From NCBI RefSeq assembly GCF_017873555.1, contig NZ_JAGGKE010000003.1:186001-250000 (forward strand): DNA of 64,000 bases, written 5' to 3'. Within the stretch, counting starts at the first letter, position 1; each line of letters starts with the position of its first letter. The position numbers and the translations under genes were made by a program. Below are positions 1 to 64,000 of the stretch, in pieces. Below the pieces are notes generated by a model. The model made no database searches, was not told the DNA's origin, and worked only from the letters and a program-made list of their open reading frames with translations. This DNA is from Halorubrum trapanicum. GTDB lineage: Archaea > Halobacteriota > Halobacteria > Halobacteriales > Haloferacaceae.

Positions 1-1
1 C

Positions 2-298
2 GGGGGCGGCGGTGGCGGCCAGCAGCGCCCGCCGCAGGCGAAATCCGACGACGGCGACGACGGCGGCGTCGACGTCGCGGAGGGCGGCGAGGCCATCGAC
101 GCGGAGATGCAGGGAACGATTCTCTCGGTCGACGTGGCCAAGGGCGACGAGGTCGCCGCCGGCGACGTGGTCTGCGTGCTCGAGGCGATGAAGATGGAGA
201 ACGACGTGGTCGCCGAGCGCGGCGGCACCGTCGCGAGCGTCCACGTCGACGAGGGCGACAGCGTCGACATGGGCGACGTGCTGATCGTCTTGGAGTAG
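2..298 (+). CDS. Biotin carboxyl carrier domain, C-terminal end of an acyl-CoA carboxylase subunit (5' truncated)
   Basis: The reading frame is open from the window edge and stops with TAG at 296-298, so only the C-terminal part is visible. A low-complexity Ala/Pro/Gln and Asp/Gly linker is followed by a biotinyl domain carrying the signature EAMKMEN; the lysine codon at 191-193 is the expected biotin attachment site. In haloarchaea such domains end the biotin carboxylase subunit of acetyl/propionyl-CoA carboxylase, or occur as short separate carriers. The linker suggests the end of a larger multidomain protein, but the upstream part is outside the window, so subunit identity is inference. 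Confidence 0.85.
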
Positions 299-385
299 CC
301 GGGGCGGCCGATTTCGTCGCCGCCCGTCGCCGAGCCGCGCTGATCGACCGACGGGATTTAACCGACCGCCCGAGAAGGAATCGGC

Positions 386-733
386 ATGGAGCCGGTCGAC
401 GACTGGCGCGCGGCGATCGCGGAGGCCGGGGAGCTGACCGGCCCGATCGCCGCGGCCATCGTCGAGGCCCACGGCGACCGCGGGCAGCGCGCGATCGAGG
501 CCGTCGGCGAGGGGCGGGTGAAGGAGTACCGCGATTTCACCGTCGTCGTCGGTCACGAGGACGAGTACGTGATCGAGGACGGCGAGTGTACCTGCGCGGA
601 CGCGACGTACAACCTCGACCCCGACGACCCGGACGAGCGCTGCTGGCACGCCATCGCGGTCGATATCGCGGACGCGATCGACGCCGTCGACCACCACGAC
701 ATGTGGTACTCCGAGGTCCGCGAGTTCCTGTGA
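386..733 (+). CDS. SWIM-type zinc finger protein, 115 aa
   Basis: A small acidic protein with a CxC...CxH arrangement (C68, C70, C86, H88), the pattern of the SWIM zinc finger, a nucleic-acid or protein binding fold. The start ATG lies 30 bp after a 'gggatttaac' stretch that could serve as a TATA-like box for a leaderless transcript. No catalytic motif is visible. It stands alone between the biotin carrier and a TRAM protein on the same strand. The domain call rests on Cys/His spacing only, so the biological role is unknown. Confidence 0.7.
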   Translation: MEPVDDWRAAIAEAGELTGPIAAAIVEAHGDRGQRAIEAVGEGRVKEYRDFTVVVGHEDEYVIEDGECTCADATYNLDPDDPDERCWHAIAVDIADAIDAVDHHDMWYSEVREFL

Positions 734-876
734 CGCTGTCCTCCCGCCCGTGAGCCGCCGCGTCGCGAATCCCCGCATCGAATCAGCCGCCGCTCGGCCG
801 CGTGAATCGCCTGTTTTCACGAATCTCGGTCAGAGAGTCGAAAACGTTTACAACGGCGGCCGGTCTCCCCTACGGT

Positions 877-1344
877 ATGGCGGACTGTCCACTCGCCGAC
901 GACTGCCCCAGCTTCGACGAACGGATCGAGGGGATGGGGTGCCAACACTACGGCAACAAAGGCGGCGCGGAGTGGTGTAACCACTACGACATGCCGATCT
1001 ACGAGCTGAAACAGCAGCCGGTCCAACCCGGCGAGGTGGTCGTCGTCGAGGTCGACGACATCCACGAGAGCGGCGCCGGCGTCGGGCGCACCGACGACGG
1101 GTTCATCGTCCTCGTCGACGGCCTCCTCCCCCCGGCGCGCGCCGAGGTCAAGATCCACCGGGTGAAATCCAGCCACGCGACGGCGGAGAACGTGATCGAG
1201 CGCCTCCCCGACGACCCGGACGCGGAGGAGTCCGACGACGAGACCGCGGACGCCGACGCCGACGCGGACGACGAGGAGCGTAGCCGCCGCGACCGCACGG
1301 ACCGCGAACGGCTCGGCAGCCGCGAGAACTTCTGGGGCAAGTGA
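877..1344 (+). CDS. TRAM domain protein with N-terminal cysteine cluster, 155 aa
   Basis: Residues about 50-108 form a TRAM domain, a small beta-barrel RNA-binding module (pattern V-V-x-V-x-D-I-H-E-x-G-x-G-x-G, then a hydrophobic strand and a basic segment before the end). Four cysteines at 4, 10, 22 and 34 probably bind zinc. The C-terminus is a disordered acidic tail with Asp-Ala repeats, then a basic patch. The ATG at 877 is chosen because the upstream in-frame extension is not TRAM-like and an upstream 'cgtttac' could be the promoter. Haloarchaeal TRAM proteins are thought to be RNA chaperones; that role is by analogy. Confidence 0.8.
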   Translation: MADCPLADDCPSFDERIEGMGCQHYGNKGGAEWCNHYDMPIYELKQQPVQPGEVVVVEVDDIHESGAGVGRTDDGFIVLVDGLLPPARAEVKIHRVKSSHATAENVIERLPDDPDAEESDDETADADADADDEERSRRDRTDRERLGSRENFWGK

Positions 1345-1474
1345 CGGCTCCCGGGGCAGCCCCGCCCCACGGACAGTCCGGACGCCGTCGATTCCCGCCC
1401 GATCCGCGCTTCCCCCACCCGCGCCCGCCGCGCGAAACCGCCGTTTTTTGACCGCCCGGCCCGTCGGTGAGCCT

Positions 1475-1960
1475 ATGGTGGCAGACGACGAGCGGCCGGA
1501 CCCGGCGGACGTCGACGCCGACTCGATCCTGGAGCGAGCCGGGTTCGACGCCGACGAGAGCGTGCTCACCCGCCGGCAGGCGGAGGTGCTGGCGCTCCGC
1601 GAGCGCGGGCTTCGGCAGTCCGACATCGCGGACCGGCTCGGCACCTCGCGCGCGAACGTCTCCAGCGTCGAGGCCAGCGCCCGCGACAACGTCGAGCGCG
1701 CCCGCGAGACGGTCGCGTTCGCGGAGGCGCTGTCGGCCCCGGTCCGCGTCGAAATCGAGACCGGGACCGACCTCTACGACGCGCCGAAGCGCGTGTACGA
1801 CGCCTGCGACGAAGCCGGCGTGAAGGTGAACCAGACAGCGCCCGAACTGATGCGGGCGATCGGCGACCGCGCGGGCGACGCGGTCCGCGGCCGCGAGGTC
1901 CGTCGCCGGCTGTTCGTCACGGTCGCGGCGGACGGACAGATCCGGGTCCGACGGCCGTAG
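1475..1960 (+). CDS. Tfx family DNA-binding transcriptional regulator, 161 aa
   Basis: The N-terminal half has a sigma-70 region-4-like helix-turn-helix (RQAEVLALRERG, then QSDIADRLGTSRANVSSVE), the hallmark of the archaeal Tfx family, followed by a C-terminal domain ending in basic residues. Tfx was described in Methanothermobacter as a regulator binding downstream of the fmd promoter; haloarchaeal homologues have less certain targets. The start at ATG 1475 follows a short T-tract; an in-frame upstream TTG-type start is less likely. The gene is convergent with the deacylase at 1991. Target genes cannot be read from the sequence. Confidence 0.8.
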   Translation: MVADDERPDPADVDADSILERAGFDADESVLTRRQAEVLALRERGLRQSDIADRLGTSRANVSSVEASARDNVERARETVAFAEALSAPVRVEIETGTDLYDAPKRVYDACDEAGVKVNQTAPELMRAIGDRAGDAVRGREVRRRLFVTVAADGQIRVRRP

Positions 1961-1990
1961 CGCCGACCGCCCGGCCGCTTCATCGGCTCC

Positions 1991-3034
1991 TTACTCGCCG
2001 TCGATCCGTTCCGCGACGCCGACCAGCGTCGCGCCCGCGGTGACGGTCGCCTCACGGGCGACCGAGTACGCGATCCCGTCGCGGTCGGCGCACGCGACCT
2101 GGAGCGTCTCGAACGTCGTCGGGTCGAACACCTCGCCGACGCGATCTCCCTCCGTCACCCGGTCGCCGACGGCGAGGTCGGGTTCGGGGACGAACAGCCC
2201 CGAATCCTCGGCGATCACCCGTCCGAGGTGGTTGCGCGCGACGACGCCGTCCCACGGATCGGGGTCGCCGTCGAGCAGCCCTTCGCGCCTGAGGACGCCG
2301 AACATCCCCCGAACGCCGGTCTCGACCGCCGCCGAGACGACCTCCTTGCTGTGGGCGAGTTCCGGCGTGATCGTCGGAATGTCCTCGCGCGTGGCCGCGA
2401 CTCTGAGCTTCCCGGCGAACCCCCGCTCGTCCCACTCGGTGTCGGCGTCATCGCCGGCCGCCTCCGCGAGCAGCAGGTCGGTGCCGAACGCCTCAGCCAG
2501 CCCGCGACAGGCCTCGTCGCCGCGCATGTACACCGTATGCGTCGCCATCGACGGCGAGCCGGTGTGGAGATCGACGATCGCGTCCGCCTCGCTCGCGAAC
2601 GCCCAGAGCCGGGCCGCCATCCGCTCGTGGAGCGACCCCTCGGCGTCCCCGGGCCAGCAGCGGTTCATGTTCGGCTGCCGCGAGTCGAGCGACTCCGGGG
2701 TCGTGTACGAGACGCGGTCGAAGGTGAGCGGGTCGGCCACGGGGACCGTCACGAGCGTCCCGGCGAGGTCGGCGGCGGTCGGTCCGTCTCCGCCCCCGGC
2801 TTCGGCCGCGTCGCCGACGAGCCGGTCGTGGAGCCGCCGGAGGACCGCGGCGCCGTTCACCTCCCGGCCGTGCTGGGCCGCCTGCGCGTACACCACGGGC
2901 GCGTCGCCGGGCGCGTCGAGTTCGGGACCGTCGTCGCCGTCGACGAGTTCGCCCTCGCCGTAGGCGTGGACGGTCGTCCGGATCGGTACGCCCGACGGGA
3001 GCCGCGCGAGGGTGAGGCTGCGACTGGTGTGCAT
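1991..3034 (-). CDS. Succinylglutamate desuccinylase/aspartoacylase family zinc hydrolase, 347 aa
   Basis: A zinc-dependent deacylase of the M14-related AstE/AspA superfamily. Visible are the first zinc motif HGRE near residue 54, a second ligand in DLHTG, and a putative catalytic glutamate in ITPEL. The C-terminal third (GLFVPEPDLAVGDRV then a biotinyl-like fold) is typical of the family. Such enzymes remove acyl groups from amino acids, but the substrate is not deducible here. Divergently arranged with the PhnP-like gene at 3177, with about 140 bp of shared intergenic DNA. Confidence 0.8.
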   Translation of the reverse strand: MHTSRSLTLARLPSGVPIRTTVHAYGEGELVDGDDGPELDAPGDAPVVYAQAAQHGREVNGAAVLRRLHDRLVGDAAEAGGGDGPTAADLAGTLVTVPVADPLTFDRVSYTTPESLDSRQPNMNRCWPGDAEGSLHERMAARLWAFASEADAIVDLHTGSPSMATHTVYMRGDEACRGLAEAFGTDLLLAEAAGDDADTEWDERGFAGKLRVAATREDIPTITPELAHSKEVVSAAVETGVRGMFGVLRREGLLDGDPDPWDGVVARNHLGRVIAEDSGLFVPEPDLAVGDRVTEGDRVGEVFDPTTFETLQVACADRDGIAYSVAREATVTAGATLVGVAERIDGE

Positions 3035-3176
3035 GCGCCCGACTCGGGACGGCTCGGGGTTATACGTCGGGGGTGCGGGCGCGGAGCGGTCGCGGCGCTC
3101 TCGGTTTCACGGCGCTCTCGGTCCCTCGGCCGTCGGGACCGCGGACGCTAAGGCCGTGGCCCGCGCATCCCGTCCC

Positions 3177-4004
3177 ATGCGGGTCACCCTCCTCGGGACG
3201 GGCGACACGACGGGGACGCCGACCGTCGGCTGCGACTGCGACACCTGCGAGGCGGCCCGCGAGCGCGGGGTGTCGCGGTCGCGCTTCTCCGTCCACGTCG
3301 CCAACGAGCGCACCGGCGAGTCGCTGCTCGTCGACTTCAGCCCCGACTTCAGACAGCAGTTCCTCGCGGCCGACGTTCCCCTTCCCGACGCCGGGCTGGT
3401 GACGCACATCCACTTCGACCACCTCGACGGGCTGGGGAACGTCTACCGGCTCGTCGACGGGCTGCCGGTCCACGCGCCCGCGGAGACCGACCCGGCGACC
3501 GACGAGAGCGTCGCGGAGACGATCCGCGACAAGTACGACTACCTCGAAGACCGGATCGGCGTCCACGCCCGCGACCCGTTCGAGCCGTTCGAGACCTGCG
3601 GGTTCGAGGTGCGGTTCGTCCCCGTCGACCACCCGCCGCTCTTGTGTTACGGCGTCGCGATAGAGGACCCCGAGACGGGCGCGAAGCTCTCGCTCACCGG
3701 CGATACCAGCTACGACGTGCCCGAATCCTCCCGCGAGGAGCTGTCCGACGCCGACCTGCTGCTCGCCGACGCCATCGTGCCCGCGTCCCTCTGCGAACAC
3801 CACCCGATCGGCGGGCGTCACGAGGGTCCCGACGGCGTTCCGCGTACCTTCGGGACGAAACACATGACCCGCGAGGGCGCGCTCGCGCTCGCGGCGGACC
3901 TCGACGCCGACCGGACGCGGCTCGTCCACCTCGCGCACTACTACCCCGCCGACGAGGCGTTCGAAGAGCCGCTGGCGGTCGACGGGGAGGTGTACGAGCT
4001 GTAG
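3177..4004 (+). CDS. MBL-fold metallohydrolase, PhnP-like, 275 aa
   Basis: A metallo-beta-lactamase fold phosphodiesterase. The metal motif HIHFDHLDG is present, together with an N-terminal CxCxxC pattern (GCDCDTC) that in PhnP forms an extra structural zinc site. Further histidines occur in VDHPP and in HLAHYY near the C-terminus. PhnP in bacteria opens cyclic ribose phosphates in the C-P lyase pathway, but no C-P lyase genes are visible in this window, so the substrate is uncertain. Start chosen at ATG 3177 because the conserved strand MRVTLLGTGDTTGTP begins there; a longer in-frame upstream ATG adds unconserved basic residues overlapping the divergent promoter region. Confidence 0.82.
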   Translation: MRVTLLGTGDTTGTPTVGCDCDTCEAARERGVSRSRFSVHVANERTGESLLVDFSPDFRQQFLAADVPLPDAGLVTHIHFDHLDGLGNVYRLVDGLPVHAPAETDPATDESVAETIRDKYDYLEDRIGVHARDPFEPFETCGFEVRFVPVDHPPLLCYGVAIEDPETGAKLSLTGDTSYDVPESSREELSDADLLLADAIVPASLCEHHPIGGRHEGPDGVPRTFGTKHMTREGALALAADLDADRTRLVHLAHYYPADEAFEEPLAVDGEVYEL

Positions 4005-4037
4005 GCTTTTGCCTCGCTGGCACGTAGCACGGTCGAG

Positions 4038-5138
4038 ATGGGACCGAGACGCGGCGTCGGCGAGCGAGTCCGCGACGCGCTCGACCGCCTGGAGCCGCCG
4101 CCGCGCGCGGTCGACTGGTCGCTGTTCGCCTTCGTCGTCGCCGAGGCGGCCACCGGGCTGATCTCCTTTACCGTCGGCGTCCCCGAGGGGTGGCCGCTGT
4201 TCTGGCTCCACCGCGCGCTCGGGGCCGGGATCGTCGCGCTGCTCGCGTGGAAGCTCGCGCGCGTCCGCCGCAGACTCACCGACCCGGCCCTCTGGCGGCG
4301 GTCGACCGCGCTCTCCGTCCTGACGCTCGTCGCCGCGCTCGGCGCGCTCGGAACCGGCGTCGCGTGGGTGTTCGGTCTCGACGTGCGGCTCTCCTACTGG
4401 ACGCTCCTCTCGGTCCACGTCGGCTTCGGCCTCGCCTTGGTCCCGCTCGTGGCCGCGCACGCCGCCACCCGGTTCCGGCTCCCCCGCCGCGTCGACTTCG
4501 AGCGCCGGCGGACCGCCGTCCGCTACTTCGCGCTGCTGGCCGCGGGCGGGGCGACCTATCGGCTCCAGCAGGGAGTCAACGACGCGCTCGACACCGCCGG
4601 CGCCGACCGCCGGTTCACCGGATCGCAGCCCCGCGAGGGCGCGGGGAACGCCGCCTTCCCGATCACCTCGTGGGTCGCGGACGACCCCGACCCGATCGAC
4701 CGCGACGACTACCGGCTCCGAGTGGACGGCCTCGTGAGCGACCCCGTCGAACTGACCGCCGCAGACCTCGCCGCCGGCCACGAGATGGAGGCCCTGCTCG
4801 ACTGTACGAGCGGCTGGTACACGGTGCAAGAGTGGGGCGGGATCCGCGTCGGCGACCTGCTCGACGCGGCCGGAGAACTTGACGCCGACGCGGCCTACGT
4901 CCGGTTCACCTCCGTGACGGGGTACCGCTGGAGCCTCCCGATCGACGAGGCCGAAGAGGCCCTGCTCGCGACCCGCGTCGGCGGCGAGCAACTGAGCCAC
5001 GGGCACGGTGCGCCCGCGCGGCTGGTCGCGCCCGATCGGCGGGGGTTCCAGTGGGTGAAGTGGGTGACGCGCGTGGAGGTCCGCTCCGAGTACGACCTCG
5101 GGCAGTGGGCCGTGACGCTGGTGAGCGGGTTCGAGTGA
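4038..5138 (+). CDS. Membrane molybdopterin oxidoreductase fused to a cytochrome b-like domain, 366 aa
   Basis: The N-terminal ~150 residues contain four hydrophobic segments with histidines placed as in b-type haem helices (FWLHRALG, LLSVHVGFG, VAAHAATRF). A fifth hydrophobic stretch (YFALLAAGG) leads to a sulfite-oxidase-type molybdopterin domain with the likely Mo-ligand cysteine in LLDCTSGWYTVQEW and conserved ends VRFTSVTGYRW and GFQWVKWV. This looks like MsrP (catalytic) and MsrQ-like (haem membrane anchor) functions in one chain. The haem assignment is inference from residue placement. It follows the MBL gene by 33 bp on the same strand. Confidence 0.78.
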   Translation: MGPRRGVGERVRDALDRLEPPPRAVDWSLFAFVVAEAATGLISFTVGVPEGWPLFWLHRALGAGIVALLAWKLARVRRRLTDPALWRRSTALSVLTLVAALGALGTGVAWVFGLDVRLSYWTLLSVHVGFGLALVPLVAAHAATRFRLPRRVDFERRRTAVRYFALLAAGGATYRLQQGVNDALDTAGADRRFTGSQPREGAGNAAFPITSWVADDPDPIDRDDYRLRVDGLVSDPVELTAADLAAGHEMEALLDCTSGWYTVQEWGGIRVGDLLDAAGELDADAAYVRFTSVTGYRWSLPIDEAEEALLATRVGGEQLSHGHGAPARLVAPDRRGFQWVKWVTRVEVRSEYDLGQWAVTLVSGFE

Positions 5139-5172
5139 GCGGCGGCCACGTTCACGACCGCGGAGCGCCCGG

Positions 5173-7662
5173 TTACTCGTACTCGCTCCCGACGACCTCG
5201 CGGATGCGCTCCGCGGTCACCGGGCCGACGCCGTCGACCTCCAGCAGGTCGTCCTCGGGCGCGGTCATCACGGCCTCGACGGTGCCGAAGTGTTCCAGCA
5301 GGGTCCGCGCCGTGACCGGGCCGATGTCTGCGATGGCGGAGACGACGTACTCCTGCTGTTCCGCCCGGGTCTTCGTCGTCTTCTCGCCGTGGACGCTCAC
5401 CTCTCGGTCGCGCGTTTCCTGCTCCCGCTTGGCGACCGTCGCGAGCAGTTCGGTGGTGTCCTCCTCGTCTTCGGTGCGGAGCACGCTCACGTCGAAGTCG
5501 ACCGCGAGCGACGCGAGCGCGCCGCGGATCGCGTTCGGGTCGATGTCGCGCTGGCCGTAGAGGTTCGTCCCCTCGACGACCATCACGGGGCGGGCGTACG
5601 CCCGCGAGAGCTCGCCCACCTGCTCGAACATCGAGCGGTCGGAATCGAGCATCGAGTCGACGAAGTCGGCCGCCGACTTGCGCTCGACCGCGACGCGGTC
5701 GGAGAGCACGTAGTCGCCGACCGCGAGCGTCTCCAGCCGAGTGACCAGGCCGTCTCGCGTCGAGAGGTCCTTCGCGATCGAGGAGTCGAGCTCGCGCTGA
5801 TCGACGACGACCTCGACCCCCTCGTCGACGCCGGCGGTGGCAACGACGCCGTCCTCGTCGGCCGCCGCATCCTCGTCGGTCGCGACGGCCTCGTCGCTCT
5901 CCCCGCTCTCGTCGTCCTCCTCGTCTTCACTCTCGCTCGCCTCCGCCGCGAAGTCGGTGAGTCCGGCGTCGGCGTCCTCAGCGTCTCCGCCGTCCGCGTC
6001 GCCCGACTCGTCGCCCCCGCCCGCGCTCTCGTCGACTTCGGTGCCCGCGTCGCCGCCCTCGCTCCCGGACCCCCCGCCGAACGCGTCGAGGCCGGCCTGC
6101 CCGTCGTCGCCGACGGAGTCCTCGATGTCGTCGGTGGCCTCCTTCAGCTCGGCGAGCTGGCTGGCCATCTTCTTCTCGCGGCGGCGGGAGATCCAGAAGA
6201 ACGCCTCGTCGCGGGTGTCCTCGGCCATCAGGACGACCACCTTCCCCTCAGCCTGTCGCCCGGTCCGACCCTTGCGCTGGATCGAGCGGATCGCGGTCGG
6301 GACGGGCTCGTAGAAGCAGACGAGGTCGACCTCGGGCACGTCGAGTCCCTCCTCGGCGACCGAGGTGGAGACGAGCACCTCGAACTCGCCGGCCTTGAAC
6401 TCGTCGAGCGTCTCCTGCTGTTGTTTCTGGCTCATCCCGTCGGAGCCGTCCTTGTCGCCCTGGCCGACGAACTTGCGGGTGTCGAAGCTCGCGGAGAGGA
6501 ACTCCACGAGCGCCTCGGCGGTGTCGCGGGACTCCGTGAACAGGATGGCGCGCTCGCCGCCGTCGATCCCGAGCGTCTCGGCCAAGAGGATCCGGGCCTT
6601 CGAGAACTTCGGGTGAAGCCCGTCGAACGACTCCGCCTTCCGCATCGCTTCTCTCACTTTTGGGTCGGCGACCATGCGCTGGCTCGCCTTCGAGGCGCCC
6701 GACGAGCGCGCGGCCTCGCGCTGGCGCTCGAAGTAGCGCCGGACGGACTCGACCGACTGCGTCTCGACCAGCTCGGTCGCGCGCCGGAGCTTCATCACCT
6801 CGGCGTGGGTGCTCATTCCCTTGTACCCGTCCGACTGGTCGTTGTCCATCATCTGCTTCAGCTTCCCCCGCATCTTGTTGAGGTCCTTCTGCGAGAGGTC
6901 GGGGTTCGCCGTGTTCGTCACGCCGAGTTGCTTCAGCTTCTCCAACCGGTCCGTGATCACCTCGTTGAGCGCGTCGCGGATCTCCAAGACCTCGTCGGGG
7001 AGCGTCACCTGCTCCCACTGGACGTCGGTGTCGTGGGTGTACTCGTCGACGTCGGCGTCCGCCTCGGTCATCACCTCGACGTTCACCAGCCCGAGGTTCT
7101 CACAGACCGTCTCGATCTCCTCGGTGTCGCCGCCGGGCGAGGCGGACATGCCGGTGACGAGCGGGTCGGCCGCGTCGGCGTGGTAGCGCTCCGCGATGTA
7201 GACGTACGCGTAGTCGCCGGTCGCGCGGTGGCACTCGTCGAAGGTGAGGTGGGTCACGTCGGAAAGCGAGATCCGGTTGCCGACGAGGTCGTTCTCGACG
7301 ACCTGCGGGGTCGCGATCACGATCCGGGCGTCCTCCCAGAGCGCGGCGCGGTCGTCGGGATTCACGTCGCCGGTGAACACGACGATCTCCTCGTCCGGAA
7401 TCGAGAGCGCCTCGCGGTAGAAGTCCGCGTGCTGCTGGACGAGGGGTTTGGTGGGAGCTAAGAAGAGGGCCTTTCCACCTACCTCGTTGAGCCGCTCGGC
7501 GGTGACGAGCAGGCTGACCGTCGTCTTGCCGAGACCGGTCGGGAGACAGACGAGCGTGTGTTCGTCGGCGGCGGACGCCGCCAGCTGGAGCTGGTAACGG
7601 CGCTCCTGGAGGAAGTCGTCGACGAGCAGGGGTCTATCGATGCCGGCGGCCTCGGTCGCCAT
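5173..7662 (-). CDS. hef: Hef: DEAD/H helicase-XPF nuclease fusion, 829 aa
   Basis: Archaeal Hef processes stalled or branched replication forks. The N-terminal superfamily-2 helicase has Walker A PTGLGKT at residues 41-47, a DECH box near 143, and the C-terminal motif QRKGRTGR. A long acidic low-complexity linker of about 100 residues follows. The C-terminal ERCC4/XPF nuclease has the signature VERKSAADF, and the protein ends in two helix-hairpin-helix motifs (IGPVTARTLLEHFG and VDGVGPVTAERI). Both active regions look intact. Length agrees with haloarchaeal Hef. A putative 34-aa ORF lies upstream on the same strand. Confidence 0.93.
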   Translation of the reverse strand: MATEAAGIDRPLLVDDFLQERRYQLQLAASAADEHTLVCLPTGLGKTTVSLLVTAERLNEVGGKALFLAPTKPLVQQHADFYREALSIPDEEIVVFTGDVNPDDRAALWEDARIVIATPQVVENDLVGNRISLSDVTHLTFDECHRATGDYAYVYIAERYHADAADPLVTGMSASPGGDTEEIETVCENLGLVNVEVMTEADADVDEYTHDTDVQWEQVTLPDEVLEIRDALNEVITDRLEKLKQLGVTNTANPDLSQKDLNKMRGKLKQMMDNDQSDGYKGMSTHAEVMKLRRATELVETQSVESVRRYFERQREAARSSGASKASQRMVADPKVREAMRKAESFDGLHPKFSKARILLAETLGIDGGERAILFTESRDTAEALVEFLSASFDTRKFVGQGDKDGSDGMSQKQQQETLDEFKAGEFEVLVSTSVAEEGLDVPEVDLVCFYEPVPTAIRSIQRKGRTGRQAEGKVVVLMAEDTRDEAFFWISRRREKKMASQLAELKEATDDIEDSVGDDGQAGLDAFGGGSGSEGGDAGTEVDESAGGGDESGDADGGDAEDADAGLTDFAAEASESEDEEDDESGESDEAVATDEDAAADEDGVVATAGVDEGVEVVVDQRELDSSIAKDLSTRDGLVTRLETLAVGDYVLSDRVAVERKSAADFVDSMLDSDRSMFEQVGELSRAYARPVMVVEGTNLYGQRDIDPNAIRGALASLAVDFDVSVLRTEDEEDTTELLATVAKREQETRDREVSVHGEKTTKTRAEQQEYVVSAIADIGPVTARTLLEHFGTVEAVMTAPEDDLLEVDGVGPVTAERIREVVGSEYE

Positions 7663-7714
7663 CGACGGCTCTTGACCGGCACCGGCCTAAAGACTTCGCG
7701 AAGCGGGGTGAAAG

Positions 7715-7819
7715 TTATCGGTCGCCGGACCGCTCCTCTCGGAGCTCCTCCGGCACGTCCTCGTCGACCAGCTGCGCCCACTCCGCGAGCCGGTCGCCGG
7801 ATCTGGTCTGCGTACTCAT
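7715..7819 (-). CDS. Possible 34-aa small protein upstream of hef
   Basis: A short charged ORF starting MSTQTRSGDRLAEWAQL and ending in Glu/Arg-rich sequence, on the same strand as hef and 52 bp from its start. Upstream on the minus strand is a 'gtTAAGGTG' element at a plausible promoter distance. The amino acid composition is like a real haloarchaeal protein, but no family is recognised and the ORF is short enough to be chance. A longer in-frame start exists but would cover the putative promoter. Confidence 0.4.
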   Translation of the reverse strand: MSTQTRSGDRLAEWAQLVDEDVPEELREERSGDR

Positions 7820-8003
7820 CACGCGACGGATCTCCGTGGTACACCTTAACAGTTTCTCCGATTCTACACGATTTGCCATGGGTTGGGTCGGGTCCGTCTC
7901 TCGCCCGGCCGCGACACGCACCGGTTTGTCCCGCCCGCGACGCGCGTCGATTCCGCTCGGACCGACTCGCACTCCTTTTACCGCTCACGCGTCTCGGACA
8001 GGC

Positions 8004-8447
8004 ATGAGCAACCTCGACGAGTTCCTCGCGGGCGAGCGGCTCGACGACGTGGTCTTCTACGTGAGCGACGCGTACCTCGACGACGACTCCCGACTCCGGG
8101 AGGTCGGGTCCGAGACGGACGGCGGCGTGCGCCTGATCCTCGACGGCGAGACCGGGCGGTCCGCGTTCCAGGCCGGCACGGGCATGGGCGCGATGGAGTT
8201 CGCGAAGACGGCGATGGACGCGGAGGGCGAGATCGCGCGCTCGCTCGACGACGGGGCGTGCCCGTTCGCGGAGAGGGATTCCGGAGAGGACCACGAGATC
8301 CGGTTCGTCTTCGCGTTCGCGGAGGCGCAAAACGAGGAGGTCGGCGGTCTCTACGCCGAGGGCGACGTGGTCCACGCGTACGCTCACTGTACCTGCGGCG
8401 AGAGCTACTCGCACAAGTGGGTCATCGGCGAGCGCGATGACGATTGA
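8004..8447 (+). CDS. Haloarchaeal conserved protein, DUF5807-like, 147 aa
   Basis: The acidic soluble protein beginning MSNLDEFLAGERLDDV resembles the haloarchaeal family I know as DUF5807; this name is from memory. It has a conserved C-terminal block FVFAFAEAQNEEVGGLY and a CTCGESYSHKW segment with two cysteines. Function is unknown. ATG 8004 lies about 29 bp after 'ccttTTAccg', consistent with leaderless transcription. The TGA stop coincides with the end of the insertion element that begins immediately downstream, so the natural C-terminus may have been altered by a few residues. Confidence 0.72.
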   Translation: MSNLDEFLAGERLDDVVFYVSDAYLDDDSRLREVGSETDGGVRLILDGETGRSAFQAGTGMGAMEFAKTAMDAEGEIARSLDDGACPFAERDSGEDHEIRFVFAFAEAQNEEVGGLYAEGDVVHAYAHCTCGESYSHKWVIGERDDD

Positions 8448-8942
8448 CATCCTCCTCCGCCTTCAGGCGGAGGAATCCCGAGCGGTGGGAGTTTCAGGTT
8501 TGCAACCATGTTTTCTGCCACTTTGCGGGAACCCGTTTAACCCAGTCGTCGTAGTCAGTGGCTGTCTGGCGGTGCCAAACCGCCGATACTCCTATCCTCA
8601 GTATCGGTGACTTCCATCTGTTGTTTTTGCCAGCAGGGAGTCGCTGACACGTCGGCGGACTCAGAGTTATCGTGAGGCTTGCTCAACCAACAGGCACGAG
8701 ACGAACGCGTCTAGCATTCGTGTTCACCGTGTTGGCGTTTCGGATATTGTCTCATTAGTGGCGGGGAGACCGCCTCCAAAGGTCGTTCGGAATCGCTCCG
8801 TTCCGACCTGACCCTACCGGTATGGACGATGCACTAGTGAGTAAAAGTACGGATTGGAAACTCCGAACTGTCGTCAAACGGAGGCTGTTGAACGTACTGT
8901 CGGATTCATCCTGCGCCTAAACGCGCAGGTATTCTCCTTGAT
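8445..8942 (-). mobile_element. Deleted IS200/IS605-type (TnpB family) element, about 0.5 kb
   Basis: Both ends match the ends of TnpB-type insertion elements. Read on the minus strand, the left end (about 8942 down to 8890) has CAAGGAGAATACC followed by the 20-nt hairpin at 8910-8929, then GATGAATCCGACA; the same order occurs at 62668-62710 beside the tnpB gene. The right end carries the hairpin TCCTCCGCC-ttca-GGCGGAGGA at 8453-8474. No intact transposase is present in the ~400 bp between the ends; short minus-strand frames end in stops. This fits a non-autonomous or internally deleted copy. Exact boundaries are uncertain by several bases. Confidence 0.75.
8910..8929 (-). repeat. Left-end hairpin of the deleted element
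   Basis: Read on the minus strand the sequence is CCTGCGCGTTTAGGCGCAGG, a 7-bp stem with a short loop. Compared with the hairpin at 62678-62697, the third base pair changed from C-G to T-A with pairing kept, as expected if the folded single-strand form is what matters for element mobility. Confidence 0.7.
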
Positions 8943-9015
8943 TTTCTATAAGATCGGCAGCGAGCGCGACGACTGAAAGACGAGTAACCGCGCGGCGGCC
9001 GCGCTCAGTTCGGCG

Positions 9016-10668
9016 CTACTCCTCTCCGGGCGCGTCGTCTTCCGGTACCGCGCCCTCGACGAGCGACTGATCGCCGTACCGCTCGCGGAGGTCCTTCTTC
9101 GAGAACTTCCCGGTCGCGGTCTTCGGCACCTCGTCGATGAACTCCACCGCGTCCGGCACCCACCACTTGGGGTACTCCTCGCGGAGGCCGGTCTCGATCC
9201 GGTCGACGAGTTCCTCGCGGTCGATGCCGTCGGCCACGACGACGAAGGCGACGGGACGCTCCTGCCAGCGCTCGTGGGGCACGCCGACCACAGCCGCCTC
9301 GCTGACGCCGTCGTAGGCCATGATCGCGTTCTCCAGCTCGACGCTTGAGATCCACTCACCGCCCGACTTGATCACGTCTTTCGTGCGGTCGACGAGCTGC
9401 ATGTAGCCGTCCTCGTCGACGGTGACCACGTCGCCGGTCTTCAGCCAGCCGTCGACGAACTCCGCCTCGCTCGCCTCCGGGCGCTTGAAGTACTCTTTCG
9501 TGACCCACGGGCCGCGGATCCGCAGCTCGCCGAAGTCCTCGCCGTTCCACGGGACCTCCTCGCCGTTCTCGTCTATCACCTCGAACTCCAGTCCGGGCGC
9601 GACGAGCCCCTGCTTCGAGCGCTTGTTCACCTGCGTCTCGTAGTCGGCGTCGCGCAGGTCGCTCTTGAGGTGTGAGACGGTGCCGATCGGCGACAGCTCC
9701 GTCATCCCCCACGCGTGGAGCACCTCGACGTCGCGCTCGTCGTACCACTCGATCAGCGCCTTCGGCGCGGCCGCGCCGCCGATGATCACGGTGTCGAGCG
9801 TCGAGAGGTCGACCTCGTTTCCCCCCTCGACGTACTCGCGGAGGCCGAGCCACACCGTCGGCACGCCCGCGGAGACCGTCACGCCCTCCTCCTCGATCAG
9901 CGCCGCGAGGTCCACGGGATCCGGCGAGGGACCGGGGTAGACGTGCTTCGCGCCCGCGGCGGCCGCGGTGAACGGCATCCCCCACGCGTTCACGTGGAAC
10001 ATGGGGACGACGGGCATCACCACGTCGGAGTCCTCCATCGGGATCCCCTGCGGCGTCTGGGAGGCCATCGTGTGGCTCCACAGCATCGACTGGGTGTACT
10101 CGACGCCCTTCGGCTTCCCCGTCGTGCCGGAGGTGTAACAGAGACCGGCGGGCTGGTCGCCGTCGAGGTCGGGCCAGTCGTACTCGGTCGAGTAGTCGCC
10201 GATGAACTCCTCGTAGGCGGGCGCGTCGAGCGCGTCGATCCCCTCCGACCCCATCGCGACGAAGTCGACGCCGTCGAACTCCGCGGCGCCCTCCGCTGCG
10301 CCCGCGATCTTCTCGGCGAGCGACGGGTCGACGAAGACGATCTCGTCGTCGGCGTCGTCGACGATGTACTGGATGTGTTCGTCGGGCAGCAGCGGGTTGA
10401 TCGTGTGGAGCTGTGCCCCGGTGTTCGGGACGCCGAAGTACGTCTCGAAGTGGCGGGTGTGGTTCCAGCAGAACGTCGCGACGCGGTCGCCGCGCCCGAT
10501 CCCGTAGTCGTCCAAGGCATTGGCGAGTTGGGCCGTCCGGTCAGCGTACTCGGCGTAGGTGTGTCGCGTGCGCCCCTCGTGGGTGCGCGAGACGATCTCG
10601 GTGTCCGGGTACAGTCGTTCGGCGCGCCACATGAACGGTCGTAGGGTCTGCGCGTGTCCGCCTGGCAT
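9016..10668 (-). CDS. Long-chain fatty acyl-CoA synthetase/AMP-dependent ligase, 550 aa
   Basis: Member of the ANL superfamily, activating a carboxylic acid to acyl-AMP and then acyl-CoA. The phosphate-binding loop CYTSGTTGKPKGVEYT lies near residue 175, the adenylation motif HAWGMTELSPIG near 315, and the hinge motif WLKTGDVVTVDEDGYMQLVDRTKDVIKSGGEWIS near 415-450. The C-terminal lysine motif KTATGKFSKKDLR is present. The overall pattern (NHTRHFETYFGVPNTG) is that of medium/long-chain acyl-CoA ligases; exact chain length is unknown. A palindrome about 40 bp upstream may be an operator. Confidence 0.88.
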   Translation of the reverse strand: MPGGHAQTLRPFMWRAERLYPDTEIVSRTHEGRTRHTYAEYADRTAQLANALDDYGIGRGDRVATFCWNHTRHFETYFGVPNTGAQLHTINPLLPDEHIQYIVDDADDEIVFVDPSLAEKIAGAAEGAAEFDGVDFVAMGSEGIDALDAPAYEEFIGDYSTEYDWPDLDGDQPAGLCYTSGTTGKPKGVEYTQSMLWSHTMASQTPQGIPMEDSDVVMPVVPMFHVNAWGMPFTAAAAGAKHVYPGPSPDPVDLAALIEEEGVTVSAGVPTVWLGLREYVEGGNEVDLSTLDTVIIGGAAAPKALIEWYDERDVEVLHAWGMTELSPIGTVSHLKSDLRDADYETQVNKRSKQGLVAPGLEFEVIDENGEEVPWNGEDFGELRIRGPWVTKEYFKRPEASEAEFVDGWLKTGDVVTVDEDGYMQLVDRTKDVIKSGGEWISSVELENAIMAYDGVSEAAVVGVPHERWQERPVAFVVVADGIDREELVDRIETGLREEYPKWWVPDAVEFIDEVPKTATGKFSKKDLRERYGDQSLVEGAVPEDDAPGEE

Positions 10669-10707
10669 ACCTCACACACCACGGAGTCGGGAACTATGAA
10701 CGTTATC

Positions 10708-10721
10708 ATGATTGATCATGG
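10708..10721. promoter_or_regulatory. Palindrome upstream of the acyl-CoA ligase gene
   Basis: CATGAT-tg-ATCATG is a perfect inverted repeat with a 2-bp spacer, 40 bp before the start of the ligase gene at 10668. It sits where an archaeal operator overlapping the promoter would be expected. A fatty-acid-responsive regulator would be a natural candidate, but nothing in the sequence names one. Confidence 0.4.
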
Positions 10722-10764
10722 TGTTCGTGGCCAATCCGGGAATGCTCGTCCCGCCTCGACAGGT

Positions 10765-11050
10765 CGTTTATAAGTGGTTGATTGCGGATCGATGTCGAAC
10801 ACCGCCGAAGCCCCAGCCGCTCGGCCGTACGATGGTGGCTCTTATAAATAGACGCTCGACATGAACGCCCCTTCGAGTCCCGCCCCGCACGGCACCGCAC
10901 CTCACACCTCCCCAGCCTCGTCGCTCGCTGCTCGCGGTTTCACCGCTCGCAATCGAGGTGCTCGCTTCGCTCGCACCTCGCACCGCTCGCGACTCCCTCG
11001 CGCGTGCTCCTCGCGCCCTGTCGGGCGCTCGGAGGCACGCGCCACCGCAC
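10765..11050 (+). repeat. Structured repeat family, copy A
   Basis: Copy A shares with copies B (34431-34803) and C (52979-53276) the left block (TTTATAAGT, then GAACACC and CCGAAGCCCCAGCCG), the central block (CCCCTTCGAGTCCCGCCCCGC) and the right hairpin based on GCGCGTGC (11000-11007) pairing with GCACGCGC (11035-11042). In this copy the right hairpin tip is GCGCCC/GGGCGC (11013-11018, 11023-11028). The middle hairpin is CGAGGTGC/GCACCTCG (10954-10961, 10973-10980). The first long hairpin of B and C is missing and is replaced by sequence containing TTATAAATA at 10842-10850. No gene is otherwise evident in 10669-11082. Confidence 0.75.
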
Positions 11051-11082
11051 ATAACTGGCTTCAAAAGGACTGGTTCGGGCGA

Positions 11083-12381
11083 TTATCCCCGAAACAGGCT
11101 CGCGTGGACGGGTGCGTGGTCGGAGTCGGGTCGGGGGTCGTCGCCGTCGTCGCCGCCCTCGTCGGAGACGGCGCGCCCCTCGACGCCGTCGGCGAGGAAG
11201 TCGCGGACCGGCGGACCGACGTGTTCGGGTTCGACGAGGAACGCGTCGTGGCCGTGGTCGGAGTCCACCACGTGGTGCGCGACCGGGATCCCGGACTCGC
11301 GGAAGGCGTCGGCGAGGGAGGCGGACTGCTCGACGGTGAAGTGCCAGTCGGCGGTGAAGCTCAGCAACAGGGCCTCGCCCTCGAAGGCGGCGAGCGCGTC
11401 GGCGTCGGTGCCGTGGCCCGCGGCGAGGTCGTACTCGTCCATCGCGCGCGTGAGGTAGAGGTAGCTGTTCGCGTCGAAGCGGTCGCCGAACCCCTCGGCC
11501 TGGTAGTCGAGGTACGACTCCACCTCGCGGTACGGGAAGAAGCCGGCCGTCGGCTCCGGCGGCAGCCCGAGGTCGCCGTCCTCGCGCGTCAGCGAGTCGC
11601 GGCCGGCCGACCGCCGCCCGAATTTCCGTTCCATCGACGCCTTCGAGAGGTACATGATGTGCCCGATCTGGCGGGCGATGGCGAGTCCCTCGGTCGGGGC
11701 GGGTCGGTCGTCGCCGTAGTAGTCGCCGCCGTTCCAGTCCGCGTCCGCGCGGATGGCGCGGCGCGCGACCGCGTCGAGCGCGAGACACTGCGCGTCGAGG
11801 CGCCCGGCGGTCGCGATGGCCACCACGCGGTCGACGTCGTCCGGGTACCGCTTCGCCCACTCCAGGGCGTTCATCCCGCCGACGCTCCCGCCCACGACCG
11901 CCCGCAGCCGCCCCACGCCGAGGTGGTCGAGTAGCCGCCGCTGCGCGCGCGCCCAGTCTTCGACCTGGACCGGCGGGAACGCCGTTCCCCACCGGTCGTG
12001 GTCGGGCTCCTCGCGCAGGTCGAGGTCGGCGGGCCGCTCGCTGGCCGGTCCCGTCGTCCCGTAACAGGAGCCGGGGACGTTCGCGCAGACGACGTAGTGC
12101 TCCGTCGTGTCGATCGCCTTCCCCGGCCCGACGACGTCGTCCCACCACGCGCGGGCCTGCCCGGCCTGTCCGGCCCCGGTGGTCTCGGCGTCGCGCTCCG
12201 GATCGGGCGACCGCGCGACGTTCTGGCTCCCGGTGAGTGCGTGGCAGATCAACACGACGTTGTCGCCGTCGAACTCGCCGTGGGTCTCGTAGGCCACCTC
12301 GAAGTCCGGGACCGACTGCCCGCACTCGAAGGTGAACTCGCCGAGCGAGGCGACCCCGTGGTCGGTCGGTGCGGTGCTCAC
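11083..12381 (-). CDS. metX: Homoserine O-acetyltransferase MetX, 432 aa
   Basis: An alpha/beta-hydrolase that acetylates homoserine for methionine synthesis. Visible are the N-terminal [12 protein letters not shown], the MetX-specific block [14 protein letters not shown], the nucleophile elbow [12 protein letters not shown], and the C-terminal [10 protein letters not shown] supplying the catalytic histidine. The closing ~35 residues are an acidic haloarchaeal tail. Only 4 bp separate it from the upstream metY stop, so the two form an operon. Acetyl versus succinyl specificity cannot be settled from sequence alone, but the pairing with metY favours acetyl. Confidence 0.92.
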
Positions 12382-12385
12382 CGGC

Positions 12386-13684
12386 TTACACCTCCGAGTC
12401 GCTCGCGGCTTGCTCGCCCGCGGCCAGCCCCGCGTCGAGGTCGGCGATCACGTCCTCGGAGTCCTCGATACCCACCGAGAGGCGGAGCATCTCCGGGTAG
12501 ACGCCGGCGGCCCGCTGTTCCTCGGCGTCCATCTGCGCGTGCGTCGTGGAGGCCGGGTGGATGACGAGCGTCTTCGCGTCGCCGATGTTCGCGAGGAAGC
12601 TGGTCAGCTCGACCGCCTCGCAGAAGGTCTTGGCGGCCTCGTAGCCGCCGTCGACGCCGAAGGTGACCATCCCGCCGAAGCCGTCGAGGTACTCGGCGGC
12701 GTTGCCGTGGCTCTGGTGGTCCTCGAACCCGGGGTAGCTCACCCAGTCGACGCGGTCGTCCTCGCGGAGGAACTCGGCCACCCGCCGCGCGTTCCCGCAG
12801 TGGCGCTCCATCCGCAGCGGGAGCGTGTTCAGTCCCTGAATCGTCTGCCACGCGTCGAAGGGGGACTGCTGGCCGCCGGTGGGGCGCACGCCGCGCTGGC
12901 GGACGACGTTGGCGAAGGCCGCGTCGCCGAACTGCTCGACGAAGTCGATCGGGAACGCGGGCGACTCGCCGTCGAGTTCGTCGTAGTCGGCGTCGGGGTG
13001 GTCCCACGGGAACTGCCCGCCGTCGACGACGACCCCGCCGACCGTGGTGCCGTTGCCCGTGATCCACTTCGTCGTCGACTCCCAGACGATGTCGGCGCCG
13101 TGTTCGATCGGGCGACAGCAGTACGGCGTCGCGAAGGTGTTGTCGACGACTAGCGGGACCGCGTGCTCGTGGGCGATCCCGGCGAGCCGCTCGAAGTCGG
13201 GCGTGACGAGCGAGGGGTTCGCGATCGTCTCGACGTGGACGAACGCGGTGTCGTCGTCGATCGCGTCCCCGTACGCGTCGTAGTCGAGCGTGTCGACGAG
13301 CCGCGCCTCGATCCCGCGGCGGTCCGCGATGCTGGTGAGGTACGCGGCCGTGCCGCCGTACATCTCCGAGCTGGCGACGACGTTGTCGCCCGCGCTCGCG
13401 AGAACGGTCGCGATCGCGTCGAACGCGGCCATCCCCGAGCCGGTCGCGATCGCGTCCGACCCGCCGGAGAGGTCCGCGAGCCGCTCTTCTAAGACGTTCA
13501 CCGTCGGGTTCGAGAGCCGGGAGTAGATGTGCCCCTCCGCCCGGAGCGCGTACATCTCCGCCGCCGTGTCCGCGTCGTCGAAGACGTACGACGTGGTCTG
13601 GTGGATCGGCGTGGCGCGGGCGCCGGTGGCCGGATCGGGCTCGGCGCCGGCGTGGAGACTCCGGGTGGAAAACCCACGTGTCAT
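12386..13684 (-). CDS. metY: O-acetylhomoserine sulfhydrylase (MetY-type PLP enzyme), 432 aa
   Basis: A Cys/Met metabolism PLP-dependent enzyme that joins O-acetylhomoserine and sulfide to homocysteine. Recognisable are the start [25 protein letters not shown] (only partly quoted here by position: residues 3-27), [26 protein letters not shown] and the lysine motif [15 protein letters not shown] binding PLP. It is the first gene of the metY-metX operon; a minus-strand TATA-like box (GTTATAGAAG near 13705-13715) precedes it. The start ATG at 13684 gives the usual family length. Confidence 0.92.
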
Positions 13685-13702
13685 GTTTGTTGCTCATACG
13701 GT

Positions 13703-13718
13703 CGCGCACTTCTATAAC
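13703..13718 (-). promoter_or_regulatory. Likely promoter of metY-metX
   Basis: On the minus strand GGTTATAGAAG lies about 28-30 bp before the ATG at 13684, an archaeal TATA spacing for a nearly leaderless transcript. No other candidate is evident between the metY start and the divergent RecJ-like gene. Confidence 0.5.
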
Positions 13719-13845
13719 CGTCAGTTACGGCAATTGATGCCCCCTTCGGCGCGACGCCCGCGTCGTTCCGCCGAGCGCGCCACGCCGCCTCGATTCAGCC
13801 CGCCGAAGCGTGCGTTTATGACCGATCGGGCGCCAACCGGTGGTA

Positions 13846-15264
13846 ATGGCAGTCGCCGCCCCAGTCCCCGACCTCGCCGACCGCGCGACCGACTGCGCCG
13901 ACCGACTGCGCGAGGCCGGCCGGGTGCTGCTCGCGTCGCACATCGATGCCGACGGGATCACGAGCGCCGCGATCGCGTCCACCGCGCTCGCGCGGGCCGG
14001 GATCGACCACGAGGTCGTCTTCGAGAAGCAGCTGGACGCCGACTCGATCGCCGGGATCGCCGCCCGCGAGTTCGACGTCGTCTGCTTCACCGACTTCGGC
14101 TCCGGCCAGCTCGACGTGATCGCCGACCACGAGGAGCGCGGCGACTTCGTCCCCGTCATCGCCGACCACCACCAGCCCGCCGACCGCGACACGCGGTACC
14201 ACCTCAACCCGCTGCTCGAAGGGATCGACGGCGCGAGCGAGCTGTCGGGCGCCGGCGCGAGCTACCTCCTCGCCCGCGCGCTGGAGGGACCCGACGGCGA
14301 CAACCGCGACCTCGCCGCGCTGGCGGTCGTCGGCGCGGTCGGCGACATGCAGGACTCGGCGGACGGTCTCGTCGGCGCCAACGAGGCCATCGTCGCCGAC
14401 GGCGTCGACGCCGGCGTCCTCGACGCCCGGACCGACCTCGACCTGTACGGCAGACAGACCCGGCCGCTCCCGAAGCTGCTGGAGTACGCCTCCGACGTGA
14501 AGATCCCGGGCATCACCAACGACGAGGCGGGGGTCATCTCCTTTCTCACCGATCTCGACGTGGACGCGAAACGCGACGGCGAGTGGCGCCGCTGGGTCGA
14601 TCTCGGCGCCGCGGAGCGCCAGCGGGTCGCCTCCGCGCTCATGCGCCGCGCGGTCGCCTCCGGCGTCCCGTCCGACCGGATCGAGTCGCTCGTCGGCACC
14701 GCCTACACGCTGGTCGACGAGGAGCCCGGCACCGAACTGCGGGACGTCAGCGAGTTCTCCACGCTGCTCAACGCGACCGCGCGCTACGAGCGCGGCGACG
14801 TCGGCCTCGCGGTGTGTCTCGGCGACCGCGGCGACGCGCTCGCGGAGGCCCGCCGGCTGCTCCGCACCCACCGGAAGAACCTCTCCGAGGGGCTTCAGTG
14901 GGTCAAAACCGAGGGCGTCACCCACGAGGAGCACCTCCAGTGGTTCGACGCGGGGTCCCGCATCCGCGAGACCATCGTCGGCATCGTCGCCGGCATGGCG
15001 GTCGGCTCGCCCGCGGTCGACCGCTCGAAGCCGGTGATCGCCTTCGCCGAGGAGAGCGCCGCGGAACTGAAGGTGTCATCGCGCGGCTCGCACGCGCTCG
15101 TCCGCCAGGGACTCGACCTCTCGACGGTGATGCGCGAGGCGAGCCAGTCCGTCGGCGGCGACGGCGGGGGACACGACGTGGCCGCGGGCGCGACCATCCC
15201 GACGACCGAGCGCGACGCGTTCCTCGCGGCGGCCGACGAGCTGGTCGGCGAACAGCTGGGATAG
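13846..15264 (+). CDS. DHH family phosphoesterase, RecJ-like single-strand nuclease, 472 aa
   Basis: Archaeal RecJ/GAN-type nuclease of the DHH superfamily. Motif I SHIDADGITS, motif II DFGSGQ, motif III ADHHQP and motif IV GAVGDMQD are all present, and the DHHA1 nucleic-acid domain ends in GGDGGGHDVAAGATI. Metal-binding residues look intact. ATG 13846 lies about 30 bp after a TTTATGA box (13816-13822), consistent with leaderless transcription; an in-frame GTG two codons upstream is possible. Haloarchaea carry several RecJ paralogues, so the specific partner (for example the replisome) is not assigned. Confidence 0.87.
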   Translation: MAVAAPVPDLADRATDCADRLREAGRVLLASHIDADGITSAAIASTALARAGIDHEVVFEKQLDADSIAGIAAREFDVVCFTDFGSGQLDVIADHEERGDFVPVIADHHQPADRDTRYHLNPLLEGIDGASELSGAGASYLLARALEGPDGDNRDLAALAVVGAVGDMQDSADGLVGANEAIVADGVDAGVLDARTDLDLYGRQTRPLPKLLEYASDVKIPGITNDEAGVISFLTDLDVDAKRDGEWRRWVDLGAAERQRVASALMRRAVASGVPSDRIESLVGTAYTLVDEEPGTELRDVSEFSTLLNATARYERGDVGLAVCLGDRGDALAEARRLLRTHRKNLSEGLQWVKTEGVTHEEHLQWFDAGSRIRETIVGIVAGMAVGSPAVDRSKPVIAFAEESAAELKVSSRGSHALVRQGLDLSTVMREASQSVGGDGGGHDVAAGATIPTTERDAFLAAADELVGEQLG

Positions 15265-15351
15265 CGAAAACGGAACGGCGAACGGTTCGCGAAGCGCGCG
15301 TCGGGCTGCGGTGTCAGACGCCGTCGAGGCGGTGAGACACCGACGAGACGC

Positions 15352-15915
15352 TCAGGCCTCGCCGAGGTCGCGAAACATCGCGCGGTAGTCGTCGGTCGAC
15401 AGCGACTCGCCGAGGTCGTCGATGTCGGCGTCTAAATCCTCCAGCCGCTCGACGAGTTCGGCGTACGCCTCGTTCCCCTCGCGCTGGGCGGCCGGCTTCT
15501 GCGAACTCAACACGGCGCGCTTGCTGGCGAGCGCGGCGGCCTCCCGAACGAGGTCGTCGTACTCGCTGCGCGTCAGGAGCGTGTCGATGGCCGTGAGTAG
15601 CTTCGAGCGACTCACCGGCTTGGTGAGGTACAGATCGAACCCCATGTCGATGATGTCGAAGTCGGGTTCGACCGCGGTGACCATCGCCACGCGACAGTCG
15701 TACCCCTCCTCGCGGATGTGTTCCAAGACGTCGTCGCCGCTCCCGTCCGGGAGGCGCCGGTCGAGGAGCACCACGTCGACGGCGGCGTCGACTCGGTCGA
15801 TCGCCTCGGCGGCGGTCTCGGCGACGTCGACGGCGTACCGCTCTTCGAGGAAGCCGGCGTACAGCGCCGCGATGTCGGGCTCGTCCTCTACGACGAGTAT
15901 CGACGGGTCGCTCAC
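15352..15915 (-). CDS. Response regulator with HalX domain, 187 aa
   Basis: An N-terminal receiver domain has the acidic pair VVEDE, the phospho-acceptor Asp52 in VLLDRRLPDGSG, a conserved T/S in MVTAVEP and the lysine in LTKPVSRSKL. The C-terminal part (residues about 120-187, including SKRAVLSSQKP) is the alpha-helical HalX domain of haloarchaeal regulators. I chose GTG 15915 because it starts at the receiver fold; an upstream in-frame ATG (15945) adds a basic stretch and could also be used. No kinase gene is adjacent. It borders the motility region. Confidence 0.85.
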   Translation of the reverse strand: MSDPSILVVEDEPDIAALYAGFLEERYAVDVAETAAEAIDRVDAAVDVVLLDRRLPDGSGDDVLEHIREEGYDCRVAMVTAVEPDFDIIDMGFDLYLTKPVSRSKLLTAIDTLLTRSEYDDLVREAAALASKRAVLSSQKPAAQREGNEAYAELVERLEDLDADIDDLGESLSTDDYRAMFRDLGEA

Positions 15916-16025
15916 CGTCGACCACCGCCGGGAGCGACGAGACACGCTTCACCGGGCATACACGAACGAGCGGCATGTCGAGAGATAAAACTGTCGCCGT
16001 CCGCTCGGCCGATGCGCTGAACCGT

Positions 16026-16036
16026 CTTTTATATAC
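16026..16036 (+). promoter_or_regulatory. TATA box of the KaiC-like gene
   Basis: TTTTATATACT lies about 30 bp before the ATG at 16060, and GGGGAG just before the start codon can act as a ribosome binding site. It is one of the clearest archaeal promoters in the window. Confidence 0.6.
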
Positions 16037-16059
16037 TCCGGCCGCCAAAGGGGAGACGA

Positions 16060-16791
16060 ATGTCAGAACTCGTCTCCACCGGGGTCGAGGGGCTCGACTC
16101 CATTCTCACCGGCGGCATCACCGAGCGGTCGACGGTCCTCGTCTCCGGGAACCCGGGCACCGGCAAGAGCATCTTCGGAATCCAGTACCTCCATCACGGC
16201 GTCTCCGAACACGGCGAACGCGGCGTGTACGTCTCCTTCGAGGAGGACGAGGCCGACATCCGCGGCGCGGCCGAGTCCGTCGGCTTCGAGGGGTTCGACG
16301 AGATGGTCGACGACGGCGACATCGTCATCCTCGACAAACGCGAGATGCTACGCGAGACCGACTTCTCGACCGCGGTCGACCGCCTGCTCGACACCGTCGA
16401 GGACGGCGACTTCGACCGGCTCGTCCTCGACTCGCTGTCGATGTTCCAGCTCTTCTTCGACGCCGAACAGGAGAAGCGCACGTACCTGCTGAAGTTCTCG
16501 GACATTCTCAAGGCGAACGGACTCACCTCGCTGCTCATCAACGAGCAGGGCGCGGTCTTCCCCGACACCGAGGTCGGCTTGGAGAACTTCCTCACCGACG
16601 GGAACATCTACTTCATCCAGACGCCGACCGACTCCGGCGTCAACCGCTACGTCTGGGTGGCGAAGATGCGGAAACAGGACATCGACACCGACATCTTCCC
16701 CATGGAAATCGGACAGGGCGGGATCACGGTCCACGAGCGCGCGGGCGGCTTCTCGATGATGGGCCGGTCCGACGACCAGCCGTCGTTCTGA
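16060..16791 (+). CDS. KaiC-like RAD55-family ATPase, 243 aa
   Basis: A single RecA/KaiC domain with Walker A GNPGTGKS at residues 30-37, a Walker B strand LVLDSLSMF, and the KaiC-type N-terminus STGVEGLDSILTGGI. In haloarchaea such proteins are often annotated as HTR-like. ArlH, encoded at 29108, belongs to the same superfamily. Location beside a response regulator and upstream of the archaellins suggests a signalling role, which is inference. It is convergent with the winged-helix gene, with a 23-bp gap. Confidence 0.82.
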   Translation: MSELVSTGVEGLDSILTGGITERSTVLVSGNPGTGKSIFGIQYLHHGVSEHGERGVYVSFEEDEADIRGAAESVGFEGFDEMVDDGDIVILDKREMLRETDFSTAVDRLLDTVEDGDFDRLVLDSLSMFQLFFDAEQEKRTYLLKFSDILKANGLTSLLINEQGAVFPDTEVGLENFLTDGNIYFIQTPTDSGVNRYVWVAKMRKQDIDTDIFPMEIGQGGITVHERAGGFSMMGRSDDQPSF

Positions 16792-16814
16792 CGGTTCGGG
16801 GGCCGGCCACCTCG

Positions 16815-17153
16815 TTACTCTCTCGACGAGAGGTCGCGCCAGACGTCGTCGAGGCGGTTCTTCACCGCCGACCGCTCCTCGACCTCGACGGTGAGTCCGT
16901 CGCGGAAGTCCACCTCGACCCCGTCGACCTTCCGGCGGTACACCTTCACGCGCCGGTGTTCGTCCGAGAGCGGCCGGTCGTGTAGCTCGAGGAGGTCCGC
17001 TTCCTCCAGCTCGTTTATCCGTCGGTAACACGTCGCTATCGGCACGTCGAGCTGGTCGCTGAGGTCCTGCGCCGACTTCGCGTCGCCCGTCGCCGTCAGG
17101 ATGTCCGTGTTGTATTTGTTACCGAGTACGGTGATCAGATCGTCCCCCACCAT
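16815..17153 (-). CDS. Winged helix-turn-helix transcriptional regulator, 112 aa
   Basis: An ArsR-like winged HTH fold: NKYNTDILTATGDAKSAQDLSDQLDVPIATCYRRINELEEADLLEL spans residues about 12-57 with the recognition helix at IATCYRRI, followed by a wing and a beta-rich C-terminus. No metal-binding cysteine cluster is visible. It is divergent from the membrane protein at 17359, sharing about 200 bp. Haloarchaea commonly place such regulators beside small membrane proteins. Whether it controls the nearby archaellins is unknown. Confidence 0.78.
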   Translation of the reverse strand: MVGDDLITVLGNKYNTDILTATGDAKSAQDLSDQLDVPIATCYRRINELEEADLLELHDRPLSDEHRRVKVYRRKVDGVEVDFRDGLTVEVEERSAVKNRLDDVWRDLSSRE

Positions 17154-17358
17154 TCACGTTATCGAGATTGATTTCCGGGTGGTAAAAGGATACCGGTGGG
17201 CGTCAGACGCGCGTCATATCTCTCGTTGTGCGTTTTCTCGCGGTATCGTCCGTTTCCGTCGCCCGCAACCCCCTCGGCTGTCTTCCCCACGACAGGGATG
17301 TTATCGCCACTGATACCCGCCACCGTGGGTTTATTATCCGCGTTCGAGCAGGACGAGT

Positions 17359-17697
17359 ATGGAGCTCATCGAGGGGTTGTACCTGATGACGACCACCGTG
17401 CTGGCCGGCGCGAGCGCGACGCTCGTCGCGTTCGCGGTCGCGGCGTACCGGTCGTCCGGCCGCACGGCGATGGCGTACCTGGCGGTCGGCTTCGGACTCG
17501 TCGTCCTCGCGGCGGTCGGCACGCCCGCGGCCGCATTTCGCACGGAATTCGGCAACGCCGAGGCGCTGCTCTTGGTCAACACCGGCCTGCTGGCGGCGTC
17601 GATGGCCCTCGTCGCCGGGAGCCTCGCGGTCTACGAGCCGGGAACCCAGGAGTTCGTGATCCCCGAATCGGAGCTGTCGCGGCTGCGCGACAGGTAA
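17359..17697 (+). CDS. Small haloarchaeal membrane protein, 112 aa
   Basis: Three hydrophobic segments (about residues 8-29, 38-58 and 70-91) are followed by a short charged C-terminus (GTQEFVIPESELSRLRDR). I do not recognise a functional family. Its divergent partner is a winged-helix regulator, an arrangement suggesting that the regulator senses or controls this protein. An upstream TTTATTA (17329-17335) about 27 bp before the ATG could be its TATA box. Confidence 0.65.
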   Translation: MELIEGLYLMTTTVLAGASATLVAFAVAAYRSSGRTAMAYLAVGFGLVVLAAVGTPAAAFRTEFGNAEALLLVNTGLLAASMALVAGSLAVYEPGTQEFVIPESELSRLRDR

Positions 17698-17968
17698 GAA
17701 GAAAACGCGAAGCGCAGGACGCCGCCTCTACACCTCGGTCGCGGTCGTCGTTCCTCTGTTTGGTTCTTTCCTCGTTGCCCTCGATCGTCACACTGTTTCC
17801 CGAGTTCGTGATTCCGCCCGTCATTCTGGGTGGCAGCCGCGTTCCCGCCAGATCCAGCGCTGAGAACTCCGCTTCGATTTCGTTATTTGATTCTGTAATT
17901 ATCAGAACCAAATAAACACGAAAACCGCATGACGTGAGTTGTTTATCAACTCGGATAACCGGGGACGT

Positions 17969-17980
17969 GATCTTAAGTAG
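17969..17980 (+). promoter_or_regulatory. Probable archaellin promoter
   Basis: TTAAGTAGGAAA lies about 70 bp upstream of the first archaellin ATG, which would give a leader of about 40 nt. The flanking 17698-18042 region is otherwise without a convincing gene; it holds a GTTG-tttat-CAAC inverted repeat near 17938-17950 that could be an operator. Confidence 0.4.
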
Positions 17981-18042
17981 GAAATCCCCATCGCTATCGA
18001 TAACGCCCACCGGGCAGGCCGGGGGCCGACGCAACACAACCA

Positions 18043-18636
18043 ATGTTCGAAACCATACTGGACGAGGAAGAGCGCGGTCAAGTGGGGATCGGGACCCTCA
18101 TCGTGTTCATCGCGATGGTGCTGGTGGCGGCGATCGCCGCCGGCGTCCTGATCAACACTGCCGGGTTCCTCCAGACGCAGGCGGAAGCAACGGGCGAAGA
18201 AAGTACAGCGCAGGTGAGCGAGCGGCTGAATGTCATCAGCCAATCCGGAGTTGTCTCCGATGACGCCGCAGGTTCCGGTGAGAAAGGTATCGGATCCCTT
18301 GAGTTTGTCGTCGCATCAGCGGCCGGTGCGGGCAACGTCGATCTCGACGAGGTGACGGTCGAACTAGTCGGAACCTCCGGGCAAGAAACGTTCCAGCTCG
18401 ACGAGAGTCCGCCGGCGACTAATGAGATATTCACCAAGGCTGGTGACAGCAACGTTCTGACAGATAATAGCGATCGTGCTGAGGTCACGGTCGATCTTGA
18501 ATCGATACCCTACGCGCTCACCGAGGGTGATTCCCTCACGGTGACGTTCACGACTTCGGCCGGCGCGTCGACGACGACCGAAGTCCGCGTTCCGACCACG
18601 CTGGTCGGTGATAACGGCGATTCGGTGAGGCTATAA
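18043..18636 (+). CDS. arlA1: Archaellin 1, 197 aa
   Basis: A filament subunit of the archaellum. It has a class III signal peptide: a short charged leader ending in Gly12, then [20 protein letters not shown], the conserved hydrophobic N-terminal helix. Cleavage by the prepilin peptidase is expected after Gly12. The C-terminal domain is beta-rich and acidic and ends GDNGDSVRL, similar to archaellin 2. N-x-S/T sequons are few. The stop is followed 2 bp later by the second archaellin, so the two are co-transcribed. Confidence 0.94.
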
Positions 18637-18638
18637 CA

Positions 18639-19889
18639 ATGTTCGAATTCATCACTAACGACGACCGCGGCCAGGTCGGTATCGGCACGCTCATCGTGTT
18701 CATCGCGATGGTGCTGGTCGCCGCCATCGCCGCAGGCGTCCTGATCAACACGGCTGGATTCCTCCAGTCACAGGCGGAATCAACCGGTCAAGAGAGTACG
18801 GACCTTGTGTCCGAGCGGATCGAAGTGACGAGCTCCGTCGGTATCGTTGGCCCTAGCGGTGCTGCCGATAGTCCATCCACGTTGAGCGAGGTTCGTGTGA
18901 CGGCAGTCGGCGCACCCGGTGCGGATGACATTGATTTGACTGACACGACGATTCAGGCTGTTGGGCCTGGTGGGCAAGAGAATCTCGTGTTTACTGACAA
19001 TACTGTTGACGACAGTGTCTCAGTTCCCAGTGCTGACACCGTCGTGGTTTCAACCCAAATTGCTGAGGGGCAACAGACCGTTGAGGTCGGAGTGGGCAGC
19101 TTCAGTAGTTACAGTGGTAGTGGTGAGACTCTAGAATTAACTGATGGTTCTAATACAGTCACAAAAGAGATTACGTCTACTGAGGCAGACAGTACGTTCA
19201 CTCTCGACATTAGTGAGCTAGACACGTCGACGACTGGGTCTGCAGCCATTACAACGAGTATCACTGGTGGAACTACCCTCACTGAGCCGAGCGATATCGA
19301 TATTGTAAGCACTACTCCTGACCGTTCAGTCTCGGTGCCTAGTTCTGACACCGTTGTGGTTTCAAGCGAAATTGCTGAAGGGCAACAGACTGTTGAGGTC
19401 GGAGTGGGCACCTTCACTAACTACGGTGGTAGTGGTGAGACTCTAGAATTAACCGATGGTTCTAGCACAGTCACGAAAGAGATTACGTCTACTGAGGCAG
19501 ACAGTACGTTCACTCTCGACATTAGCGAGCTAGACACATCGACGACTGGGTCTGCAGCCATTACAACGAGTATCACTGGTGGAACTACCCTCACTGAGCC
19601 GAGCGATATCGATATTGTACCTAACAGGCAGGATATCAGCAAACTCGGTCCCAATGAGTTTGCTGTCGGATCTGATGGTTCCTTTGTTTCGGATCCCGTT
19701 CTCGACGGAGAGAACCAGTACACGATTCTGCTGAATCCGTCATCCGGAGCCTTCGATGACACTGACGGCGCCTTCGGAGAGGGCGACGACGCGACACTCG
19801 ACATCGTCTCGCCTGCCGGCGCGACGACGCAGGTCGAACTGACCGCGCCCGACCTCTTCAGCGAGGAGGGCGAAGCAGTTCGCCTCTAA
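18639..19889 (+). CDS. arlA2: Archaellin 2 with tandem 104-residue repeats, 416 aa
   Basis: The N-terminus repeats the archaellin class III signal (leader ending Gly11, then [20 protein letters not shown]). The outer domain is enlarged by two near-identical repeats with a period of 312 bp, beginning at 19014 and 19326 (each starting SVSVPS.DTVVVS and ending [11 protein letters not shown]). The repeat region uses AT-richer codons (act, tct, gtt, aca) than surrounding genes, suggesting a foreign or fast-evolving surface segment. The C-terminus (EEGEAVRL) matches archaellin 1. The repeats should lie on the filament outside. Confidence 0.94.
19014..19617 (+). repeat. Two tandem 312-bp repeats inside archaellin 2
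   Basis: Copy 1 spans 19014-19325 and copy 2 runs from 19326 to about 19617 (slightly shorter). They are in frame and very similar at DNA as well as protein level, for example the 'actgaggcagacagtacg' segment at 19179 and 19491. Such similarity points to a recent duplication or homogenisation, able to expand or contract by recombination. Confidence 0.9.
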
Positions 19890-19989
19890 GCGCAGCCGCA
19901 CAGACAACCAACTGCTTCTTCCGCGGAGACCGGCTCCGCGGCGGGAACCCGCCGCAACACCTATTTTACGGCGCGCGCTACCACAACTC

Positions 19990-20760
19990 ATGAGTGACGA
20001 CGACGCGCTCCCGGCCGACCCCGAGGAACTCGACTTCACCGACGACGAGAACGTCGTCGAGATCGGGGAGGGCCGCTACGTCGTCGGGACGAACGGCCGC
20101 CCCAACGTCGGCCGCTCGCGGGGGCAGCGCCGCGCGCCGCCCGACGACGACTCGGGGTTCACGACGGCCGATCCGGCGAACCCCGACGAACGTCGGCCAG
20201 CGGGCGACGACCCGCGGGCGAGCGCGGCCGGTCCCGGCGTCGGCGAGCGCGGCCAGCCCGCCGGTGGGCAGTCCGGTTCCGGACAACCAGCCGGTGGTCA
20301 GCGTGGCGGCCAACCCTCCGACGGGCAACCGGCCGGTGACGGACAGCCGCCGCCGAACGCCGCGCAGGGGCAGCGCCGAAACCGGTCCGCGGCGGGTGAC
20401 GACGCGATCGACCGACAGGCGGTGAGCCGGTGGCTAGCGGACTCCTTCGACGGCGACGGGTTCGACTACGGCATCGACGCGACGCTCTACGCGAACGGCG
20501 ACACCACCCGCCAGCGGATGGTGTCGAACGACGTGACGGCGACGTTCGACACGCTCATTTCGTGGTTCGCGTCGAACGCCGGCCCGAGTTCGCCGACGCC
20601 GGAGGCGATCGGGCTGCTGCTCGCGGCCTCCGAGACGACGGTGGATATTCCGCCGGTGATGATAAAGCGGTTCGCGGCGAGTCAGGGGCTCTCCGCGAGC
20701 GACAGCATCGGTGACCTGGTTCGCGCCGCCGAGGAGGAGGGCGGGTTCAGGATCGACTGA
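19990..20760 (+). CDS. Motility-locus protein with disordered linker, 256 aa
   Basis: The N-terminal ~35 residues (LDFTDDENVVEIGEGRYVVG) form a short conserved block, followed by a Gly/Gln/Pro-rich disordered linker with QPAGGQ-type repeats. A folded C-terminal domain (residues about 145-256) starts DRQAVSRWLADSFDGDGF and resembles a domain seen in haloarchaeal archaellum-cluster proteins. I do not recognise a catalytic motif. Placement between archaellins and chemotaxis genes suggests an accessory role in motility; this is inference. Confidence 0.65.
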   Translation: MSDDDALPADPEELDFTDDENVVEIGEGRYVVGTNGRPNVGRSRGQRRAPPDDDSGFTTADPANPDERRPAGDDPRASAAGPGVGERGQPAGGQSGSGQPAGGQRGGQPSDGQPAGDGQPPPNAAQGQRRNRSAAGDDAIDRQAVSRWLADSFDGDGFDYGIDATLYANGDTTRQRMVSNDVTATFDTLISWFASNAGPSSPTPEAIGLLLAASETTVDIPPVMIKRFAASQGLSASDSIGDLVRAAEEEGGFRID

Positions 20761-20778
20761 GCCGGGGAACGGGAAGCC

Positions 20779-21210
20779 CTACAGCAGGAACAGCAGTGCG
20801 GCGCCGATCAGTGCGAATATCGCGTATATCCCGACCATCACTTCGCGTTTCAGTGAGCTACCGAGCGGCTCGGCGGTGAGCCGCCGGATCGGCGGGAGGA
20901 TCGCGATCCCGGCGAGGATCAACGGGAAGGCGCCGATCGCCGGGACGAGGGTGAGCGCGACGACGACGGTTCCGTACCCGACGACGTAACAGCCGCGCCG
21001 CCAGAGCTGCTCGCGGTCGCTGAGATCGGCCATGTCCGCGAATCCGTCGGAGTCGCCGGTATCGCCGCCGCCTCCGGAGACCTGCTCTGCCTGTCGCTGA
21101 ACGTACTCGTCCAGCTCCTCGGCCGCGTCCTCCGTCTGTGGGGCGCCACACTGTGCGCAGTACCGGGCCTCTTCGGCTATCGACGCTTCACATCGGGGAC
21201 ACGATGGCAT
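20779..21210 (-). CDS. Zinc-ribbon membrane protein, 143 aa
   Basis: The N-terminus carries a zinc ribbon (CPRCEAS...CAQCGAP), then a Gly/Asp linker and two hydrophobic segments (about 80-106 and 122-143). This is a common haloarchaeal architecture without an assigned function. It is encoded opposite to the archaellum genes and is convergent with the gene ending at 20760. Confidence 0.68.
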   Translation of the reverse strand: MPSCPRCEASIAEEARYCAQCGAPQTEDAAEELDEYVQRQAEQVSGGGGDTGDSDGFADMADLSDREQLWRRGCYVVGYGTVVVALTLVPAIGAFPLILAGIAILPPIRRLTAEPLGSSLKREVMVGIYAIFALIGAALLFLL

Positions 21211-21432
21211 CCTGATCGAAAGCGTACGCCGGCCGGGCTTAATTCTTCGGGGAACGGTCGAACGACTTCCCCCGACGCAGTCGGTCGTTCTGTGGGTTGT
21301 TCGGTCTTTTCCCGCCCGCTCTGTTCACAGATGTGATAATCGGGTGGGTACGCTTTAGTCGGTGAACGTCGGAGCGATGAACAACTGATACGCTCCGTTA
21401 CCTCTGCGGGGCCAAACACTCTCCACGCCACG

Positions 21433-23763
21433 ATGACATCTAAATCCGACGACAATACGGACCGGCCCGAGCGGTCAACGGCGGCCGCAGACAGCGGTGA
21501 ACCCGCCGCAGAAAGTGCCGACGGAATCCTTTCCTTTCGCCCTCGACGGGCCGGAACCGTCCGGGTTGGACTGACTATCGTCTCCGTCCTCTTCGTCTTG
21601 TTCGCTGTCGCGGCCGCTGGTCCGGCAGCGGGATTCTCGATGGGTGACTCCGCGTCGTCGGACAACGCCCGAGGGACCACCGCCGTCACCGCCGATCTGA
21701 CGGATCGGACCGGTCCGGCGGATCGCCACGAACTCAGCGGTTCGTTCTCCCGTCCGACGTACACCGGTATCGCGGGTGACCCCGTTGATATCAGGTACAC
21801 GGCCAGCAACTCCAACGGAAGCGCGTACCTGTTGATCGGTGGGAATCGACTTACCGACACGGGACAGTCTATCGGGTACACCGACGTCGTGAAACTGGAC
21901 GGAGATTTTGACGGAACGATCAACACTCGACTTCTCGGAACCGACGAGGGGACCGCCGCCAGTTGCCGCGAGGCCGACTGTGACCTCGAGTTCCGCGACG
22001 AGGACGGTAATCTCCTTGGAGACGATCTCGACTCGCTTCGGAGCGCGACCAGTGCCGGTGGCCTCGCTCGCCCGCTCGTCCCCCAACGATACCGACTCGC
22101 GATCACCAACGGGACCTTCGTCGTCGAGGATCCGGGAGTCGTGACCCCGGTCGAGACTGCCGCCTCGTCGGACCTCCTGTTGACGAAACCGACGTTCCAC
22201 GACGAAATTGAGGTGTTCACCACTGCTGACCCGGATGATCTCGAAGGCGGAGGCGGCGGCGAATCCCTTAGTGCCCTCGAACAGAACGGCCTCGACCGCA
22301 CTGCGGTGACGAAAGGTGACCGCGTCGTCCTCGGCTTCGAATCGACCGGTATCTGGGGGGCGCTGTCGCACTTCGCCGACGAAGAAGGCGAAGATACGAT
22401 TCAGGCCGGTCAAGAGGTCAACCACTCCGTCCTGACAAACATTTTAGATGCTAAAGAAGGTGTCACCCTCCGAGTTCGACAGACGAACCCGGGCATGAAC
22501 GAGCCACGGTCGATACTCGACCTCGCCGACGCCGACCCCGAGGATGTCACTCTTCTCCTCGCCGACGCGGAGGAACTGGAGACCGGTGACTCGGCGCCGG
22601 GGCGGTTCTACCTCGTCTTGGACACGAGCGACGGAGGGGCGTTCACCGAGGCTCCGGAACCGGGCGACGAGTACGCCGTCGAGTTTGCCTTGGAGGGTAC
22701 TGAGGGACAACGGTACGCGTTCGCCGACGACAGCGGGGAGCCGCCAGCGGCGTTCGAACCGAAACACGAAGCGCCCGAACAGTTCCCGTACTGGGAGACC
22801 GCCGACGGAACCGTGAGCGCGGAGGCGTCGTTTTCGATCCAGGAGCGGTACTTCGAGTACGACCACGTCACCGACGACGGCGAGCTCCTCGTCGAGGCCT
22901 CGGGCGGAGAGGTGACCGGGACGACAACGATACTACCGCCGATCGAAATGTCCGCCACCTTCGTCGACGACAAGCGCGACGAGCAGTTCCGGTCGGAGTC
23001 GCAGTTGGAGGTCTCCGACGGGAACTTCTCTATCGGCGCCGATCTCGGGGACGCCGATCCGGGGACCCGTCTGAACTACGAGCTGTACGAGGGGACGACG
23101 CTCCGCGACAGCCGCACAGTGGTCGTCGTTGACGACACCGACAACCCGGATCGGCTCGCGATCGAGAGCGTCCCCGAGAACGTCACCGTCGCGAAGGGTG
23201 GGAACCTCTCCGCGCTCGGGATCGAAGTCCGCAACGCCGGCGGACTGGAAGGAGAGGGAACGCTCGCGCTCGATGTCGACGACGGGAACCTGACGACCGC
23301 TCGCGAACTGACGCTGTCGTCGAACGAGTCGCGCACCCTCGGCTTCCCGTCTGCGACCACCCGTCTCGACCCCGGTGAGTACCCCTTCACGGTCACGCTC
23401 GACGAGGACCGTCGGAACGGAACGCTGATCGTCGCGGAGAACCCAGCCAGGACGACGATCGACGACGATGACGGCGAGGGCGACGGAAGCGACACCGACG
23501 GCTCGGCGGATTCTTCAAATACCGACCAGAACTCCACAGACACCGACCCGAACTCTACTGACGCTGACCAGAACTCTACTGACGCTGACTCAACGGGGTC
23601 CACAAACCCCGACGGGAACTCGTCGGACCCGGTCGGTGACTCCGGCGGTCGCGACGGCGAGGACGAGTCGCCGACCTTCCTCCCGTTCGGGATCGGCACC
23701 CGGGAGACGTTCGTCGGCACGGTCGTCGTCGGTGTGATTCACATCCTCGGCCACTGGGTGTAA
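21433..23763 (+). CDS. Large N-glycosylated cell-surface protein, 776 aa
   Basis: An N-terminal hydrophobic segment (VRVGLTIVSVLFVLFAVAAAG, residues about 44-64) follows a charged, disordered head. The extracellular part begins SFSRPTYTGIAGDPVDIRYT, a pattern I associate with haloarchaeal BGTF/S-layer-like surface domains. It has about a dozen N-x-S/T sequons, a CARDB-like beta domain near 590-690, an acidic Ser/Thr/Asn-rich stalk with DxNST repeats, and a final hydrophobic tail (TFVGTVVVGVIHILGHWV). No PGF-CTERM motif is visible. It lies within the motility region; an adhesin or filament-sheath role is speculative. Confidence 0.75.
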   Translation: MTSKSDDNTDRPERSTAAADSGEPAAESADGILSFRPRRAGTVRVGLTIVSVLFVLFAVAAAGPAAGFSMGDSASSDNARGTTAVTADLTDRTGPADRHELSGSFSRPTYTGIAGDPVDIRYTASNSNGSAYLLIGGNRLTDTGQSIGYTDVVKLDGDFDGTINTRLLGTDEGTAASCREADCDLEFRDEDGNLLGDDLDSLRSATSAGGLARPLVPQRYRLAITNGTFVVEDPGVVTPVETAASSDLLLTKPTFHDEIEVFTTADPDDLEGGGGGESLSALEQNGLDRTAVTKGDRVVLGFESTGIWGALSHFADEEGEDTIQAGQEVNHSVLTNILDAKEGVTLRVRQTNPGMNEPRSILDLADADPEDVTLLLADAEELETGDSAPGRFYLVLDTSDGGAFTEAPEPGDEYAVEFALEGTEGQRYAFADDSGEPPAAFEPKHEAPEQFPYWETADGTVSAEASFSIQERYFEYDHVTDDGELLVEASGGEVTGTTTILPPIEMSATFVDDKRDEQFRSESQLEVSDGNFSIGADLGDADPGTRLNYELYEGTTLRDSRTVVVVDDTDNPDRLAIESVPENVTVAKGGNLSALGIEVRNAGGLEGEGTLALDVDDGNLTTARELTLSSNESRTLGFPSATTRLDPGEYPFTVTLDEDRRNGTLIVAENPARTTIDDDDGEGDGSDTDGSADSSNTDQNSTDTDPNSTDADQNSTDADSTGSTNPDGNSSDPVGDSGGRDGEDESPTFLPFGIGTRETFVGTVVVGVIHILGHWV

Positions 23764-23925
23764 CTTCCAACGTCTCTGATTACTGATGTTCTCGTCTGCG
23801 ACCACCACTGTCGGGTGAGGGCCCGTTTCGACCGTTCGCCGCTTCTCCGTCTCTCCCGTCTATTCTCATCGATGAGAACCGCGGGGGAGCGATTAAGTGG
23901 TCGCCCTGCCCCGCTTCAGACAACA

Positions 23926-24282
23926 ATGGCTACGCGGGTACTCATCGCCGACGACTCGGAGTTCATGCGGAACCTCCTCCGGGAGATCCTCGAAGGCGAG
24001 TTCGATATCGTCGGGGAGGCGGAAAACGGCGTGGAGGCGGTCAACATGTACGAAGAGCACGGCCCGGACCTCGTGATGATGGACATCGTGATGCCGATCC
24101 GCGACGGGATCGAGGCGACCACGGAGATCCTCGAAGACAACCCCGACGCGACGGTGATCATGTGTACCAGCGTCGGGCAGGAGGAGAAGATGAAGGCGGC
24201 GATCAAGGCGGGCGCGGAGGGGTACATCACGAAGCCGTTCCAGAAGCCGAACGTGCTCGACGCCATCGGTTCGGCGGTATAA
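23926..24282 (+). CDS. cheY: Chemotaxis response regulator CheY, 118 aa
   Basis: A stand-alone receiver domain: acidic pair Asp9/Asp10, phospho-acceptor Asp53 in MMDIVMPIRDG, threonine in MCTSVGQ and lysine in ITKPF. In archaea CheY reaches the archaellum motor through CheF and ArlCDE rather than FliM. The ATG at 23926 begins the conserved ATRVLIADDSEF strand. Its stop codon overlaps the cheC start (TAATG), so the two are translationally coupled. A TATA-like ATTAAG precedes it at 23892-23897. Confidence 0.94.
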   Translation: MATRVLIADDSEFMRNLLREILEGEFDIVGEAENGVEAVNMYEEHGPDLVMMDIVMPIRDGIEATTEILEDNPDATVIMCTSVGQEEKMKAAIKAGAEGYITKPFQKPNVLDAIGSAV

Positions 24283-25472
24283 TGCGGGTCGACGTCCGCG
24301 CGCTCGGCGCCTGTAACCGCCTCGCGGAGCAGGGGGCGAAGCAGGCCGCCGGCGCGCTCTCGGATCTCACCGGGACCGACCTCGCGGTGGAGGTGACGGG
24401 CGCGAGCGTCGCCAGCGGCGAGGACCTCGCTGAGTCGTTCGCGGGCCGGGAGTCCATCGGCGTGAGCGTCGGTCTCCGCGGCGGGCTGGACGGCGAGGCG
24501 GTCCTCGCGTTCGACGCCGTCAACGCGGACGCCCTGCTCTCGCTTCTGCCCGGCGGGGGGTCGATGGAGCGGAGCGCGGTGACGGAGGTCGGCAACATCG
24601 CGCTGGGCGGCTTCCTCGACGGCTGGGCGAACTACCTCGGGAAGGCGATCGACATGACGCCGCCGCGGTACTTCGAGGCGGACGGCGCGGCGGTGCTGCC
24701 GGACGGCGCGCTCGCGGGCGACGGCGTGTTCCTCTTCGAGAGCCGCCTGGACGCGACGACGACCGACCTCGACTTCTCCATCTACATGCTGCCCGACTCG
24801 GGACCGTTCCGCGACCTCATCGTCGGGAAGACCGCGCCCGCGGCGACGGCCGGCGGCGAGGCGAACGGCGGCACGACGAGCACGGCGGTGCCCTACGAGT
24901 CGCTGTCGACGTTCTCGTCGCTGGCGAAGGAGGGGTCGGCGAACGCCGCCGACAACATCGCGATGATGACTGGGCTGGAGACGAGCGTCGACGTCAGCCG
25001 GCTCCGGTTCGTCCCGCTCGCGGACGTGCCCGCGGAGGTCGGCACCGAGCCGCACGCGGGCACGGTGTTCGAGCTTCAGGGGGAGCCGAGCGGCTACCTC
25101 GCGATCCTCTTCGAGGAGTCCTCGGCGGCGGCCGTCGCGGACGCGATGCTCCCGATGGACCCCAACGAGCCCCTCGGCGACATGGCAGAGAACGCGCTCT
25201 GCGAGCTGGGAAACGTGATGACGAGCGGGTTCATCGACGGGTGGGCGAACGTGCTCGGCACGACGATCACCCACTCGCCGCCGGAGTTCGTCCACGACAT
25301 CGGCGCGTCGACGATCAGCCCGCTCGTCGCGAAGCTGAGCGAGCGACAGGACTACGGGTTCGTGATCGACACCGCGATCCGGACGGAAGGGATTCAGGCG
25401 CGGTGCGACGTGTACGCGCTCCCCGACGAGCGCGAACTGGCCCGGGCGCTCGACCGGCTCTCGGAGTCGTGA
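24282..25472 (+). CDS. cheC: CheC-type chemotaxis protein with two CheC domains, 396 aa
   Basis: Two CheC halves, each with the E-x2-N-x(n)-G-x2-D-G-W pattern: EVGNIALGGFLDGWANYLG near residue 105 and ELGNVMTSGFIDGWANVLG near 308. The phosphatase residues (Glu, Asn) are intact in both. CheC dephosphorylates CheY-P and binds CheD. A Gly/Thr-rich linker joins the halves. It overlaps cheY at the start (1 bp) and cheD at the end (4 bp), indicating a tight cheY-cheC-cheD unit. Confidence 0.93.
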   Translation: MRVDVRALGACNRLAEQGAKQAAGALSDLTGTDLAVEVTGASVASGEDLAESFAGRESIGVSVGLRGGLDGEAVLAFDAVNADALLSLLPGGGSMERSAVTEVGNIALGGFLDGWANYLGKAIDMTPPRYFEADGAAVLPDGALAGDGVFLFESRLDATTTDLDFSIYMLPDSGPFRDLIVGKTAPAATAGGEANGGTTSTAVPYESLSTFSSLAKEGSANAADNIAMMTGLETSVDVSRLRFVPLADVPAEVGTEPHAGTVFELQGEPSGYLAILFEESSAAAVADAMLPMDPNEPLGDMAENALCELGNVMTSGFIDGWANVLGTTITHSPPEFVHDIGASTISPLVAKLSERQDYGFVIDTAIRTEGIQARCDVYALPDERELARALDRLSES

Positions 25473-26056
25473 CCCGCTCGCTCTCCGACGATCGGCCGGA
25501 CGATCCGGCGGGGAACACGGGGAGCGACGGCGACGCGGTCGCCGACGCGGAGCCCGCCGCCGTCACCGGCGGGGCGGCGGCCGACGATCCCGGCCGGATC
25601 AAGGTCGGCGTGGGCGAGCTCGCGGTCACGAGCGACGACGCGATCCTGACGACCAGCGGGCTCGGTTCCTGCGTCGCGGTCGCGCTCGCCGACGAGCGGG
25701 CCGGGGTCCGCGGACTCCTCCACGCCATGCTGCCCGCGGGCGACGGGCGGACCACCGCGGTCTCGCGGCCCGCGAAGTACGTCGACACCGGGATCGACTC
25801 GCTGATCGCGGCGCTCGACGACGCCGGCGCCGACCCCCGACGACTGGAGGCGCGGGTCGCCGGCGGCGCCGAGATGCTCGATCTCACCGACGCTGTCGGC
25901 CCGCGGAACGTCGAACGGGTCGGCGAGGTGCTCGACGCGGCGGGCGTTCCTATCGTCGCCAGCGACGTCGGCGACGCGGTGGGCCGGACGGTCCGGTTCG
26001 GCCCGAACGGCCGCCTCGTCATTCGGGCCGCGGACGGGTTCGAGCGGGCTATCTGA
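25469..26056 (+). CDS. cheD: Chemoreceptor glutamine deamidase CheD, 195 aa
   Basis: The catalytic cysteine is in TTSGLGSCVAVAL, with the histidine in RGLLHAMLP and a later Thr/Gly block (AVSRPAKYVDTGIDSLI), as in CheD. It deamidates receptor glutamines and exchanges with CheC. The start is GTG 25469 within a GTGA overlap with the cheC stop. The first ~45 residues are acidic and Ala-rich and not part of the enzyme fold, so a later start is possible, though none is obvious. Confidence 0.9.
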   Translation: MTRSLSDDRPDDPAGNTGSDGDAVADAEPAAVTGGAAADDPGRIKVGVGELAVTSDDAILTTSGLGSCVAVALADERAGVRGLLHAMLPAGDGRTTAVSRPAKYVDTGIDSLIAALDDAGADPRRLEARVAGGAEMLDLTDAVGPRNVERVGEVLDAAGVPIVASDVGDAVGRTVRFGPNGRLVIRAADGFERAI

Positions 26057-26207
26057 CCGCGGTTCGGTCGCCGATCCGGATTCCCTCTCCTCCCGATCTC
26101 CCTCGTTCCGGGCCGGACAACGAGCGATACTCACCTCGTGACGTGCTTTCTCACGGTTGATATTTTGAGGGGTGAATTGAAGTAGCTTCTGCGGGTCGTA
26201 GACGATA

Positions 26208-28151
26208 ATGGGCCTCGAACTACCGGTGTGGGGAGCTCCAACCGCCGCCTGGGCAGTCGCCACGCTGGGGCTCGTCGGTGCGAGCGTCCTCGACAGGTTC
26301 CTCGACGACGACGGATCCGACGACGACGGTTCCGGTGGTATGGGTGGCGACGACGACCCCTTCGGCGGCGACATGGGCGGCGGAGGGATGGGCGGTGGCG
26401 GCGGTGGCGGCGGCGGGATGGGAGGTGGCGGCGGCGACGGTTTCGACGACTTCGACGGGATGGACGAGTGGGACGACGAGTTCGACGAGGGCGGCGGCGG
26501 CGGTGGCGGCGGTGCCGCCACCGACGAGCTGGAAAACCGGCTCGACGAGCTGGAAAACGAGGTCGCCTCGCTCTCTTCGACCGTCTCGACGGTCCGGTCG
26601 GAAAACGAGGAGATCTCCGCCGCGGTCGACGACATCGAGGAGGACGTCCGTAACCTCCTCGACATCTACGAGATGGTCACCCGCGGCATCAATCCCTTCG
26701 TCGACGACGGCGGCGGCTTCGACAGCGTCGAGGGCGGCGGCGAGGGGTCGTTCGGCATCTTCGACGACGACGAGGGCGGCGAGGAGGAGGACCTCGACGA
26801 GGACGTCGCGAACGCGGACGCGGACGGGTTCTTCGACGACGACCTCCTCGACGAGGAGGAGGCGGACGGTTTCGACGACGAAGCGGACGACGAGTTCGAC
26901 GACCTCGACGATGATCTCGACGGCGACGACGAGTTCGACGACCTCGACGACGACGAGTTCGATGACCTCGACGACGACTTCGAGGAACTGGACGACGACA
27001 GCACGGACGACGCCGCGTCCGAGACCGAAACGGCGGACGACGGAGACGACATGAACGACGATGGAAAGAGCTTCAGCGAACTGAAAGAAGAGTACGACTC
27101 CGGGGAGGCCGACTGGGCCGAGGAGGGCGACGACGCGGACGACGACCCGTTCGAGGACGGGGACGACTCGTTCGCCGACCCCGGCGACGAAACGGGCTCG
27201 TTCGACGACGAGACCGCCGACGACGGCTTCGGGGGCGACGACCTCGGGGGCGGCGTCGAGGACGACGGCTTCGACGAACCGGCGGACCCCGAGCCGGCGG
27301 CCGACCCCGAACCGGCGGGCGCACCCGACCCCGCGCCCGACCGACGGCCCGGCGGCGACCCCGCCGAGGCGTCCGGCGGCTTCGAGTACGTCGGCGAGGA
27401 CGACCTCTCGGGCGGGAGCGGCCGCGGCAAGCCGTACCTCACCGAACTCCCGGGCGACTACGTCGGCGACCTCCTCGTGATGGAGTGGCTGGAGTTCCTC
27501 GTCTCCGAGAGCGACGTCACCGACGCGGTGCGTGCGATCAACTACTACGAGCGGATCGAGTGGATCGGTCCCGACGCCGCGGCGCGGCTCCGGGACTTCC
27601 TCTCCGGGTTCGGCACGATCGACCGCAACCTCGTCGATCGGCCGGGCACCGACCGGCTCGTCCGCGAGCACCACACCCGCAGCCTCCGGTACGTGACCCA
27701 GCTCAACGGCACCAGCAGCCATACGGTGCTCTTGGACCGCTGGGACGACCTAGCCGGCGGATCGCTCGTCGGCGGCCCCGTCGGCGGTCGTCGCGGCGGG
27801 CGGGACAATTCCGGACGCAACGGGCGTAACAACCGCAACGAGCGCAACAACCGCAACGGCCGCGACGGCCGCACCGACCGCAACGAGCGGCCGCCTGCGG
27901 ACCGGAACGGCCACGACGCGTCCGGGCGCAGCGACGCGCCCGACGCCCGCGAGCGACGCGCGAACGGCGCGGACCACGCCGACGACGCGGCGGATCGCGG
28001 CGACGCGCGACCCGAGGCCGACGCGGACCGCCGCGACGGTCACCGCGACGACCGGCGCGACCGGAACGGTTCCACCCGGCCGATGAACGACCCGAATCCC
28101 CGTTCCGACCGCGCCGATCCGGCCGACGGAGGGTGGGGAGATGGGCGTTAG
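26208..28151 (+). CDS. arlCE: Archaellum protein ArlCE (FlaC/FlaE fusion) with extended low-complexity regions, 647 aa
   Basis: The protein links the chemotaxis system to the archaellum motor. After an N-terminal hydrophobic segment and Gly/Met/Asp-rich repeats comes a FlaC coiled coil (LENRLDELENEVASLSSTV to NLLDIYEMVTRGINPFVD, about residues 107-165). A long highly acidic segment (repeats of DEFDDLDDD) leads to the FlaD/E domain (KPYLTELPGDYVGDLLVMEWLEFLV, about 410-510). The C-terminal ~130 residues are Asn/Arg/Asp-rich and disordered. It overlaps arlF by 11 bp. The low-complexity parts are longer than the folded parts. Confidence 0.92.
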   Translation: MGLELPVWGAPTAAWAVATLGLVGASVLDRFLDDDGSDDDGSGGMGGDDDPFGGDMGGGGMGGGGGGGGGMGGGGGDGFDDFDGMDEWDDEFDEGGGGGGGGAATDELENRLDELENEVASLSSTVSTVRSENEEISAAVDDIEEDVRNLLDIYEMVTRGINPFVDDGGGFDSVEGGGEGSFGIFDDDEGGEEEDLDEDVANADADGFFDDDLLDEEEADGFDDEADDEFDDLDDDLDGDDEFDDLDDDEFDDLDDDFEELDDDSTDDAASETETADDGDDMNDDGKSFSELKEEYDSGEADWAEEGDDADDDPFEDGDDSFADPGDETGSFDDETADDGFGGDDLGGGVEDDGFDEPADPEPAADPEPAGAPDPAPDRRPGGDPAEASGGFEYVGEDDLSGGSGRGKPYLTELPGDYVGDLLVMEWLEFLVSESDVTDAVRAINYYERIEWIGPDAAARLRDFLSGFGTIDRNLVDRPGTDRLVREHHTRSLRYVTQLNGTSSHTVLLDRWDDLAGGSLVGGPVGGRRGGRDNSGRNGRNNRNERNNRNGRDGRTDRNERPPADRNGHDASGRSDAPDARERRANGADHADDAADRGDARPEADADRRDGHRDDRRDRNGSTRPMNDPNPRSDRADPADGGWGDGR

Positions 28152-28608
28152 CGTCTCCGCGTCCACGGCCATCATCGTCGCGGGGCTGTTCTTCGCGTTC
28201 ACGACGTTCTACCCCGTGGCGGCCAACGGGCTCGACCGCGTCTCCGACGCCCAACACGGCATCAACGAGCGCGCGCTCGAACGGCAGAACACGGACTTCG
28301 CGGTGACGAACGCCACTTTCGACGCCGACACCGAGACCCTCACGGTCAACGCCACCAACGAGGGGTCGGTCGGTCTCGTCGCCGACGACGCGACGCTCGT
28401 CGTCGGCAACGAGTACGTCGACGTCGGCGGGCCGAACGCCTCTACGACCGTCGACGGCGACGGCGACACCGCGCTCTGGCTCGGCGACGAGACGCTCTCG
28501 GTGACGGTCACCGACACGGCGACGGATATCGGGGACGGCACGCGCGTCGTCCTCGTCGTCGAGTCGGGCGTCCGCGACGCCGCGACCGTGACGGAGGTGA
28601 GCGCATAG
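28141..28608 (+). CDS. arlF: Archaellum stator-associated protein ArlF, 155 aa
   Basis: One N-terminal transmembrane helix (SVSASTAIIVAGLFFAFTTF) is followed by a beta-sandwich facing the pseudoperiplasm, as in FlaF, which binds the S-layer and anchors the motor. Sequons NATF, NATN and NAST are present. It overlaps the end of arlCE and is followed directly (0 bp) by arlG. Confidence 0.9.
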   Translation: MGVSVSASTAIIVAGLFFAFTTFYPVAANGLDRVSDAQHGINERALERQNTDFAVTNATFDADTETLTVNATNEGSVGLVADDATLVVGNEYVDVGGPNASTTVDGDGDTALWLGDETLSVTVTDTATDIGDGTRVVLVVESGVRDAATVTEVSA

Positions 28609-29106
28609 ATGGCCAGCGTTCCCGTCTCGCACCTCATCCTGTTCATCGCGAGCCTGGTGATCGCCGCCGGCGTCGTCGGCACGATCACCACCGGCGTCGA
28701 CCGCGTGAGCGCGGCGGTCGACGACGCCGGTCTCGACGCGACCGAACAGCTCCGGACCGACGTGACGGTCATCTCGGACCCCAGCGCCGGGGTGTACAAC
28801 GCGAGCGGCGACGACAACGTGACGCTGCTGATCAAAAACACCGGCACCTATCGGTTGGCGCCGGACGGGTCGGACCTCGACGTCGTCTTCGACGGCGCGT
28901 ACGTCGGGCCGGGCGCGACCTCCGGGACGTTGGTCTCCGCGGACGGCGCGAACGCGTGGGGCCGCGGCGACGTGCTCCGGCTCACGATCAACGTGGACCA
29001 GATCGAGGGGTCGAACGGCGAGCTCGCCGACGGCGACCACCGGGTGTTCCTCTCGGTGAACGGCGACGAGGAGCTGTTCCAGTTCCGCGTGGAGGGGGGG
29101 AGCTGA
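28609..29106 (+). CDS. arlG: Archaellum stator protein ArlG, 165 aa
   Basis: An N-terminal hydrophobic helix (VSHLILFIASLVIAAGVVG) similar to a pilin helix but lacking the cleavage signal, then a beta domain with LIKNTGTYRL typical of FlaG. ArlG forms filaments at the motor capped by ArlF. The start codon directly follows the arlF stop, and arlH begins 1 bp after its own stop. Confidence 0.9.
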   Translation: MASVPVSHLILFIASLVIAAGVVGTITTGVDRVSAAVDDAGLDATEQLRTDVTVISDPSAGVYNASGDDNVTLLIKNTGTYRLAPDGSDLDVVFDGAYVGPGATSGTLVSADGANAWGRGDVLRLTINVDQIEGSNGELADGDHRVFLSVNGDEELFQFRVEGGS

Positions 29107-29107
29107 G

Positions 29108-29857
29108 ATGCCTCACGACAACCTCCTCTCTCTGGGACTCGGCGACCGCGACCGACTGAACAAGGAGCTGGGCGGCGGCATCCCGCGCGGGAGCATCGTC
29201 CTCATGGAGGGCGACTACGGGGCCGGCAAAAGCGCCATCTCCCAGCGGTTCGCCTACGGGCTGGTCCAGGAGGGCGCCTCGGTGACGATGATGTCGACGG
29301 AGCTCACCGTCCGCGGCTTCATCGACCAGATGCACTCGCTGGAGTACGACATGGTGAAGCCGCTCCTCCAGGAGGAGCTGCTCTTCTTGCACGCTGACTT
29401 CGACTCCGGCGGCGCGTTCTCCGACGGCGACGGCGAGCGCAAGGAGCTGCTCAAGCGGCTGATGGACGCCGAGGCGATGTGGAACTCCGACGTGGTGTTC
29501 CTCGACACGTTCGACGCCATCTTCCGGAACGACCCCACCTTCGAAGCGCTCGTCCGGAAGAACGAGGAGCGACAGGCGGCTCTGGAGATCATCTCCTTCT
29601 TCCGCGAGATCATCTCGCAGGGGAAGGTGGTGGTGCTCACCGTCGACCCCTCCGCGGTCGACGACGACGCGATCGGTCCGTTCCGCTCTATCGCCGACGT
29701 CTTCCTCCAGCTCGAGATGATCGAGGTCGGCAACGACATCCGGCGGCAGATCAACGTGAAGCGGTTCGCGGGCATGGGCGAACAGGTCGGCGACACGATC
29801 GGGTTCTCGGTTCGTTCCGGAACCGGTATCGTGATAGAGAGCCGCAGCGTCGCCTAA
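29108..29857 (+). CDS. arlH: Archaellum regulatory ATPase ArlH, 249 aa
   Basis: A KaiC-like RecA fold with Walker A EGDYGAGKSAISQRF (about 34-48) and Walker B strand VVFLDTFDAIF. ArlH binds ATP and forms a ring under ArlJ/ArlI that regulates assembly and rotation. The length is usual. It is followed by a 23-codon mini-ORF and then arlI. Confidence 0.93.
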   Translation: MPHDNLLSLGLGDRDRLNKELGGGIPRGSIVLMEGDYGAGKSAISQRFAYGLVQEGASVTMMSTELTVRGFIDQMHSLEYDMVKPLLQEELLFLHADFDSGGAFSDGDGERKELLKRLMDAEAMWNSDVVFLDTFDAIFRNDPTFEALVRKNEERQAALEIISFFREIISQGKVVVLTVDPSAVDDDAIGPFRSIADVFLQLEMIEVGNDIRRQINVKRFAGMGEQVGDTIGFSVRSGTGIVIESRSVA

Positions 29858-29860
29858 CAC

Positions 29861-29932
29861 ATGAGCCGGGGACGCACAGTCGGTCCGGGCGACCGGACCG
29901 CGACCACCGCGACGACGGGGCGTGGGAGATGA
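29861..29932 (+). CDS. Mini-ORF of 23 aa between arlH and arlI
   Basis: An ATG 3 bp after the arlH stop opens a 23-codon frame, rich in Arg, Gly and Thr (MSRGRTVGPGDR...), whose TGA overlaps the arlI ATG as ATGA. This layout would keep ribosomes travelling into arlI. It may be only a coupling device without a stable product; no homologue is recognised. Confidence 0.35.
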   Translation: MSRGRTVGPGDRTATTATTGRGR

Positions 29933-31602
29933 CCGAACACGGGACCGCCAAACCGTCCGAAGAGCTCCGAAAGGCCGCCATGCGGCGGCCCCACCTCCGG
30001 GAGCACCTCCGCGAGTTCAAACAGATCACCGGGGAGTTCCCGCAGTTCATCGATGAGCCGAAAGACGAGTACGAGTCCGCGCGCCCGAACGTCATCTACC
30101 CCGTCGGCGGTCCCATCTACAGCCACATCTACGGCGACCTCGGCCAGGACACGAAGTACTACGCCATCGAGCCGGAGGTCACCGGCCCGCAGGTGGAAGT
30201 ACTCAACGAGGTGAAAAACCGGCTGCTCACGGCCAGCGGCCAGCACACCGCCCCCGACAACGAGGCGGAGTACGACGACCTCATCGAGGAGCTCCTCGAG
30301 GAGGTGACCCACGTCGACGACACCGCCTCCGGCTGGCGCCGCGGGCTCTCGAAGATCCGCAACTTCGGGAAGCTGTCGGTCACCGAGGAGACCTACGAGA
30401 ACATCCGGTACCGACTCAACCGGGACATCGTCGGGCTTGGTCCCCTCGAACCGGTGATGCGCGACCCGGCCAACGAGGACATTCACGTCATCGGTCCCAA
30501 GGAGTGTCACGTCGACCACGGCACCTTCGGGATGCTGGAGACGACCGTCGACTTCGGCACGCCCCAGGAGTTCGACAACTGGCTGCGCAACATGGGCGAG
30601 CGGATCGGCGACCCCCTCTCCGACTCCGACCCCATCGTCGACTCCACGCTGCCGGACGGGTCGCGTATCAACATCATCTACTCCGACGACGTGTCGCTGA
30701 AGGGGTCCTCGCTCACGATCCGACAGGGCGAGGAGGTGCCGCTGTCGATCAACCAGATCACCAACTGGGGGACGCTCTCGCCCGAGCTGGCGGCGTACCT
30801 CTGGCTCTGTCTGGAGAACGAGCAGACGGTGTTCGTCGTCGGGGAGACGGCGTCCGGGAAGACGACGACGCTGAACGCCATCCTCTCGTACATCCCGGAC
30901 GACTCGAAGATATACACCGCGGAGGACACGGCCGAGGTCATCCCGCCGCACAGCACCTGGCAGCAGCTGTTGACCCGCGAGGGCGGCGGCGAGGGATCCT
31001 CGGACGTCGACATGTTCGACCTGGTCGCCGCCGCGCTGCGGTCGCGCCCCGACTACATCATCGTGGGGGAGGTCCGGGGCGCCGAGGGACGCATGGCGTT
31101 CCAGGCGGCCCAGACGGGACACCCGGTGATGCTGACGTTCCACGCGTCCGACATCGTCTCGATGATCCAGCGGTTCACCTCCGAGCCGATCAACGTCCCG
31201 GAGACGTTCATGGACAACGCCGACGTGGCGCTGTTCCAGAACCGCGTGAAACAGGGCGATCAGGTCTTACGGCGGGTGACGAGCGTCCAGGAGATCGAGG
31301 GGTACTCGAAGGAGATGGAGGGAGTCGTCACCCGCGAGGTGTTCAGCTGGGACCCCGTCGAAGACGAGATCGTCTTCCAGGGGATGAACAACTCCTACGT
31401 GCTCGAAGAGCAGATCGCGACGCTGTTGGGCTACGCCGACACCCGCGACATCTACGACGACCTGGACTTCCGGGCGGAGCTGATCGAGCGCATGATCCAG
31501 GAGGGTATCCTCGGCTACCACGAGGTGAACGACGCGATCAACTCCTTCCAGCGCGACGGCGTCGAGGGACTTCCCTTCGACATGCACCGGAACACGAGGT
31601 AG
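29929..31602 (+). CDS. arlI: Archaellum motor ATPase ArlI, 557 aa
   Basis: The GspE/PilB-type secretion ATPase that powers assembly and rotation of the archaellum. Walker A VVGETASGKTTTLNAI, the Asp box (IYTAEDTAEV), Walker B DYIIVGEVRGAEG and the His box HPVMLTFHA are all intact. A long N-terminal domain (residues 1-230) precedes the ATPase core. The start ATG 29929 has GGGAG just upstream. It is coupled to the preceding mini-ORF and followed by a 16-aa mini-ORF before arlJ. Confidence 0.94.
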   Translation: MTEHGTAKPSEELRKAAMRRPHLREHLREFKQITGEFPQFIDEPKDEYESARPNVIYPVGGPIYSHIYGDLGQDTKYYAIEPEVTGPQVEVLNEVKNRLLTASGQHTAPDNEAEYDDLIEELLEEVTHVDDTASGWRRGLSKIRNFGKLSVTEETYENIRYRLNRDIVGLGPLEPVMRDPANEDIHVIGPKECHVDHGTFGMLETTVDFGTPQEFDNWLRNMGERIGDPLSDSDPIVDSTLPDGSRINIIYSDDVSLKGSSLTIRQGEEVPLSINQITNWGTLSPELAAYLWLCLENEQTVFVVGETASGKTTTLNAILSYIPDDSKIYTAEDTAEVIPPHSTWQQLLTREGGGEGSSDVDMFDLVAAALRSRPDYIIVGEVRGAEGRMAFQAAQTGHPVMLTFHASDIVSMIQRFTSEPINVPETFMDNADVALFQNRVKQGDQVLRRVTSVQEIEGYSKEMEGVVTREVFSWDPVEDEIVFQGMNNSYVLEEQIATLLGYADTRDIYDDLDFRAELIERMIQEGILGYHEVNDAINSFQRDGVEGLPFDMHRNTR

Positions 31603-31607
31603 CGACG

Positions 31608-31658
31608 ATGAGGGCGAGCAAGGCGACAGAAGCGAGCAAAGCGACGGGGGTGCGCTAA
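31608..31658 (+). CDS. Mini-ORF of 16 aa between arlI and arlJ
   Basis: The frame encodes MRASKATEASKATGVR and stops 2 bp before the arlJ start. The peptide and the DNA contain an internal direct repeat (GCGAGCAARGCGACRG). Like the mini-ORF before arlI it could serve translational coupling. It could equally be noncoding repeat DNA. Confidence 0.3.
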   Translation: MRASKATEASKATGVR

Positions 31659-31660
31659 CG

Positions 31661-33397
31661 ATGGCGGTAAAGGAGATGGGCAACGGGCTCGCGACCGCCG
31701 CCAAGCTGACCTCCGAGGTCATGGAGTCGTACGACCAGCTCGACATCTCCAAGCGGAAGTACGTGGGGCTGGTGCTGATTCCGGCCGTGCTCATCTTCCT
31801 CGCGAGCGTCGTCGGGCTGGTCGCGCTCCCGCTCCCGATCGCCGCCCGGGTGCCGATCCCGATGTTCGGCGCGCTCGTGCTGTTCGCGGCCGTCATCTAT
31901 CCGAAGATCTACCTCTCCAGTTTGGAGACGAAGATCGACAACCAGCTGCATCTCGTGATGACGCACATGACGGTGCTGTCGACGACGAACATCGACCGGA
32001 TGGAGGTGTTCCGGACGCTGGCGAAAGAGGAGGAGTACGGCGTCGCCGCCGAGGAGATCGGCCGCGTCGTCCACCTCGTCGACACGTGGAATCAGAGCCT
32101 CGACGACGCGTGTCGCCGTCGGGCACAGGAGGTCCCCTCCGACGCGATGGCCGACTTCTTCGACCGCCTCGGCTACACGATGGGCGCGGGGCAGTCGCTG
32201 GAGGAGTTCCTCGTCTCCGAGCAGGACGTGATGCTCGCGCAGTACGAGACCCGCTACGAGTCCGCGCTCTCGAACCTGGAGGTGATGAAGGACCTGTACA
32301 TGTCGATGATCCTCTCGATGACGTTCGCGCTGGTGTTCGCGGTCGTCCTCCCGATCCTCACCGGCAACGACCCGACCGCGACGGTCGCGGCCGTCATCGT
32401 GCTGTTCGTCTTCGTCCAGCTCGGCTTCTACGCGATGATCCGCGCGACGTCGCCGTACGACCCGATCTGGTACCACCCGGACGAGCGGGCGCCGGGCGAC
32501 CTCAAGCTGTGGGGCTCGCTGATCGGCGGCGGCGCCCTCTCGTTCCTGCTCATCGGGATCACGGCCGCCGGGATGTTCGGGCACGGTCCCGGGCTGCCCG
32601 GACTCCTCTTTTTCCTCGACGACGTCCGGCTGCCGCTGTACCTCTCGGTTCCCATCTCGCCGCTCATCATCACCGGGGTGATCCTCCGGAGCGAAGAGCA
32701 GGCGATCACGGCCCGGGACGGTGAGTTCCCGTCGTTCGTGCGCGCGCTCGGCGCGACCGAGAGCGCGAAGCAGTCGACGACCACCGACGTGCTCACGACG
32801 CTGCGCGACAAGAACTTCGGCGAGCTCTCCGCCGCCATCGAGCGGCTCTACCGCCGGCTCAACATGCGGATCAGCACCGAGGGCGCGTGGCGAGCGTTCA
32901 CGCGCGACACGCGCTCGTATCTCATCCAGAAGTTCTCCGAGATGTACCTCGTCGGTCGGCGGATGGGCGGGGACCCGAAGATGCTCGGCGAGCTGATCTC
33001 GAAGAACATGAACGCGGTCAACCAGCTGCGCGAGCAGCGCCGGCAGGCGGCGATGACGTTCATCGGGCTGCTGTACGGGATCACGGCGGCGGCGACGTTC
33101 GCCTTCTTCATCGGGCTGGAGATCGTCGCGATCTTAGCCGACCTCACCGCCGACTTCGGGCTGGAGGAGATGGATATCGGCCAGATCGTCTACCCGGGCG
33201 CCTACGACATCCCGCTCATCGAGTACCTCCTGTTGACCGTCGTGCTGTTCAACGCGGCGCTCTCCTCGCAGATGATCCGCCGGATCGACGGCGGCAACCC
33301 CGCGAACGGCTACATCCACTTCGTCCTCCTGACGTGGCTCGGCGCGGGCACGGCCATCGCGACGCGGACGCTCGTCAACGCGATCCTGTCGATCTAA
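31661..33397 (+). CDS. arlJ: Archaellum membrane platform protein ArlJ, 578 aa
   Basis: A polytopic membrane protein of the TadC/GspF family with two repeated cytoplasmic loops rich in basic residues. Hydrophobic segments occur near residues 35-75, 220-250, 285-305, 320-345, 460-490, 515-540 and 555-575. The motif LEEFLVSEQDVM and the second-half SEMYLVGRRMGGDPKMLGE are in the conserved F-domains. ArlJ is the core through which ArlI acts. It ends the arl operon; htpX follows with its own promoter. Confidence 0.93.
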   Translation: MAVKEMGNGLATAAKLTSEVMESYDQLDISKRKYVGLVLIPAVLIFLASVVGLVALPLPIAARVPIPMFGALVLFAAVIYPKIYLSSLETKIDNQLHLVMTHMTVLSTTNIDRMEVFRTLAKEEEYGVAAEEIGRVVHLVDTWNQSLDDACRRRAQEVPSDAMADFFDRLGYTMGAGQSLEEFLVSEQDVMLAQYETRYESALSNLEVMKDLYMSMILSMTFALVFAVVLPILTGNDPTATVAAVIVLFVFVQLGFYAMIRATSPYDPIWYHPDERAPGDLKLWGSLIGGGALSFLLIGITAAGMFGHGPGLPGLLFFLDDVRLPLYLSVPISPLIITGVILRSEEQAITARDGEFPSFVRALGATESAKQSTTTDVLTTLRDKNFGELSAAIERLYRRLNMRISTEGAWRAFTRDTRSYLIQKFSEMYLVGRRMGGDPKMLGELISKNMNAVNQLREQRRQAAMTFIGLLYGITAAATFAFFIGLEIVAILADLTADFGLEEMDIGQIVYPGAYDIPLIEYLLLTVVLFNAALSSQMIRRIDGGNPANGYIHFVLLTWLGAGTAIATRTLVNAILSI

Positions 33398-33497
33398 AGC
33401 GTGAAGTCGGCGTCGCCGCTGCGCGGCAAAAGCGCGCCGTTGCGGCGGAAATCGCACCGCTGCGGACGGGTCAGATCGACCGTCCGCGGCTCCGGCA

Positions 33498-33506
33498 GGC
33501 TTTAAC
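33498..33506 (+). promoter_or_regulatory. TATA box of htpX
   Basis: GGCTTTAAC sits about 28 bp before the htpX ATG, giving a leaderless transcript. It separates htpX from the archaellum operon. Confidence 0.5.
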
Positions 33507-33529
33507 GCACCGAGCGGTAATTCCCGGGT

Positions 33530-34402
33530 ATGGACTGGAAGACAGATTGGGGGTTGCGTGGACGGATGGCGTTCACGATGTTCCTCCTATTCGCCCTCTA
33601 CGTCGTGTTTGTCGGCGCCCTCGTGACGTTCCTCGACGTGGGTAACATGACGATACTACTCATGCTCGGCGGGTTCTCGCTCGCCCAGTACTTCTTCAGC
33701 GACAAGCTCGCGCTGAAGAGCATGGGCGCCCGCGAGGTCGACCCCGACGAGTACCCCGACCTCCACCGGCGGATCGAGCGGCTGAGCCAGCAGGCCGACC
33801 TGCCGAAGCCGACGGTCGCGGTCGCGAACACGCAGGTGCCGAACGCGTTCGCGACCGGCCGGAACAAGAAGAACGCCACCGTCGCGGTGACGACCGGCCT
33901 GCTGGAGAGCCTCGACGAGGACGAGCTGGACGGCGTGCTCGCCCACGAGCTCGCCCACGTGAAGAACCGCGACGTGATGGTGATGACCATCGCCTCGTTC
34001 CTCTCGACTATCGCCTTCTTCATCGTGCGGTGGGGGTGGCTGTTCAGCGGCGACAACCGACAGGGTGCGCCCGTCATCGTCGCGATCCTCGTGTCGCTCG
34101 TGGTGTGGGTGGTCTCGTTCCTGCTCATCCGGGCGCTCTCGCGCTACCGCGAGTACTCCGCGGACCGCGGCGCGGCGCTGATCACCGGGAAGCCCGGCGC
34201 GCTCGCCTCGGCGCTGATGACGATCGACGGCCGGATGGACAAGGTGCCCAAGGAGGACCTCCGCGAGGAGGCGGAGATGAACGCGTTTTTCATCATCCCG
34301 ATCAAGGCCGGCTTCGTCGGGAAGATCGCCTCGACCCACCCGTCGACGGAGAACCGCATCGAGCGGCTCCGCGAGCTGGAAAAGGAGATGGAGACGGCCT
34401 GA
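33530..34402 (+). CDS. htpX: HtpX-type M48 zinc metalloprotease, 290 aa
   Basis: Membrane protease that degrades misfolded membrane proteins. Two N-terminal helices (about 15-37 and 40-55), the zinc motif HELAHVKNRD with catalytic Glu, two further helices, and the third zinc-ligand region RYREYSADRGAAL. The end STHPSTENRIERLREL is the usual M48B tail. Length is typical. Downstream lies a repeat element rather than another gene. Confidence 0.92.
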   Translation: MDWKTDWGLRGRMAFTMFLLFALYVVFVGALVTFLDVGNMTILLMLGGFSLAQYFFSDKLALKSMGAREVDPDEYPDLHRRIERLSQQADLPKPTVAVANTQVPNAFATGRNKKNATVAVTTGLLESLDEDELDGVLAHELAHVKNRDVMVMTIASFLSTIAFFIVRWGWLFSGDNRQGAPVIVAILVSLVVWVVSFLLIRALSRYREYSADRGAALITGKPGALASALMTIDGRMDKVPKEDLREEAEMNAFFIIPIKAGFVGKIASTHPSTENRIERLRELEKEMETA

Positions 34403-34430
34403 TACGGACTTGAATTGGAGTTTTTAGTCG

Positions 34431-34803
34431 GTTGTTTATAAGTCGTTGAGTATGGCTTGACGACGAACACCGTCGAATCCCCAGTCGATCATTTATAAGT
34501 CGTTGATTGCGGCTCGACGATGAACACCTCCGAAGCCCCAGCCGCGAGGGCGGCGCACGCTCGCTGCGCTCCTCACTCGGTCGCTCACTCCGTTCACTCC
34601 CTCGTTGCGGTGCTTACGTCGCCTGCGCCGCCCTCGCGACTGCCCCTTCGAGTCCCGCCCCGCAGAGCGACCGCACCTCACGCCTCCCCAACCTCGTCGA
34701 CGGTCCTCCGCTTCGCTCCGGACCGCCGACTCCCTCGCGCGTGCTGCTCGGCCGCGGGGCGGCCTCACAGGCACGCGCCACCGCCTCGTTCATTTATAAG
34801 TAA
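34431..34803 (+). repeat. Structured repeat family, copy B (with a duplicated left module)
   Basis: A first partial left block (TTTATAAGTCGTTGAG, 34434-34490) is followed by the full element from 34492. Hairpin 1 is a perfect 14-bp stem (34544-34557 with 34624-34637); hairpin 2 is CGGTCC/GGACCG (34701-34706, 34720-34725); hairpin 3 has the conserved base GCGCGTGC/GCACGCGC (34737-34744, 34771-34778) and tip GGCCGC/GCGGCC. The element ends CTCGTTCATTTATAAG at 34785-34800, adjoining the 3' end of the RNase P RNA gene. No conserved reading frame is shared between copies. Confidence 0.8.
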
Positions 34804-34814
34804 TCGCGGGGGAG

Positions 34815-35178
34815 TCGCGCCGCTGGTCGGTGTGAGCGGACTGAGGGGAGTAAGCCCCCTTCGGTTCGTCCCGACATTCGGCTGAGCGTCCGCGCCGTGG
34901 CCGGACTACCTTGTGGCGCGGACTTGCACCGGCGAGGATTCGCCGTTCCATCCGTTCCCGCCCGTCGGCCCTCCTCGGGTTAGCTCCCTTCCCTTGCGGG
35001 TCGGTTCGCGCGAATCATCGGTCGGGGCGGGGGGTGTCGTTGCTGTTCCAGAGCCAGCCGTCTCCGACTCCGGGCGTGTGCCCGGTCGCCTGTCCGGCCG
35101 GTGGGGGGACTTTCCTCATGCCAGAGGCACGGGAGTCGGGCTCCCTCTGTCCGTTTCGGCCTTTCGCCCGCCGGCGAA
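34815..35178 (-). ncRNA. rnpB: RNase P RNA
   Basis: Read on the minus strand, the universally conserved region I, GAGGAAAGTCC, is at 35117-35107, and region V, GAAGGGGGCTTAC, lies about 34864-34850. Helix P2 can be made from CGGAC (35153-35149) with GTCCG (34841-34837), and P3 from the CAGAGGGAG...CTCCC..CTCTG hairpin (about 35148-35120). A short P1 CGCCG/CGGCG (35176-35172 with 34822-34818) fixes approximate ends. Other conserved patches such as GCAAGTCCGCGCCACAAGGTAG are present by position (about 34930-34909). This is the RNA subunit that matures tRNA 5' ends. Ends are accurate only to about 10 nt. Confidence 0.9.
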
Positions 35179-35280
35179 TAAGCGGTTCGGTCGGCCGACT
35201 TTCTCCGCAGACGCCGCGAACGCCGCGAGAGCGGTGCCACAAGGGAAGCGTTCAAGTCGTCAGCAGCGTAATAGACTTCC

Positions 35281-35973
35281 ATGTCCGAGGCTCAGACCGT
35301 TCAGCTGTCGTACGACGACGGTGCACGAGCGGTCGAACTCGCGCGGGAAGCGGTCGAGTCGTTCGTCCAACACGGACAACGCGAACAACCCGGAAGCATG
35401 CGCGAGGCGTTCTACGCCCGCACCGGCGCCTTCGTTCGCCTCCAGTCGACCCGCGGACGCGGCCGCCTCCGCGGCTGCGCCGGCGCGTGGGAGACCTCCG
35501 ACCAGCTCGGCCACGCCATCGTCGAGGCCGCCATCAAGGCGGCGTCCGACGACTCCTGCGGCTCCGAGGTGGAGCCGAAGGAGCTGGACAACATCACCGT
35601 CTCCGTGTTCGTCGTCTCGAACACCGTCCTCACGAACGACCCGCTCGAAGACCTCGAAATCGGCACCCACGGCGTCGCCGTCGACAGCGGCAACGCCCAC
35701 GGCTGGCTCTACCCGACGGTCCCCGTCGAGAACGGCTGGTCCGGCGCCGAGTTCCTCTCGCGCGCCTGCCGGAAGGCGAAGCTCTCGCCCACCGCCTGGC
35801 AGGAGGAGGACACGATGGTGACGCTCATCGAGGGGCAGGTGTTCCGAGAGCGCGCCTGCCGGAAGGCGAAGCTCTCGCCCACCGCCTGGCAGGAGGAGGA
35901 CACGATGGTGACGCTCATCGAGGGGCAGGTGTTCCGAGAGCGCGCCGACGGCGGCGCCGTCGAGGAGCTGTAG
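35281..35973 (+). CDS. AMMECR1/TIGR00296 family protein with internal duplication, 230 aa
   Basis: The AMMECR1 domain (RGRLRGCAGAWE near residue 60, with the conserved CxG) spans most of the protein; archaeal members are conserved but of uncertain function. Near the C-terminus a 30-residue segment (RACRKAKLSP to GQVFRE) occurs twice in tandem with identical DNA. The normal family length is about 200 residues, so one copy is extra. The reading frame is kept and the protein ends normally (AVEEL). Divergent from rnpB, with a ~100-bp shared upstream region. Confidence 0.9.
   Translation: MSEAQTVQLSYDDGARAVELAREAVESFVQHGQREQPGSMREAFYARTGAFVRLQSTRGRGRLRGCAGAWETSDQLGHAIVEAAIKAASDDSCGSEVEPKELDNITVSVFVVSNTVLTNDPLEDLEIGTHGVAVDSGNAHGWLYPTVPVENGWSGAEFLSRACRKAKLSPTAWQEEDTMVTLIEGQVFRERACRKAKLSPTAWQEEDTMVTLIEGQVFRERADGGAVEEL
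35761..35940 (+). repeat. Perfect tandem 90-bp duplication in the AMMECR1 gene
   Basis: Copies 35761-35850 and 35851-35940 are identical over all 90 bases and in frame. With no divergence, the event is very recent, or it is an assembly artefact. Confidence 0.95.
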
Positions 35974-36097
35974 CGGTCCAGCAGTCCTCTCCGGTCCCGC
36001 GTTCCGACGGTCCGAACACGGATTCTCCCCCGCTCGCGCCTCCGATCCGCTCCCCGTTTTACCTCTCTCGACCCGGCTCCTCGCGCCCGTCGAGTTC

Positions 36098-36111
36098 TTA
36101 GGCCGTCCTAA
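36098..36111. promoter_or_regulatory. DtxR/IdeR-type iron box 1
   Basis: TTAGG-CCGT-CCTAA, a perfect 5-bp inverted repeat around 4 bp, matches the core of DtxR-family operators (TTAGGTTAGSCTAACCTAA). It lies 36 bp from a second identical half-site pair upstream of an operon ending in a DtxR-family gene. Confidence 0.65.
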
Positions 36112-36133
36112 AAACCGGTGGCTTTTTGATGTT

Positions 36134-36147
36134 TTAGGTTAGCCTAA
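36134..36147. promoter_or_regulatory. DtxR/IdeR-type iron box 2
   Basis: TTAGG-TTAG-CCTAA matches the first 14 bases of the classical iron box in full. It stands 5 bp before an ATG (36153) and probably overlaps the transcription start, so regulator binding there would block transcription. The upstream CTTTTTGA at 36122-36129 may be the TATA element. Confidence 0.7.
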
Positions 36148-36152
36148 TCCGT

Positions 36153-36206
36153 ATGAGACACGCGGTCAACGCACTCGTTCGGCCCGCCGGCGGTGATCCG
36201 CGGTGA
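36153..36206 (+). CDS. 17-aa leader ORF of the iron operon
   Basis: The frame MRHAVNALVRPAGGDPR starts 5 bp after iron box 2 and stops with TGA overlapping the GTG start of the next gene (GTGA). It could be a translated leader that couples initiation of the downstream gene. It is too short to assign a function and may not accumulate. Confidence 0.4.
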   Translation: MRHAVNALVRPAGGDPR

Positions 36207-37072
36207 CCGTCGAGACCCACGTCGACCGCGCTCGCGACCGAGTGGCCGCCGAGCGCGACGCCGCCGCGGACGAGCGACGGGCCTACGAGCGGTTCGGGTC
36301 GGCCGTCGCATCGATTCCCACGGCATCCGATCCGACGGCTTCCGACGAGGAGACGGGCGTCGGCGCGGGAACAGAAATCGGTTCGGGAACTGGAATCGGC
36401 ACCGGAACAGGAGTCGGCGCGGGACCGAGCGCCGGCGGCGTTCGCGCGGCCGTCGGGGGACGGAACGCCTCGTCGACCGACGGCTGTCGCCGGGTCCGCG
36501 AGGCGTTCGCCGAGACGGTGCGGTCCCACAGCGTCGCCGACCTCGACGCCGACGAGCCGTTATTGGCCACGATCCGCGAGGAGCTGGGCGACGCCGTCGC
36601 GGTCGCGCTCTCGCCGAAGACCGACCACGAGTTCACCCCGCGGGTCGCGTCCGCGATCGGTTCGGCCGTCGACGACCGCATCGCGGAGCTCGCGGTGTTC
36701 GACCGGACGCTGGAGCGCGAGGCGGCGTCGCTCCGGTCGGCCCACGAGGCGATCCGGGAGATCACCGACTGGCTGGCGACCGCGGACGAGACGCCCCTCT
36801 CGACGCTCGGGTTCGACGATCTGTGCCGCCGCCACGGGGCGCTCGCCGAGCGGATCGAGACCTGCGAGTCGCTGCTGGCGGAGCGGCAGGCGGACCTCGA
36901 CCGGACCGCCAGCCGCGGCGCCGCGGTCGGGATCCGACACCGGTCGGTGACCGCGTACCTGTACGCCGACTTCCCGGTGTCGCACCCGGTCCTCTCGACG
37001 GTCGCGCGCCTCGTCGAGACGCTCTCCGAGTGCCAGCGAGCGGTCCGCGACCACCTGACGCGGAGGGCGTGA
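36203..37072 (+). CDS. Haloarchaeal conserved protein, helical, 289 aa
   Basis: Starts at GTG 36203 and begins MTVETHVDRARDRVAAERDAAADERRAY by position, a coiled-coil-like helix, followed by a Gly/Thr low-complexity stretch (GVGAGTEIGSGTGIGTGTGVG, residues about 52-72). The rest is alpha-helical without catalytic motifs (REAFAETVRSH; RSAHEAIREITDWLA). I associate this with a haloarchaeal unknown family (similar to proteins labelled DUF7260). It is translated from a leader with iron boxes, so its expression is probably metal-dependent. Confidence 0.65.
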   Translation: MTVETHVDRARDRVAAERDAAADERRAYERFGSAVASIPTASDPTASDEETGVGAGTEIGSGTGIGTGTGVGAGPSAGGVRAAVGGRNASSTDGCRRVREAFAETVRSHSVADLDADEPLLATIREELGDAVAVALSPKTDHEFTPRVASAIGSAVDDRIAELAVFDRTLEREAASLRSAHEAIREITDWLATADETPLSTLGFDDLCRRHGALAERIETCESLLAERQADLDRTASRGAAVGIRHRSVTAYLYADFPVSHPVLSTVARLVETLSECQRAVRDHLTRRA

Positions 37073-37074
37073 CC

Positions 37075-37224
37075 GTGTCGGACTCGCCGCGCCGCGCCCG
37101 AGCGGACGGCTGGGCGTGGGCCTGCCTCGCCCTGTTCGGTCCCGGCGACGAGAGCGCCGACTCACCGAACGACGGGACGAGCGACGACGAGGCGCGGCAC
37201 GACGACTCGACCATCCCGGAATGA
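37075..37224 (+). CDS. 49-aa small protein in the iron operon
   Basis: GTG 37075, 2 bp after the previous stop, opens a 49-codon frame: a basic start (MSDSPRRARADG), a short hydrophobic stretch WAWACLALFG and an acidic tail. Its TGA overlaps the dtxR-family ATG (ATGA). Operon position with tight junctions on both sides argues for a real gene. No family recognised. Confidence 0.5.
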   Translation: MSDSPRRARADGWAWACLALFGPGDESADSPNDGTSDDEARHDDSTIPE

Positions 37225-37634
37225 CGCGCGAGACGGAGTACCTGCTCGCGTTGTACATCGCGGAACACCGGTCGTCGCCGCCGGTCTCGCCGGGACGGAT
37301 CGCGGACGCGGTCGGGCGCTCGCCGGCGGCGACGACGGAGATGCTCCAGCGGCTCGACGACCGCGGGCTCGTGACCCGCGAGCCGTACGACGGCGCCGCG
37401 CTCACCGACGCGGGGAAAGAGCGCGCCGCCGACCTCCACGAGACGTACGTCGCGCTCTCGTGGTTCTTCCGCGACGCGCTGGGACTCGACGCCCACGAGC
37501 GCGAGGCGATGGAGATGGCGGGGCTGGTGAGTCCGACGGTCGCCGACCGGCTCGTCGAACTGCTGCTCGACGACGTGCCCGGCGAGCCGCCGGACCCCGG
37601 AGCGCTGTCGCTCCCGCGGTCGGACGCGGACTGA
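37221..37634 (+). CDS. DtxR-family metal-dependent regulator, 137 aa
   Basis: An N-terminal winged helix (MTRETEYLLALYIAEHRS, recognition helix AVGRSPAATTEMLQRLDDRGLV) and a dimerisation domain with metal-site-like residues (HETYVALSWFFRDALGLD then HEREAMEMAGLVS) as in SirR/MntR/Idr proteins. It lacks the SH3-like third domain. Haloarchaeal Idr1/Idr2/SirR regulate iron and manganese genes. Two iron boxes upstream of the operon suggest autoregulation. It is convergent with dpsA. Confidence 0.85.
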   Translation: MTRETEYLLALYIAEHRSSPPVSPGRIADAVGRSPAATTEMLQRLDDRGLVTREPYDGAALTDAGKERAADLHETYVALSWFFRDALGLDAHEREAMEMAGLVSPTVADRLVELLLDDVPGEPPDPGALSLPRSDAD

Positions 37635-37696
37635 AAAGATTCGATCGTCGCGCGGTCGACGGCTCCTGGGCGCGGTCGACGAGCCGACTCCCTCGC

Positions 37697-38242
37697 TCAG
37701 TTCGTCGCGGAGTCGACGACGAGCGAGTCGTCTTCGAGGTAGTGCTCGATGTGGTGGGCGTGCTCTTCGAGCGTCTCCAGCTGCTCGCGGAGCATCTCGC
37801 TGGTCGCGTAGTCGCCCAGGCCGTCGGCGAGCGCGACGTGTTCGCGGTAGCTCTCGATGATGTCGCCCATCATCTCAAGGTCGTTCGCGAGCGACGTCCG
37901 CACGTCGTACACGTCCTCGTCTTCCGGCTCCACGGTCGCCTCGTCGGCGAGCGTCGTCATGCTCGCGTGCGGCACGCCGCCGAGCGCCTGGAGCCGCTCC
38001 GCCAGCTCGTCGGCCGCGGCCTCGACGTCCTCGTACACCTCCTGGAGGAACACGTGGACCTCGAGGAACTCGGCGCCCTCGACGTTCCAGTGGTGTTTGT
38101 GGAGCTGGTGGTAGAGGACGTACGCGTTCGCGAGGTCGCCGTTCAGCGCCTCGATTATCTGTTCCGCCTTCTCGGTGTCGAGCCGCAGCGCGTTCTCGTC
38201 GACGGTCCCGGCCCGCTGGCGAGTGGACTTCTGGGTGCTCAT
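37697..38242 (-). CDS. dpsA: DpsA, DNA-protecting ferritin-like protein, 181 aa
   Basis: A Dps dodecamer subunit that oxidises and stores iron. The ferroxidase motif HKHHWNVEGAEFLEVHVFLQE lies near residue 45-65, and the haloarchaeal C-terminal block EEHAHHIEHYLEDDSLV is present. The N-terminus MSTQKSTRQRAG and length agree with Halobacterium DpsA. The minus-strand TATA is at 38271-38281 (TAAGATATAAG). An imperfect TTTTAGG half iron box lies upstream. It protects from iron-driven oxidative damage and is neighbour to a DtxR-family gene. Confidence 0.94.
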   Translation of the reverse strand: MSTQKSTRQRAGTVDENALRLDTEKAEQIIEALNGDLANAYVLYHQLHKHHWNVEGAEFLEVHVFLQEVYEDVEAAADELAERLQALGGVPHASMTTLADEATVEPEDEDVYDVRTSLANDLEMMGDIIESYREHVALADGLGDYATSEMLREQLETLEEHAHHIEHYLEDDSLVVDSATN

Positions 38243-38270
38243 TACGTCTCGAACCACGCGCTCCCTCGAC

Positions 38271-38314
38271 TTATATCTTATCAATAAACAAACAGCTTTT
38301 CGTGTCGCCTAAAA
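38271..38314 (-). promoter_or_regulatory. Promoter region of dpsA with a half iron box
   Basis: On the minus strand TAAGATATAAG (38281-38271) is a good TATA box about 30 bp from the ATG. Upstream, TTTTAGGCGACACG (38314-38301) carries one clean TTAGG half-site and a degenerate second half, so regulation by the adjacent DtxR-family protein is possible but weakly supported. Confidence 0.4.
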
Positions 38315-38380
38315 CTCGATTGTATGGCGGTGATGGGGGCTATACGGTGCGATCCGGCCGAAAAGGTATGTTGTTTGAAA

Positions 38381-39541
38381 CTACCGATCGCTCCCGTATC
38401 CGACCGCCTCCGCGTCGGCGAGCGCCCGCTCCGTCGCCGCCGACAGGTCGAACGCGTCGCCGTCGACGACCTCGCCGTCGCGGATCACCGGCTCCGTGAG
38501 CGGCTCCGCGCCCTCGGGTCCCGAGCGGTCCGCGAGTCCGACCGCGTGGGCGCCGTCGGCGGTGCGGTAGACCGCTTTCGCGCCCGAGAGCTTGCCCCGC
38601 TTGGCCGCCGGCTCGCCGTCGACGGCCACGAGGTCGAGCGCGAAGTCGACGGGGTCCGCGTTGGAGACGTAGCCGCCCACGCCGAACCCGTCGACGACGT
38701 CGCGCAGCGCGCGGAGATCCGCGGGACCGAGTCCGCCGGAGACGTACACGTCGACGTCCTCGTGGCCGCGCGCGTCGAGTTCCCACTGGACCTCTCGGAC
38801 GATGTGACGGAAGTCGCCGCGCCGGGATCCCGTCGTGTCGAGGCGGACGCCGTCGAGGTCGTCGCCGAGCGTCTCGACCGCGCGGAGCACCTCGTCGACC
38901 TCGTCGGAGTAGGTGTCACACAGCGCGATCCGGGGCGCGTCCTCCGGGACGCCCTCGTCGTAGGCGCGCCACGCGGCCTCCTGTGCGCCGCGCCCGAAGC
39001 AGATGGCGAGCGCGTGCGGCATCGTCCCGGACGCCTCGCGGCCGATCAGGTCGCCGGCGGCGACGTGCGAGAAGCCGTCGAACCCGCCGAGGAGCGCCGA
39101 CCGCTCGACCGCCGCGGTCATCGCGGGGTGGACGTGGCGCGCGCCGAACGAGAGGATCTGCGACTCCGGCGCGGCGACCCGGCAGTCGAGCGCCGCCGTC
39201 GCCATCCCGGACGCGTGCGAGAGGAACCCGAGAAGCGACGTCTCCAGCCGCGCGAACGCGAGGTACGGTCCCTCGATCCGCATCACCGGGCCGCCGTCGA
39301 ACAGCCGTCCCTCCGGGATCGCGTCCACGTCGACGCCGCGGCCGGACAGCAGCTCGACGGCGTTGCCCAGCCCGGCGAACAGCTCGAACTCCCCGTCGGG
39401 GAACTGGTCCGCGGTCACCTCGGCGACGACGCGGGGGTTCCGGCCCGCCGCCTCCAGCGCCGTCTCGGTCCGCTCGAAGTACGCGTCGGTCGCGCGTCCC
39501 TCTCGGACCGCGGCCGCGTCGACGATGTCGAACTCGCTCAT
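38381..39541 (-). CDS. pncB: Nicotinate phosphoribosyltransferase, 386 aa
   Basis: Joins nicotinate to PRPP in NAD salvage. The type II NAPRTase fold is indicated by FGARHVHPAMTAAVERSALLGGFDGFSH, the phosphate-binding segment ALCDTYSDEVDEVLRAV and RLDTTGSRRGD, and the C-terminal VSGGLGPADLRALRDVVDGFGVG. The length agrees with archaeal enzymes. A nicotinamidase-like gene lies 2 kb away at 41563, which would supply nicotinate. The surface protease gene upstream is on the same strand with an 81-bp gap. Confidence 0.88.
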   Translation of the reverse strand: MSEFDIVDAAAVREGRATDAYFERTETALEAAGRNPRVVAEVTADQFPDGEFELFAGLGNAVELLSGRGVDVDAIPEGRLFDGGPVMRIEGPYLAFARLETSLLGFLSHASGMATAALDCRVAAPESQILSFGARHVHPAMTAAVERSALLGGFDGFSHVAAGDLIGREASGTMPHALAICFGRGAQEAAWRAYDEGVPEDAPRIALCDTYSDEVDEVLRAVETLGDDLDGVRLDTTGSRRGDFRHIVREVQWELDARGHEDVDVYVSGGLGPADLRALRDVVDGFGVGGYVSNADPVDFALDLVAVDGEPAAKRGKLSGAKAVYRTADGAHAVGLADRSGPEGAEPLTEPVIRDGEVVDGDAFDLSAATERALADAEAVGYGSDR

Positions 39542-39622
39542 GCCCGACGGTTCGGCCGCGGGAACGAAAAGCCACCCGTGTCGCGGCGGACCCGCGACGA
39601 CCCCGCTCCGGGAACCGGCGGC

Positions 39623-41404
39623 TTACGTCGCCCTGCGCGCGGACAGCCCCAGCGCGGCCACGAGGGCGACGAGCGCCGCCCCGACGCCGAACCCGGGCGC
39701 GCTGTTGCCGGTGCTGTTGTCGTCGCCGTCGTCCCCGTCGTCGCTCCCGTCACCGCCGTCGCTTTCGTTTTCACCGCCGTCGGCGTCGCTCCCGTCACCG
39801 CCGTCGCCGCTCCCGTCGCCGTCGTCGCCCCCGTCACCGCCGTCGCTCCCGTCTGCCCCGTCGGTGTCTGGGAGCGCGAGGTCGGCGTCCGGCCGGAGTT
39901 CGAGGACGCCCTCGGGGGACGGCGCGTGGGTTATCGTCACGCTCGTCCCGTCGCGCTCGACGCCGTACGCGCCGGGGAAGTCGCTGTCGTCGCCGATGGT
40001 GTACACGGTCTCGTCCGCGTAGTCGCCGTCGCCGTGGGCCGTCAACATCCGGACGTAGGCGTCGCGGAACGCGGCGGCGTCCGCCTCGGTCTGCCACTCC
40101 GTCGCCCAGACGTAGCCGTCGCGGTCCCCGTTCCGGTAGGGGTACAGCTCGTCGCCCGCCCACCCGTCGGTCACGGGGTGCGCGTAGTTGTAGGTCGCCC
40201 GGGTTTGGAGCTGTGCGTCAGTTTGGAGGTGGATGTTGTAATTCTGTGCGACGGATCGCTCGGGATCGAGAATCGAGTACTCGTATCCGCCATCGAACTG
40301 TACTCCAGCGCTCTGATACCAGAACATCACGAACATCGACGCCTCGCCCGCGGTCTCCGCGCCGTCGACACCCTGGTCCGGGTACGTCTCCCACCCGTCG
40401 GTCGCGGCGTCCTCGAAGCTGACGTTGCTCGTCCGGTAGTCGGGGTCCCGGTGGATGACCTCCGCCGTCGACCCCGGCGGGTCGTTCATCGTCTCGTTGA
40501 CGGCCGCCCACCCGCCCTCGTCGACGAGTTCGCGGACGTAGAGCGCGCCGTCACCGTACGGCTGGAGGACGGTCTGGAGGATACCGACGTTGTAGCTCGT
40601 CGAGCCGCCACCGCCGCCGCCCTCGGGCGCCTCGGCGCAGGTCCAGTTGTCCGCACAGCGGGCCGCGTACCGCTCCTCGACGTGGACCGCCTCCCCCTCG
40701 ACGATCCCGTCGACCGCGAGGTCCCCGTCCTGGGTGACGCCGACGTAGCGCGGGTCGGTGAGGTCGTGGTACTGGTCTTGCATCGCGTGGAGCAGCTCGT
40801 GGGCGAGCGTCGAGGGATCGATGTCCGGGGACTCGCCGTCGGGGACGACGATGACGATCCGGTCTTCGGCGGGCGAGTAGAAGCCGGAGACCGCGCCGCC
40901 GAACACCGAGTCGATCTCGTCGTTGGCGTTCGTCTCGTCGCCGACGACGAACAGCGCCCGCCACACCTGGTCGTTCCAGCGCCGGAACGCCTCGGAGCTG
41001 TTCCCCCCGCTCGCGGTGTCGTCGGCGTACTCGCTCCGCGAGACCGTCTCGACCGGCACGTCCTCGCGGAAGGGGCGCTGCCGGACGTGTTCGACGCGCG
41101 CCATCGTCAGGTCCGTCAGGGCCTCCAACTGCGTCTCGTTGAGGCCGTCCGTCTCCTCGAAGTCGACCGACTCCTCGTAGTGGGTCCCGTTCCAGCAGCC
41201 GACGAGATCGGTTCCGTCCCCCGGCCCGCACTCGTCGGCGGACGCGGAGGGCGTTTCGCCCGGCGCTGCCGGCCCGCCGCCGGACGCGGCGGAGACCGAG
41301 CCGGCGTCCGGGGCCGCGGCGGCGCCGGCGGTGAACGCGACACACAGGACGGCGACCGCGGCGACGGCGGCGGCCGCGGTCGAGAGGGTGAGGACCCGTC
41401 GCAT
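39623..41404 (-). CDS. Hvo_1808-like surface protein with zinc-protease motif and PGF-CTERM anchor, 593 aa
   Basis: A signal peptide (residues about 1-30) is followed by an extracellular domain with HELLHAMQDQYHDL, a gluzincin-type HExxH motif, and downstream glutamates in GIVEGEAVHVEERYA. I recognise the set as the haloarchaeal Hvo_1808 family. The C-terminal Asp/Gly/Ser-rich stalk ends in a PGF motif (SAPGFGVGAALVALVAALGL) and a short basic tail, a target of archaeosortase A, which lipid-anchors surface proteins. Protease activity is inferred from the motif. Confidence 0.85.
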   Translation of the reverse strand: MRRVLTLSTAAAAVAAVAVLCVAFTAGAAAAPDAGSVSAASGGGPAAPGETPSASADECGPGDGTDLVGCWNGTHYEESVDFEETDGLNETQLEALTDLTMARVEHVRQRPFREDVPVETVSRSEYADDTASGGNSSEAFRRWNDQVWRALFVVGDETNANDEIDSVFGGAVSGFYSPAEDRIVIVVPDGESPDIDPSTLAHELLHAMQDQYHDLTDPRYVGVTQDGDLAVDGIVEGEAVHVEERYAARCADNWTCAEAPEGGGGGGSTSYNVGILQTVLQPYGDGALYVRELVDEGGWAAVNETMNDPPGSTAEVIHRDPDYRTSNVSFEDAATDGWETYPDQGVDGAETAGEASMFVMFWYQSAGVQFDGGYEYSILDPERSVAQNYNIHLQTDAQLQTRATYNYAHPVTDGWAGDELYPYRNGDRDGYVWATEWQTEADAAAFRDAYVRMLTAHGDGDYADETVYTIGDDSDFPGAYGVERDGTSVTITHAPSPEGVLELRPDADLALPDTDGADGSDGGDGGDDGDGSGDGGDGSDADGGENESDGGDGSDDGDDGDDNSTGNSAPGFGVGAALVALVAALGLSARRAT

Positions 41405-41562
41405 ACGAGTCGTATCGGACGCCCCGGTAAGTAGTTTGTCGGTTCCTTCGGCGTCGCGGCCGGCGGATTTTTCGGTCCGGTTCGGCCCTCCGCGACGGAC
41501 CGCCGCCGACGTGATCGGGGACCGGGACGACGGTTTTTGAGGAGCGCGCTCTAACCCCCGGT

Positions 41563-42141
41563 ATGGCGTTCGATCCGACCAAGACCGCGGTGGTCGTCGT
41601 CGACATGCAAAACGGGTTCTGTCACCCGGACGGGAGCCTCTACGCCGAGGCGAGCGAGGCGGCGATCGAGCCGGTGACGGCGCTCGTTGAGCGCGCCCGC
41701 GACGCCGGCGCGTCCGTCGTCTACACCCGCGACGTACACCCGCCGGACCAGTTCGACGACACCCACTACTACGACGAGTTCGACCGGTGGGGCGAACACG
41801 TCGTCGAGGGGTCGTGGGACGCCGAACTCGTCGCCGACCTCGACGTGCGCGACGACGACCGCGTCGTCGAGAAGCACACCTACGACGCCTTCTATCGGAC
41901 CGATCTGGAGGGGTTCCTCGACGCGCACGGGATCCGCGATCTCCTGATCTGCGGCACGCTCGCGAACGTCTGCGTCCTCCACACCGCGGGCAGCGCGGGA
42001 CTCCGCGACTACCGTCCGGTCGTCGTCGAGGACGCGCTCGGCTACATCACCGAGGAGCACCGCGAGTACGCCGTCGACCACGCCGACTGGCTGTTCGGCG
42101 AGACGACAACCCGCGACGAGGTCGGCTTCGCGTCCGAGTAG
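41563..42141 (+). CDS. Nicotinamidase-like isochorismatase-family hydrolase, 192 aa
   Basis: Cysteine hydrolase with the triad Asp in VVVDMQNGF, Lys in VEKHTYDAF and Cys in LANVCVLHTA. The metal-binding pattern of nicotinamidase (DVHPPDQFDDTHYYDEFD) is partly recognisable. Its proximity to pncB supports nicotinamide deamidation in NAD salvage; other isochorismatase-like substrates are possible. Start at ATG 41563 with a TTTTTGA box (41533-41539) upstream. Divergent from the surface protease gene. Confidence 0.85.
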   Translation: MAFDPTKTAVVVVDMQNGFCHPDGSLYAEASEAAIEPVTALVERARDAGASVVYTRDVHPPDQFDDTHYYDEFDRWGEHVVEGSWDAELVADLDVRDDDRVVEKHTYDAFYRTDLEGFLDAHGIRDLLICGTLANVCVLHTAGSAGLRDYRPVVVEDALGYITEEHREYAVDHADWLFGETTTRDEVGFASE

Positions 42142-42213
42142 GACCCGAACCTCGATTATCACGCGCGACAACCGGCGTGTAACTCTTTTCACCGCTCGCC
42201 GGAACCGCGAAGC

Positions 42214-42777
42214 ATGGACATCTCTCGGCGCGGCGTACTCGGCGGTCTCGGCGCGGTCTGTGCGGTCGGCGCCGTCGGCTTCGCGGGCGCGACGCAGGTG
42301 ACGGACGGCGAGGCGCTCGACGGCGTCGGCGGCGACGGCCCGGGACCGGCGGACGGCAACGCCGCCGGCGAAAGCGGTGACGACCGGCCGTCGTCGGCCG
42401 CCGTCGCTCCCGACGCGCCGTTCGTGGCCCGGCTCAGCGGCGACGACGGGACCGACACGCTGCTGTTCGACGCGAGCGACCTTGACCGCGTCAAGGGCGT
42501 CTTCTCCCAGGACGGCGAGTACCTCGTTCAGGTTGTGCTCTCCGACGCGGGCGTCGAGTCGTTCCGAAGCCGTCTCGAAGACGCGGGCGCGACCGACGAC
42601 CCGGCGGCGTTCGTGGTGTCGATGTCGCTCGATGGGACCGAAGTCCGACGCGTCGAACTCAACCGGGAGACGGTCGACGAGCTTACCGGCTCCGAGTGGG
42701 AAGGCGTGCTGACGCTCCCGTTCGGTGAGGAGTCGGTCGCCCGGTCCGTGTACGACCGACTGGCCGACGACGAGTGA
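42214..42777 (+). CDS. Secreted protein with Tat-type signal, 187 aa
   Basis: The N-terminus MDISRRGVLGGLGAV, then a hydrophobic stretch, is a twin-arginine-like signal peptide. A Gly/Asp/Ala linker leads to a compact domain (VARLSGDDGTDTLLFDAS and VVLSDAGVESFRSRLEDAGA) reminiscent of the periplasmic P1-type domain of SecD-like proteins. The likeness is weak and the function is unknown. It stands alone between the hydrolase and a small zinc-finger gene. Confidence 0.65.
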   Translation: MDISRRGVLGGLGAVCAVGAVGFAGATQVTDGEALDGVGGDGPGPADGNAAGESGDDRPSSAAVAPDAPFVARLSGDDGTDTLLFDASDLDRVKGVFSQDGEYLVQVVLSDAGVESFRSRLEDAGATDDPAAFVVSMSLDGTEVRRVELNRETVDELTGSEWEGVLTLPFGEESVARSVYDRLADDE

Positions 42778-42891
42778 TTGGTCGCCGGACCGACCGAAGC
42801 GGCTGACTGGTCAGGGTCCACGGGGCGGATGCCGTCGGATGCGGTGCGGGTCGTCGGACAGTGTTTTGATCCTGCGGCCCGTGTCTCCGCC

Positions 42892-43023
42892 ATGACCGAC
42901 GGAACCGCGGAGGACGGCGGCCGCCCGTGCCCGGTCTGCGAGACGCCGATGTACCATCGACACTGTAAGTACGTCTGCCCGTCTCACGGCGTCGTGTACG
43001 ACTGTAGCGACACGTTCTACTAA
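42892..43023 (+). CDS. Small zinc-finger protein, 43 aa
   Basis: A compact protein with CPVCETPMYHRHCKYVCPSHG; two CPxC/CxxH-type metal sites are visible, resembling the haloarchaeal zinc-finger micro-proteins (HVO_2523-like) often missed by gene finders. Start ATG 42892 is preceded by a TTTTGA box at 42863-42868. The role of these proteins is unknown, but several are known to affect stress or biofilm behaviour. Confidence 0.75.
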   Translation: MTDGTAEDGGRPCPVCETPMYHRHCKYVCPSHGVVYDCSDTFY

Positions 43024-43181
43024 TCTCGACCTCGCGTCGCGCACCCGAGAGTCGCCGGAATTATCAGGGGTGACGGAGAACCAGACTGGGTCGTGCGAAC
43101 TGTTATGTTCTTGGAGGCCGATTTTTCTTTTATGATGGGCGACCCGTATGAGACCCTCCACGCCGACCTTCCGAGGTCAGC

Positions 43182-44150
43182 ATGGTAGAGCAAAAGCAGG
43201 TTGTCCGGAGCAAGCGGATCCAGCGCCGCACCGGGAAGACGTTCCACGTCGCCACCCGGCTGCTGCCGCAGCGGATTCGCCATCCGACGTACGTGCTGTA
43301 CGGGTTCTTCCGGATCGCCGACGAGGTCGTCGACGCCGAGGACACCGCGCCGCCGGCCGGACAGCGGGCCGAACTCGACCGACTCCGGGCGGCCGCGCTC
43401 GGCGAGGAGCCGACCGACGACCCGGTGTTGGAGGCGTTCGCCGAGGTGTGCGACCGCAATGGGATCCGCGACGAGGACGTCCACTCGTTCGTGGACGCGA
43501 TGGCAAGCGACATCGACACCGACCGGTACGAGACCTACGCGGACCTGGAGGCGTACATGGACGGCTCCGCGGCCGCCGTCGGGCGGATGATGACGGCGAT
43601 CATGGACCTCGACCCGGAGATCGAAGCCGAGGCGCTCCCCTACGCCACGAAGCTCGGCGAGGCGTTCCAGATGACGAACTTCCTCCGGGACGTGCGCGAG
43701 GACGTCGTCGAGCGCGACCGGATCTACCTCCCGCTGGAGACGCTCCGCCGCCACGGCGTGAGCGAGGGACAGCTGCTCGAGTTGGAGTTCGACGAGGGCA
43801 TCGCGGCCGCGATCCGCGAGGAGATGACTCGCACCGAGCGCCTCTACGAGGAGGGGGTCGCAGGGATCAAGTACCTCCCCGAGGACTGCCAGCTCGCGGT
43901 GCTGCTCGCGGCGGTGCTGTACGTCGACCACCACCGCCTCATCCGTAATCGCGGCTACGACACGGTGTCGGCCACCCCGGAGCTGTCGTTCGCCCGGAAG
44001 CTATCGCTGCTCGTCCGCACCCGCTGGAAGTGGCAGTGGAACAGGGACCCCGAGGCGGTGTTCTACGACATGTGTACCGACTTCGAGCCCAGCCGGGACC
44101 GCCGCCACGGCCACGGTCCCCACGGCGCGGGCGTCCCGCAGACGGACTGA
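43182..44150 (+). CDS. crtB: Phytoene/squalene synthase family protein, 322 aa
   Basis: Condenses two geranylgeranyl diphosphates into phytoene, the start of bacterioruberin and retinal synthesis. Both Asp-rich metal sites are present: RIADEVVDAED near residue 46 and NFLRDVREDVVERDRIYLP near 167. The substrate pocket motif YVDHHRLIRNRGYD is conserved. A TTTTATGA element at 43128-43135 is a good TATA box. A small membrane protein gene follows by 9 bp and hisD lies beyond. Squalene synthase is an alternative, but the motif set favours CrtB. Confidence 0.9.
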   Translation: MVEQKQVVRSKRIQRRTGKTFHVATRLLPQRIRHPTYVLYGFFRIADEVVDAEDTAPPAGQRAELDRLRAAALGEEPTDDPVLEAFAEVCDRNGIRDEDVHSFVDAMASDIDTDRYETYADLEAYMDGSAAAVGRMMTAIMDLDPEIEAEALPYATKLGEAFQMTNFLRDVREDVVERDRIYLPLETLRRHGVSEGQLLELEFDEGIAAAIREEMTRTERLYEEGVAGIKYLPEDCQLAVLLAAVLYVDHHRLIRNRGYDTVSATPELSFARKLSLLVRTRWKWQWNRDPEAVFYDMCTDFEPSRDRRHGHGPHGAGVPQTD

Positions 44151-44159
44151 ACGCCCCAC

Positions 44160-44369
44160 ATGGACCGATCCCGGTTCGTCGCCCTCGCGGTCGCCGCGTT
44201 CGGACTCGTGTTCGTCTCCTTCCTCCTCCGCGGTATGACCAGGCTGGTGGCGCCCTACGAGGTCGCCGTCGCCGTGTCGGCGCCCGTCTTCCTCGCGGCG
44301 GCCGCGCTGTTGGCCGGTCTCTTCGTCCTCGCCCTCCTCGACGTGACCGGGATCCGCCCGCTGGGGTGA
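44160..44369 (+). CDS. Two-helix membrane protein, 69 aa
   Basis: Two hydrophobic segments (residues about 5-25 and 34-62) separated by a short loop with one basic residue. It starts 9 bp after crtB, so it is probably co-transcribed, but no family is recognised. A role with carotenoid or membrane components is only suggested by position. Confidence 0.6.
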   Translation: MDRSRFVALAVAAFGLVFVSFLLRGMTRLVAPYEVAVAVSAPVFLAAAALLAGLFVLALLDVTGIRPLG

Positions 44370-44468
44370 CCCGGCGGCCCGATTCCGCCCGGCGCGACGC
44401 CCGCTCGGTCGACGACACCGACTTGACCGAGTCGGAACGCCCTTGCCCCACCGACTCCGTGTACTCGT

Positions 44469-45746
44469 ATGGACGTACGAACCGTCGCGGACCTCTCGCC
44501 GGCCGAGCGGCGCGCCTTCTTCCAGCGCGACGCCGGCGTCGAGGGGGTCCGCGAGGACGTGCGAGGCATCGTCGAGCGGGTCCGCGAGGAGGGTGACGTC
44601 GCGGTCCGCGAGTTCGCCGAGGAGTTCGACGGCGTCGCCGTCGGCAACGTCGACGTGACGGACGAAGCGGAGCGGGCGCACGACGAGCTGGCCGACGCGG
44701 ACGACCCGATCCTCGACGCGGTCCGGGAGGCGGCCGCGAACATCCGCGAGTTCCACGAGCGTCAGCGCCCCGAGGACTGGCGCGACGACTTCGGCGGCCG
44801 GGAGCTGGGGCGGCGCTTCCGCCCCATCGACCGCGTCGGGGTGTACGTGCCCGGCGGCGCGGCCGCGTACCCCTCCAGCGCGCTGATGGGCGTCATCCCC
44901 GCGGTCGTCGCGGGCGTCGACCACGTCGCGGTCGCGACCCCGCCGGCCGACGAACTCAACCCGGTCACCCTCGCGGCGATCCACGAGGCGGGCGCGGACG
45001 CGGTGTACCAGGTCGGCGGCGCGCAGGCTATCGCCGCGCTCGCGTACGGGACGGAGACGGTGACGCGGGCACAGAAGGTGGTCGGCCCGGGCAACAAGTG
45101 GGTCACCGCCGCCAAGTCGATCGTGCAGGGCGACGTCGAGATCGACTTCCTCGCCGGGCCGAGCGAGGTGCTCGTCCTCGCCGACGAGACGGCCGACCCC
45201 GAACTGGTCGCGGCCGATCTGGTCGCGCAGGCCGAACACGACCCGAACGCCTCCGTGGTCGCGGTCACCGCAGACGCCGACCTCGCCGACGCGGTCGCCG
45301 ACGCGGTCGACGCGCAGGCCGCCGAGCGCGAGCGCGAGGAGACGATCCGGGCCGCCCTCGACAACGACGCCTCCGGCGTCCTCCACGCGCGATCGATGCC
45401 CGAGGCCGTGCTGTTCGCCGAGGAGTACGCCGCCGAGCACCTCTCGATCGTGGCCGACGACGACGAGGCGCTGTTAGACCGGATCACGAACGCCGGTTCC
45501 GTCTTCCTCGGCCCGTACTCGCCCGTCGCCGCCGGGGATTACGCGGCCGGGACGAACCACGTGCTGCCGACGAACGGCGGCGCGAAGCGGTACGGCGGGC
45601 TCTCAGTCGACACCTTCCTCCGGTCGTCGACGGTCCAGCGGCTCGATCGCGACGCCCTCGACGACCTCTCCGAGACGATCACGTCGCTCGCGGACGCCGA
45701 GGGACTCGAGGCCCACGCCGAGAGCGTCCGGAAGCGGTTCGAGTAG
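44469..45746 (+). CDS. hisD: Histidinol dehydrogenase, 425 aa
   Basis: Zinc enzyme that oxidises L-histidinol to L-histidine. Signature VVGPGNKWVTAAKSIVQGDVEIDFLAGPSE is conserved by position (residues about 200-230), and zinc-ligand regions AQAEHDPNA and EEYAAEHLSI are intact, as is PTNGGAKRYGGLS at the C-terminal part. Length is typical. It is the only his gene in the window. Upstream of the phn cluster, on the same strand but with a 244-bp gap. Confidence 0.94.
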   Translation: MDVRTVADLSPAERRAFFQRDAGVEGVREDVRGIVERVREEGDVAVREFAEEFDGVAVGNVDVTDEAERAHDELADADDPILDAVREAAANIREFHERQRPEDWRDDFGGRELGRRFRPIDRVGVYVPGGAAAYPSSALMGVIPAVVAGVDHVAVATPPADELNPVTLAAIHEAGADAVYQVGGAQAIAALAYGTETVTRAQKVVGPGNKWVTAAKSIVQGDVEIDFLAGPSEVLVLADETADPELVAADLVAQAEHDPNASVVAVTADADLADAVADAVDAQAAEREREETIRAALDNDASGVLHARSMPEAVLFAEEYAAEHLSIVADDDEALLDRITNAGSVFLGPYSPVAAGDYAAGTNHVLPTNGGAKRYGGLSVDTFLRSSTVQRLDRDALDDLSETITSLADAEGLEAHAESVRKRFE

Positions 45747-45990
45747 GTCGGCCGGCCGTTCGCCGTCTACCGAGCCTCCTTCTCCGTCCGCCGAGCCGCC
45801 TTCGCCCACCGAGCCGCGTCTTCGTCCGCCGCCTCGTCTCCGGAGCGATATATACCGAGTTATACGACACTTTTCCACTCGTAGCGGTCCGATCGGTACG
45901 TTCCGGTTTGGACCGTCACGAACCGGTACGACACGCCATATTCGGCTCATAGCAGCCTTCTTGCCCCGAAAAACGGGCTATCAATCCGTA
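45747..45990 (+). promoter_or_regulatory. Upstream region of the phn operon
   Basis: A TATATACC element (45848-45855) and a second AT-rich patch near 45860-45870 are the best promoter candidates before phnD. The rest of the gap shows Pro/Arg-like GC-rich repeats (ccgccgagc) but no gene. Confidence 0.35.
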
Positions 45991-47220
45991 ATGGTGGACC
46001 ACACCGGGAGACGGCACGAATCGAGTTCCAGGCGGCGGTTCCTTCTGGCCGGGGGCGCGGCGGCGATCACCGGACTCGCCGGGTGTTCCGGCGGCTCGGG
46101 AAGCACCGGCGGCGACGGCGGCTCCGGCGGAGACGGCGCCTCCAGCAGTACGAACTCCGCCTCGGGCGACGGCGGCTCCGGGGAGTCGGGCGACCCGCTG
46201 CTGGCGGACGCGAGCGAGTTCGACCCCGAGAGTCCGAACTGGGAGGAGAACAACTACCTCTCGACCCCCCTCATCGACGCGGGCTACGAGCGCGGGAGCC
46301 GCACCGACTTAGAGAGCATGGGGAGCCGCGAGGTCGACGAGGTCCCGCACGGCGAGCCGGTTCAGGAAACTCCCGACGACGAGAGCGAGTGGCTCGAACC
46401 CGACACGCTCGTCTTCACCGAGAGCCCGAGCGAGGACGTCCAGGGGCGCTACGAGGAGGACTTCCAGGCGGTCTTCGACCGTATCGAGGAGGAGACCGGT
46501 CTCCCGGTCGAGTACAACCGCGTCAACAGCTACGCCGCCTCCGTGGAGGCGATGCGCTCCGAGCGGGCCCACATCGCGAACTTCTCGACGGGGACGACGT
46601 GCTTCGCGGTGAACCTCGCCGGGGCGGTCCCGTTCACGGCCGGCATCGCGCCGGACGGCTCGTTCGGCTACCGGCTGTTCGCGACGACGCGGGCCGACGC
46701 AGACGGGATCCAGAGCGTCGAGGACTTCGCGAACGACGACGTGCGGATGGCCCACGCGGAGCCGGCCTCGAACTCAGGCCACCAGGCGCCGTCGGCGCTG
46801 TTCGACCAGTACTTCGACGTGACCGCCGGCGAGGACTACGAGATCAACTTCTCCGGCGGCCACTCGCAGACCACGCGCGGCATCGCCGCCGGCGACTACG
46901 ACGCCGGGCCGATCTGCTCGACCTGCTTCCTCGACACCGTCGAGGCCGACAGCAACCTGAGCTTCGACGAGTTCAAGGTCGTCTGGGCGTCGAACCCGTT
47001 CCCCAACGGGCCGGTCGCGTACCGCTACAACCTCCACCCCGACATCCAGGAGGGGATCCGGAACGCGTGGCTCGACTCCGACTTCGCCGGGACGGCGTAC
47101 GCCGAGCGCACCGGGTACGAGGAGTACGTCCCGATCGAGTACCGGCGCCACTGGTACGATATCATGGTCATCCAGCGGTACAACGACGTCGAGTACACGC
47201 AGGGCGCGCTGAGCGAGTGA
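45991..47220 (+). CDS. phnD: Phosphonate/phosphate ABC transporter substrate-binding lipoprotein PhnD, 409 aa
   Basis: A twin-arginine signal ([21 protein letters not shown]) with lipobox Cys32 indicates Tat export and lipid anchoring, usual for haloarchaeal binding proteins. A Gly/Ser linker follows. The mature domain has PhnD features: [42 protein letters not shown] and [12 protein letters not shown]. The start is ATG 45991; an upstream TTG extends the basic head. First gene of phnD-phnC-phnE-phnE-HAD. The ligand may be phosphonate, phosphite or phosphate. Confidence 0.9.
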
Positions 47221-47227
47221 GACGCGG

Positions 47228-48109
47228 ATGACGCTGGACGTCACCGGTCTGCGGAAGACCTACGAGAGCGGCGACGAGGCGCTGAAGGGCGTCGACCTCA
47301 CCGTCGACGGCAGCGAGACGACCGCGATGATCGGCCCGAGCGGCGCCGGGAAGAGCACCTTCATCAGGTGCGTCAACCGGCTCACCGAGCCGACCGCGGG
47401 GACGGTCGAACTCGACGGGACCGACCTCACCGCGCTCGACGACGACGGCCTCCGCGCGGCGCGCCGCGACATCGGAATGATATTTCAGGAGTACAACCTC
47501 GTCGAGCGGCTCACCGTGATGGAGAACGTGCTCACCGGGCGGCTCGGCTACGTCTCCGCGTGGCGCGCGTTCCGCCGGAACTTCCCGCCGGAGGACGTCG
47601 AACGCGCCTACGAGGTGTTAGAGCGCGTCGGTCTCGCGGACATGGAGAACAAGCGCGTCGACGAGCTGTCGGGCGGGCAGCGCCAGCGCGTCGGCATCGC
47701 CCGCGCCGTCGTCCAGCAGCCGAAGATCCTGCTCGTCGACGAGCCGACCTCCAGCCTCGACCCCGAGACGTCGAACACGGTGATGCGGCTGCTCACGGAG
47801 ATCGCCGCCGAGCGGGAGGTGCCCGTGCTGATCAACATCCACGAGGTCGACCTCGCGGTCGACCACGCCGACCGCATCGTCGGACTCCACGACGGCGAGG
47901 TCGTCTTCGAGGGGTCGGCGGACGATCTGGGCGACGACGCGCTCGACCGCGTGTACCGCGGCGGCGACCCCCCGGAATCGCGCGAGCCGACCGCGTCCGA
48001 GTCCGAGGCGGTGATTGAGGACGGCGCCGCGAACGACTCGGTCGTCCGGGACGGCGTCGTCTCGGCGGACGGTCGCGCCCCGGACCGGTCGACCTCGGGT
48101 GGGTCCTGA
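47228..48109 (+). CDS. phnC: Phosphonate-type ABC transporter ATPase PhnC, 293 aa
   Basis: ABC ATPase with Walker [10 protein letters not shown] (about 36-44), Q-loop [17 protein letters not shown], signature [14 protein letters not shown] and Walker [13 protein letters not shown], then the switch region [17 protein letters not shown]. The [17 protein letters not shown] segment is PhnC-like. The C-terminal ~45 residues are an acidic extension. It follows phnD by 7 bp. Confidence 0.93.
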
Positions 48110-48110
48110 G

Positions 48111-48911
48111 ATGGCGACCGAACGGCGCAGTTGGCGGCGACCGACGGCGTTCGGCCGGCGGGAGTTCAAGTGGGCGGCGTACCTCGCGGTCGTCGGCTTC
48201 TTCCTCTGGTCGGCGTGGGGGATCGGCGCCGATCCGGCGCGGATCGCCCGCGGGTTCGGCCGCGGGCTGACGCTGCTCGGCGACTTCCTCCCGCCGGAGG
48301 CGACCCCGCGACAGGCGCAGCGGATCGTCGACAAGATGGTCGAGAGCGTCGCCATGGCGATGATATCGACGGTGACGGGGATCGCGATCAGCGTCCCGGT
48401 CGCGTTCATGGCCGCGGAGAACCTCTCGCCGAAGCCGCTGTACTACCTCAACCGCGGGTTCATCTCGCTGTCGCGCGCGCTCAACGCGATCATCGTCGCA
48501 ATCCTCGTCGTGAAGGCGGTCGGACTCGGTCCGCTCGCCGGGATCATCACGATCACCTTCAAGACGGTCGGCTTCTTCGCGAAGCTGCTCGCGGAGGACT
48601 TAGAGGACATCGACATGGGGAGCGTCGACGCCGTGCGGGCGACGGGCGCGTCCCCGGTCCAGACGCTCGTGTACGGCGTCGTCCCGCAGATAATCCCCAG
48701 ATTTGCGGGCCTGTCGGTGTACCGCTGGGACATCAACATCCGGACCTCGACGGTCGTCGGCATCGTCGGCGCGGGGGGGATCGGCTCCGTGCTGCTCACC
48801 GCGTTCAACCGCTACTCCTTCCAGTACGTCTCCGCTATCCTCGTGGCGATCATCGCGGTCGTCCTCGTCGCCGAGGGAGTCAGCGCGGCCGTCAGACGGA
48901 GGTACCAATGA
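48111..48911 (+). CDS. phnE: Phosphonate-type ABC permease PhnE (first copy), 266 aa
   Basis: Permease with about six hydrophobic segments and the inner-loop coupling motif region EDLEDIDMGSVDAVRATGASPVQTLVYGVVPQI. It is similar to the second permease, and the two likely form a heterodimer. ATG 48111 lies 1 bp after the phnC stop; its own stop overlaps the next start (ATGA). Confidence 0.92.
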   Translation: MATERRSWRRPTAFGRREFKWAAYLAVVGFFLWSAWGIGADPARIARGFGRGLTLLGDFLPPEATPRQAQRIVDKMVESVAMAMISTVTGIAISVPVAFMAAENLSPKPLYYLNRGFISLSRALNAIIVAILVVKAVGLGPLAGIITITFKTVGFFAKLLAEDLEDIDMGSVDAVRATGASPVQTLVYGVVPQIIPRFAGLSVYRWDINIRTSTVVGIVGAGGIGSVLLTAFNRYSFQYVSAILVAIIAVVLVAEGVSAAVRRRYQ

Positions 48912-49708
48912 GCGAGGTCGACGCCGCGCGCTCGTGGCGGCGGTTCGACCGGCGCCGCCGGATCGGCCGATTCGTCGGGGTGCTCGCCGCGCTCTCCGTC
49001 TTCGTCGCCTCGTGGCGCTTCCTCGACACCGGGATCACGAACGTCGAGACCGTCCCGCGGGAGATCCGCGACCTCCTCACGCGGATGTACCCGCCGGACG
49101 TGGCGTACGCGCCGGAGATCGTCGACCCGCTCGTCGAGACGCTCCACATCGCGGCGCTCGGCACGCTCGGCGCCTTGGTGCTCGCGGTCCCGGTCGCGCT
49201 GCTCGCGGCGGAGAACACGACGCCGAACGCGGTCACCTACTGGCTCGGGAAGCTGGTCGTCACCGTGAGCCGGTCGGTGAACACGATCGTCTGGGCGCTG
49301 ATCTTCGTCGTCGTGTTCGGCAGCGGTCCCCTCGCGGGCGCGGTCGCCATCGCGTTCCGGTCCGTCGGCTTCCTCGGGAAGCTGCTGGGCGAGGAGATAG
49401 AGGAGATCGACTTCGGGCAGGTGGAGGCGGTCCGCGCCGCCGGCGCCTCCTCGACGCAGGTGCTGCTGTACGGCATCCTCCCGCAGGTGAAGCCCGCGCT
49501 CGTCGGTCTCAGCGTCTACCGGTGGGACATCAACGTCCGCGACTCGACGATCCTCGGGTTCGTCGGCGCCGGCGGGATCGGCGTCCAGCTGTTCCGCGCG
49601 GTCAACGCCTTCGCCTGGCAGTCCGTCTCGATGATCCTGATCGTGATCCTCGGCGTCGTCCTCGCCAGCGAGGGACTCTCGGCGTCCGCACGGAGGATGA
49701 CGAGATGA
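48908..49708 (+). CDS. phnE: Phosphonate-type ABC permease PhnE (second copy), 266 aa
   Basis: Same length and architecture as the first permease, with the coupling loop EEIEEIDFGQVEAVRAAGASSTQVLLYGILPQV and the typical end SVYRWDINVRDSTILGFVGAGGIG by position (residues about 205-228). Overlaps the first phnE by 4 bp (ATGA) and the HAD gene by 4 bp, so five genes form one coupled operon. Confidence 0.92.
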   Translation: MSEVDAARSWRRFDRRRRIGRFVGVLAALSVFVASWRFLDTGITNVETVPREIRDLLTRMYPPDVAYAPEIVDPLVETLHIAALGTLGALVLAVPVALLAAENTTPNAVTYWLGKLVVTVSRSVNTIVWALIFVVVFGSGPLAGAVAIAFRSVGFLGKLLGEEIEEIDFGQVEAVRAAGASSTQVLLYGILPQVKPALVGLSVYRWDINVRDSTILGFVGAGGIGVQLFRAVNAFAWQSVSMILIVILGVVLASEGLSASARRMTR

Positions 49709-50412
49709 CCGCGCTCGGCGACGGGGCGGTCGTCCTCTTCGACATGGACGGCGTGGTCCTCGAAGGCAGGGAGACCGACCCCGCGGTCCGCTCGCGCGCG
49801 CTCGACGACGCGCTCGACGACCGCGGGCTAACCGCCTCGGCGTCGCTCCGGCGGCCCTTGGAGCGCGCCGCCTACGACGACGAGTTCCGGGCCGCCTGCG
49901 AGGAGCTCGGCGTCGACCCTCCGAGGTTCTTCCGGGCGCGCGAAGAGCGGACCGCGAAACGAGCCGTCGAGCGCCTGTCGGCCGGGATGCGACGCCTCCA
50001 CCGCGACGCGGACGCGCTCGACGCGCTGGCCGACCGCGCGCCGATCGGTCTCGTGAGCAACAACTACCACCCGACCGTCGAGTTCGTCGTCGACCACTTC
50101 CGGCTCGACGCGTTCGCGTTCGTCCGCGGCCGCGACCTCGGTCCCGACGGGTTCCGGCGGCGGAAGCCCGACCCGCACTACCTGAACGAGGCGCTCGACG
50201 CGCTGGACGCGACCGGCGGGATATACGTCGGCGACCGCGCGACCGACGTTATCGCCGCCGAGCGCGCGGGACTCGACAGCGCGTTCCTCAGGCGCGACCA
50301 CAACGCGGGCCGCGCCCTCGACGTGGAACCGACCGTGGAGATCGGGAGCCTCCGGGAACTCGTCGATCTCGTCGATTCCGGGGCGATCGGTCCCGAAAGC
50401 GAGAGGTCCTGA
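49705..50412 (+). CDS. HAD-superfamily phosphatase in the phn operon, 235 aa
   Basis: HAD motifs: nucleophile FDMDGVVLEG, motif II LVSNNY, motif III lysine RRKPDPHY and the acid pair YVGDRATDVIAAE. The helical cap between motifs I and II places it among PGMB/phosphonatase-like subfamily I enzymes. Start codon overlaps the phnE stop. Operon position suggests it releases phosphate from the imported compound, but the Lys/Schiff-base residue typical of phosphonoacetaldehyde hydrolase is not evident, so a general phosphatase is as likely. Confidence 0.82.
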   Translation: MTALGDGAVVLFDMDGVVLEGRETDPAVRSRALDDALDDRGLTASASLRRPLERAAYDDEFRAACEELGVDPPRFFRAREERTAKRAVERLSAGMRRLHRDADALDALADRAPIGLVSNNYHPTVEFVVDHFRLDAFAFVRGRDLGPDGFRRRKPDPHYLNEALDALDATGGIYVGDRATDVIAAERAGLDSAFLRRDHNAGRALDVEPTVEIGSLRELVDLVDSGAIGPESERS

Positions 50413-50509
50413 AACTGGGACCGCGGTTCGCCGGTTTCCTCCGACCGTCTCGGTCGTCCGAACTGCTCCCGCCGGCAGGGTTTTGAGTGTCCGCGCCGAA
50501 CGCGTTCGC

Positions 50510-50884
50510 ATGAGTACCGAACCGGCCGACACCGGGAGCGAGGGGAACGACCCGGCGATCGAGGTGACCCCGGACGCCGCCGAGGAGGCGCTCTCGCTTC
50601 TGGAAGGCGAGGGCCTCGACACCGACATCGCCGGACTGCGGCTGTTCGTCCAGCAGGGCGGCTGCGCGGGGCTGTCGTACGGCATGCGATTCGACACCGA
50701 GCCGGAGGACGACGACCTCGTCGTGGAACACCACGGGCTTCGGGTGTTCGTCGACCCCGCGAGCAAGAACTACATCGGCGGGAGCACGCTCGACTACGAA
50801 CACGGGCTTCAGGCGGCCGGCTTCGAGGTCGAGAACCCGAACGTCGTCTCCGAGTGCGGCTGCGGCGAGTCGTTCCGGACGTAG
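50510..50884 (+). CDS. HesB/IscA family iron-sulfur carrier, 124 aa
   Basis: A-type Fe-S scaffold with three conserved cysteines: one in QQGGCAGLSYGM and two in SECGCGESF at the C-terminus. The ~30-residue acidic N-terminus precedes the fold ITPDAAEEAL-like start (EVTPDAAEEALSLL). ATG 50510 is chosen over an upstream GTG, and TTTTGAG (50480-50486) is its likely promoter. No suf genes are adjacent. Confidence 0.92.
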   Translation: MSTEPADTGSEGNDPAIEVTPDAAEEALSLLEGEGLDTDIAGLRLFVQQGGCAGLSYGMRFDTEPEDDDLVVEHHGLRVFVDPASKNYIGGSTLDYEHGLQAAGFEVENPNVVSECGCGESFRT

Positions 50885-50975
50885 CGGTTTCGCCTGCGGC
50901 CCGGGTTTCGTTTCCCTTCCTGCTCCGCGAGTCGTGAGTCCGCCGCTTAAGTCGCTCCGCCGGGTAGCGGGAGCC

Positions 50976-51221
50976 ATGAGTCTGGAAGCGTCGACGACGC
51001 CGAGCGGGGAGCGGGTGTACACCGACCGGTCGCGAACCGAGCGCGGGGCGGACGGTCCCTTCTACCTCGTGTTCGAGGACGAGGCGGGCGAGTCCCGCTG
51101 GGGGTTCCGCTGTGGCAACTGCGAGTCGTTCGACACCGCGATGGACACGATGGGACGGATCCAGTGTACCGAGTGCGGAAACCTCCGGAAGCCGGACGAG
51201 TGGGACGCCGCCCACGAGTGA
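50976..51221 (+). CDS. Haloarchaeal zinc-ribbon protein (DUF5816-like), 81 aa
   Basis: Contains FRCGNCESFDTAMD and GRIQCTECGNLRKPDEWDAAHE, two CxxC knuckles forming a zinc ribbon, after a beta-rich head (FYLVFEDEAGESRWG). The family label DUF5816 is from memory. Function unknown. The ATG at 50976 has GGGAG a few bases upstream, and a TTAAG box precedes it. Confidence 0.72.
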   Translation: MSLEASTTPSGERVYTDRSRTERGADGPFYLVFEDEAGESRWGFRCGNCESFDTAMDTMGRIQCTECGNLRKPDEWDAAHE

Positions 51222-51321
51222 GGTGTCCGCGGCTCTCCCAGGCGTTCCGGCCGGTGCTCTAATTCTCCGCGACCGAAATCGTGAGAAAGTTTATCACGGT
51301 TGGCGCCGAATCTCGGCGTAG

Positions 51322-51660
51322 ATGGCCACCGCGAGCATCCCCCCGACGACCGAGGCCAGAGACGTCTTCCGCGAACTGGGATACACCGTCTCCGAGGGCG
51401 GACGAGAGTTCGTCGCGGAACGCAAGTGGCGGCGCGTGCTCGTGACGGTGCTGTGTCTGGACGACGACGACCTCGATCCGTATCTCGCGGACGGCGGTGA
51501 CACACCGCGGCTCCGGTGTTTCGTCACGTGGCGCGACCGCGCGGCCGACCTCCAGGAACGGCTCGTCTCCGCGAAACCCCCCTACGACTGGGCGGTCATC
51601 GGCATCGACCGCGACGGCGAGGACTTCGCCGTGATGGAAGGCGCGCCGGGAAGCCCGTAA
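51322..51660 (+). CDS. Haloarchaeal conserved protein, 112 aa
   Basis: A small soluble protein (MATASIPPTTEARDVFRELG, ... RWRRV-like basic core AERKWRRVLVTVLCL, ... FVTWRDRAADLQERL). It resembles a widespread haloarchaeal unknown family (DUF7116-like by recall). No catalytic motif. TTTATCA at 51290-51296 about 28 bp before the ATG gives a leaderless promoter. Confidence 0.65.
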   Translation: MATASIPPTTEARDVFRELGYTVSEGGREFVAERKWRRVLVTVLCLDDDDLDPYLADGGDTPRLRCFVTWRDRAADLQERLVSAKPPYDWAVIGIDRDGEDFAVMEGAPGSP

Positions 51661-51778
51661 TCGGGGACGGCGACCCCGCGTCTCCGCCGCCCGTCTGTTG
51701 ACTGACCGCCGCCCGTCCTTCGAGCGACCGGTTTCGTGAACGCTCGTGCGACGCGCGGCCTCTCCGTCTCGACGCCGC

Positions 51779-52387
51779 TCAGCGCTTGGCTTCTCTGACG
51801 CGCTTGCGGACGTCGCTCATCGCCGCGTCGACCGTGTCCGTGTTCGTGGAGCCGACGCCGATCGTGTCGCCGCCGGAGGTCCGGATCTCCAACACGCTGC
51901 GGCGCCCGTCCTGGTGGGACTCCACCGCCGAGATCTGGTCGTAGTACAGCTCGCGGTTGCTCCCGCCGGCGACGCTCTCCCGGGATTTCATGTCGAACTC
52001 CGCGCCCTTGTTGACGTTCACCGACGCGTCCGTGACGACGAGCGTGTTCGTCTTGTACGTCTTCGACGGCTCCACGAGCGGCGGCGAGTCGCCCATCCCG
52101 TAGGTGAGGCTGTACGTGTTCGCGGAGTCGACCTCGATCCCGCGGGCCCCTTTCCGCTCGGACTCGGAGATGAACCGCGACAGGAACGAGTCGTAGTTGT
52201 CGTTGATCGTCCGGGTACCCCAGACGTAGACCGCGCCGCCGGCCAGTATCCCGAGCACGAAGAACGTCCCGACGGCGTCGATCGCGGCCCCGACGATCGT
52301 GAACAGGACCGTCACGGCGATGATCGTTATCTTGGGATTCCAGCCGAGCTTCCACTGTATCTCGTTAACGTCTTCTTCAACAGACAT
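51779..52387 (-). CDS. Membrane protein with a PH-like domain, 202 aa
   Basis: Two adjacent hydrophobic segments (IIAVTVLFTIVGAAIDAVGTFFVLGILAGGAVYVW by position, residues about 22-56) are followed by a soluble beta-rich domain (TNTLVVTDASVNVNKG ... YYDQISAVESHQDGRRSVLEIRTSGGDTIGVGS), the pattern of bacterial-type PH domains. An upstream in-frame ATG (52435) would add residues running into AT-rich DNA; ATG 52387 is preferred. Function unknown. Confidence 0.68.
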   Translation of the reverse strand: MSVEEDVNEIQWKLGWNPKITIIAVTVLFTIVGAAIDAVGTFFVLGILAGGAVYVWGTRTINDNYDSFLSRFISESERKGARGIEVDSANTYSLTYGMGDSPPLVEPSKTYKTNTLVVTDASVNVNKGAEFDMKSRESVAGGSNRELYYDQISAVESHQDGRRSVLEIRTSGGDTIGVGSTNTDTVDAAMSDVRKRVREAKR

Positions 52388-52660
52388 CACGATCATCTGA
52401 TAGAACTGCGTTATTAAGCCTACGCAAGCCCACATATATTGCTACGATTATAATTACATACGTCTGAAACTTATACGCCTATTCGAACTAAATCGGTCCT
52501 AAGACGGGTTTAATGGTTGTCTGAGCGCGATCTTGAGATTCGTGTACTGATATATTTTAAAAATAGTCGGCATTCAAATACTTACTATCTGCCTGTGTGA
52601 TCCGTATTTAACGCTGATAGGTCCGCTCCCGGCCGTGTCGCGTCTCGGCGCGTCCGAGGA
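52388..52660. other. AT-rich gene-free intergenic stretch
   Basis: This segment is strikingly AT-richer than its surroundings, with TATATATTG, ATTATAATTA and GATATATTTTAAAAATAG. No ORF over 30 codons is plausible. It contains several TATA-like boxes and may be a promoter island, an insertion scar or an unrecognised short RNA. The dodecin promoter (TTTTTAT, 52668-52674) lies just beyond. Confidence 0.5.
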
Positions 52661-52701
52661 CGCGTATTTTTATCCCCCCGTGTTCCCTACCAGCACGCGA
52701 C

Positions 52702-52902
52702 ATGGTATTCAAGAAGATAACGCTGATCGGGACGAGCGACGAGAGCTTCGACGCCGCGGCCGACGAGGCCATTGACCGCGCCGAGGACACGCTGGAGAAC
52801 GTCTACTGGGCGGAGGTCGAGGAGTTCGGGGTCGAGCTTCAGGGGGACGCCGACCGCGAGTATCAGGCCGAAGTCGAGGTCGCGTTCGAACTCGAAGGCT
52901 GA
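52702..52902 (+). CDS. Dodecin, flavin-binding protein, 66 aa
   Basis: Very close to Halobacterium dodecin: [45 protein letters not shown] by position, with the riboflavin-stacking Trp in YWAEV. Dodecamers store riboflavin and limit light damage. The TTTTTATCC box (52668-52676) lies about 29 bp before the ATG, so the transcript is leaderless. Confidence 0.93.
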
Positions 52903-52978
52903 GCGGAACGCGGTTTTTGATCGTTTGTAGGCGATAGCGCACACCGCGACCGTCCAGTCATCCGTCTCTGTGGCCACG

Positions 52979-53276
52979 GCGAACACTCCCGAAGCCCCAG
53001 CCGGGAGGACTCGCGCACCTCGCTGCGGTCCTCAGTCGCTCGCGTTGCTCGCTCCTTGCGGTCCTTACGTCGGTGTGCTTCGTCCTCCCGGCTGCCCCTT
53101 CGATTCCCGCCCCGCCCAGCAACCACACCTCGTGCCTCCCCAGCCTCGCGGTTCGCTCGGGGCTCCCTCCGGTCGCCCCTCTCTCACCGCGTCCCTCGCG
53201 CGTGCTGCTCGGCCGCAGAGCGGCCTCGCAGGCACGCGCCACCGCACCGCCTCGTTCATTTATAAACGATACCACG
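52979..53276 (+). repeat. Structured repeat family, copy C
   Basis: It shares the GAACAC..CCCGAAGCCCCAGCCG block (52981-53003) with copies A and B. Hairpin 1 is CCGGGAGGAC/GTCCTCCCGG (53001-53010 with 53082-53091) plus 7 more pairs GCGCACC/GGTGTGC. Hairpin 2 is CGCGGT/ACCGCG (53147-53152, 53186-53191) with inner GGGGC/GCCCC. Hairpin 3 is GCGCGTGC/GCACGCGC (53198-53205, 53232-53239) with tip GGCCG/CGGCC. The element ends CTCGTTCATTTATAA at 53262-53276, which coincides with the TATA position of the downstream gene. The left TTTATAAG box of A and B is absent. Confidence 0.8.
53268..53276 (+). promoter_or_regulatory. TATA box at the repeat edge, before the alanyl-tRNA editing gene
   Basis: CATTTATAA lies 40-48 bp upstream of ATG 53316, a suitable distance for a promoter with a short leader. 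The same word ends repeat copy B, so this promoter appears to be part of the repeat. Confidence 0.5.
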
Positions 53277-53315
53277 GCGGCCACCTATTTACCCGACCGC
53301 GCCTACGACCCGGCA

Positions 53316-54623
53316 ATGACCGCTTCACGCGCGCCGGCCGAGCCGACGGTCCGGGAGTTCGAAGCGACGGTCGACCGCGTCGACGGCCGCGAGGTCGTCC
53401 TCGACGAGACGTACTTCTACCCCGAGTCCGGCGGCCAGCCGGCCGACAGGGGGACGCTCGACGGCCACCTCGTCGACGACGTGGTCGAGCGGGCGGGGGA
53501 GGTCGTCCACGCCCTCGACCCCGACGCCGATATCGATCTCGTACCGGGCGACGAGGTCACGGGCCTCGTCGACGACGCCTTTCGCACCTACTGCGCCCGG
53601 GCGCACACCGCCTCGCACGTGCTGTACGGCGCCGCGCGCCGGATCGCCGACGACCTCGGCTACGCCGGCTTCGACATCTCCGAGACGAAGGTCCGCGTCG
53701 ACCTCACGACCGCCGAGCCGCTGGACGACGGCGACCTGATCGAGCTGGAGCGACTCGCCAACCGCGCCGTCTGGGACTCGCTGCCCGTCTCGTGGGCGAC
53801 CCACTCGGCCGACGAGGCCCGCGCGATCGACGGGATCGCGTTCAACACCAAGACCGAGGAGGGCGCGATGCGCGGCGACGCGGTCCGCGTCGTAACGGTC
53901 GGGAGCGACGCGGCGGCCGGGAGCGACGCGGCGGCCGGGAGCGACGTGGCCGCCGGGGGCGACGCGGCGGCGGACCCGGACGCCGACCCCTGGGACGTCG
54001 CCGCCTGCGGCGGCACCCACGTCGAGAACACCGCGGAGATCGGCCCGATAACGGTGCTGGACCGGTCGAACCCCGGAGAGGGCGTGACCCGCGTCGAGTT
54101 CGCGGTCGGCCCGACCGCGATAGACCAGATCGGCGCGGTCCACGGCGCCGCGCTCGACGCCGCGACGACGCTCGACGCGCGCGTCGGCGACCTCCCGGAC
54201 GCCGTTTCTCGGCTCCGCGAGGAGACCGACCGACTTGAGGCGGCCCTGCGAGACGCCCGCGAGGAGCTGCTCGCCGCCCGCCTGCGCGAGTTCCCGACCG
54301 CCGAGGTCGACGGCGCGCGCTGGGCGATCGGGACCGTCGACGACGCCGACCCGAACGAGCTCCGAGAGCCGGCGACCTCGGCGGTCGGGGGCGACGACGA
54401 CCTCGACGCCCTCGCCGCGGTCGGCACCGGCGACGCTCCGTTCGTCGTGGTCGCGGTCGACGGCGACGCGATCGACGCCGACACTGAAATCGACGCCGGC
54501 GACGCCGTGGACGCGGTCACCGACGAGTTCGGCGGCGGCGGCGGGGGAGGCCCGACGTTCGCGCAGGGCGGCGGGCTCGACGCCGACCCCGAGGCCGTCG
54601 CGGCGTGGCTCCGCGAGCGATGA
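53316..54623 (+). CDS. Alanyl-tRNA editing protein, AlaX-L-like, 435 aa
   Basis: Trans-editing protein that clears serine or glycine from tRNA-Ala. The zinc motifs HTASH (near residue 97) and CGGTH (near residue 230) are intact. A DHHA1 domain in the C-terminal third ends GGGGGGGPTFAQGGG, and a coiled coil (RLREETDRLEAALRDAREELL) precedes it, as in the long AlaX class. A low-complexity insert with four AAGSD-like repeats (about 189-215) interrupts the second domain. Its stop overlaps the next start by 4 bp. Confidence 0.88.
   Translation: MTASRAPAEPTVREFEATVDRVDGREVVLDETYFYPESGGQPADRGTLDGHLVDDVVERAGEVVHALDPDADIDLVPGDEVTGLVDDAFRTYCARAHTASHVLYGAARRIADDLGYAGFDISETKVRVDLTTAEPLDDGDLIELERLANRAVWDSLPVSWATHSADEARAIDGIAFNTKTEEGAMRGDAVRVVTVGSDAAAGSDAAAGSDVAAGGDAAADPDADPWDVAACGGTHVENTAEIGPITVLDRSNPGEGVTRVEFAVGPTAIDQIGAVHGAALDAATTLDARVGDLPDAVSRLREETDRLEAALRDAREELLAARLREFPTAEVDGARWAIGTVDDADPNELREPATSAVGGDDDLDALAAVGTGDAPFVVVAVDGDAIDADTEIDAGDAVDAVTDEFGGGGGGGPTFAQGGGLDADPEAVAAWLRER
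53903..53971 (+). repeat. Short in-frame repeat in the AlaX-like gene
   Basis: Gggagcgacgcggcggcc-type units of 18 bp recur about three and a half times, giving GSDAAA repeats in a loop of the editing domain. A slippage-prone but frame-preserving low-complexity insertion. Confidence 0.7.
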
Positions 54624-55636
54624 CCGGCAAGCTCGGTCCCGACGCGCTCGCGGCGGCGCTCGCGGCGACCGGCGCGGCCGACGGCGCGGTGACGCAGGGA
54701 CCGGCCTACGGCGAGGACGCGGCCGCGATCGACCTGACCGGCGCCGGGGAGACCTTGGTCGTCGCGGCCGACCCCCTCTCGCTGGCCGCGGAGTCGGTCG
54801 GAACGCTCGCGGTCCACGTCGCCTGTAACGACGTCGCGGCCAGCGGCGCCGACCCGCGATGGCTCACGCACACCCTGTTCCTCCCCGACGACGACCCCGC
54901 CCGGCTCCGGACCGTCGCCGATCAGGTCGACGCGACCGCGCGCGACCTCGGCGTCGCGGTCGTCGGGGGCCACACCGAGGTGCTCGACGCGCTCGACCGT
55001 CCCCTCTGCTCGATGACGGCGCTGGGGACGACGGACCGCTTCGTGTCGAGCGGCGGCACGGAGCCGGGCGACCGGCTCCTGCTCACCAAGGGGGCGGCGA
55101 TCGAGGCGACGGCGATCCTCGCGACCGACTTCCGCGAGGAGTGTCGCGAGGCGGGCGTCCCGGCCGCGACGCTCGACGCCGCCGCCGGGTTCCTCGAGGA
55201 GGTGAGCGTCGTCCCCGACGCGGCCGCGGTCCGCGACGCCGCGACCGCGCTCCACGACCCGACCGAGGGCGGCGTGGCGACCGCGCTCCTCGAGATGGCG
55301 TCCGCGAGCGAGACCGTTCTCGCCGTCGAGCGCGACGCCGTCCCGGTCCGGCCCGAGACCCGGGCCTGCTGTGACGCGCTCGGCGTCGACCCCCTCGCGA
55401 CGTTCGGCTCCGGCGCGCTGCTGGCGGCCGTCCCGCCGGAGCGGGTCGAGGACGCGCTCGGCGCGCTCGACGCGGCCGGGATCGAGGGGGCGGCGATCGG
55501 CGTCGTCGAGTCCGCCGAGGGCGGCGAGAGCGGCGATGGGGCGGCGGGGACCGTCCGGATCGACGGGGAGCCGCTCGCGGGGCCGCCCCGGGACGAACTG
55601 TACCCGCTCTGGGAGGCGCGCGAGGCGGGGGAGTAA
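54620..55636 (+). CDS. AIR synthase-related protein (HypE/ThiL/PurM superfamily), 338 aa
   Basis: The ATP-binding N-terminal domain shows VHVACNDVAASGADPRWLTHTLFLP and VVGGHTEVLD, and the C-terminal domain shows HDPTEGGVATALLEMA. These match HypE-like AIR synthase relatives found in archaea without hydrogenase genes, whose substrate is unknown. It overlaps the AlaX-like gene (ATGA), implying co-expression. An AMP-forming carbamoyl or thiamine-phosphate role cannot be chosen from sequence. Confidence 0.82.
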   Translation: MTGKLGPDALAAALAATGAADGAVTQGPAYGEDAAAIDLTGAGETLVVAADPLSLAAESVGTLAVHVACNDVAASGADPRWLTHTLFLPDDDPARLRTVADQVDATARDLGVAVVGGHTEVLDALDRPLCSMTALGTTDRFVSSGGTEPGDRLLLTKGAAIEATAILATDFREECREAGVPAATLDAAAGFLEEVSVVPDAAAVRDAATALHDPTEGGVATALLEMASASETVLAVERDAVPVRPETRACCDALGVDPLATFGSGALLAAVPPERVEDALGALDAAGIEGAAIGVVESAEGGESGDGAAGTVRIDGEPLAGPPRDELYPLWEAREAGE

Positions 55637-55703
55637 GGCGAGTCGACGCCGCAATCCCCTTCCGATCGCTCACCTTTTTCGGTGAGGGAGCGAAGTCGGT
55701 GAC

Positions 55704-56888
55704 ATGACCGGAGCACGCGTCGGGTCGGCGCTCACCGACGAGCAGGCGGCGATCCGCGACCTCGTCGAGGAGTTCGCGGCCGAGGAGGTCCGACCGACGG
55801 CCGCGGCGGCGGACGAGACGGAGACGTTCCCGGAGGACGTGTGGGACGGGCTGGCGGAACTCGGCCTGACGGGGCTGACGGTCCCCGAGGAGCACGGCGG
55901 GTTCGGCGCCGACGAGACGACCTACGCGGTCGTCAACGAGGCGCTGGCTCACGGGTCGCTCGCGGTCGCCACCGCGCTCTCCGTCCACTGCCTCGCGACC
56001 TCCTGTCTCGCCGAGTTCGGCACGGACGAACAGCGCGAGACGTGGCTCCCGGAGATGGCGGAGACGGGCCGGCCGGTCGGCATGTTCTGTCTCTCCGAGC
56101 CGCACGCCGGCTCGAACCCGGCGGAGATGTCGACGACCGCGACCTACGACGCCGATACCGACGAGTATGTCCTGAACGGCGAGAAGCAGTGGATCACGAA
56201 CGGGCGGCGGGGCGGCGTGGCCATCGTCTTCGCGAAGGTCGCGCGCGAGGACGGCGACGGCGGTCCCGACGAGACCGACGACGCGATCACCCAGTTCCTC
56301 GTCCCGGCGGACACGGACGGCTTCGAGGTCGGTAAGAAGGAGGAGAAGCTCGGGCTGCGCGCGTCGGACACGACCGGGATCACGTTCGACGACTGCCGGG
56401 TCCCCGCCGAGAACCGGCTCACCGAGCCGGGGAAGGGGCTTTCGGCGGCCTTCCGGACGCTCACCGAGGGCCGGATCGGCATCGCGGCGCAGGCGGTCGG
56501 CGTCGCGCAGGCCGCGCTCGACGAGGCGGAGTCGTACGCGACGGAGCGCGAGCAGTTCGACCGGCCGATCGCGGACATCCAGACGATCCGGCACAAGGTC
56601 GCGGAGATGTCGACGGACGTATCGGCCGCGCGGCTGCTCGTCCGCGAGGCCTGCCGGCAGGCGGAGGCGGGCGAGGACTACCGCGTCGCGGCCTCGAAGG
56701 CGAAGTACCGCGCCAGCGAGGCCGCCACCTCGGTGACGAACGAGGCGGTCCAGATCCACGGCGGCTACGGCTACACGACCGAGTTCGACGTCGAGCGCCT
56801 CTACCGCGACGCGAAGATCACGGAGATCTACGAGGGGACGACCGAGATCCAGAAGACGATCATCGCCCGGGGGGTGTTCGGCGAGTGA
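55704..56888 (+). CDS. Acyl-CoA dehydrogenase, 394 aa
   Basis: FAD enzyme of beta-oxidation type. It has LTGLTVPEEHGGFGADETTYAVVNEALA at about residue 52-78, the FAD loop MFCLSEPHAGSNPAEMSTTA and KQWITNGRRGG, and the C-terminal signature VQIHGGYGYTTEFDVERLYRDAKITEIYEGTTEIQ by position (residues 350-385) with the catalytic Glu. Chain-length specificity is unknown. A TTTTTCGG box precedes ATG 55704. It overlaps the HAD gene that follows by 4 bp (GTGA). Confidence 0.92.
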   Translation: MTGARVGSALTDEQAAIRDLVEEFAAEEVRPTAAAADETETFPEDVWDGLAELGLTGLTVPEEHGGFGADETTYAVVNEALAHGSLAVATALSVHCLATSCLAEFGTDEQRETWLPEMAETGRPVGMFCLSEPHAGSNPAEMSTTATYDADTDEYVLNGEKQWITNGRRGGVAIVFAKVAREDGDGGPDETDDAITQFLVPADTDGFEVGKKEEKLGLRASDTTGITFDDCRVPAENRLTEPGKGLSAAFRTLTEGRIGIAAQAVGVAQAALDEAESYATEREQFDRPIADIQTIRHKVAEMSTDVSAARLLVREACRQAEAGEDYRVAASKAKYRASEAATSVTNEAVQIHGGYGYTTEFDVERLYRDAKITEIYEGTTEIQKTIIARGVFGE

Positions 56889-57490
56889 CCCCCGGATTCG
56901 ACGAGGAACCTGTCGTCTCCGACTCGCCGCTCGCCGGGTACGACGCGGTCGTCTACGACCTCGACGGCACCCTCGTCGAACTCGCGGTCGACTGGGACGC
57001 CGTCGCGGACGCGGTCCTCGACGTGTACGCCGAGCGCGCGCTCATTCCGCCGACTGAGGAGCTGTGGAAGCTGCTCGGCGCGGCCGACGAGTACGGGATC
57101 CGCGCCGAGGTCGAGGAGGCGATCGCGCTCCACGAGCGCCCTGGCGCTCGCGAGTCCGCGCGGCTCCCGCTCGGGGATCGACTGAGCGAAACCGCGGACG
57201 GCGGCGGTCCGCATCCCCCCGCGGGCGTCTGCTCGCTCAACTGCGAGGAGGCCTGCCGGATCGCGGTCGAGACCCACGGACTCGACGAGGCCGTCGTCTC
57301 GGACGCGATCGTCGGTCGAGACACGGTCGAGAGCTACAAGCCGGACCCGGAGTCGCTGCTCGCGGCGATCGATCGACTCGGCGCGGCGCCCGAGGACGCC
57401 CTGTTCGTCGGCGACTCGCGGAGCGACGCGGTCACCGCCGAGCGCGGCGGCGTCGACTTCGCGTGGGTCTCGGATCTCCTCGCCGAGTAG
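56885..57490 (+). CDS. HAD-family hydrolase, 201 aa
   Basis: HAD phosphatase with nucleophile YDLDGTLVELAVDWDAV, a helical cap, lysine in SYKPDPESLLAAI and the acid pair LFVGDSRSDAVTAE. It begins with GTG in a GTGA overlap with the acyl-CoA dehydrogenase stop. An insertion with CSLNCEEACRIAVE contains two cysteines; it is not a known metal site. The substrate is unknown. A second HAD gene (49705) is not close in sequence. Confidence 0.85.
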   Translation: MTPGFDEEPVVSDSPLAGYDAVVYDLDGTLVELAVDWDAVADAVLDVYAERALIPPTEELWKLLGAADEYGIRAEVEEAIALHERPGARESARLPLGDRLSETADGGGPHPPAGVCSLNCEEACRIAVETHGLDEAVVSDAIVGRDTVESYKPDPESLLAAIDRLGAAPEDALFVGDSRSDAVTAERGGVDFAWVSDLLAE

Positions 57491-57523
57491 CGCGCGCCGA
57501 GAAGGGAGGGCCGGCGCCCGCGC

Positions 57524-57886
57524 TCAATCGTCTCTTTCCGCTTCGGCGTCTGTGTCGTCTCCGCCGGCGCCGTCGGCCTCGTCCGAGTCGCCACCGTCCG
57601 AGTCGCCCTCGCCCGCCCCGTCCTCGCCCGCCCCGTCCTCGCCCGCCCCGCCGTCGCCCGCCTCGGTCCGTCTCGCGTACAGCGCGACGGCGACCGCGGT
57701 GACGAACCATATCGGGGCGCCGACCCGGACCGCGAACGCGGCGCGCGCCCCCCACGACTCCAGCGTCACGAGCGTCGACAGCAGGGCCACGGCGGGGGCG
57801 CCGACGAGGATGGTGACGACGAACGTCGTCTGCATCACCCACGCGTAGTCGACCCCCTCGTACTCGGCCCGCTCGACTGGTTGCAC
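57524..57886 (-). CDS. Haloarchaeal membrane protein (DUF5822-like), 120 aa
   Basis: The conserved start (EGVDYAWVMQTTFVVTILVG) and the block WGARAAFAVRVGAPIWFVTAVAVALYARR form two transmembrane helices, followed by an acidic Asp/Gly tail with EDGAG repeats. The family name DUF5822 is recalled, not computed. Start is the GTG at 57886; upstream in-frame ATGs would add Arg/Pro-rich nonconserved sequence overlapping the panB promoter. Divergent from panB. Confidence 0.68.
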   Translation of the reverse strand: MQPVERAEYEGVDYAWVMQTTFVVTILVGAPAVALLSTLVTLESWGARAAFAVRVGAPIWFVTAVAVALYARRTEAGDGGAGEDGAGEDGAGEGDSDGGDSDEADGAGGDDTDAEAERDD

Positions 57887-58034
57887 GCGACGGACTCGGG
57901 GGGCGAGCGGCAAATCGGTGGCGGTCGGCGATCCGGGGCGGTCGCCGCCGGATCGTCGAGTGCGTCCGGGGAACCGCCGCGCCGCCTTTCCGGTTCCCGA
58001 CGATTTTACGGCGTCGCGGGGGTGACTCCGAGGC

Positions 58035-58841
58035 ATGACCACGACGCGGGGACTCCGGGAGGGCGACGATCCGATCACCATGCTCACCGCCTACGACGCC
58101 CCGACGGCGGCGGTCGTCGACGAGGCCGGGATCGACGTGGTCCTCGTCGGCGACAGCATGGGCAACGCCGCCCTCGGCTACGACTCCACCCTCCCCGTGA
58201 CGTTCGACGAGGTCGCGAGCCGGACCGCGGCGGTCGCCCGCGCGACCGAGGACGCGCTCGTCGTCGCCGACATGCCGTTCCTCTCGTTCGGCGTCGACGA
58301 GGCCGAGTCCGTGCGCAACGCGGGGCGCCTGCTGAAGGAGGCGAACGCGGACGCGGTGAAGATCGAGAGCGGCCCGCACACCGTCGAGACGACCCGGCGC
58401 ATGACCGAGGTCGGGATCCCGGTGATGGCGCACCTCGGCTTGACCCCCCAGCACGTGAACCGGCTCGGCGGCTACACCAGACAGGGGACCGAGCAGGACG
58501 CCGCCGAGGAGATAATCGACCTGGCGGGGGCGCACGCCGACGCCGGCGCGTTCGCGCTCGTGTTGGAACACGTGCCGGCGAACCTCGCGGGCGCGGTGAC
58601 CGAGGCGCTGGAGATCCCGACGATCGGTATCGGGGCGGGACCGGACTGCGACGGACAGGTGCTGGTGATCAACGACGCGGTCGGGCTGGGCGAGTGGTCG
58701 CCGCCGTTCGCGAAGCGGTTCGGCGACGTGCGCGGGGAGATGGTCGACGCCGTCGTGGCGTACCGGGAGGCGGTGACGAGCGGCGAGTTCCCGGCCGCGG
58801 AGCACTCGCACGTCGAGGAGGACCTGGACGACCTGTACTGA
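58035..58841 (+). CDS. panB: 3-methyl-2-oxobutanoate hydroxymethyltransferase PanB, 268 aa
   Basis: First enzyme of pantoate synthesis for coenzyme A. PanB patterns: MLTAYDAPTAAVVDEAGIDVVLVGDSMGN, VVADMPFLSFGV, ADAVKIESG, VMAHLGLTPQHVNRLGGYTRQG and IGIGAGPDCDGQVLVINDAVGL (all within residues 14-215). Metal-binding Asp residues (GDSM and DMPF) and catalytic Glu are intact. TTTTACGG box about 30 bp before the ATG. No other pan genes are nearby. Confidence 0.93.
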   Translation: MTTTRGLREGDDPITMLTAYDAPTAAVVDEAGIDVVLVGDSMGNAALGYDSTLPVTFDEVASRTAAVARATEDALVVADMPFLSFGVDEAESVRNAGRLLKEANADAVKIESGPHTVETTRRMTEVGIPVMAHLGLTPQHVNRLGGYTRQGTEQDAAEEIIDLAGAHADAGAFALVLEHVPANLAGAVTEALEIPTIGIGAGPDCDGQVLVINDAVGLGEWSPPFAKRFGDVRGEMVDAVVAYREAVTSGEFPAAEHSHVEEDLDDLY

Positions 58842-58885
58842 TCCGCGCCGATCGCGTCACGCGCGATGGCCGACTCGGACGCGAC

Positions 58886-59764
58886 TCAGACCGGGAGGAC
58901 CCCGAGAACCGCCGGGAGGTCGCTCGGGTCCACCCGCGTCACCGTGACGTAGAGGGCGGTGAACAGCACGGCGTTGTGAAGCCCGTGGAGCAGCGCGGGG
59001 ACGACGAGGTTCTCGGTGTACTCGTACACCGCGCCGAACACGAGGCTCGGCACGAACAGGATGGAGACGGTCGTCAGCCGCGCGGAGAGACCGCCGGTCA
59101 GCGCCATCACGTGGATGGTCGCGAAGATGGCGGCCGAAAGCAGGATCGACGGGACCGCCGGCAGCGACTCCCGGAGCCGTCCCTGGACGACGCCGCGGTA
59201 GAGGATCTCCTCGCAGGGACCGATGACGAGGAACGACGCGGCGATGAGAAGCGGGATGATCGACGGGTTTCCCATCGCCAGCTCCGCGCTCTGATTCGCC
59301 GCGGTCTCCGTGCCGAGCAGCTGAACGATCGTCGAGACCGCGAGGATCAGGATGAGGATCACGACCCAGCTGCCGAGCACGATCCCGATCTCCTTGAGGC
59401 TCGGCACCCGGACGCCGAGGTACGAGACGATCCCCTCGCGGTCGAAGCCGCGCCACGCGAGGTAGCCGACCGCCAGCCCGCCGAAGGCGACGTACTGGCC
59501 GAAAAACAGCGTGAGTGCGACGTTCGCGGTCAGGGAGAGGCCGCCGGTCAGCGCGTCGATCGCGAAGACCGCGACCCCGCTCGCGAGCGCGATCAGCGGT
59601 CCGAGCACGCCGAGGACCAGCGCGGTCGCGACCGCGATACCGGGCGACCCGCCGCCCCGTCCCGGACCGTCGGCGTCGTCGGAGACGGGGTCCGAGTCGA
59701 TGTCGTCGAACTCGTCGCGAACCCCGCCGTCCGGGGTCAGGTCGCCGCTGGAGGGATCTGTCAT
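58886..59764 (-). CDS. CPBP-family intramembrane glutamic endopeptidase, 292 aa
   Basis: Type II CAAX-prenyl endopeptidase/bacteriocin-processing family: motif EEILYR in VIGPCEEILYRGVVQG, then FATIHVMAL and the HGLHNAVLF motif, in a protein of about seven hydrophobic segments preceded by an acidic soluble head. Intramembrane proteolysis is expected; substrate unknown. It is convergent with panB. The glutamates and histidines are complete. Confidence 0.85.
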   Translation of the reverse strand: MTDPSSGDLTPDGGVRDEFDDIDSDPVSDDADGPGRGGGSPGIAVATALVLGVLGPLIALASGVAVFAIDALTGGLSLTANVALTLFFGQYVAFGGLAVGYLAWRGFDREGIVSYLGVRVPSLKEIGIVLGSWVVILILILAVSTIVQLLGTETAANQSAELAMGNPSIIPLLIAASFLVIGPCEEILYRGVVQGRLRESLPAVPSILLSAAIFATIHVMALTGGLSARLTTVSILFVPSLVFGAVYEYTENLVVPALLHGLHNAVLFTALYVTVTRVDPSDLPAVLGVLPV

Positions 59765-59866
59765 TGCCTCGGGTAGGACCCGCCCGGCAAAATGGTTGTC
59801 CGTGTCGGAAGCCGGCGCGTCTCCGAGGACCGCGGTGACGACGCCGCCGCGACCCGCACCGCCGGA

Positions 59867-60457
59867 CTACCGGTGGAGCAGTTCGTACCACAGCACCGCG
59901 GTGACCGCCCGCCCGTCGCGCAGGCCGTCGTCGACGACCGCGGCGAGCAGGTCGTCGTACGGCACCGTCTCGACCGCGATCGACTCGTTGTGGTCCAGCT
60001 CGCGCTCGGCGGTCGGCTCGCAGCCGGTCGCCAGCACGTGGTGGTGGACCGAGTTCGCCATCCCGTTCGTCGGCTCGACGGTCGTCAACCGCTCGAAGGC
60101 GGCCGCCTCGTACCCCGTCTCCTCGGCGAGCTCGCGGGCCGCGGCGCGCTCGATAGCGTCCGTGGTCTCGGGATCGCCGTTCTCCGAGTCGCTGTCCTTC
60201 GGTTCCCCGTCCTCCGGCTCCATCGTCCCCGCGGGGATCCCGCGGTTCACCCGGCCGACCGCCTGCCGCCACTCGTCGATGACGACGACGTCGCCGTCGG
60301 GGGTCAGTGGGAGCACCACGACCGCCGGCGGCTCGTCGACGTAGTGGAACCCGTCAGTCTCGCCGTCCGGAAATCGCACCTCGTCCCGGCGCACGTCGAA
60401 GCCGGGGCAGGCGTAGTCGACGGCCGAGTCGAGCGTCTCCCACGAGAGGTCGTCCAT
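59867..60457 (-). CDS. NUDIX hydrolase with an insertion in the Nudix box, 196 aa
   Basis: The Nudix helix AARELAEETGYEA is intact (RExxEExG), and VVVIDEWRQAVGRVNRGIPAGTMEPEDGEPKDSD starts the box region by position (residues 68-100). Between GIPAGTMEPE and the AARELAEE helix there is an acidic insert of about 20 residues, absent from standard boxes. ADP-ribose pyrophosphatase-like substrates are the usual inference for this subgroup. Start ATG 60457. Confidence 0.83.
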   Translation of the reverse strand: MDDLSWETLDSAVDYACPGFDVRRDEVRFPDGETDGFHYVDEPPAVVVLPLTPDGDVVVIDEWRQAVGRVNRGIPAGTMEPEDGEPKDSDSENGDPETTDAIERAAARELAEETGYEAAAFERLTTVEPTNGMANSVHHHVLATGCEPTAERELDHNESIAVETVPYDDLLAAVVDDGLRDGRAVTAVLWYELLHR

Positions 60458-60507
60458 GCGTCCGGGTCGGCGCTCGGGCACCTAAATCCCCGCACTCCGC
60501 GGGGGCG

Positions 60508-60963
60508 CTACTCGGCGGGAGCGTCCCGTCGCCGGTCTCGGGCCTCGTCGACCGCCCGGCTCGCGGCCGTCCCGACGACCCACGCGACCGTCCCCAACGC
60601 GAGGGCCTCGACGCCGACGAAGACGAGTCCGTCGAGTTCGACGAGCGCGGCGACGCGCTCCCCGAGGGGTCGACCCGGGAGACCCAGCAGGTAGTGGTCG
60701 GCGTTGCTCCCGAGCAGCGCCCCGTAGACGGCGACCCACGCGAGCGCGATCCCGGCCCGCCGGTAGGCGAGGACCGCGGCCGCGAGGACGCCGAGGGCCG
60801 CGGCGTCGACCGCGAGGAACACGACCCCGCCGGCGTGAGCGAAGACTCCCAGCGCGTAGGCGGCGAAGGAGACGAGAAAGCACAGCGGCGGGACGAGGAG
60901 TCGATGCCGACGCGGCGAGCCGTTCGGGTTCGAGCCGAGGAGGACGCGGCGAGCGAGGGACAT
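60508..60963 (-). CDS. Four-helix membrane protein, 151 aa
   Basis: Four hydrophobic segments (about residues 24-44, 46-68, 70-88, 112-135) with a short Arg-rich N-terminus and a charged C-terminus. No recognised family. Upstream neighbours are dinB (same strand) and downstream the NUDIX gene; spacing of 48-50 bp on both sides. Confidence 0.6.
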   Translation of the reverse strand: MSLARRVLLGSNPNGSPRRHRLLVPPLCFLVSFAAYALGVFAHAGGVVFLAVDAAALGVLAAAVLAYRRAGIALAWVAVYGALLGSNADHYLLGLPGRPLGERVAALVELDGLVFVGVEALALGTVAWVVGTAASRAVDEARDRRRDAPAE

Positions 60964-61011
60964 ACCCGCGAGTCGTTTCGACCGCGTATTGAATCTACGC
61001 GTCAGCGCGGC

Positions 61012-62499
61012 TCACGACCAGTCGCCGAGCGACGCCTGCCCCTCGTCGGTTCCCCGTCGCTCGCGGTCCGCCCCCGATCCGGACTCGTCGCCCTCGCGGT
61101 CCGGCGGCCCGTCGACCCAGTCGGTGAGCTTGCCGCCGTCGCCGCTCTCGTTCCGTGCCTCTCGGTTTCCGCCGTGCGCTCGGTCGCCGTCGGCGGCGTC
61201 GGCGGCGGCGTCGAACCCGCCGAGCGTCGCCTGGTCGGTCTCGGCGAAGTCGAGCTTGGAGACGCGCACGCCGAGCTTGCGGACCCGCGTCTCGTCGAAC
61301 TCGGCGAGTAAGTCCAGCGCCACCTCCTCGACGAGGTCCGGGTCGTCGACGGGACCGGGGAGGCTCCGGGCGCGGGTGTTGACGTCGAACGGCGGCTCCA
61401 CCGCCTTGATCCCGATGGTCTGATACAGGCAGCCCCGATCACGGGCGCGGCGGGCCACGTCGACGGCGAGCGCCGACACCGTCTCCCGCTTCGTCGACTC
61501 GTCGGCGGTCGTCGGTAGCGCCGACTCCCGCGAGAGGCTCTTCGGGAGGCCGGTCGGCGTTACCTCGCGGTCGTCGTCGCCCGCGGCGCGCCGCGAGAGC
61601 TCCGGCCCGCGCTCGCCCAGTTCCTCGACGAGTCGGTCGCGGTCGGCGGCGGCGAGGTCGCCCGCGGTCTCGATCCCCAGCTCCGCGAGGGTCTCCTCGG
61701 TCACGGGACCGACCCCGTGGACGTCGGCGGTCGGCAGCGGCGCGAGGAACTCCGCGACCGACCCCGGCGGCACGACGACCAGCCCGTCGGGCTTGTCGGC
61801 GTCGCTGGCGACCTTCGCGGCCGACATGTTCGGCGCGACGCCGACGCTCGCCGGCACGCCGGCCTCCCGCTCGATCCGGTCTTTCACGTGGCGAGCGTAC
61901 CCCTCGGCGAGCGTCCGCGCCTCGGCGGGCCCCGCCGCGCCGCTCGGCGGCGGGTCCGGGGCGTCGGTGTCGCTCCGATCGTCGTCGCCACCGTCCGCCG
62001 TCCCGCCGCCGCCCCCCGCGACCGCCCACGAGGTCCGGTCGGTGACGTCGAGGTACGCCTCGTCGATGCTCACCTCGCGGCGGGTGTCGGCGCAGTCGCG
62101 CAGGACCGCCTTCACCTCGCCCGCCACCTCCTCGTAGAAGTCGAGGTCGACGGGGAGGTACCGCCCCGTCTCCTCGGGGGCCGGCGCGTCCGGGTCGTCG
62201 GGGTCCGCGTCGACGCGGCGGGGGAGCAGCTCCAGCGCCTTCGAGATCGGCATCGCGCTCTCGACGCCGAACTCGCGGGCCTCGTAGCTCGCGGTCGCGA
62301 CCGCCCCGATCGACTCGCCCGGCTCGTACCCCATCCCGACCACGACGGGTTCGCCCGCGAGGTCGGGGTGACGCAGCCGCTCGCAGGAGGCGTAAAAGCA
62401 GTCCATATCGACGTGACAGACGACGCGGTCGGGGGCGTCGCCGTCCTCGTCGCCGGCGCCGGGGAGCGTCTCCCCGGAGACTGGCGTCCCGCCGTTCAT
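61012..62499 (-). CDS. dinB: DNA polymerase IV (Y-family), 495 aa
   Basis: Translesion polymerase: metal motifs CHVDMDCFYASCE and REVSIDEAYLDVTD are intact, and the HhH region VHGVGPVTEETLAELGI and little-finger TIGIKAVEPPF are present. A Gly/Asp insert (about residues 180-225) is a haloarchaeal feature. Two PCNA-binding-like motifs occur: QATLGGF near residue 423 and QASLGDWS at the very end. Start ATG 62499 is preferred because the upstream in-frame extension runs into the insertion element region. A minus-strand TTCTTAAG box precedes it. Confidence 0.92.
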   Translation of the reverse strand: MNGGTPVSGETLPGAGDEDGDAPDRVVCHVDMDCFYASCERLRHPDLAGEPVVVGMGYEPGESIGAVATASYEAREFGVESAMPISKALELLPRRVDADPDDPDAPAPEETGRYLPVDLDFYEEVAGEVKAVLRDCADTRREVSIDEAYLDVTDRTSWAVAGGGGGTADGGDDDRSDTDAPDPPPSGAAGPAEARTLAEGYARHVKDRIEREAGVPASVGVAPNMSAAKVASDADKPDGLVVVPPGSVAEFLAPLPTADVHGVGPVTEETLAELGIETAGDLAAADRDRLVEELGERGPELSRRAAGDDDREVTPTGLPKSLSRESALPTTADESTKRETVSALAVDVARRARDRGCLYQTIGIKAVEPPFDVNTRARSLPGPVDDPDLVEEVALDLLAEFDETRVRKLGVRVSKLDFAETDQATLGGFDAAADAADGDRAHGGNREARNESGDGGKLTDWVDGPPDREGDESGSGADRERRGTDEGQASLGDWS

Positions 62500-62677
62500 C
62501 GCGTTCGGCTCCGCGCTCCGCGGCCTTAAGAACCGGCCACGCGCGCCGGAAGTGGAACGCGGGTCTCCCCAGACTCCGATTTCGGCGGCCTTCGGCGCGG
62601 ATGGCGCAGATCGTCGCCAGCTCAGATCCAGATCCGATAGCCGGGTCGGTAGTCGTTTATATAGAGCAAGGAGAATA

Positions 62678-62697
62678 CCCGCGCCTTTAGGCGCGGG
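62678..62697 (+). repeat. Left-end hairpin of the tnpB element
   Basis: CCCGCGCCTTTAGGCGCGGG is a perfect 9-bp stem with a 2-nt loop, 132 bp upstream of the tnpB start. The same structure, with one compensated base pair, occurs at 8910-8929. Confidence 0.8.
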
Positions 62698-62809
62698 ATG
62701 AATCCGACACTCTGACCGCCAATCCACGACGACACCCCAGCCGGATATTCCACGTCCAGTCGGTAGTTTTAACCTATATTGTTACATAACGTGTTATGAA
62801 GTCAGTACG

Positions 62810-64000
62810 ATGTTAGAGACGACCCGCACCTATGTCGCACGCATCACGAACCACCAACAGGTTCGTGATGACCTCGATCAATGTGGGTTCTCTACATCCA
62901 AACTGTGGAACGTCGGACGCTACTACATCCAACAACGATGGGACAAAACCGGTGAGATACCTGACGAAGCCGAATTGAAGTCGGAGTTGAAAGACCACGA
63001 ACGCTACAGTGACCTCCATTCGCAGTCAAGTCAGCGAGTTCTCGAAGAGCTTGCTGAGGCGTTCACGGGCTGGTACAACTCCGACGACGGCAACAACCCA
63101 CCCGGCTACCGGAAACGTGGCGACGACCACCCGCGCTCCACCGTCACGTGGAAAAAACGAGCCATCAAGCACGACACGAAACACGGTCAACTTCGCCTCT
63201 CGAAAGGCTTCAACCTGAAAGAGTCGCGGTCTGACTTCATCCTCGCAGAGTACGAAACGCGCCCCGACGTAGAAGTCGAGAACATCCAGCAGGTGCGTGC
63301 CGTCTGGAACGGCGACGAGTGGGAACTCCACCTCGTCTGTAAGAAAGAGATACCCGTCAAAGACGCACCCGGCGACAACACGGCAGGTATCGATCTCGGC
63401 ATTAGCAACTATCTCGCCATCGACTACGAAGACGGGGCGAGTGAACTGTATCCGGGGAACGTGCTGAAAGAGGACAAGCACTACTTCACCCGCGAGGAGT
63501 ACCAGACCGAAGGCGAGAACGGCCCAAGCAAGCGTGCGAGGAAAGCCCGGCAGAAACTCTCCCGGCGTACAGACCACTTCCTTCACACACTCTCGAAACA
63601 CATCGTTGAACGCTGTGTCGAAGAAGGAGTGGGGAAGATTCTGGTTGGCGACCTCAGCGACATCCGCGAGGATGAAAACGGCGATTCGCGGAACTGGGGT
63701 GCGTCGGGGAACAAGAAACTCCACGGTTGGGAGTTCGACCGATTCGCTCATCTCCTCGAATACAAAGCCGAGGAAGACGGTATCCTCGTTGACCGTGTAG
63801 ACGAGGAGAACACGAGTAAGACGTGTTCGTGTTGCGGACAGATTCGTGACAGCAACCGAGTGGAGCGTGGTCTGTACGTCTGTTCGTCGTGCGAGACGAC
63901 GATAAACGCAGACGTAAACGGTGCAGTAAACATCCGCCGAAAGATAACTCAGAGTCCCCCGACAGGGGATATGAGTAACGGCTGGTTGGCACAGCCCAGA
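62810..64000 (+). CDS. tnpB: TnpB RNA-guided endonuclease-like protein, 3' end outside window
   Basis: The frame from ATG 62810 stays open to the window edge (397 codons). RuvC-I is GIDLGISNY with Asp195, RuvC-III NADVNGAVNI with Asp368, and a zinc finger with CSCC (339-342) and CSSC (358-361) separates them. The RuvC-II strand is ILVGDLSDI, with Gly280 where the catalytic Glu normally stands. TnpB proteins cut DNA guided by an RNA from the element's 3' end. Whether this copy is active depends on that site. N-terminus MLETTRTYVARITNHQQV is helical and basic. Confidence 0.9.
   Translation, partial: MLETTRTYVARITNHQQVRDDLDQCGFSTSKLWNVGRYYIQQRWDKTGEIPDEAELKSELKDHERYSDLHSQSSQRVLEELAEAFTGWYNSDDGNNPPGYRKRGDDHPRSTVTWKKRAIKHDTKHGQLRLSKGFNLKESRSDFILAEYETRPDVEVENIQQVRAVWNGDEWELHLVCKKEIPVKDAPGDNTAGIDLGISNYLAIDYEDGASELYPGNVLKEDKHYFTREEYQTEGENGPSKRARKARQKLSRRTDHFLHTLSKHIVERCVEEGVGKILVGDLSDIREDENGDSRNWGASGNKKLHGWEFDRFAHLLEYKAEEDGILVDRVDEENTSKTCSCCGQIRDSNRVERGLYVCSSCETTINADVNGAVNIRRKITQSPPTGDMSNGWLAQPR

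Follow-up and report, generated by a model that had tools for sequence, protein, structure and literature searches.

Two near-identical modules in an enlarged FlaB2 archaellin of Halorubrum: exchange of the archaellin operon and homogenisation within the gene

The second archaellin gene of a Halorubrum trapanicum operon encodes a filament subunit with two nearly identical units in its middle, embedded in DNA poorer in GC than its surroundings, and this raises the question of where the units came from and what they contribute to the filament. The analysis was performed on a 64,000-nucleotide stretch of contig NZ_JAGGKE010000003.1 (the window). It contains flaB1 (18043..18636, + strand), encoding archaellin 1 of 197 aa, and flaB2 (18639..19889, + strand), encoding archaellin 2 of 416 aa. 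Both proteins matched the Arch_flagellin family PF01917 (E value, 1.1e-34 and 3.3e-27, respectively) and the class III signal domain TIGR02537; for FlaB2 the scores were 96.3 bits (curated cut-off, 29.5) and 42.1 bits (cut-off, 20), respectively. The archaellins are followed by genes for DUF7500, a BGTF surface-domain protein, CheY, FlaC/DE, FlaG, and FlaH (KaiC-type), and the archaellum genes CheY, FlaC/DE, FlaG, and FlaH all lie within about 10 kb downstream of flaB2. The FlaC/E protein (26208-28151) carries low-complexity acidic Asp/Glu repeats at 26885-26999, between its two domains.

The two archaellin genes are separated by the two bases CA (TAA-CA-ATG at 18634-18641). Enlarged FlaB2 proteins of Halorubrum described in the available part of an earlier report likewise belong to a flaB1-flaB2 operon with a CA spacer, which is typical of the genus, and some are noted to have central inserts, as in the window gene; the sizes given there span 201-456 aa for FlaB2 and 187-210 aa for FlaB1 (Pyatibratov et al., 2020, PMC7349177). 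That part of the report gives sizes and a few domain notes, and within it no tandem modules, homogenisation, or sequon pattern are described. The window gene is the second of the pair and is placed with enlarged FlaB2 by the tree discussed below; it encodes an enlarged-type Halorubrum FlaB2.

Two tandem units of 104 codons each, a count taken from one assembly without reads in which identical further units could be collapsed, follow each other in frame in flaB2 with a period of 312 bp and no indels. Repeat alignment places unit 1 at 18998..19309 and unit 2 at 19310..19621, both on the + strand and 312 bp long. The direct copies 18998-19297 and 19310-19609 (300 nt, spacing 312) align without gaps and are 90% identical. 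Tandem Repeats Finder reported 19017-19619 (period 312, 1.9 copies, 93% matches, no indels) with a score of 1066, far above the others of its 45 rows for the window. A separate perfect tandem repeat of 90 bp (2.1 copies, 100% identity) was observed at 35760-35946. At the protein level, residues 124-223 and 228-327 of FlaB2 are alike at 91 of 100 positions. A preliminary description, made from the letters alone, had reported two near-identical 104-residue repeats in archaellin 2; all three alignments agree with it, and its coordinates, 19014-19617, were correct within about 20 bp.

The units interrupt an otherwise conserved protein. The N-terminal core, residues 1-118 (18639..18992, + strand), has invariant alignment columns and comprises the class III signal peptide, the filament helix, and the first strands of the globular domain; over residues ~1-125, matches within the genus are mostly 70-81% identical. 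The conserved C-terminal core (19632..19889, + strand) starts with NEFAVGSDG in the alignment. The insert is located in the archaellin globular domain, between the strand ENLVF (residues 114-118) and NEFAV.

A single unit was modelled with eight strands at a pLDDT of 74, the value for unit 2, and strands were also present in the models for unit 1. Searched against known structures, the unit model gave a best Z of 7.0, to a generic beta-sandwich, and no Foldseek E value under 0.001; Ig, FN3, filamin, and adhesin-type beta-sandwiches were matched, none of them specifically. In Pfam the units resembled MdcG, C5_CUB, and DUF5746 weakly and below the cut-offs, which was taken as chance. Each unit is modelled as an Ig/FN3-like beta-sandwich within a loop of the archaellin domain. 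Because the full-length FlaB2 model was poor (mean pLDDT, 55.5; helix at residues 15-48), the exposure of the modules was judged from the position of the insert and the known archaellin architecture; in the Halobacterium filament the globular face of the archaellin points outward (PMC11239922). The filament would therefore bear a second layer of protein outside its normal core. As the preliminary description proposed, the units form an enlarged domain, which is probably exposed. The archaellum of Halobacterium salinarum, 9eq7, has the same core sequence and fold as FlaB2 (phmmer E value, 2e-27), but its archaellin has 193 residues, lacks extra modules, and is N-glycosylated (PMC11239922). Two PDB "flagellin" chains, 9v96 (463 aa) and 9v95 (454 aa), combine an FlaB2-like N-terminal core with a long Thr/Ser-rich middle, which aligns only weakly with that of the window protein and in which no internal tandem repeat was demonstrated.

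To place the window gene within the genus, archaellin loci were taken from almost all of 52 Halorubrum genomes, one genome per species. FlaB2 sizes fall into steps of ~205-243 aa (no module), 309-344 aa (one insert), and 404-422 aa (two units). Enlarged FlaB2 numbered 18 among the 52 genomes. In a tree of the conserved core built with the insert left out, one of several trees that were mostly quick searches, all 18 fell into one clade (SH-aLRT 96), so the enlargement has a single, old origin and was passed down within one FlaB2 lineage. Six of the seven two-unit proteins group together (support 88), and that of G011 stands apart. The preliminary description would have been contradicted if all relatives had a conserved two-repeat structure and ordinary codon usage; instead, 7 of the 52 genomes have two units, and the unusual codons are shared. 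The single-insert FlaB2 at loci L009, L011, L012, and L033 seem to represent two insert families, one of ~105 aa related to the window units and one longer.

The archaellin genes and their surroundings have different relatives. In the FlaB1 tree, the window genome was united with five sister genomes, namely G003 (Hrr. alkaliphilum), G018, G021 (Hrr. persicum), G041 (Hrr. sp. CBA1125), and G051 (Hrr. yunnanense), with support of 99/97 and in every bootstrap tree. The 407-aa FlaB2 of Hrr. persicum listed in PMC7349177 belongs to this group. The six-genome group was rejected by MetZ, encoded ~5 kb upstream (AU p 5.9e-6), and by AglB, encoded on another contig (AU p 4e-35). Trees of these single-gene markers, which may themselves recombine, served for the species relations and place the window genome near G010, G029 (Hrr. 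sodomense), G043, G048, and G050. Sliding identity changes along the DNA in the same sense. In the flanks (15.2-17.5 kb and 23.8-24.8 kb), identity to Hrr. sodomense is ~90-98% and exceeds that to the other species in nearly every stretch. Across flaB1-flaB2, the sodomense sequence is mostly unalignable, and yunnanense and persicum reach ~75-91%. The switch from a closest relative of the Hrr. sodomense kind to one of the Hrr. yunnanense/persicum kind, seen in sliding identity and trees, delimits a replaced archaellin operon at 18000..19860. At 20.6-23.2 kb, identity is mostly 80-92% to yunnanense versus 69-82% to sodomense; the DNA of the BGTF surface-domain protein (21433-23763, 776 aa) is mostly nearer to the former.

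Because the swap took place across species and at the operon's normal site, it is the operon, and not the module alone, that counts as transferred. Recombination is known to be frequent among Halobacteria, including Halorubrum (PMC3990103). A related pattern is that of homeocassettes, divergent cassettes in equivalent positions, whose versions (homeoalleles), described for Hrr. ezzemoulense, are swapped between relatives and include surface components (PMC11078007). Divergent alleles at one position that conflict with other genes, one mark of a homeocassette, were found at flaB1-flaB2. That study does not mention archaellins, and the present comparison used one genome per species.

A second layer of recombination is seen in the units themselves. 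Among the five sister genes, first modules are 30-59% alike between genes, and a first module is 20-29% alike to its own second. In the same alignment the window units are 87% alike to each other and at most 32% to any other module. Against the old, different pairs of the sisters, this near-identity implies that one module replaced the other or that the array was rebuilt from one, and the homogenisation in the window gene is local and recent. The unit pair of G011 is 48-52% alike, a lesser degree of homogenisation. That the units recombine, as the preliminary description supposed, is borne out by this contrast (87-91% here versus 20-29% in the five sisters).

The differences between the two units are not evenly spread. 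Of 29 nucleotide differences, 2 fall in the last 137 nt (hypergeometric P 5e-6). The 5' part has a dS of 0.35 and a dN of 0.09, and the 3' part has a dS of 0.06 and a dN of 0. Because synonymous sites behave in the same way, the pattern is better explained by a second exchange tract than by selection. This patchy identity marks 19171..19307 in unit 1 and its partner 19483..19619 in unit 2 (both + strand) as the tract of the most recent exchange, and the 3' half of the units was probably overwritten later than the first homogenisation.

Taken together, the following history is proposed. A single loop of the archaellin domain that faces outward would hold two Ig/FN3-like modules of 104 residues. 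The flaB1-flaB2 genes, together with some adjacent surface-protein DNA, would have been replaced from a Hrr. yunnanense/persicum-like lineage by homologous recombination through conserved flanks and gene ends; the gene of the BGTF protein was possibly co-exchanged. After the operon swap, unequal crossing-over or gene conversion within the gene would have copied one module over the other, and the 3' half would have been overwritten once more at a later time. The most likely benefit would be that the exposed filament surface is changed, in the way that swapped homeoalleles alter surfaces in other haloarchaea, while the helix and core are conserved, so that the filament still works. We assign this combined account, from enlarged FlaB2 through operon swap and module homogenisation to surface diversification, a probability of roughly 0.75. 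The modules, the lineage, the homogenisation, and the operon exchange are its demonstrated parts; for its functional part, surface diversification as the benefit, the odds are closer to even. Immune evasion as a function has no basis, because such an organism has no known immune host. Evasion of archaellum-specific viruses, suggested for archaellins in PMC7349177, is a candidate function compatible with exchangeable surfaces.

Surface diversification of this sort is known, and the window gene adds an example rather than a new system. The hypervariable D2/D3 outer domains of bacterial flagellins likewise pair a conserved core with a mid-chain outer region that varies and can be exchanged, but these proteins are not homologous to archaellins and differ in fold and export route (PMC7018530). 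The value of the present case is that one gene displays two layers of recombination diversifying the filament surface, an interspecies operon swap and an intragenic homogenisation of modules.

Other explanations of the repeat were weighed against this account. The preliminary description read the AT-rich DNA as the mark of a domain acquired by transfer, and the codon usage is indeed unlike that of the neighbours: the units have ~49% GC and 45% GC3, compared with 68.7% GC for the window and a GC3 of about 88-96% in most neighbouring genes. The lowered GC3 nevertheless begins before the units, with 55% at residues 61-118 compared with 78% over the initial 60 codons, and extends beyond them, with 67% in the last 86 codons, which indicates a gradient and no sharp insert boundary. 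A drop from the first 60 codons to the middle occurs in all 18 enlarged FlaB2 (mean GC3, 80% to 53%), among which that of the window gene, 33.5 points, ranks seventh. Low GC3 characterises the variable region and does not point to a newly acquired foreign segment, and AT content was rejected as evidence of one. Recent acquisition from a phage, a plasmid, or another genus could still draw on the sister genes, in which no module is a close relative of the units; against it stand the single clade of enlarged FlaB2 and the failure to find unit-like sequences in phages, plasmids, or IMG/VR. A unit profile run on 293 genomes of the order, insensitive enough to miss the related single unit of G007, found two Halorubrum genomes and no other genera. 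We consider such an origin very unlikely. The transfer claimed in the preliminary description therefore holds for the operon, through the tree conflict and the identity switch, but not for a recent foreign domain. A contingency locus, in which the tandem repeat switches rapidly among one, two, or three units per population, would be favoured by the high identity of the units, which promotes unequal crossing-over, by FlaB2 lengths from ~310 to 420 aa across the genus, and by lengths of 203 to 423 aa among Hrr. ezzemoulense strains (PMC7349177). It is nonetheless rather improbable, as the different lengths observed so far track different sequence lineages and not the repeat number of one unit, and 31 differences between the copies imply a turnover that is not extremely fast. 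Comparably doubtful is an adhesin role in binding surfaces, minerals, biofilm matrix, or other cells. Among the structural matches are Ig-like domains from bacterial adhesins and biofilms, and Table A1 of PMC7349177 lists for another Halorubrum FlaB2 an insert that is AidA-like and has "probable adhesive properties", both weak pointers; the matches are generic to beta-sandwiches, and Pfam gave no carbohydrate-binding or adhesin family.

The units might instead replace an N-glycan coat, sequon-free filaments having acquired protein modules that maintain their solubility and separation. Neither FlaB1, counted after its signal region, nor FlaB2 of the window contains an N-x-S/T sequon, where shuffled sequences would give ~3.6 for the pair; yet AglB is present in this genome, as in the other sequon-free genomes checked, and the downstream BGTF surface protein has 13 sequons. 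Halobacterium filaments bundle when their glycan is shortened (PMC11239922). Sequons are absent from 13 of 18 enlarged FlaB2 and from 2 of 34 others (Fisher 1e-6), but this association is no proof of glycan substitution, because the enlargement arose once and the cases are not independent. Five enlarged FlaB2 have sequons, up to 12, and other genera have sequon-free archaellins of ~185-230 aa without extra modules. The single-origin tree and these small archaellins led us to downgrade glycan replacement as the main explanation, and we regard it as unlikely. FlaB1 and FlaB2 agreed in sequon state in 49 of 49 genus operons (34 both with, 15 both without), a concordance nested in relatedness; the 3 to 5 independent pairs, with the too divergent FlaB1 of G030 left out, were concordant on supported branches and too few for significance, and they lend the substitution no support. 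Most multi-gene archaellin operons of other genera are also all-or-none, and a few are mixed. A wider proposal, that the haloarchaeal archaellum switches as a whole, FlaB1 with FlaB2, between N-glycosylated and sequon-free states and that Ig-like modules swapped and homogenised by recombination replace the glycan in Halorubrum, is slightly less likely still. All-or-none pairs would offer a direct test of the purpose of the archaellum glycan coat and of protein stand-ins for it. Two archaellin operons of different type were observed in G018 (L004, L037), with FlaB2 of 404 aa and 12 sequons and FlaB2 of 334 aa and none, a reading to be taken with caution given a reported contamination of 7%. G001 (L052) also has two archaellin operons; its second FlaB2, of 335 aa, carries a different insert, and all four genes are sequon-free.
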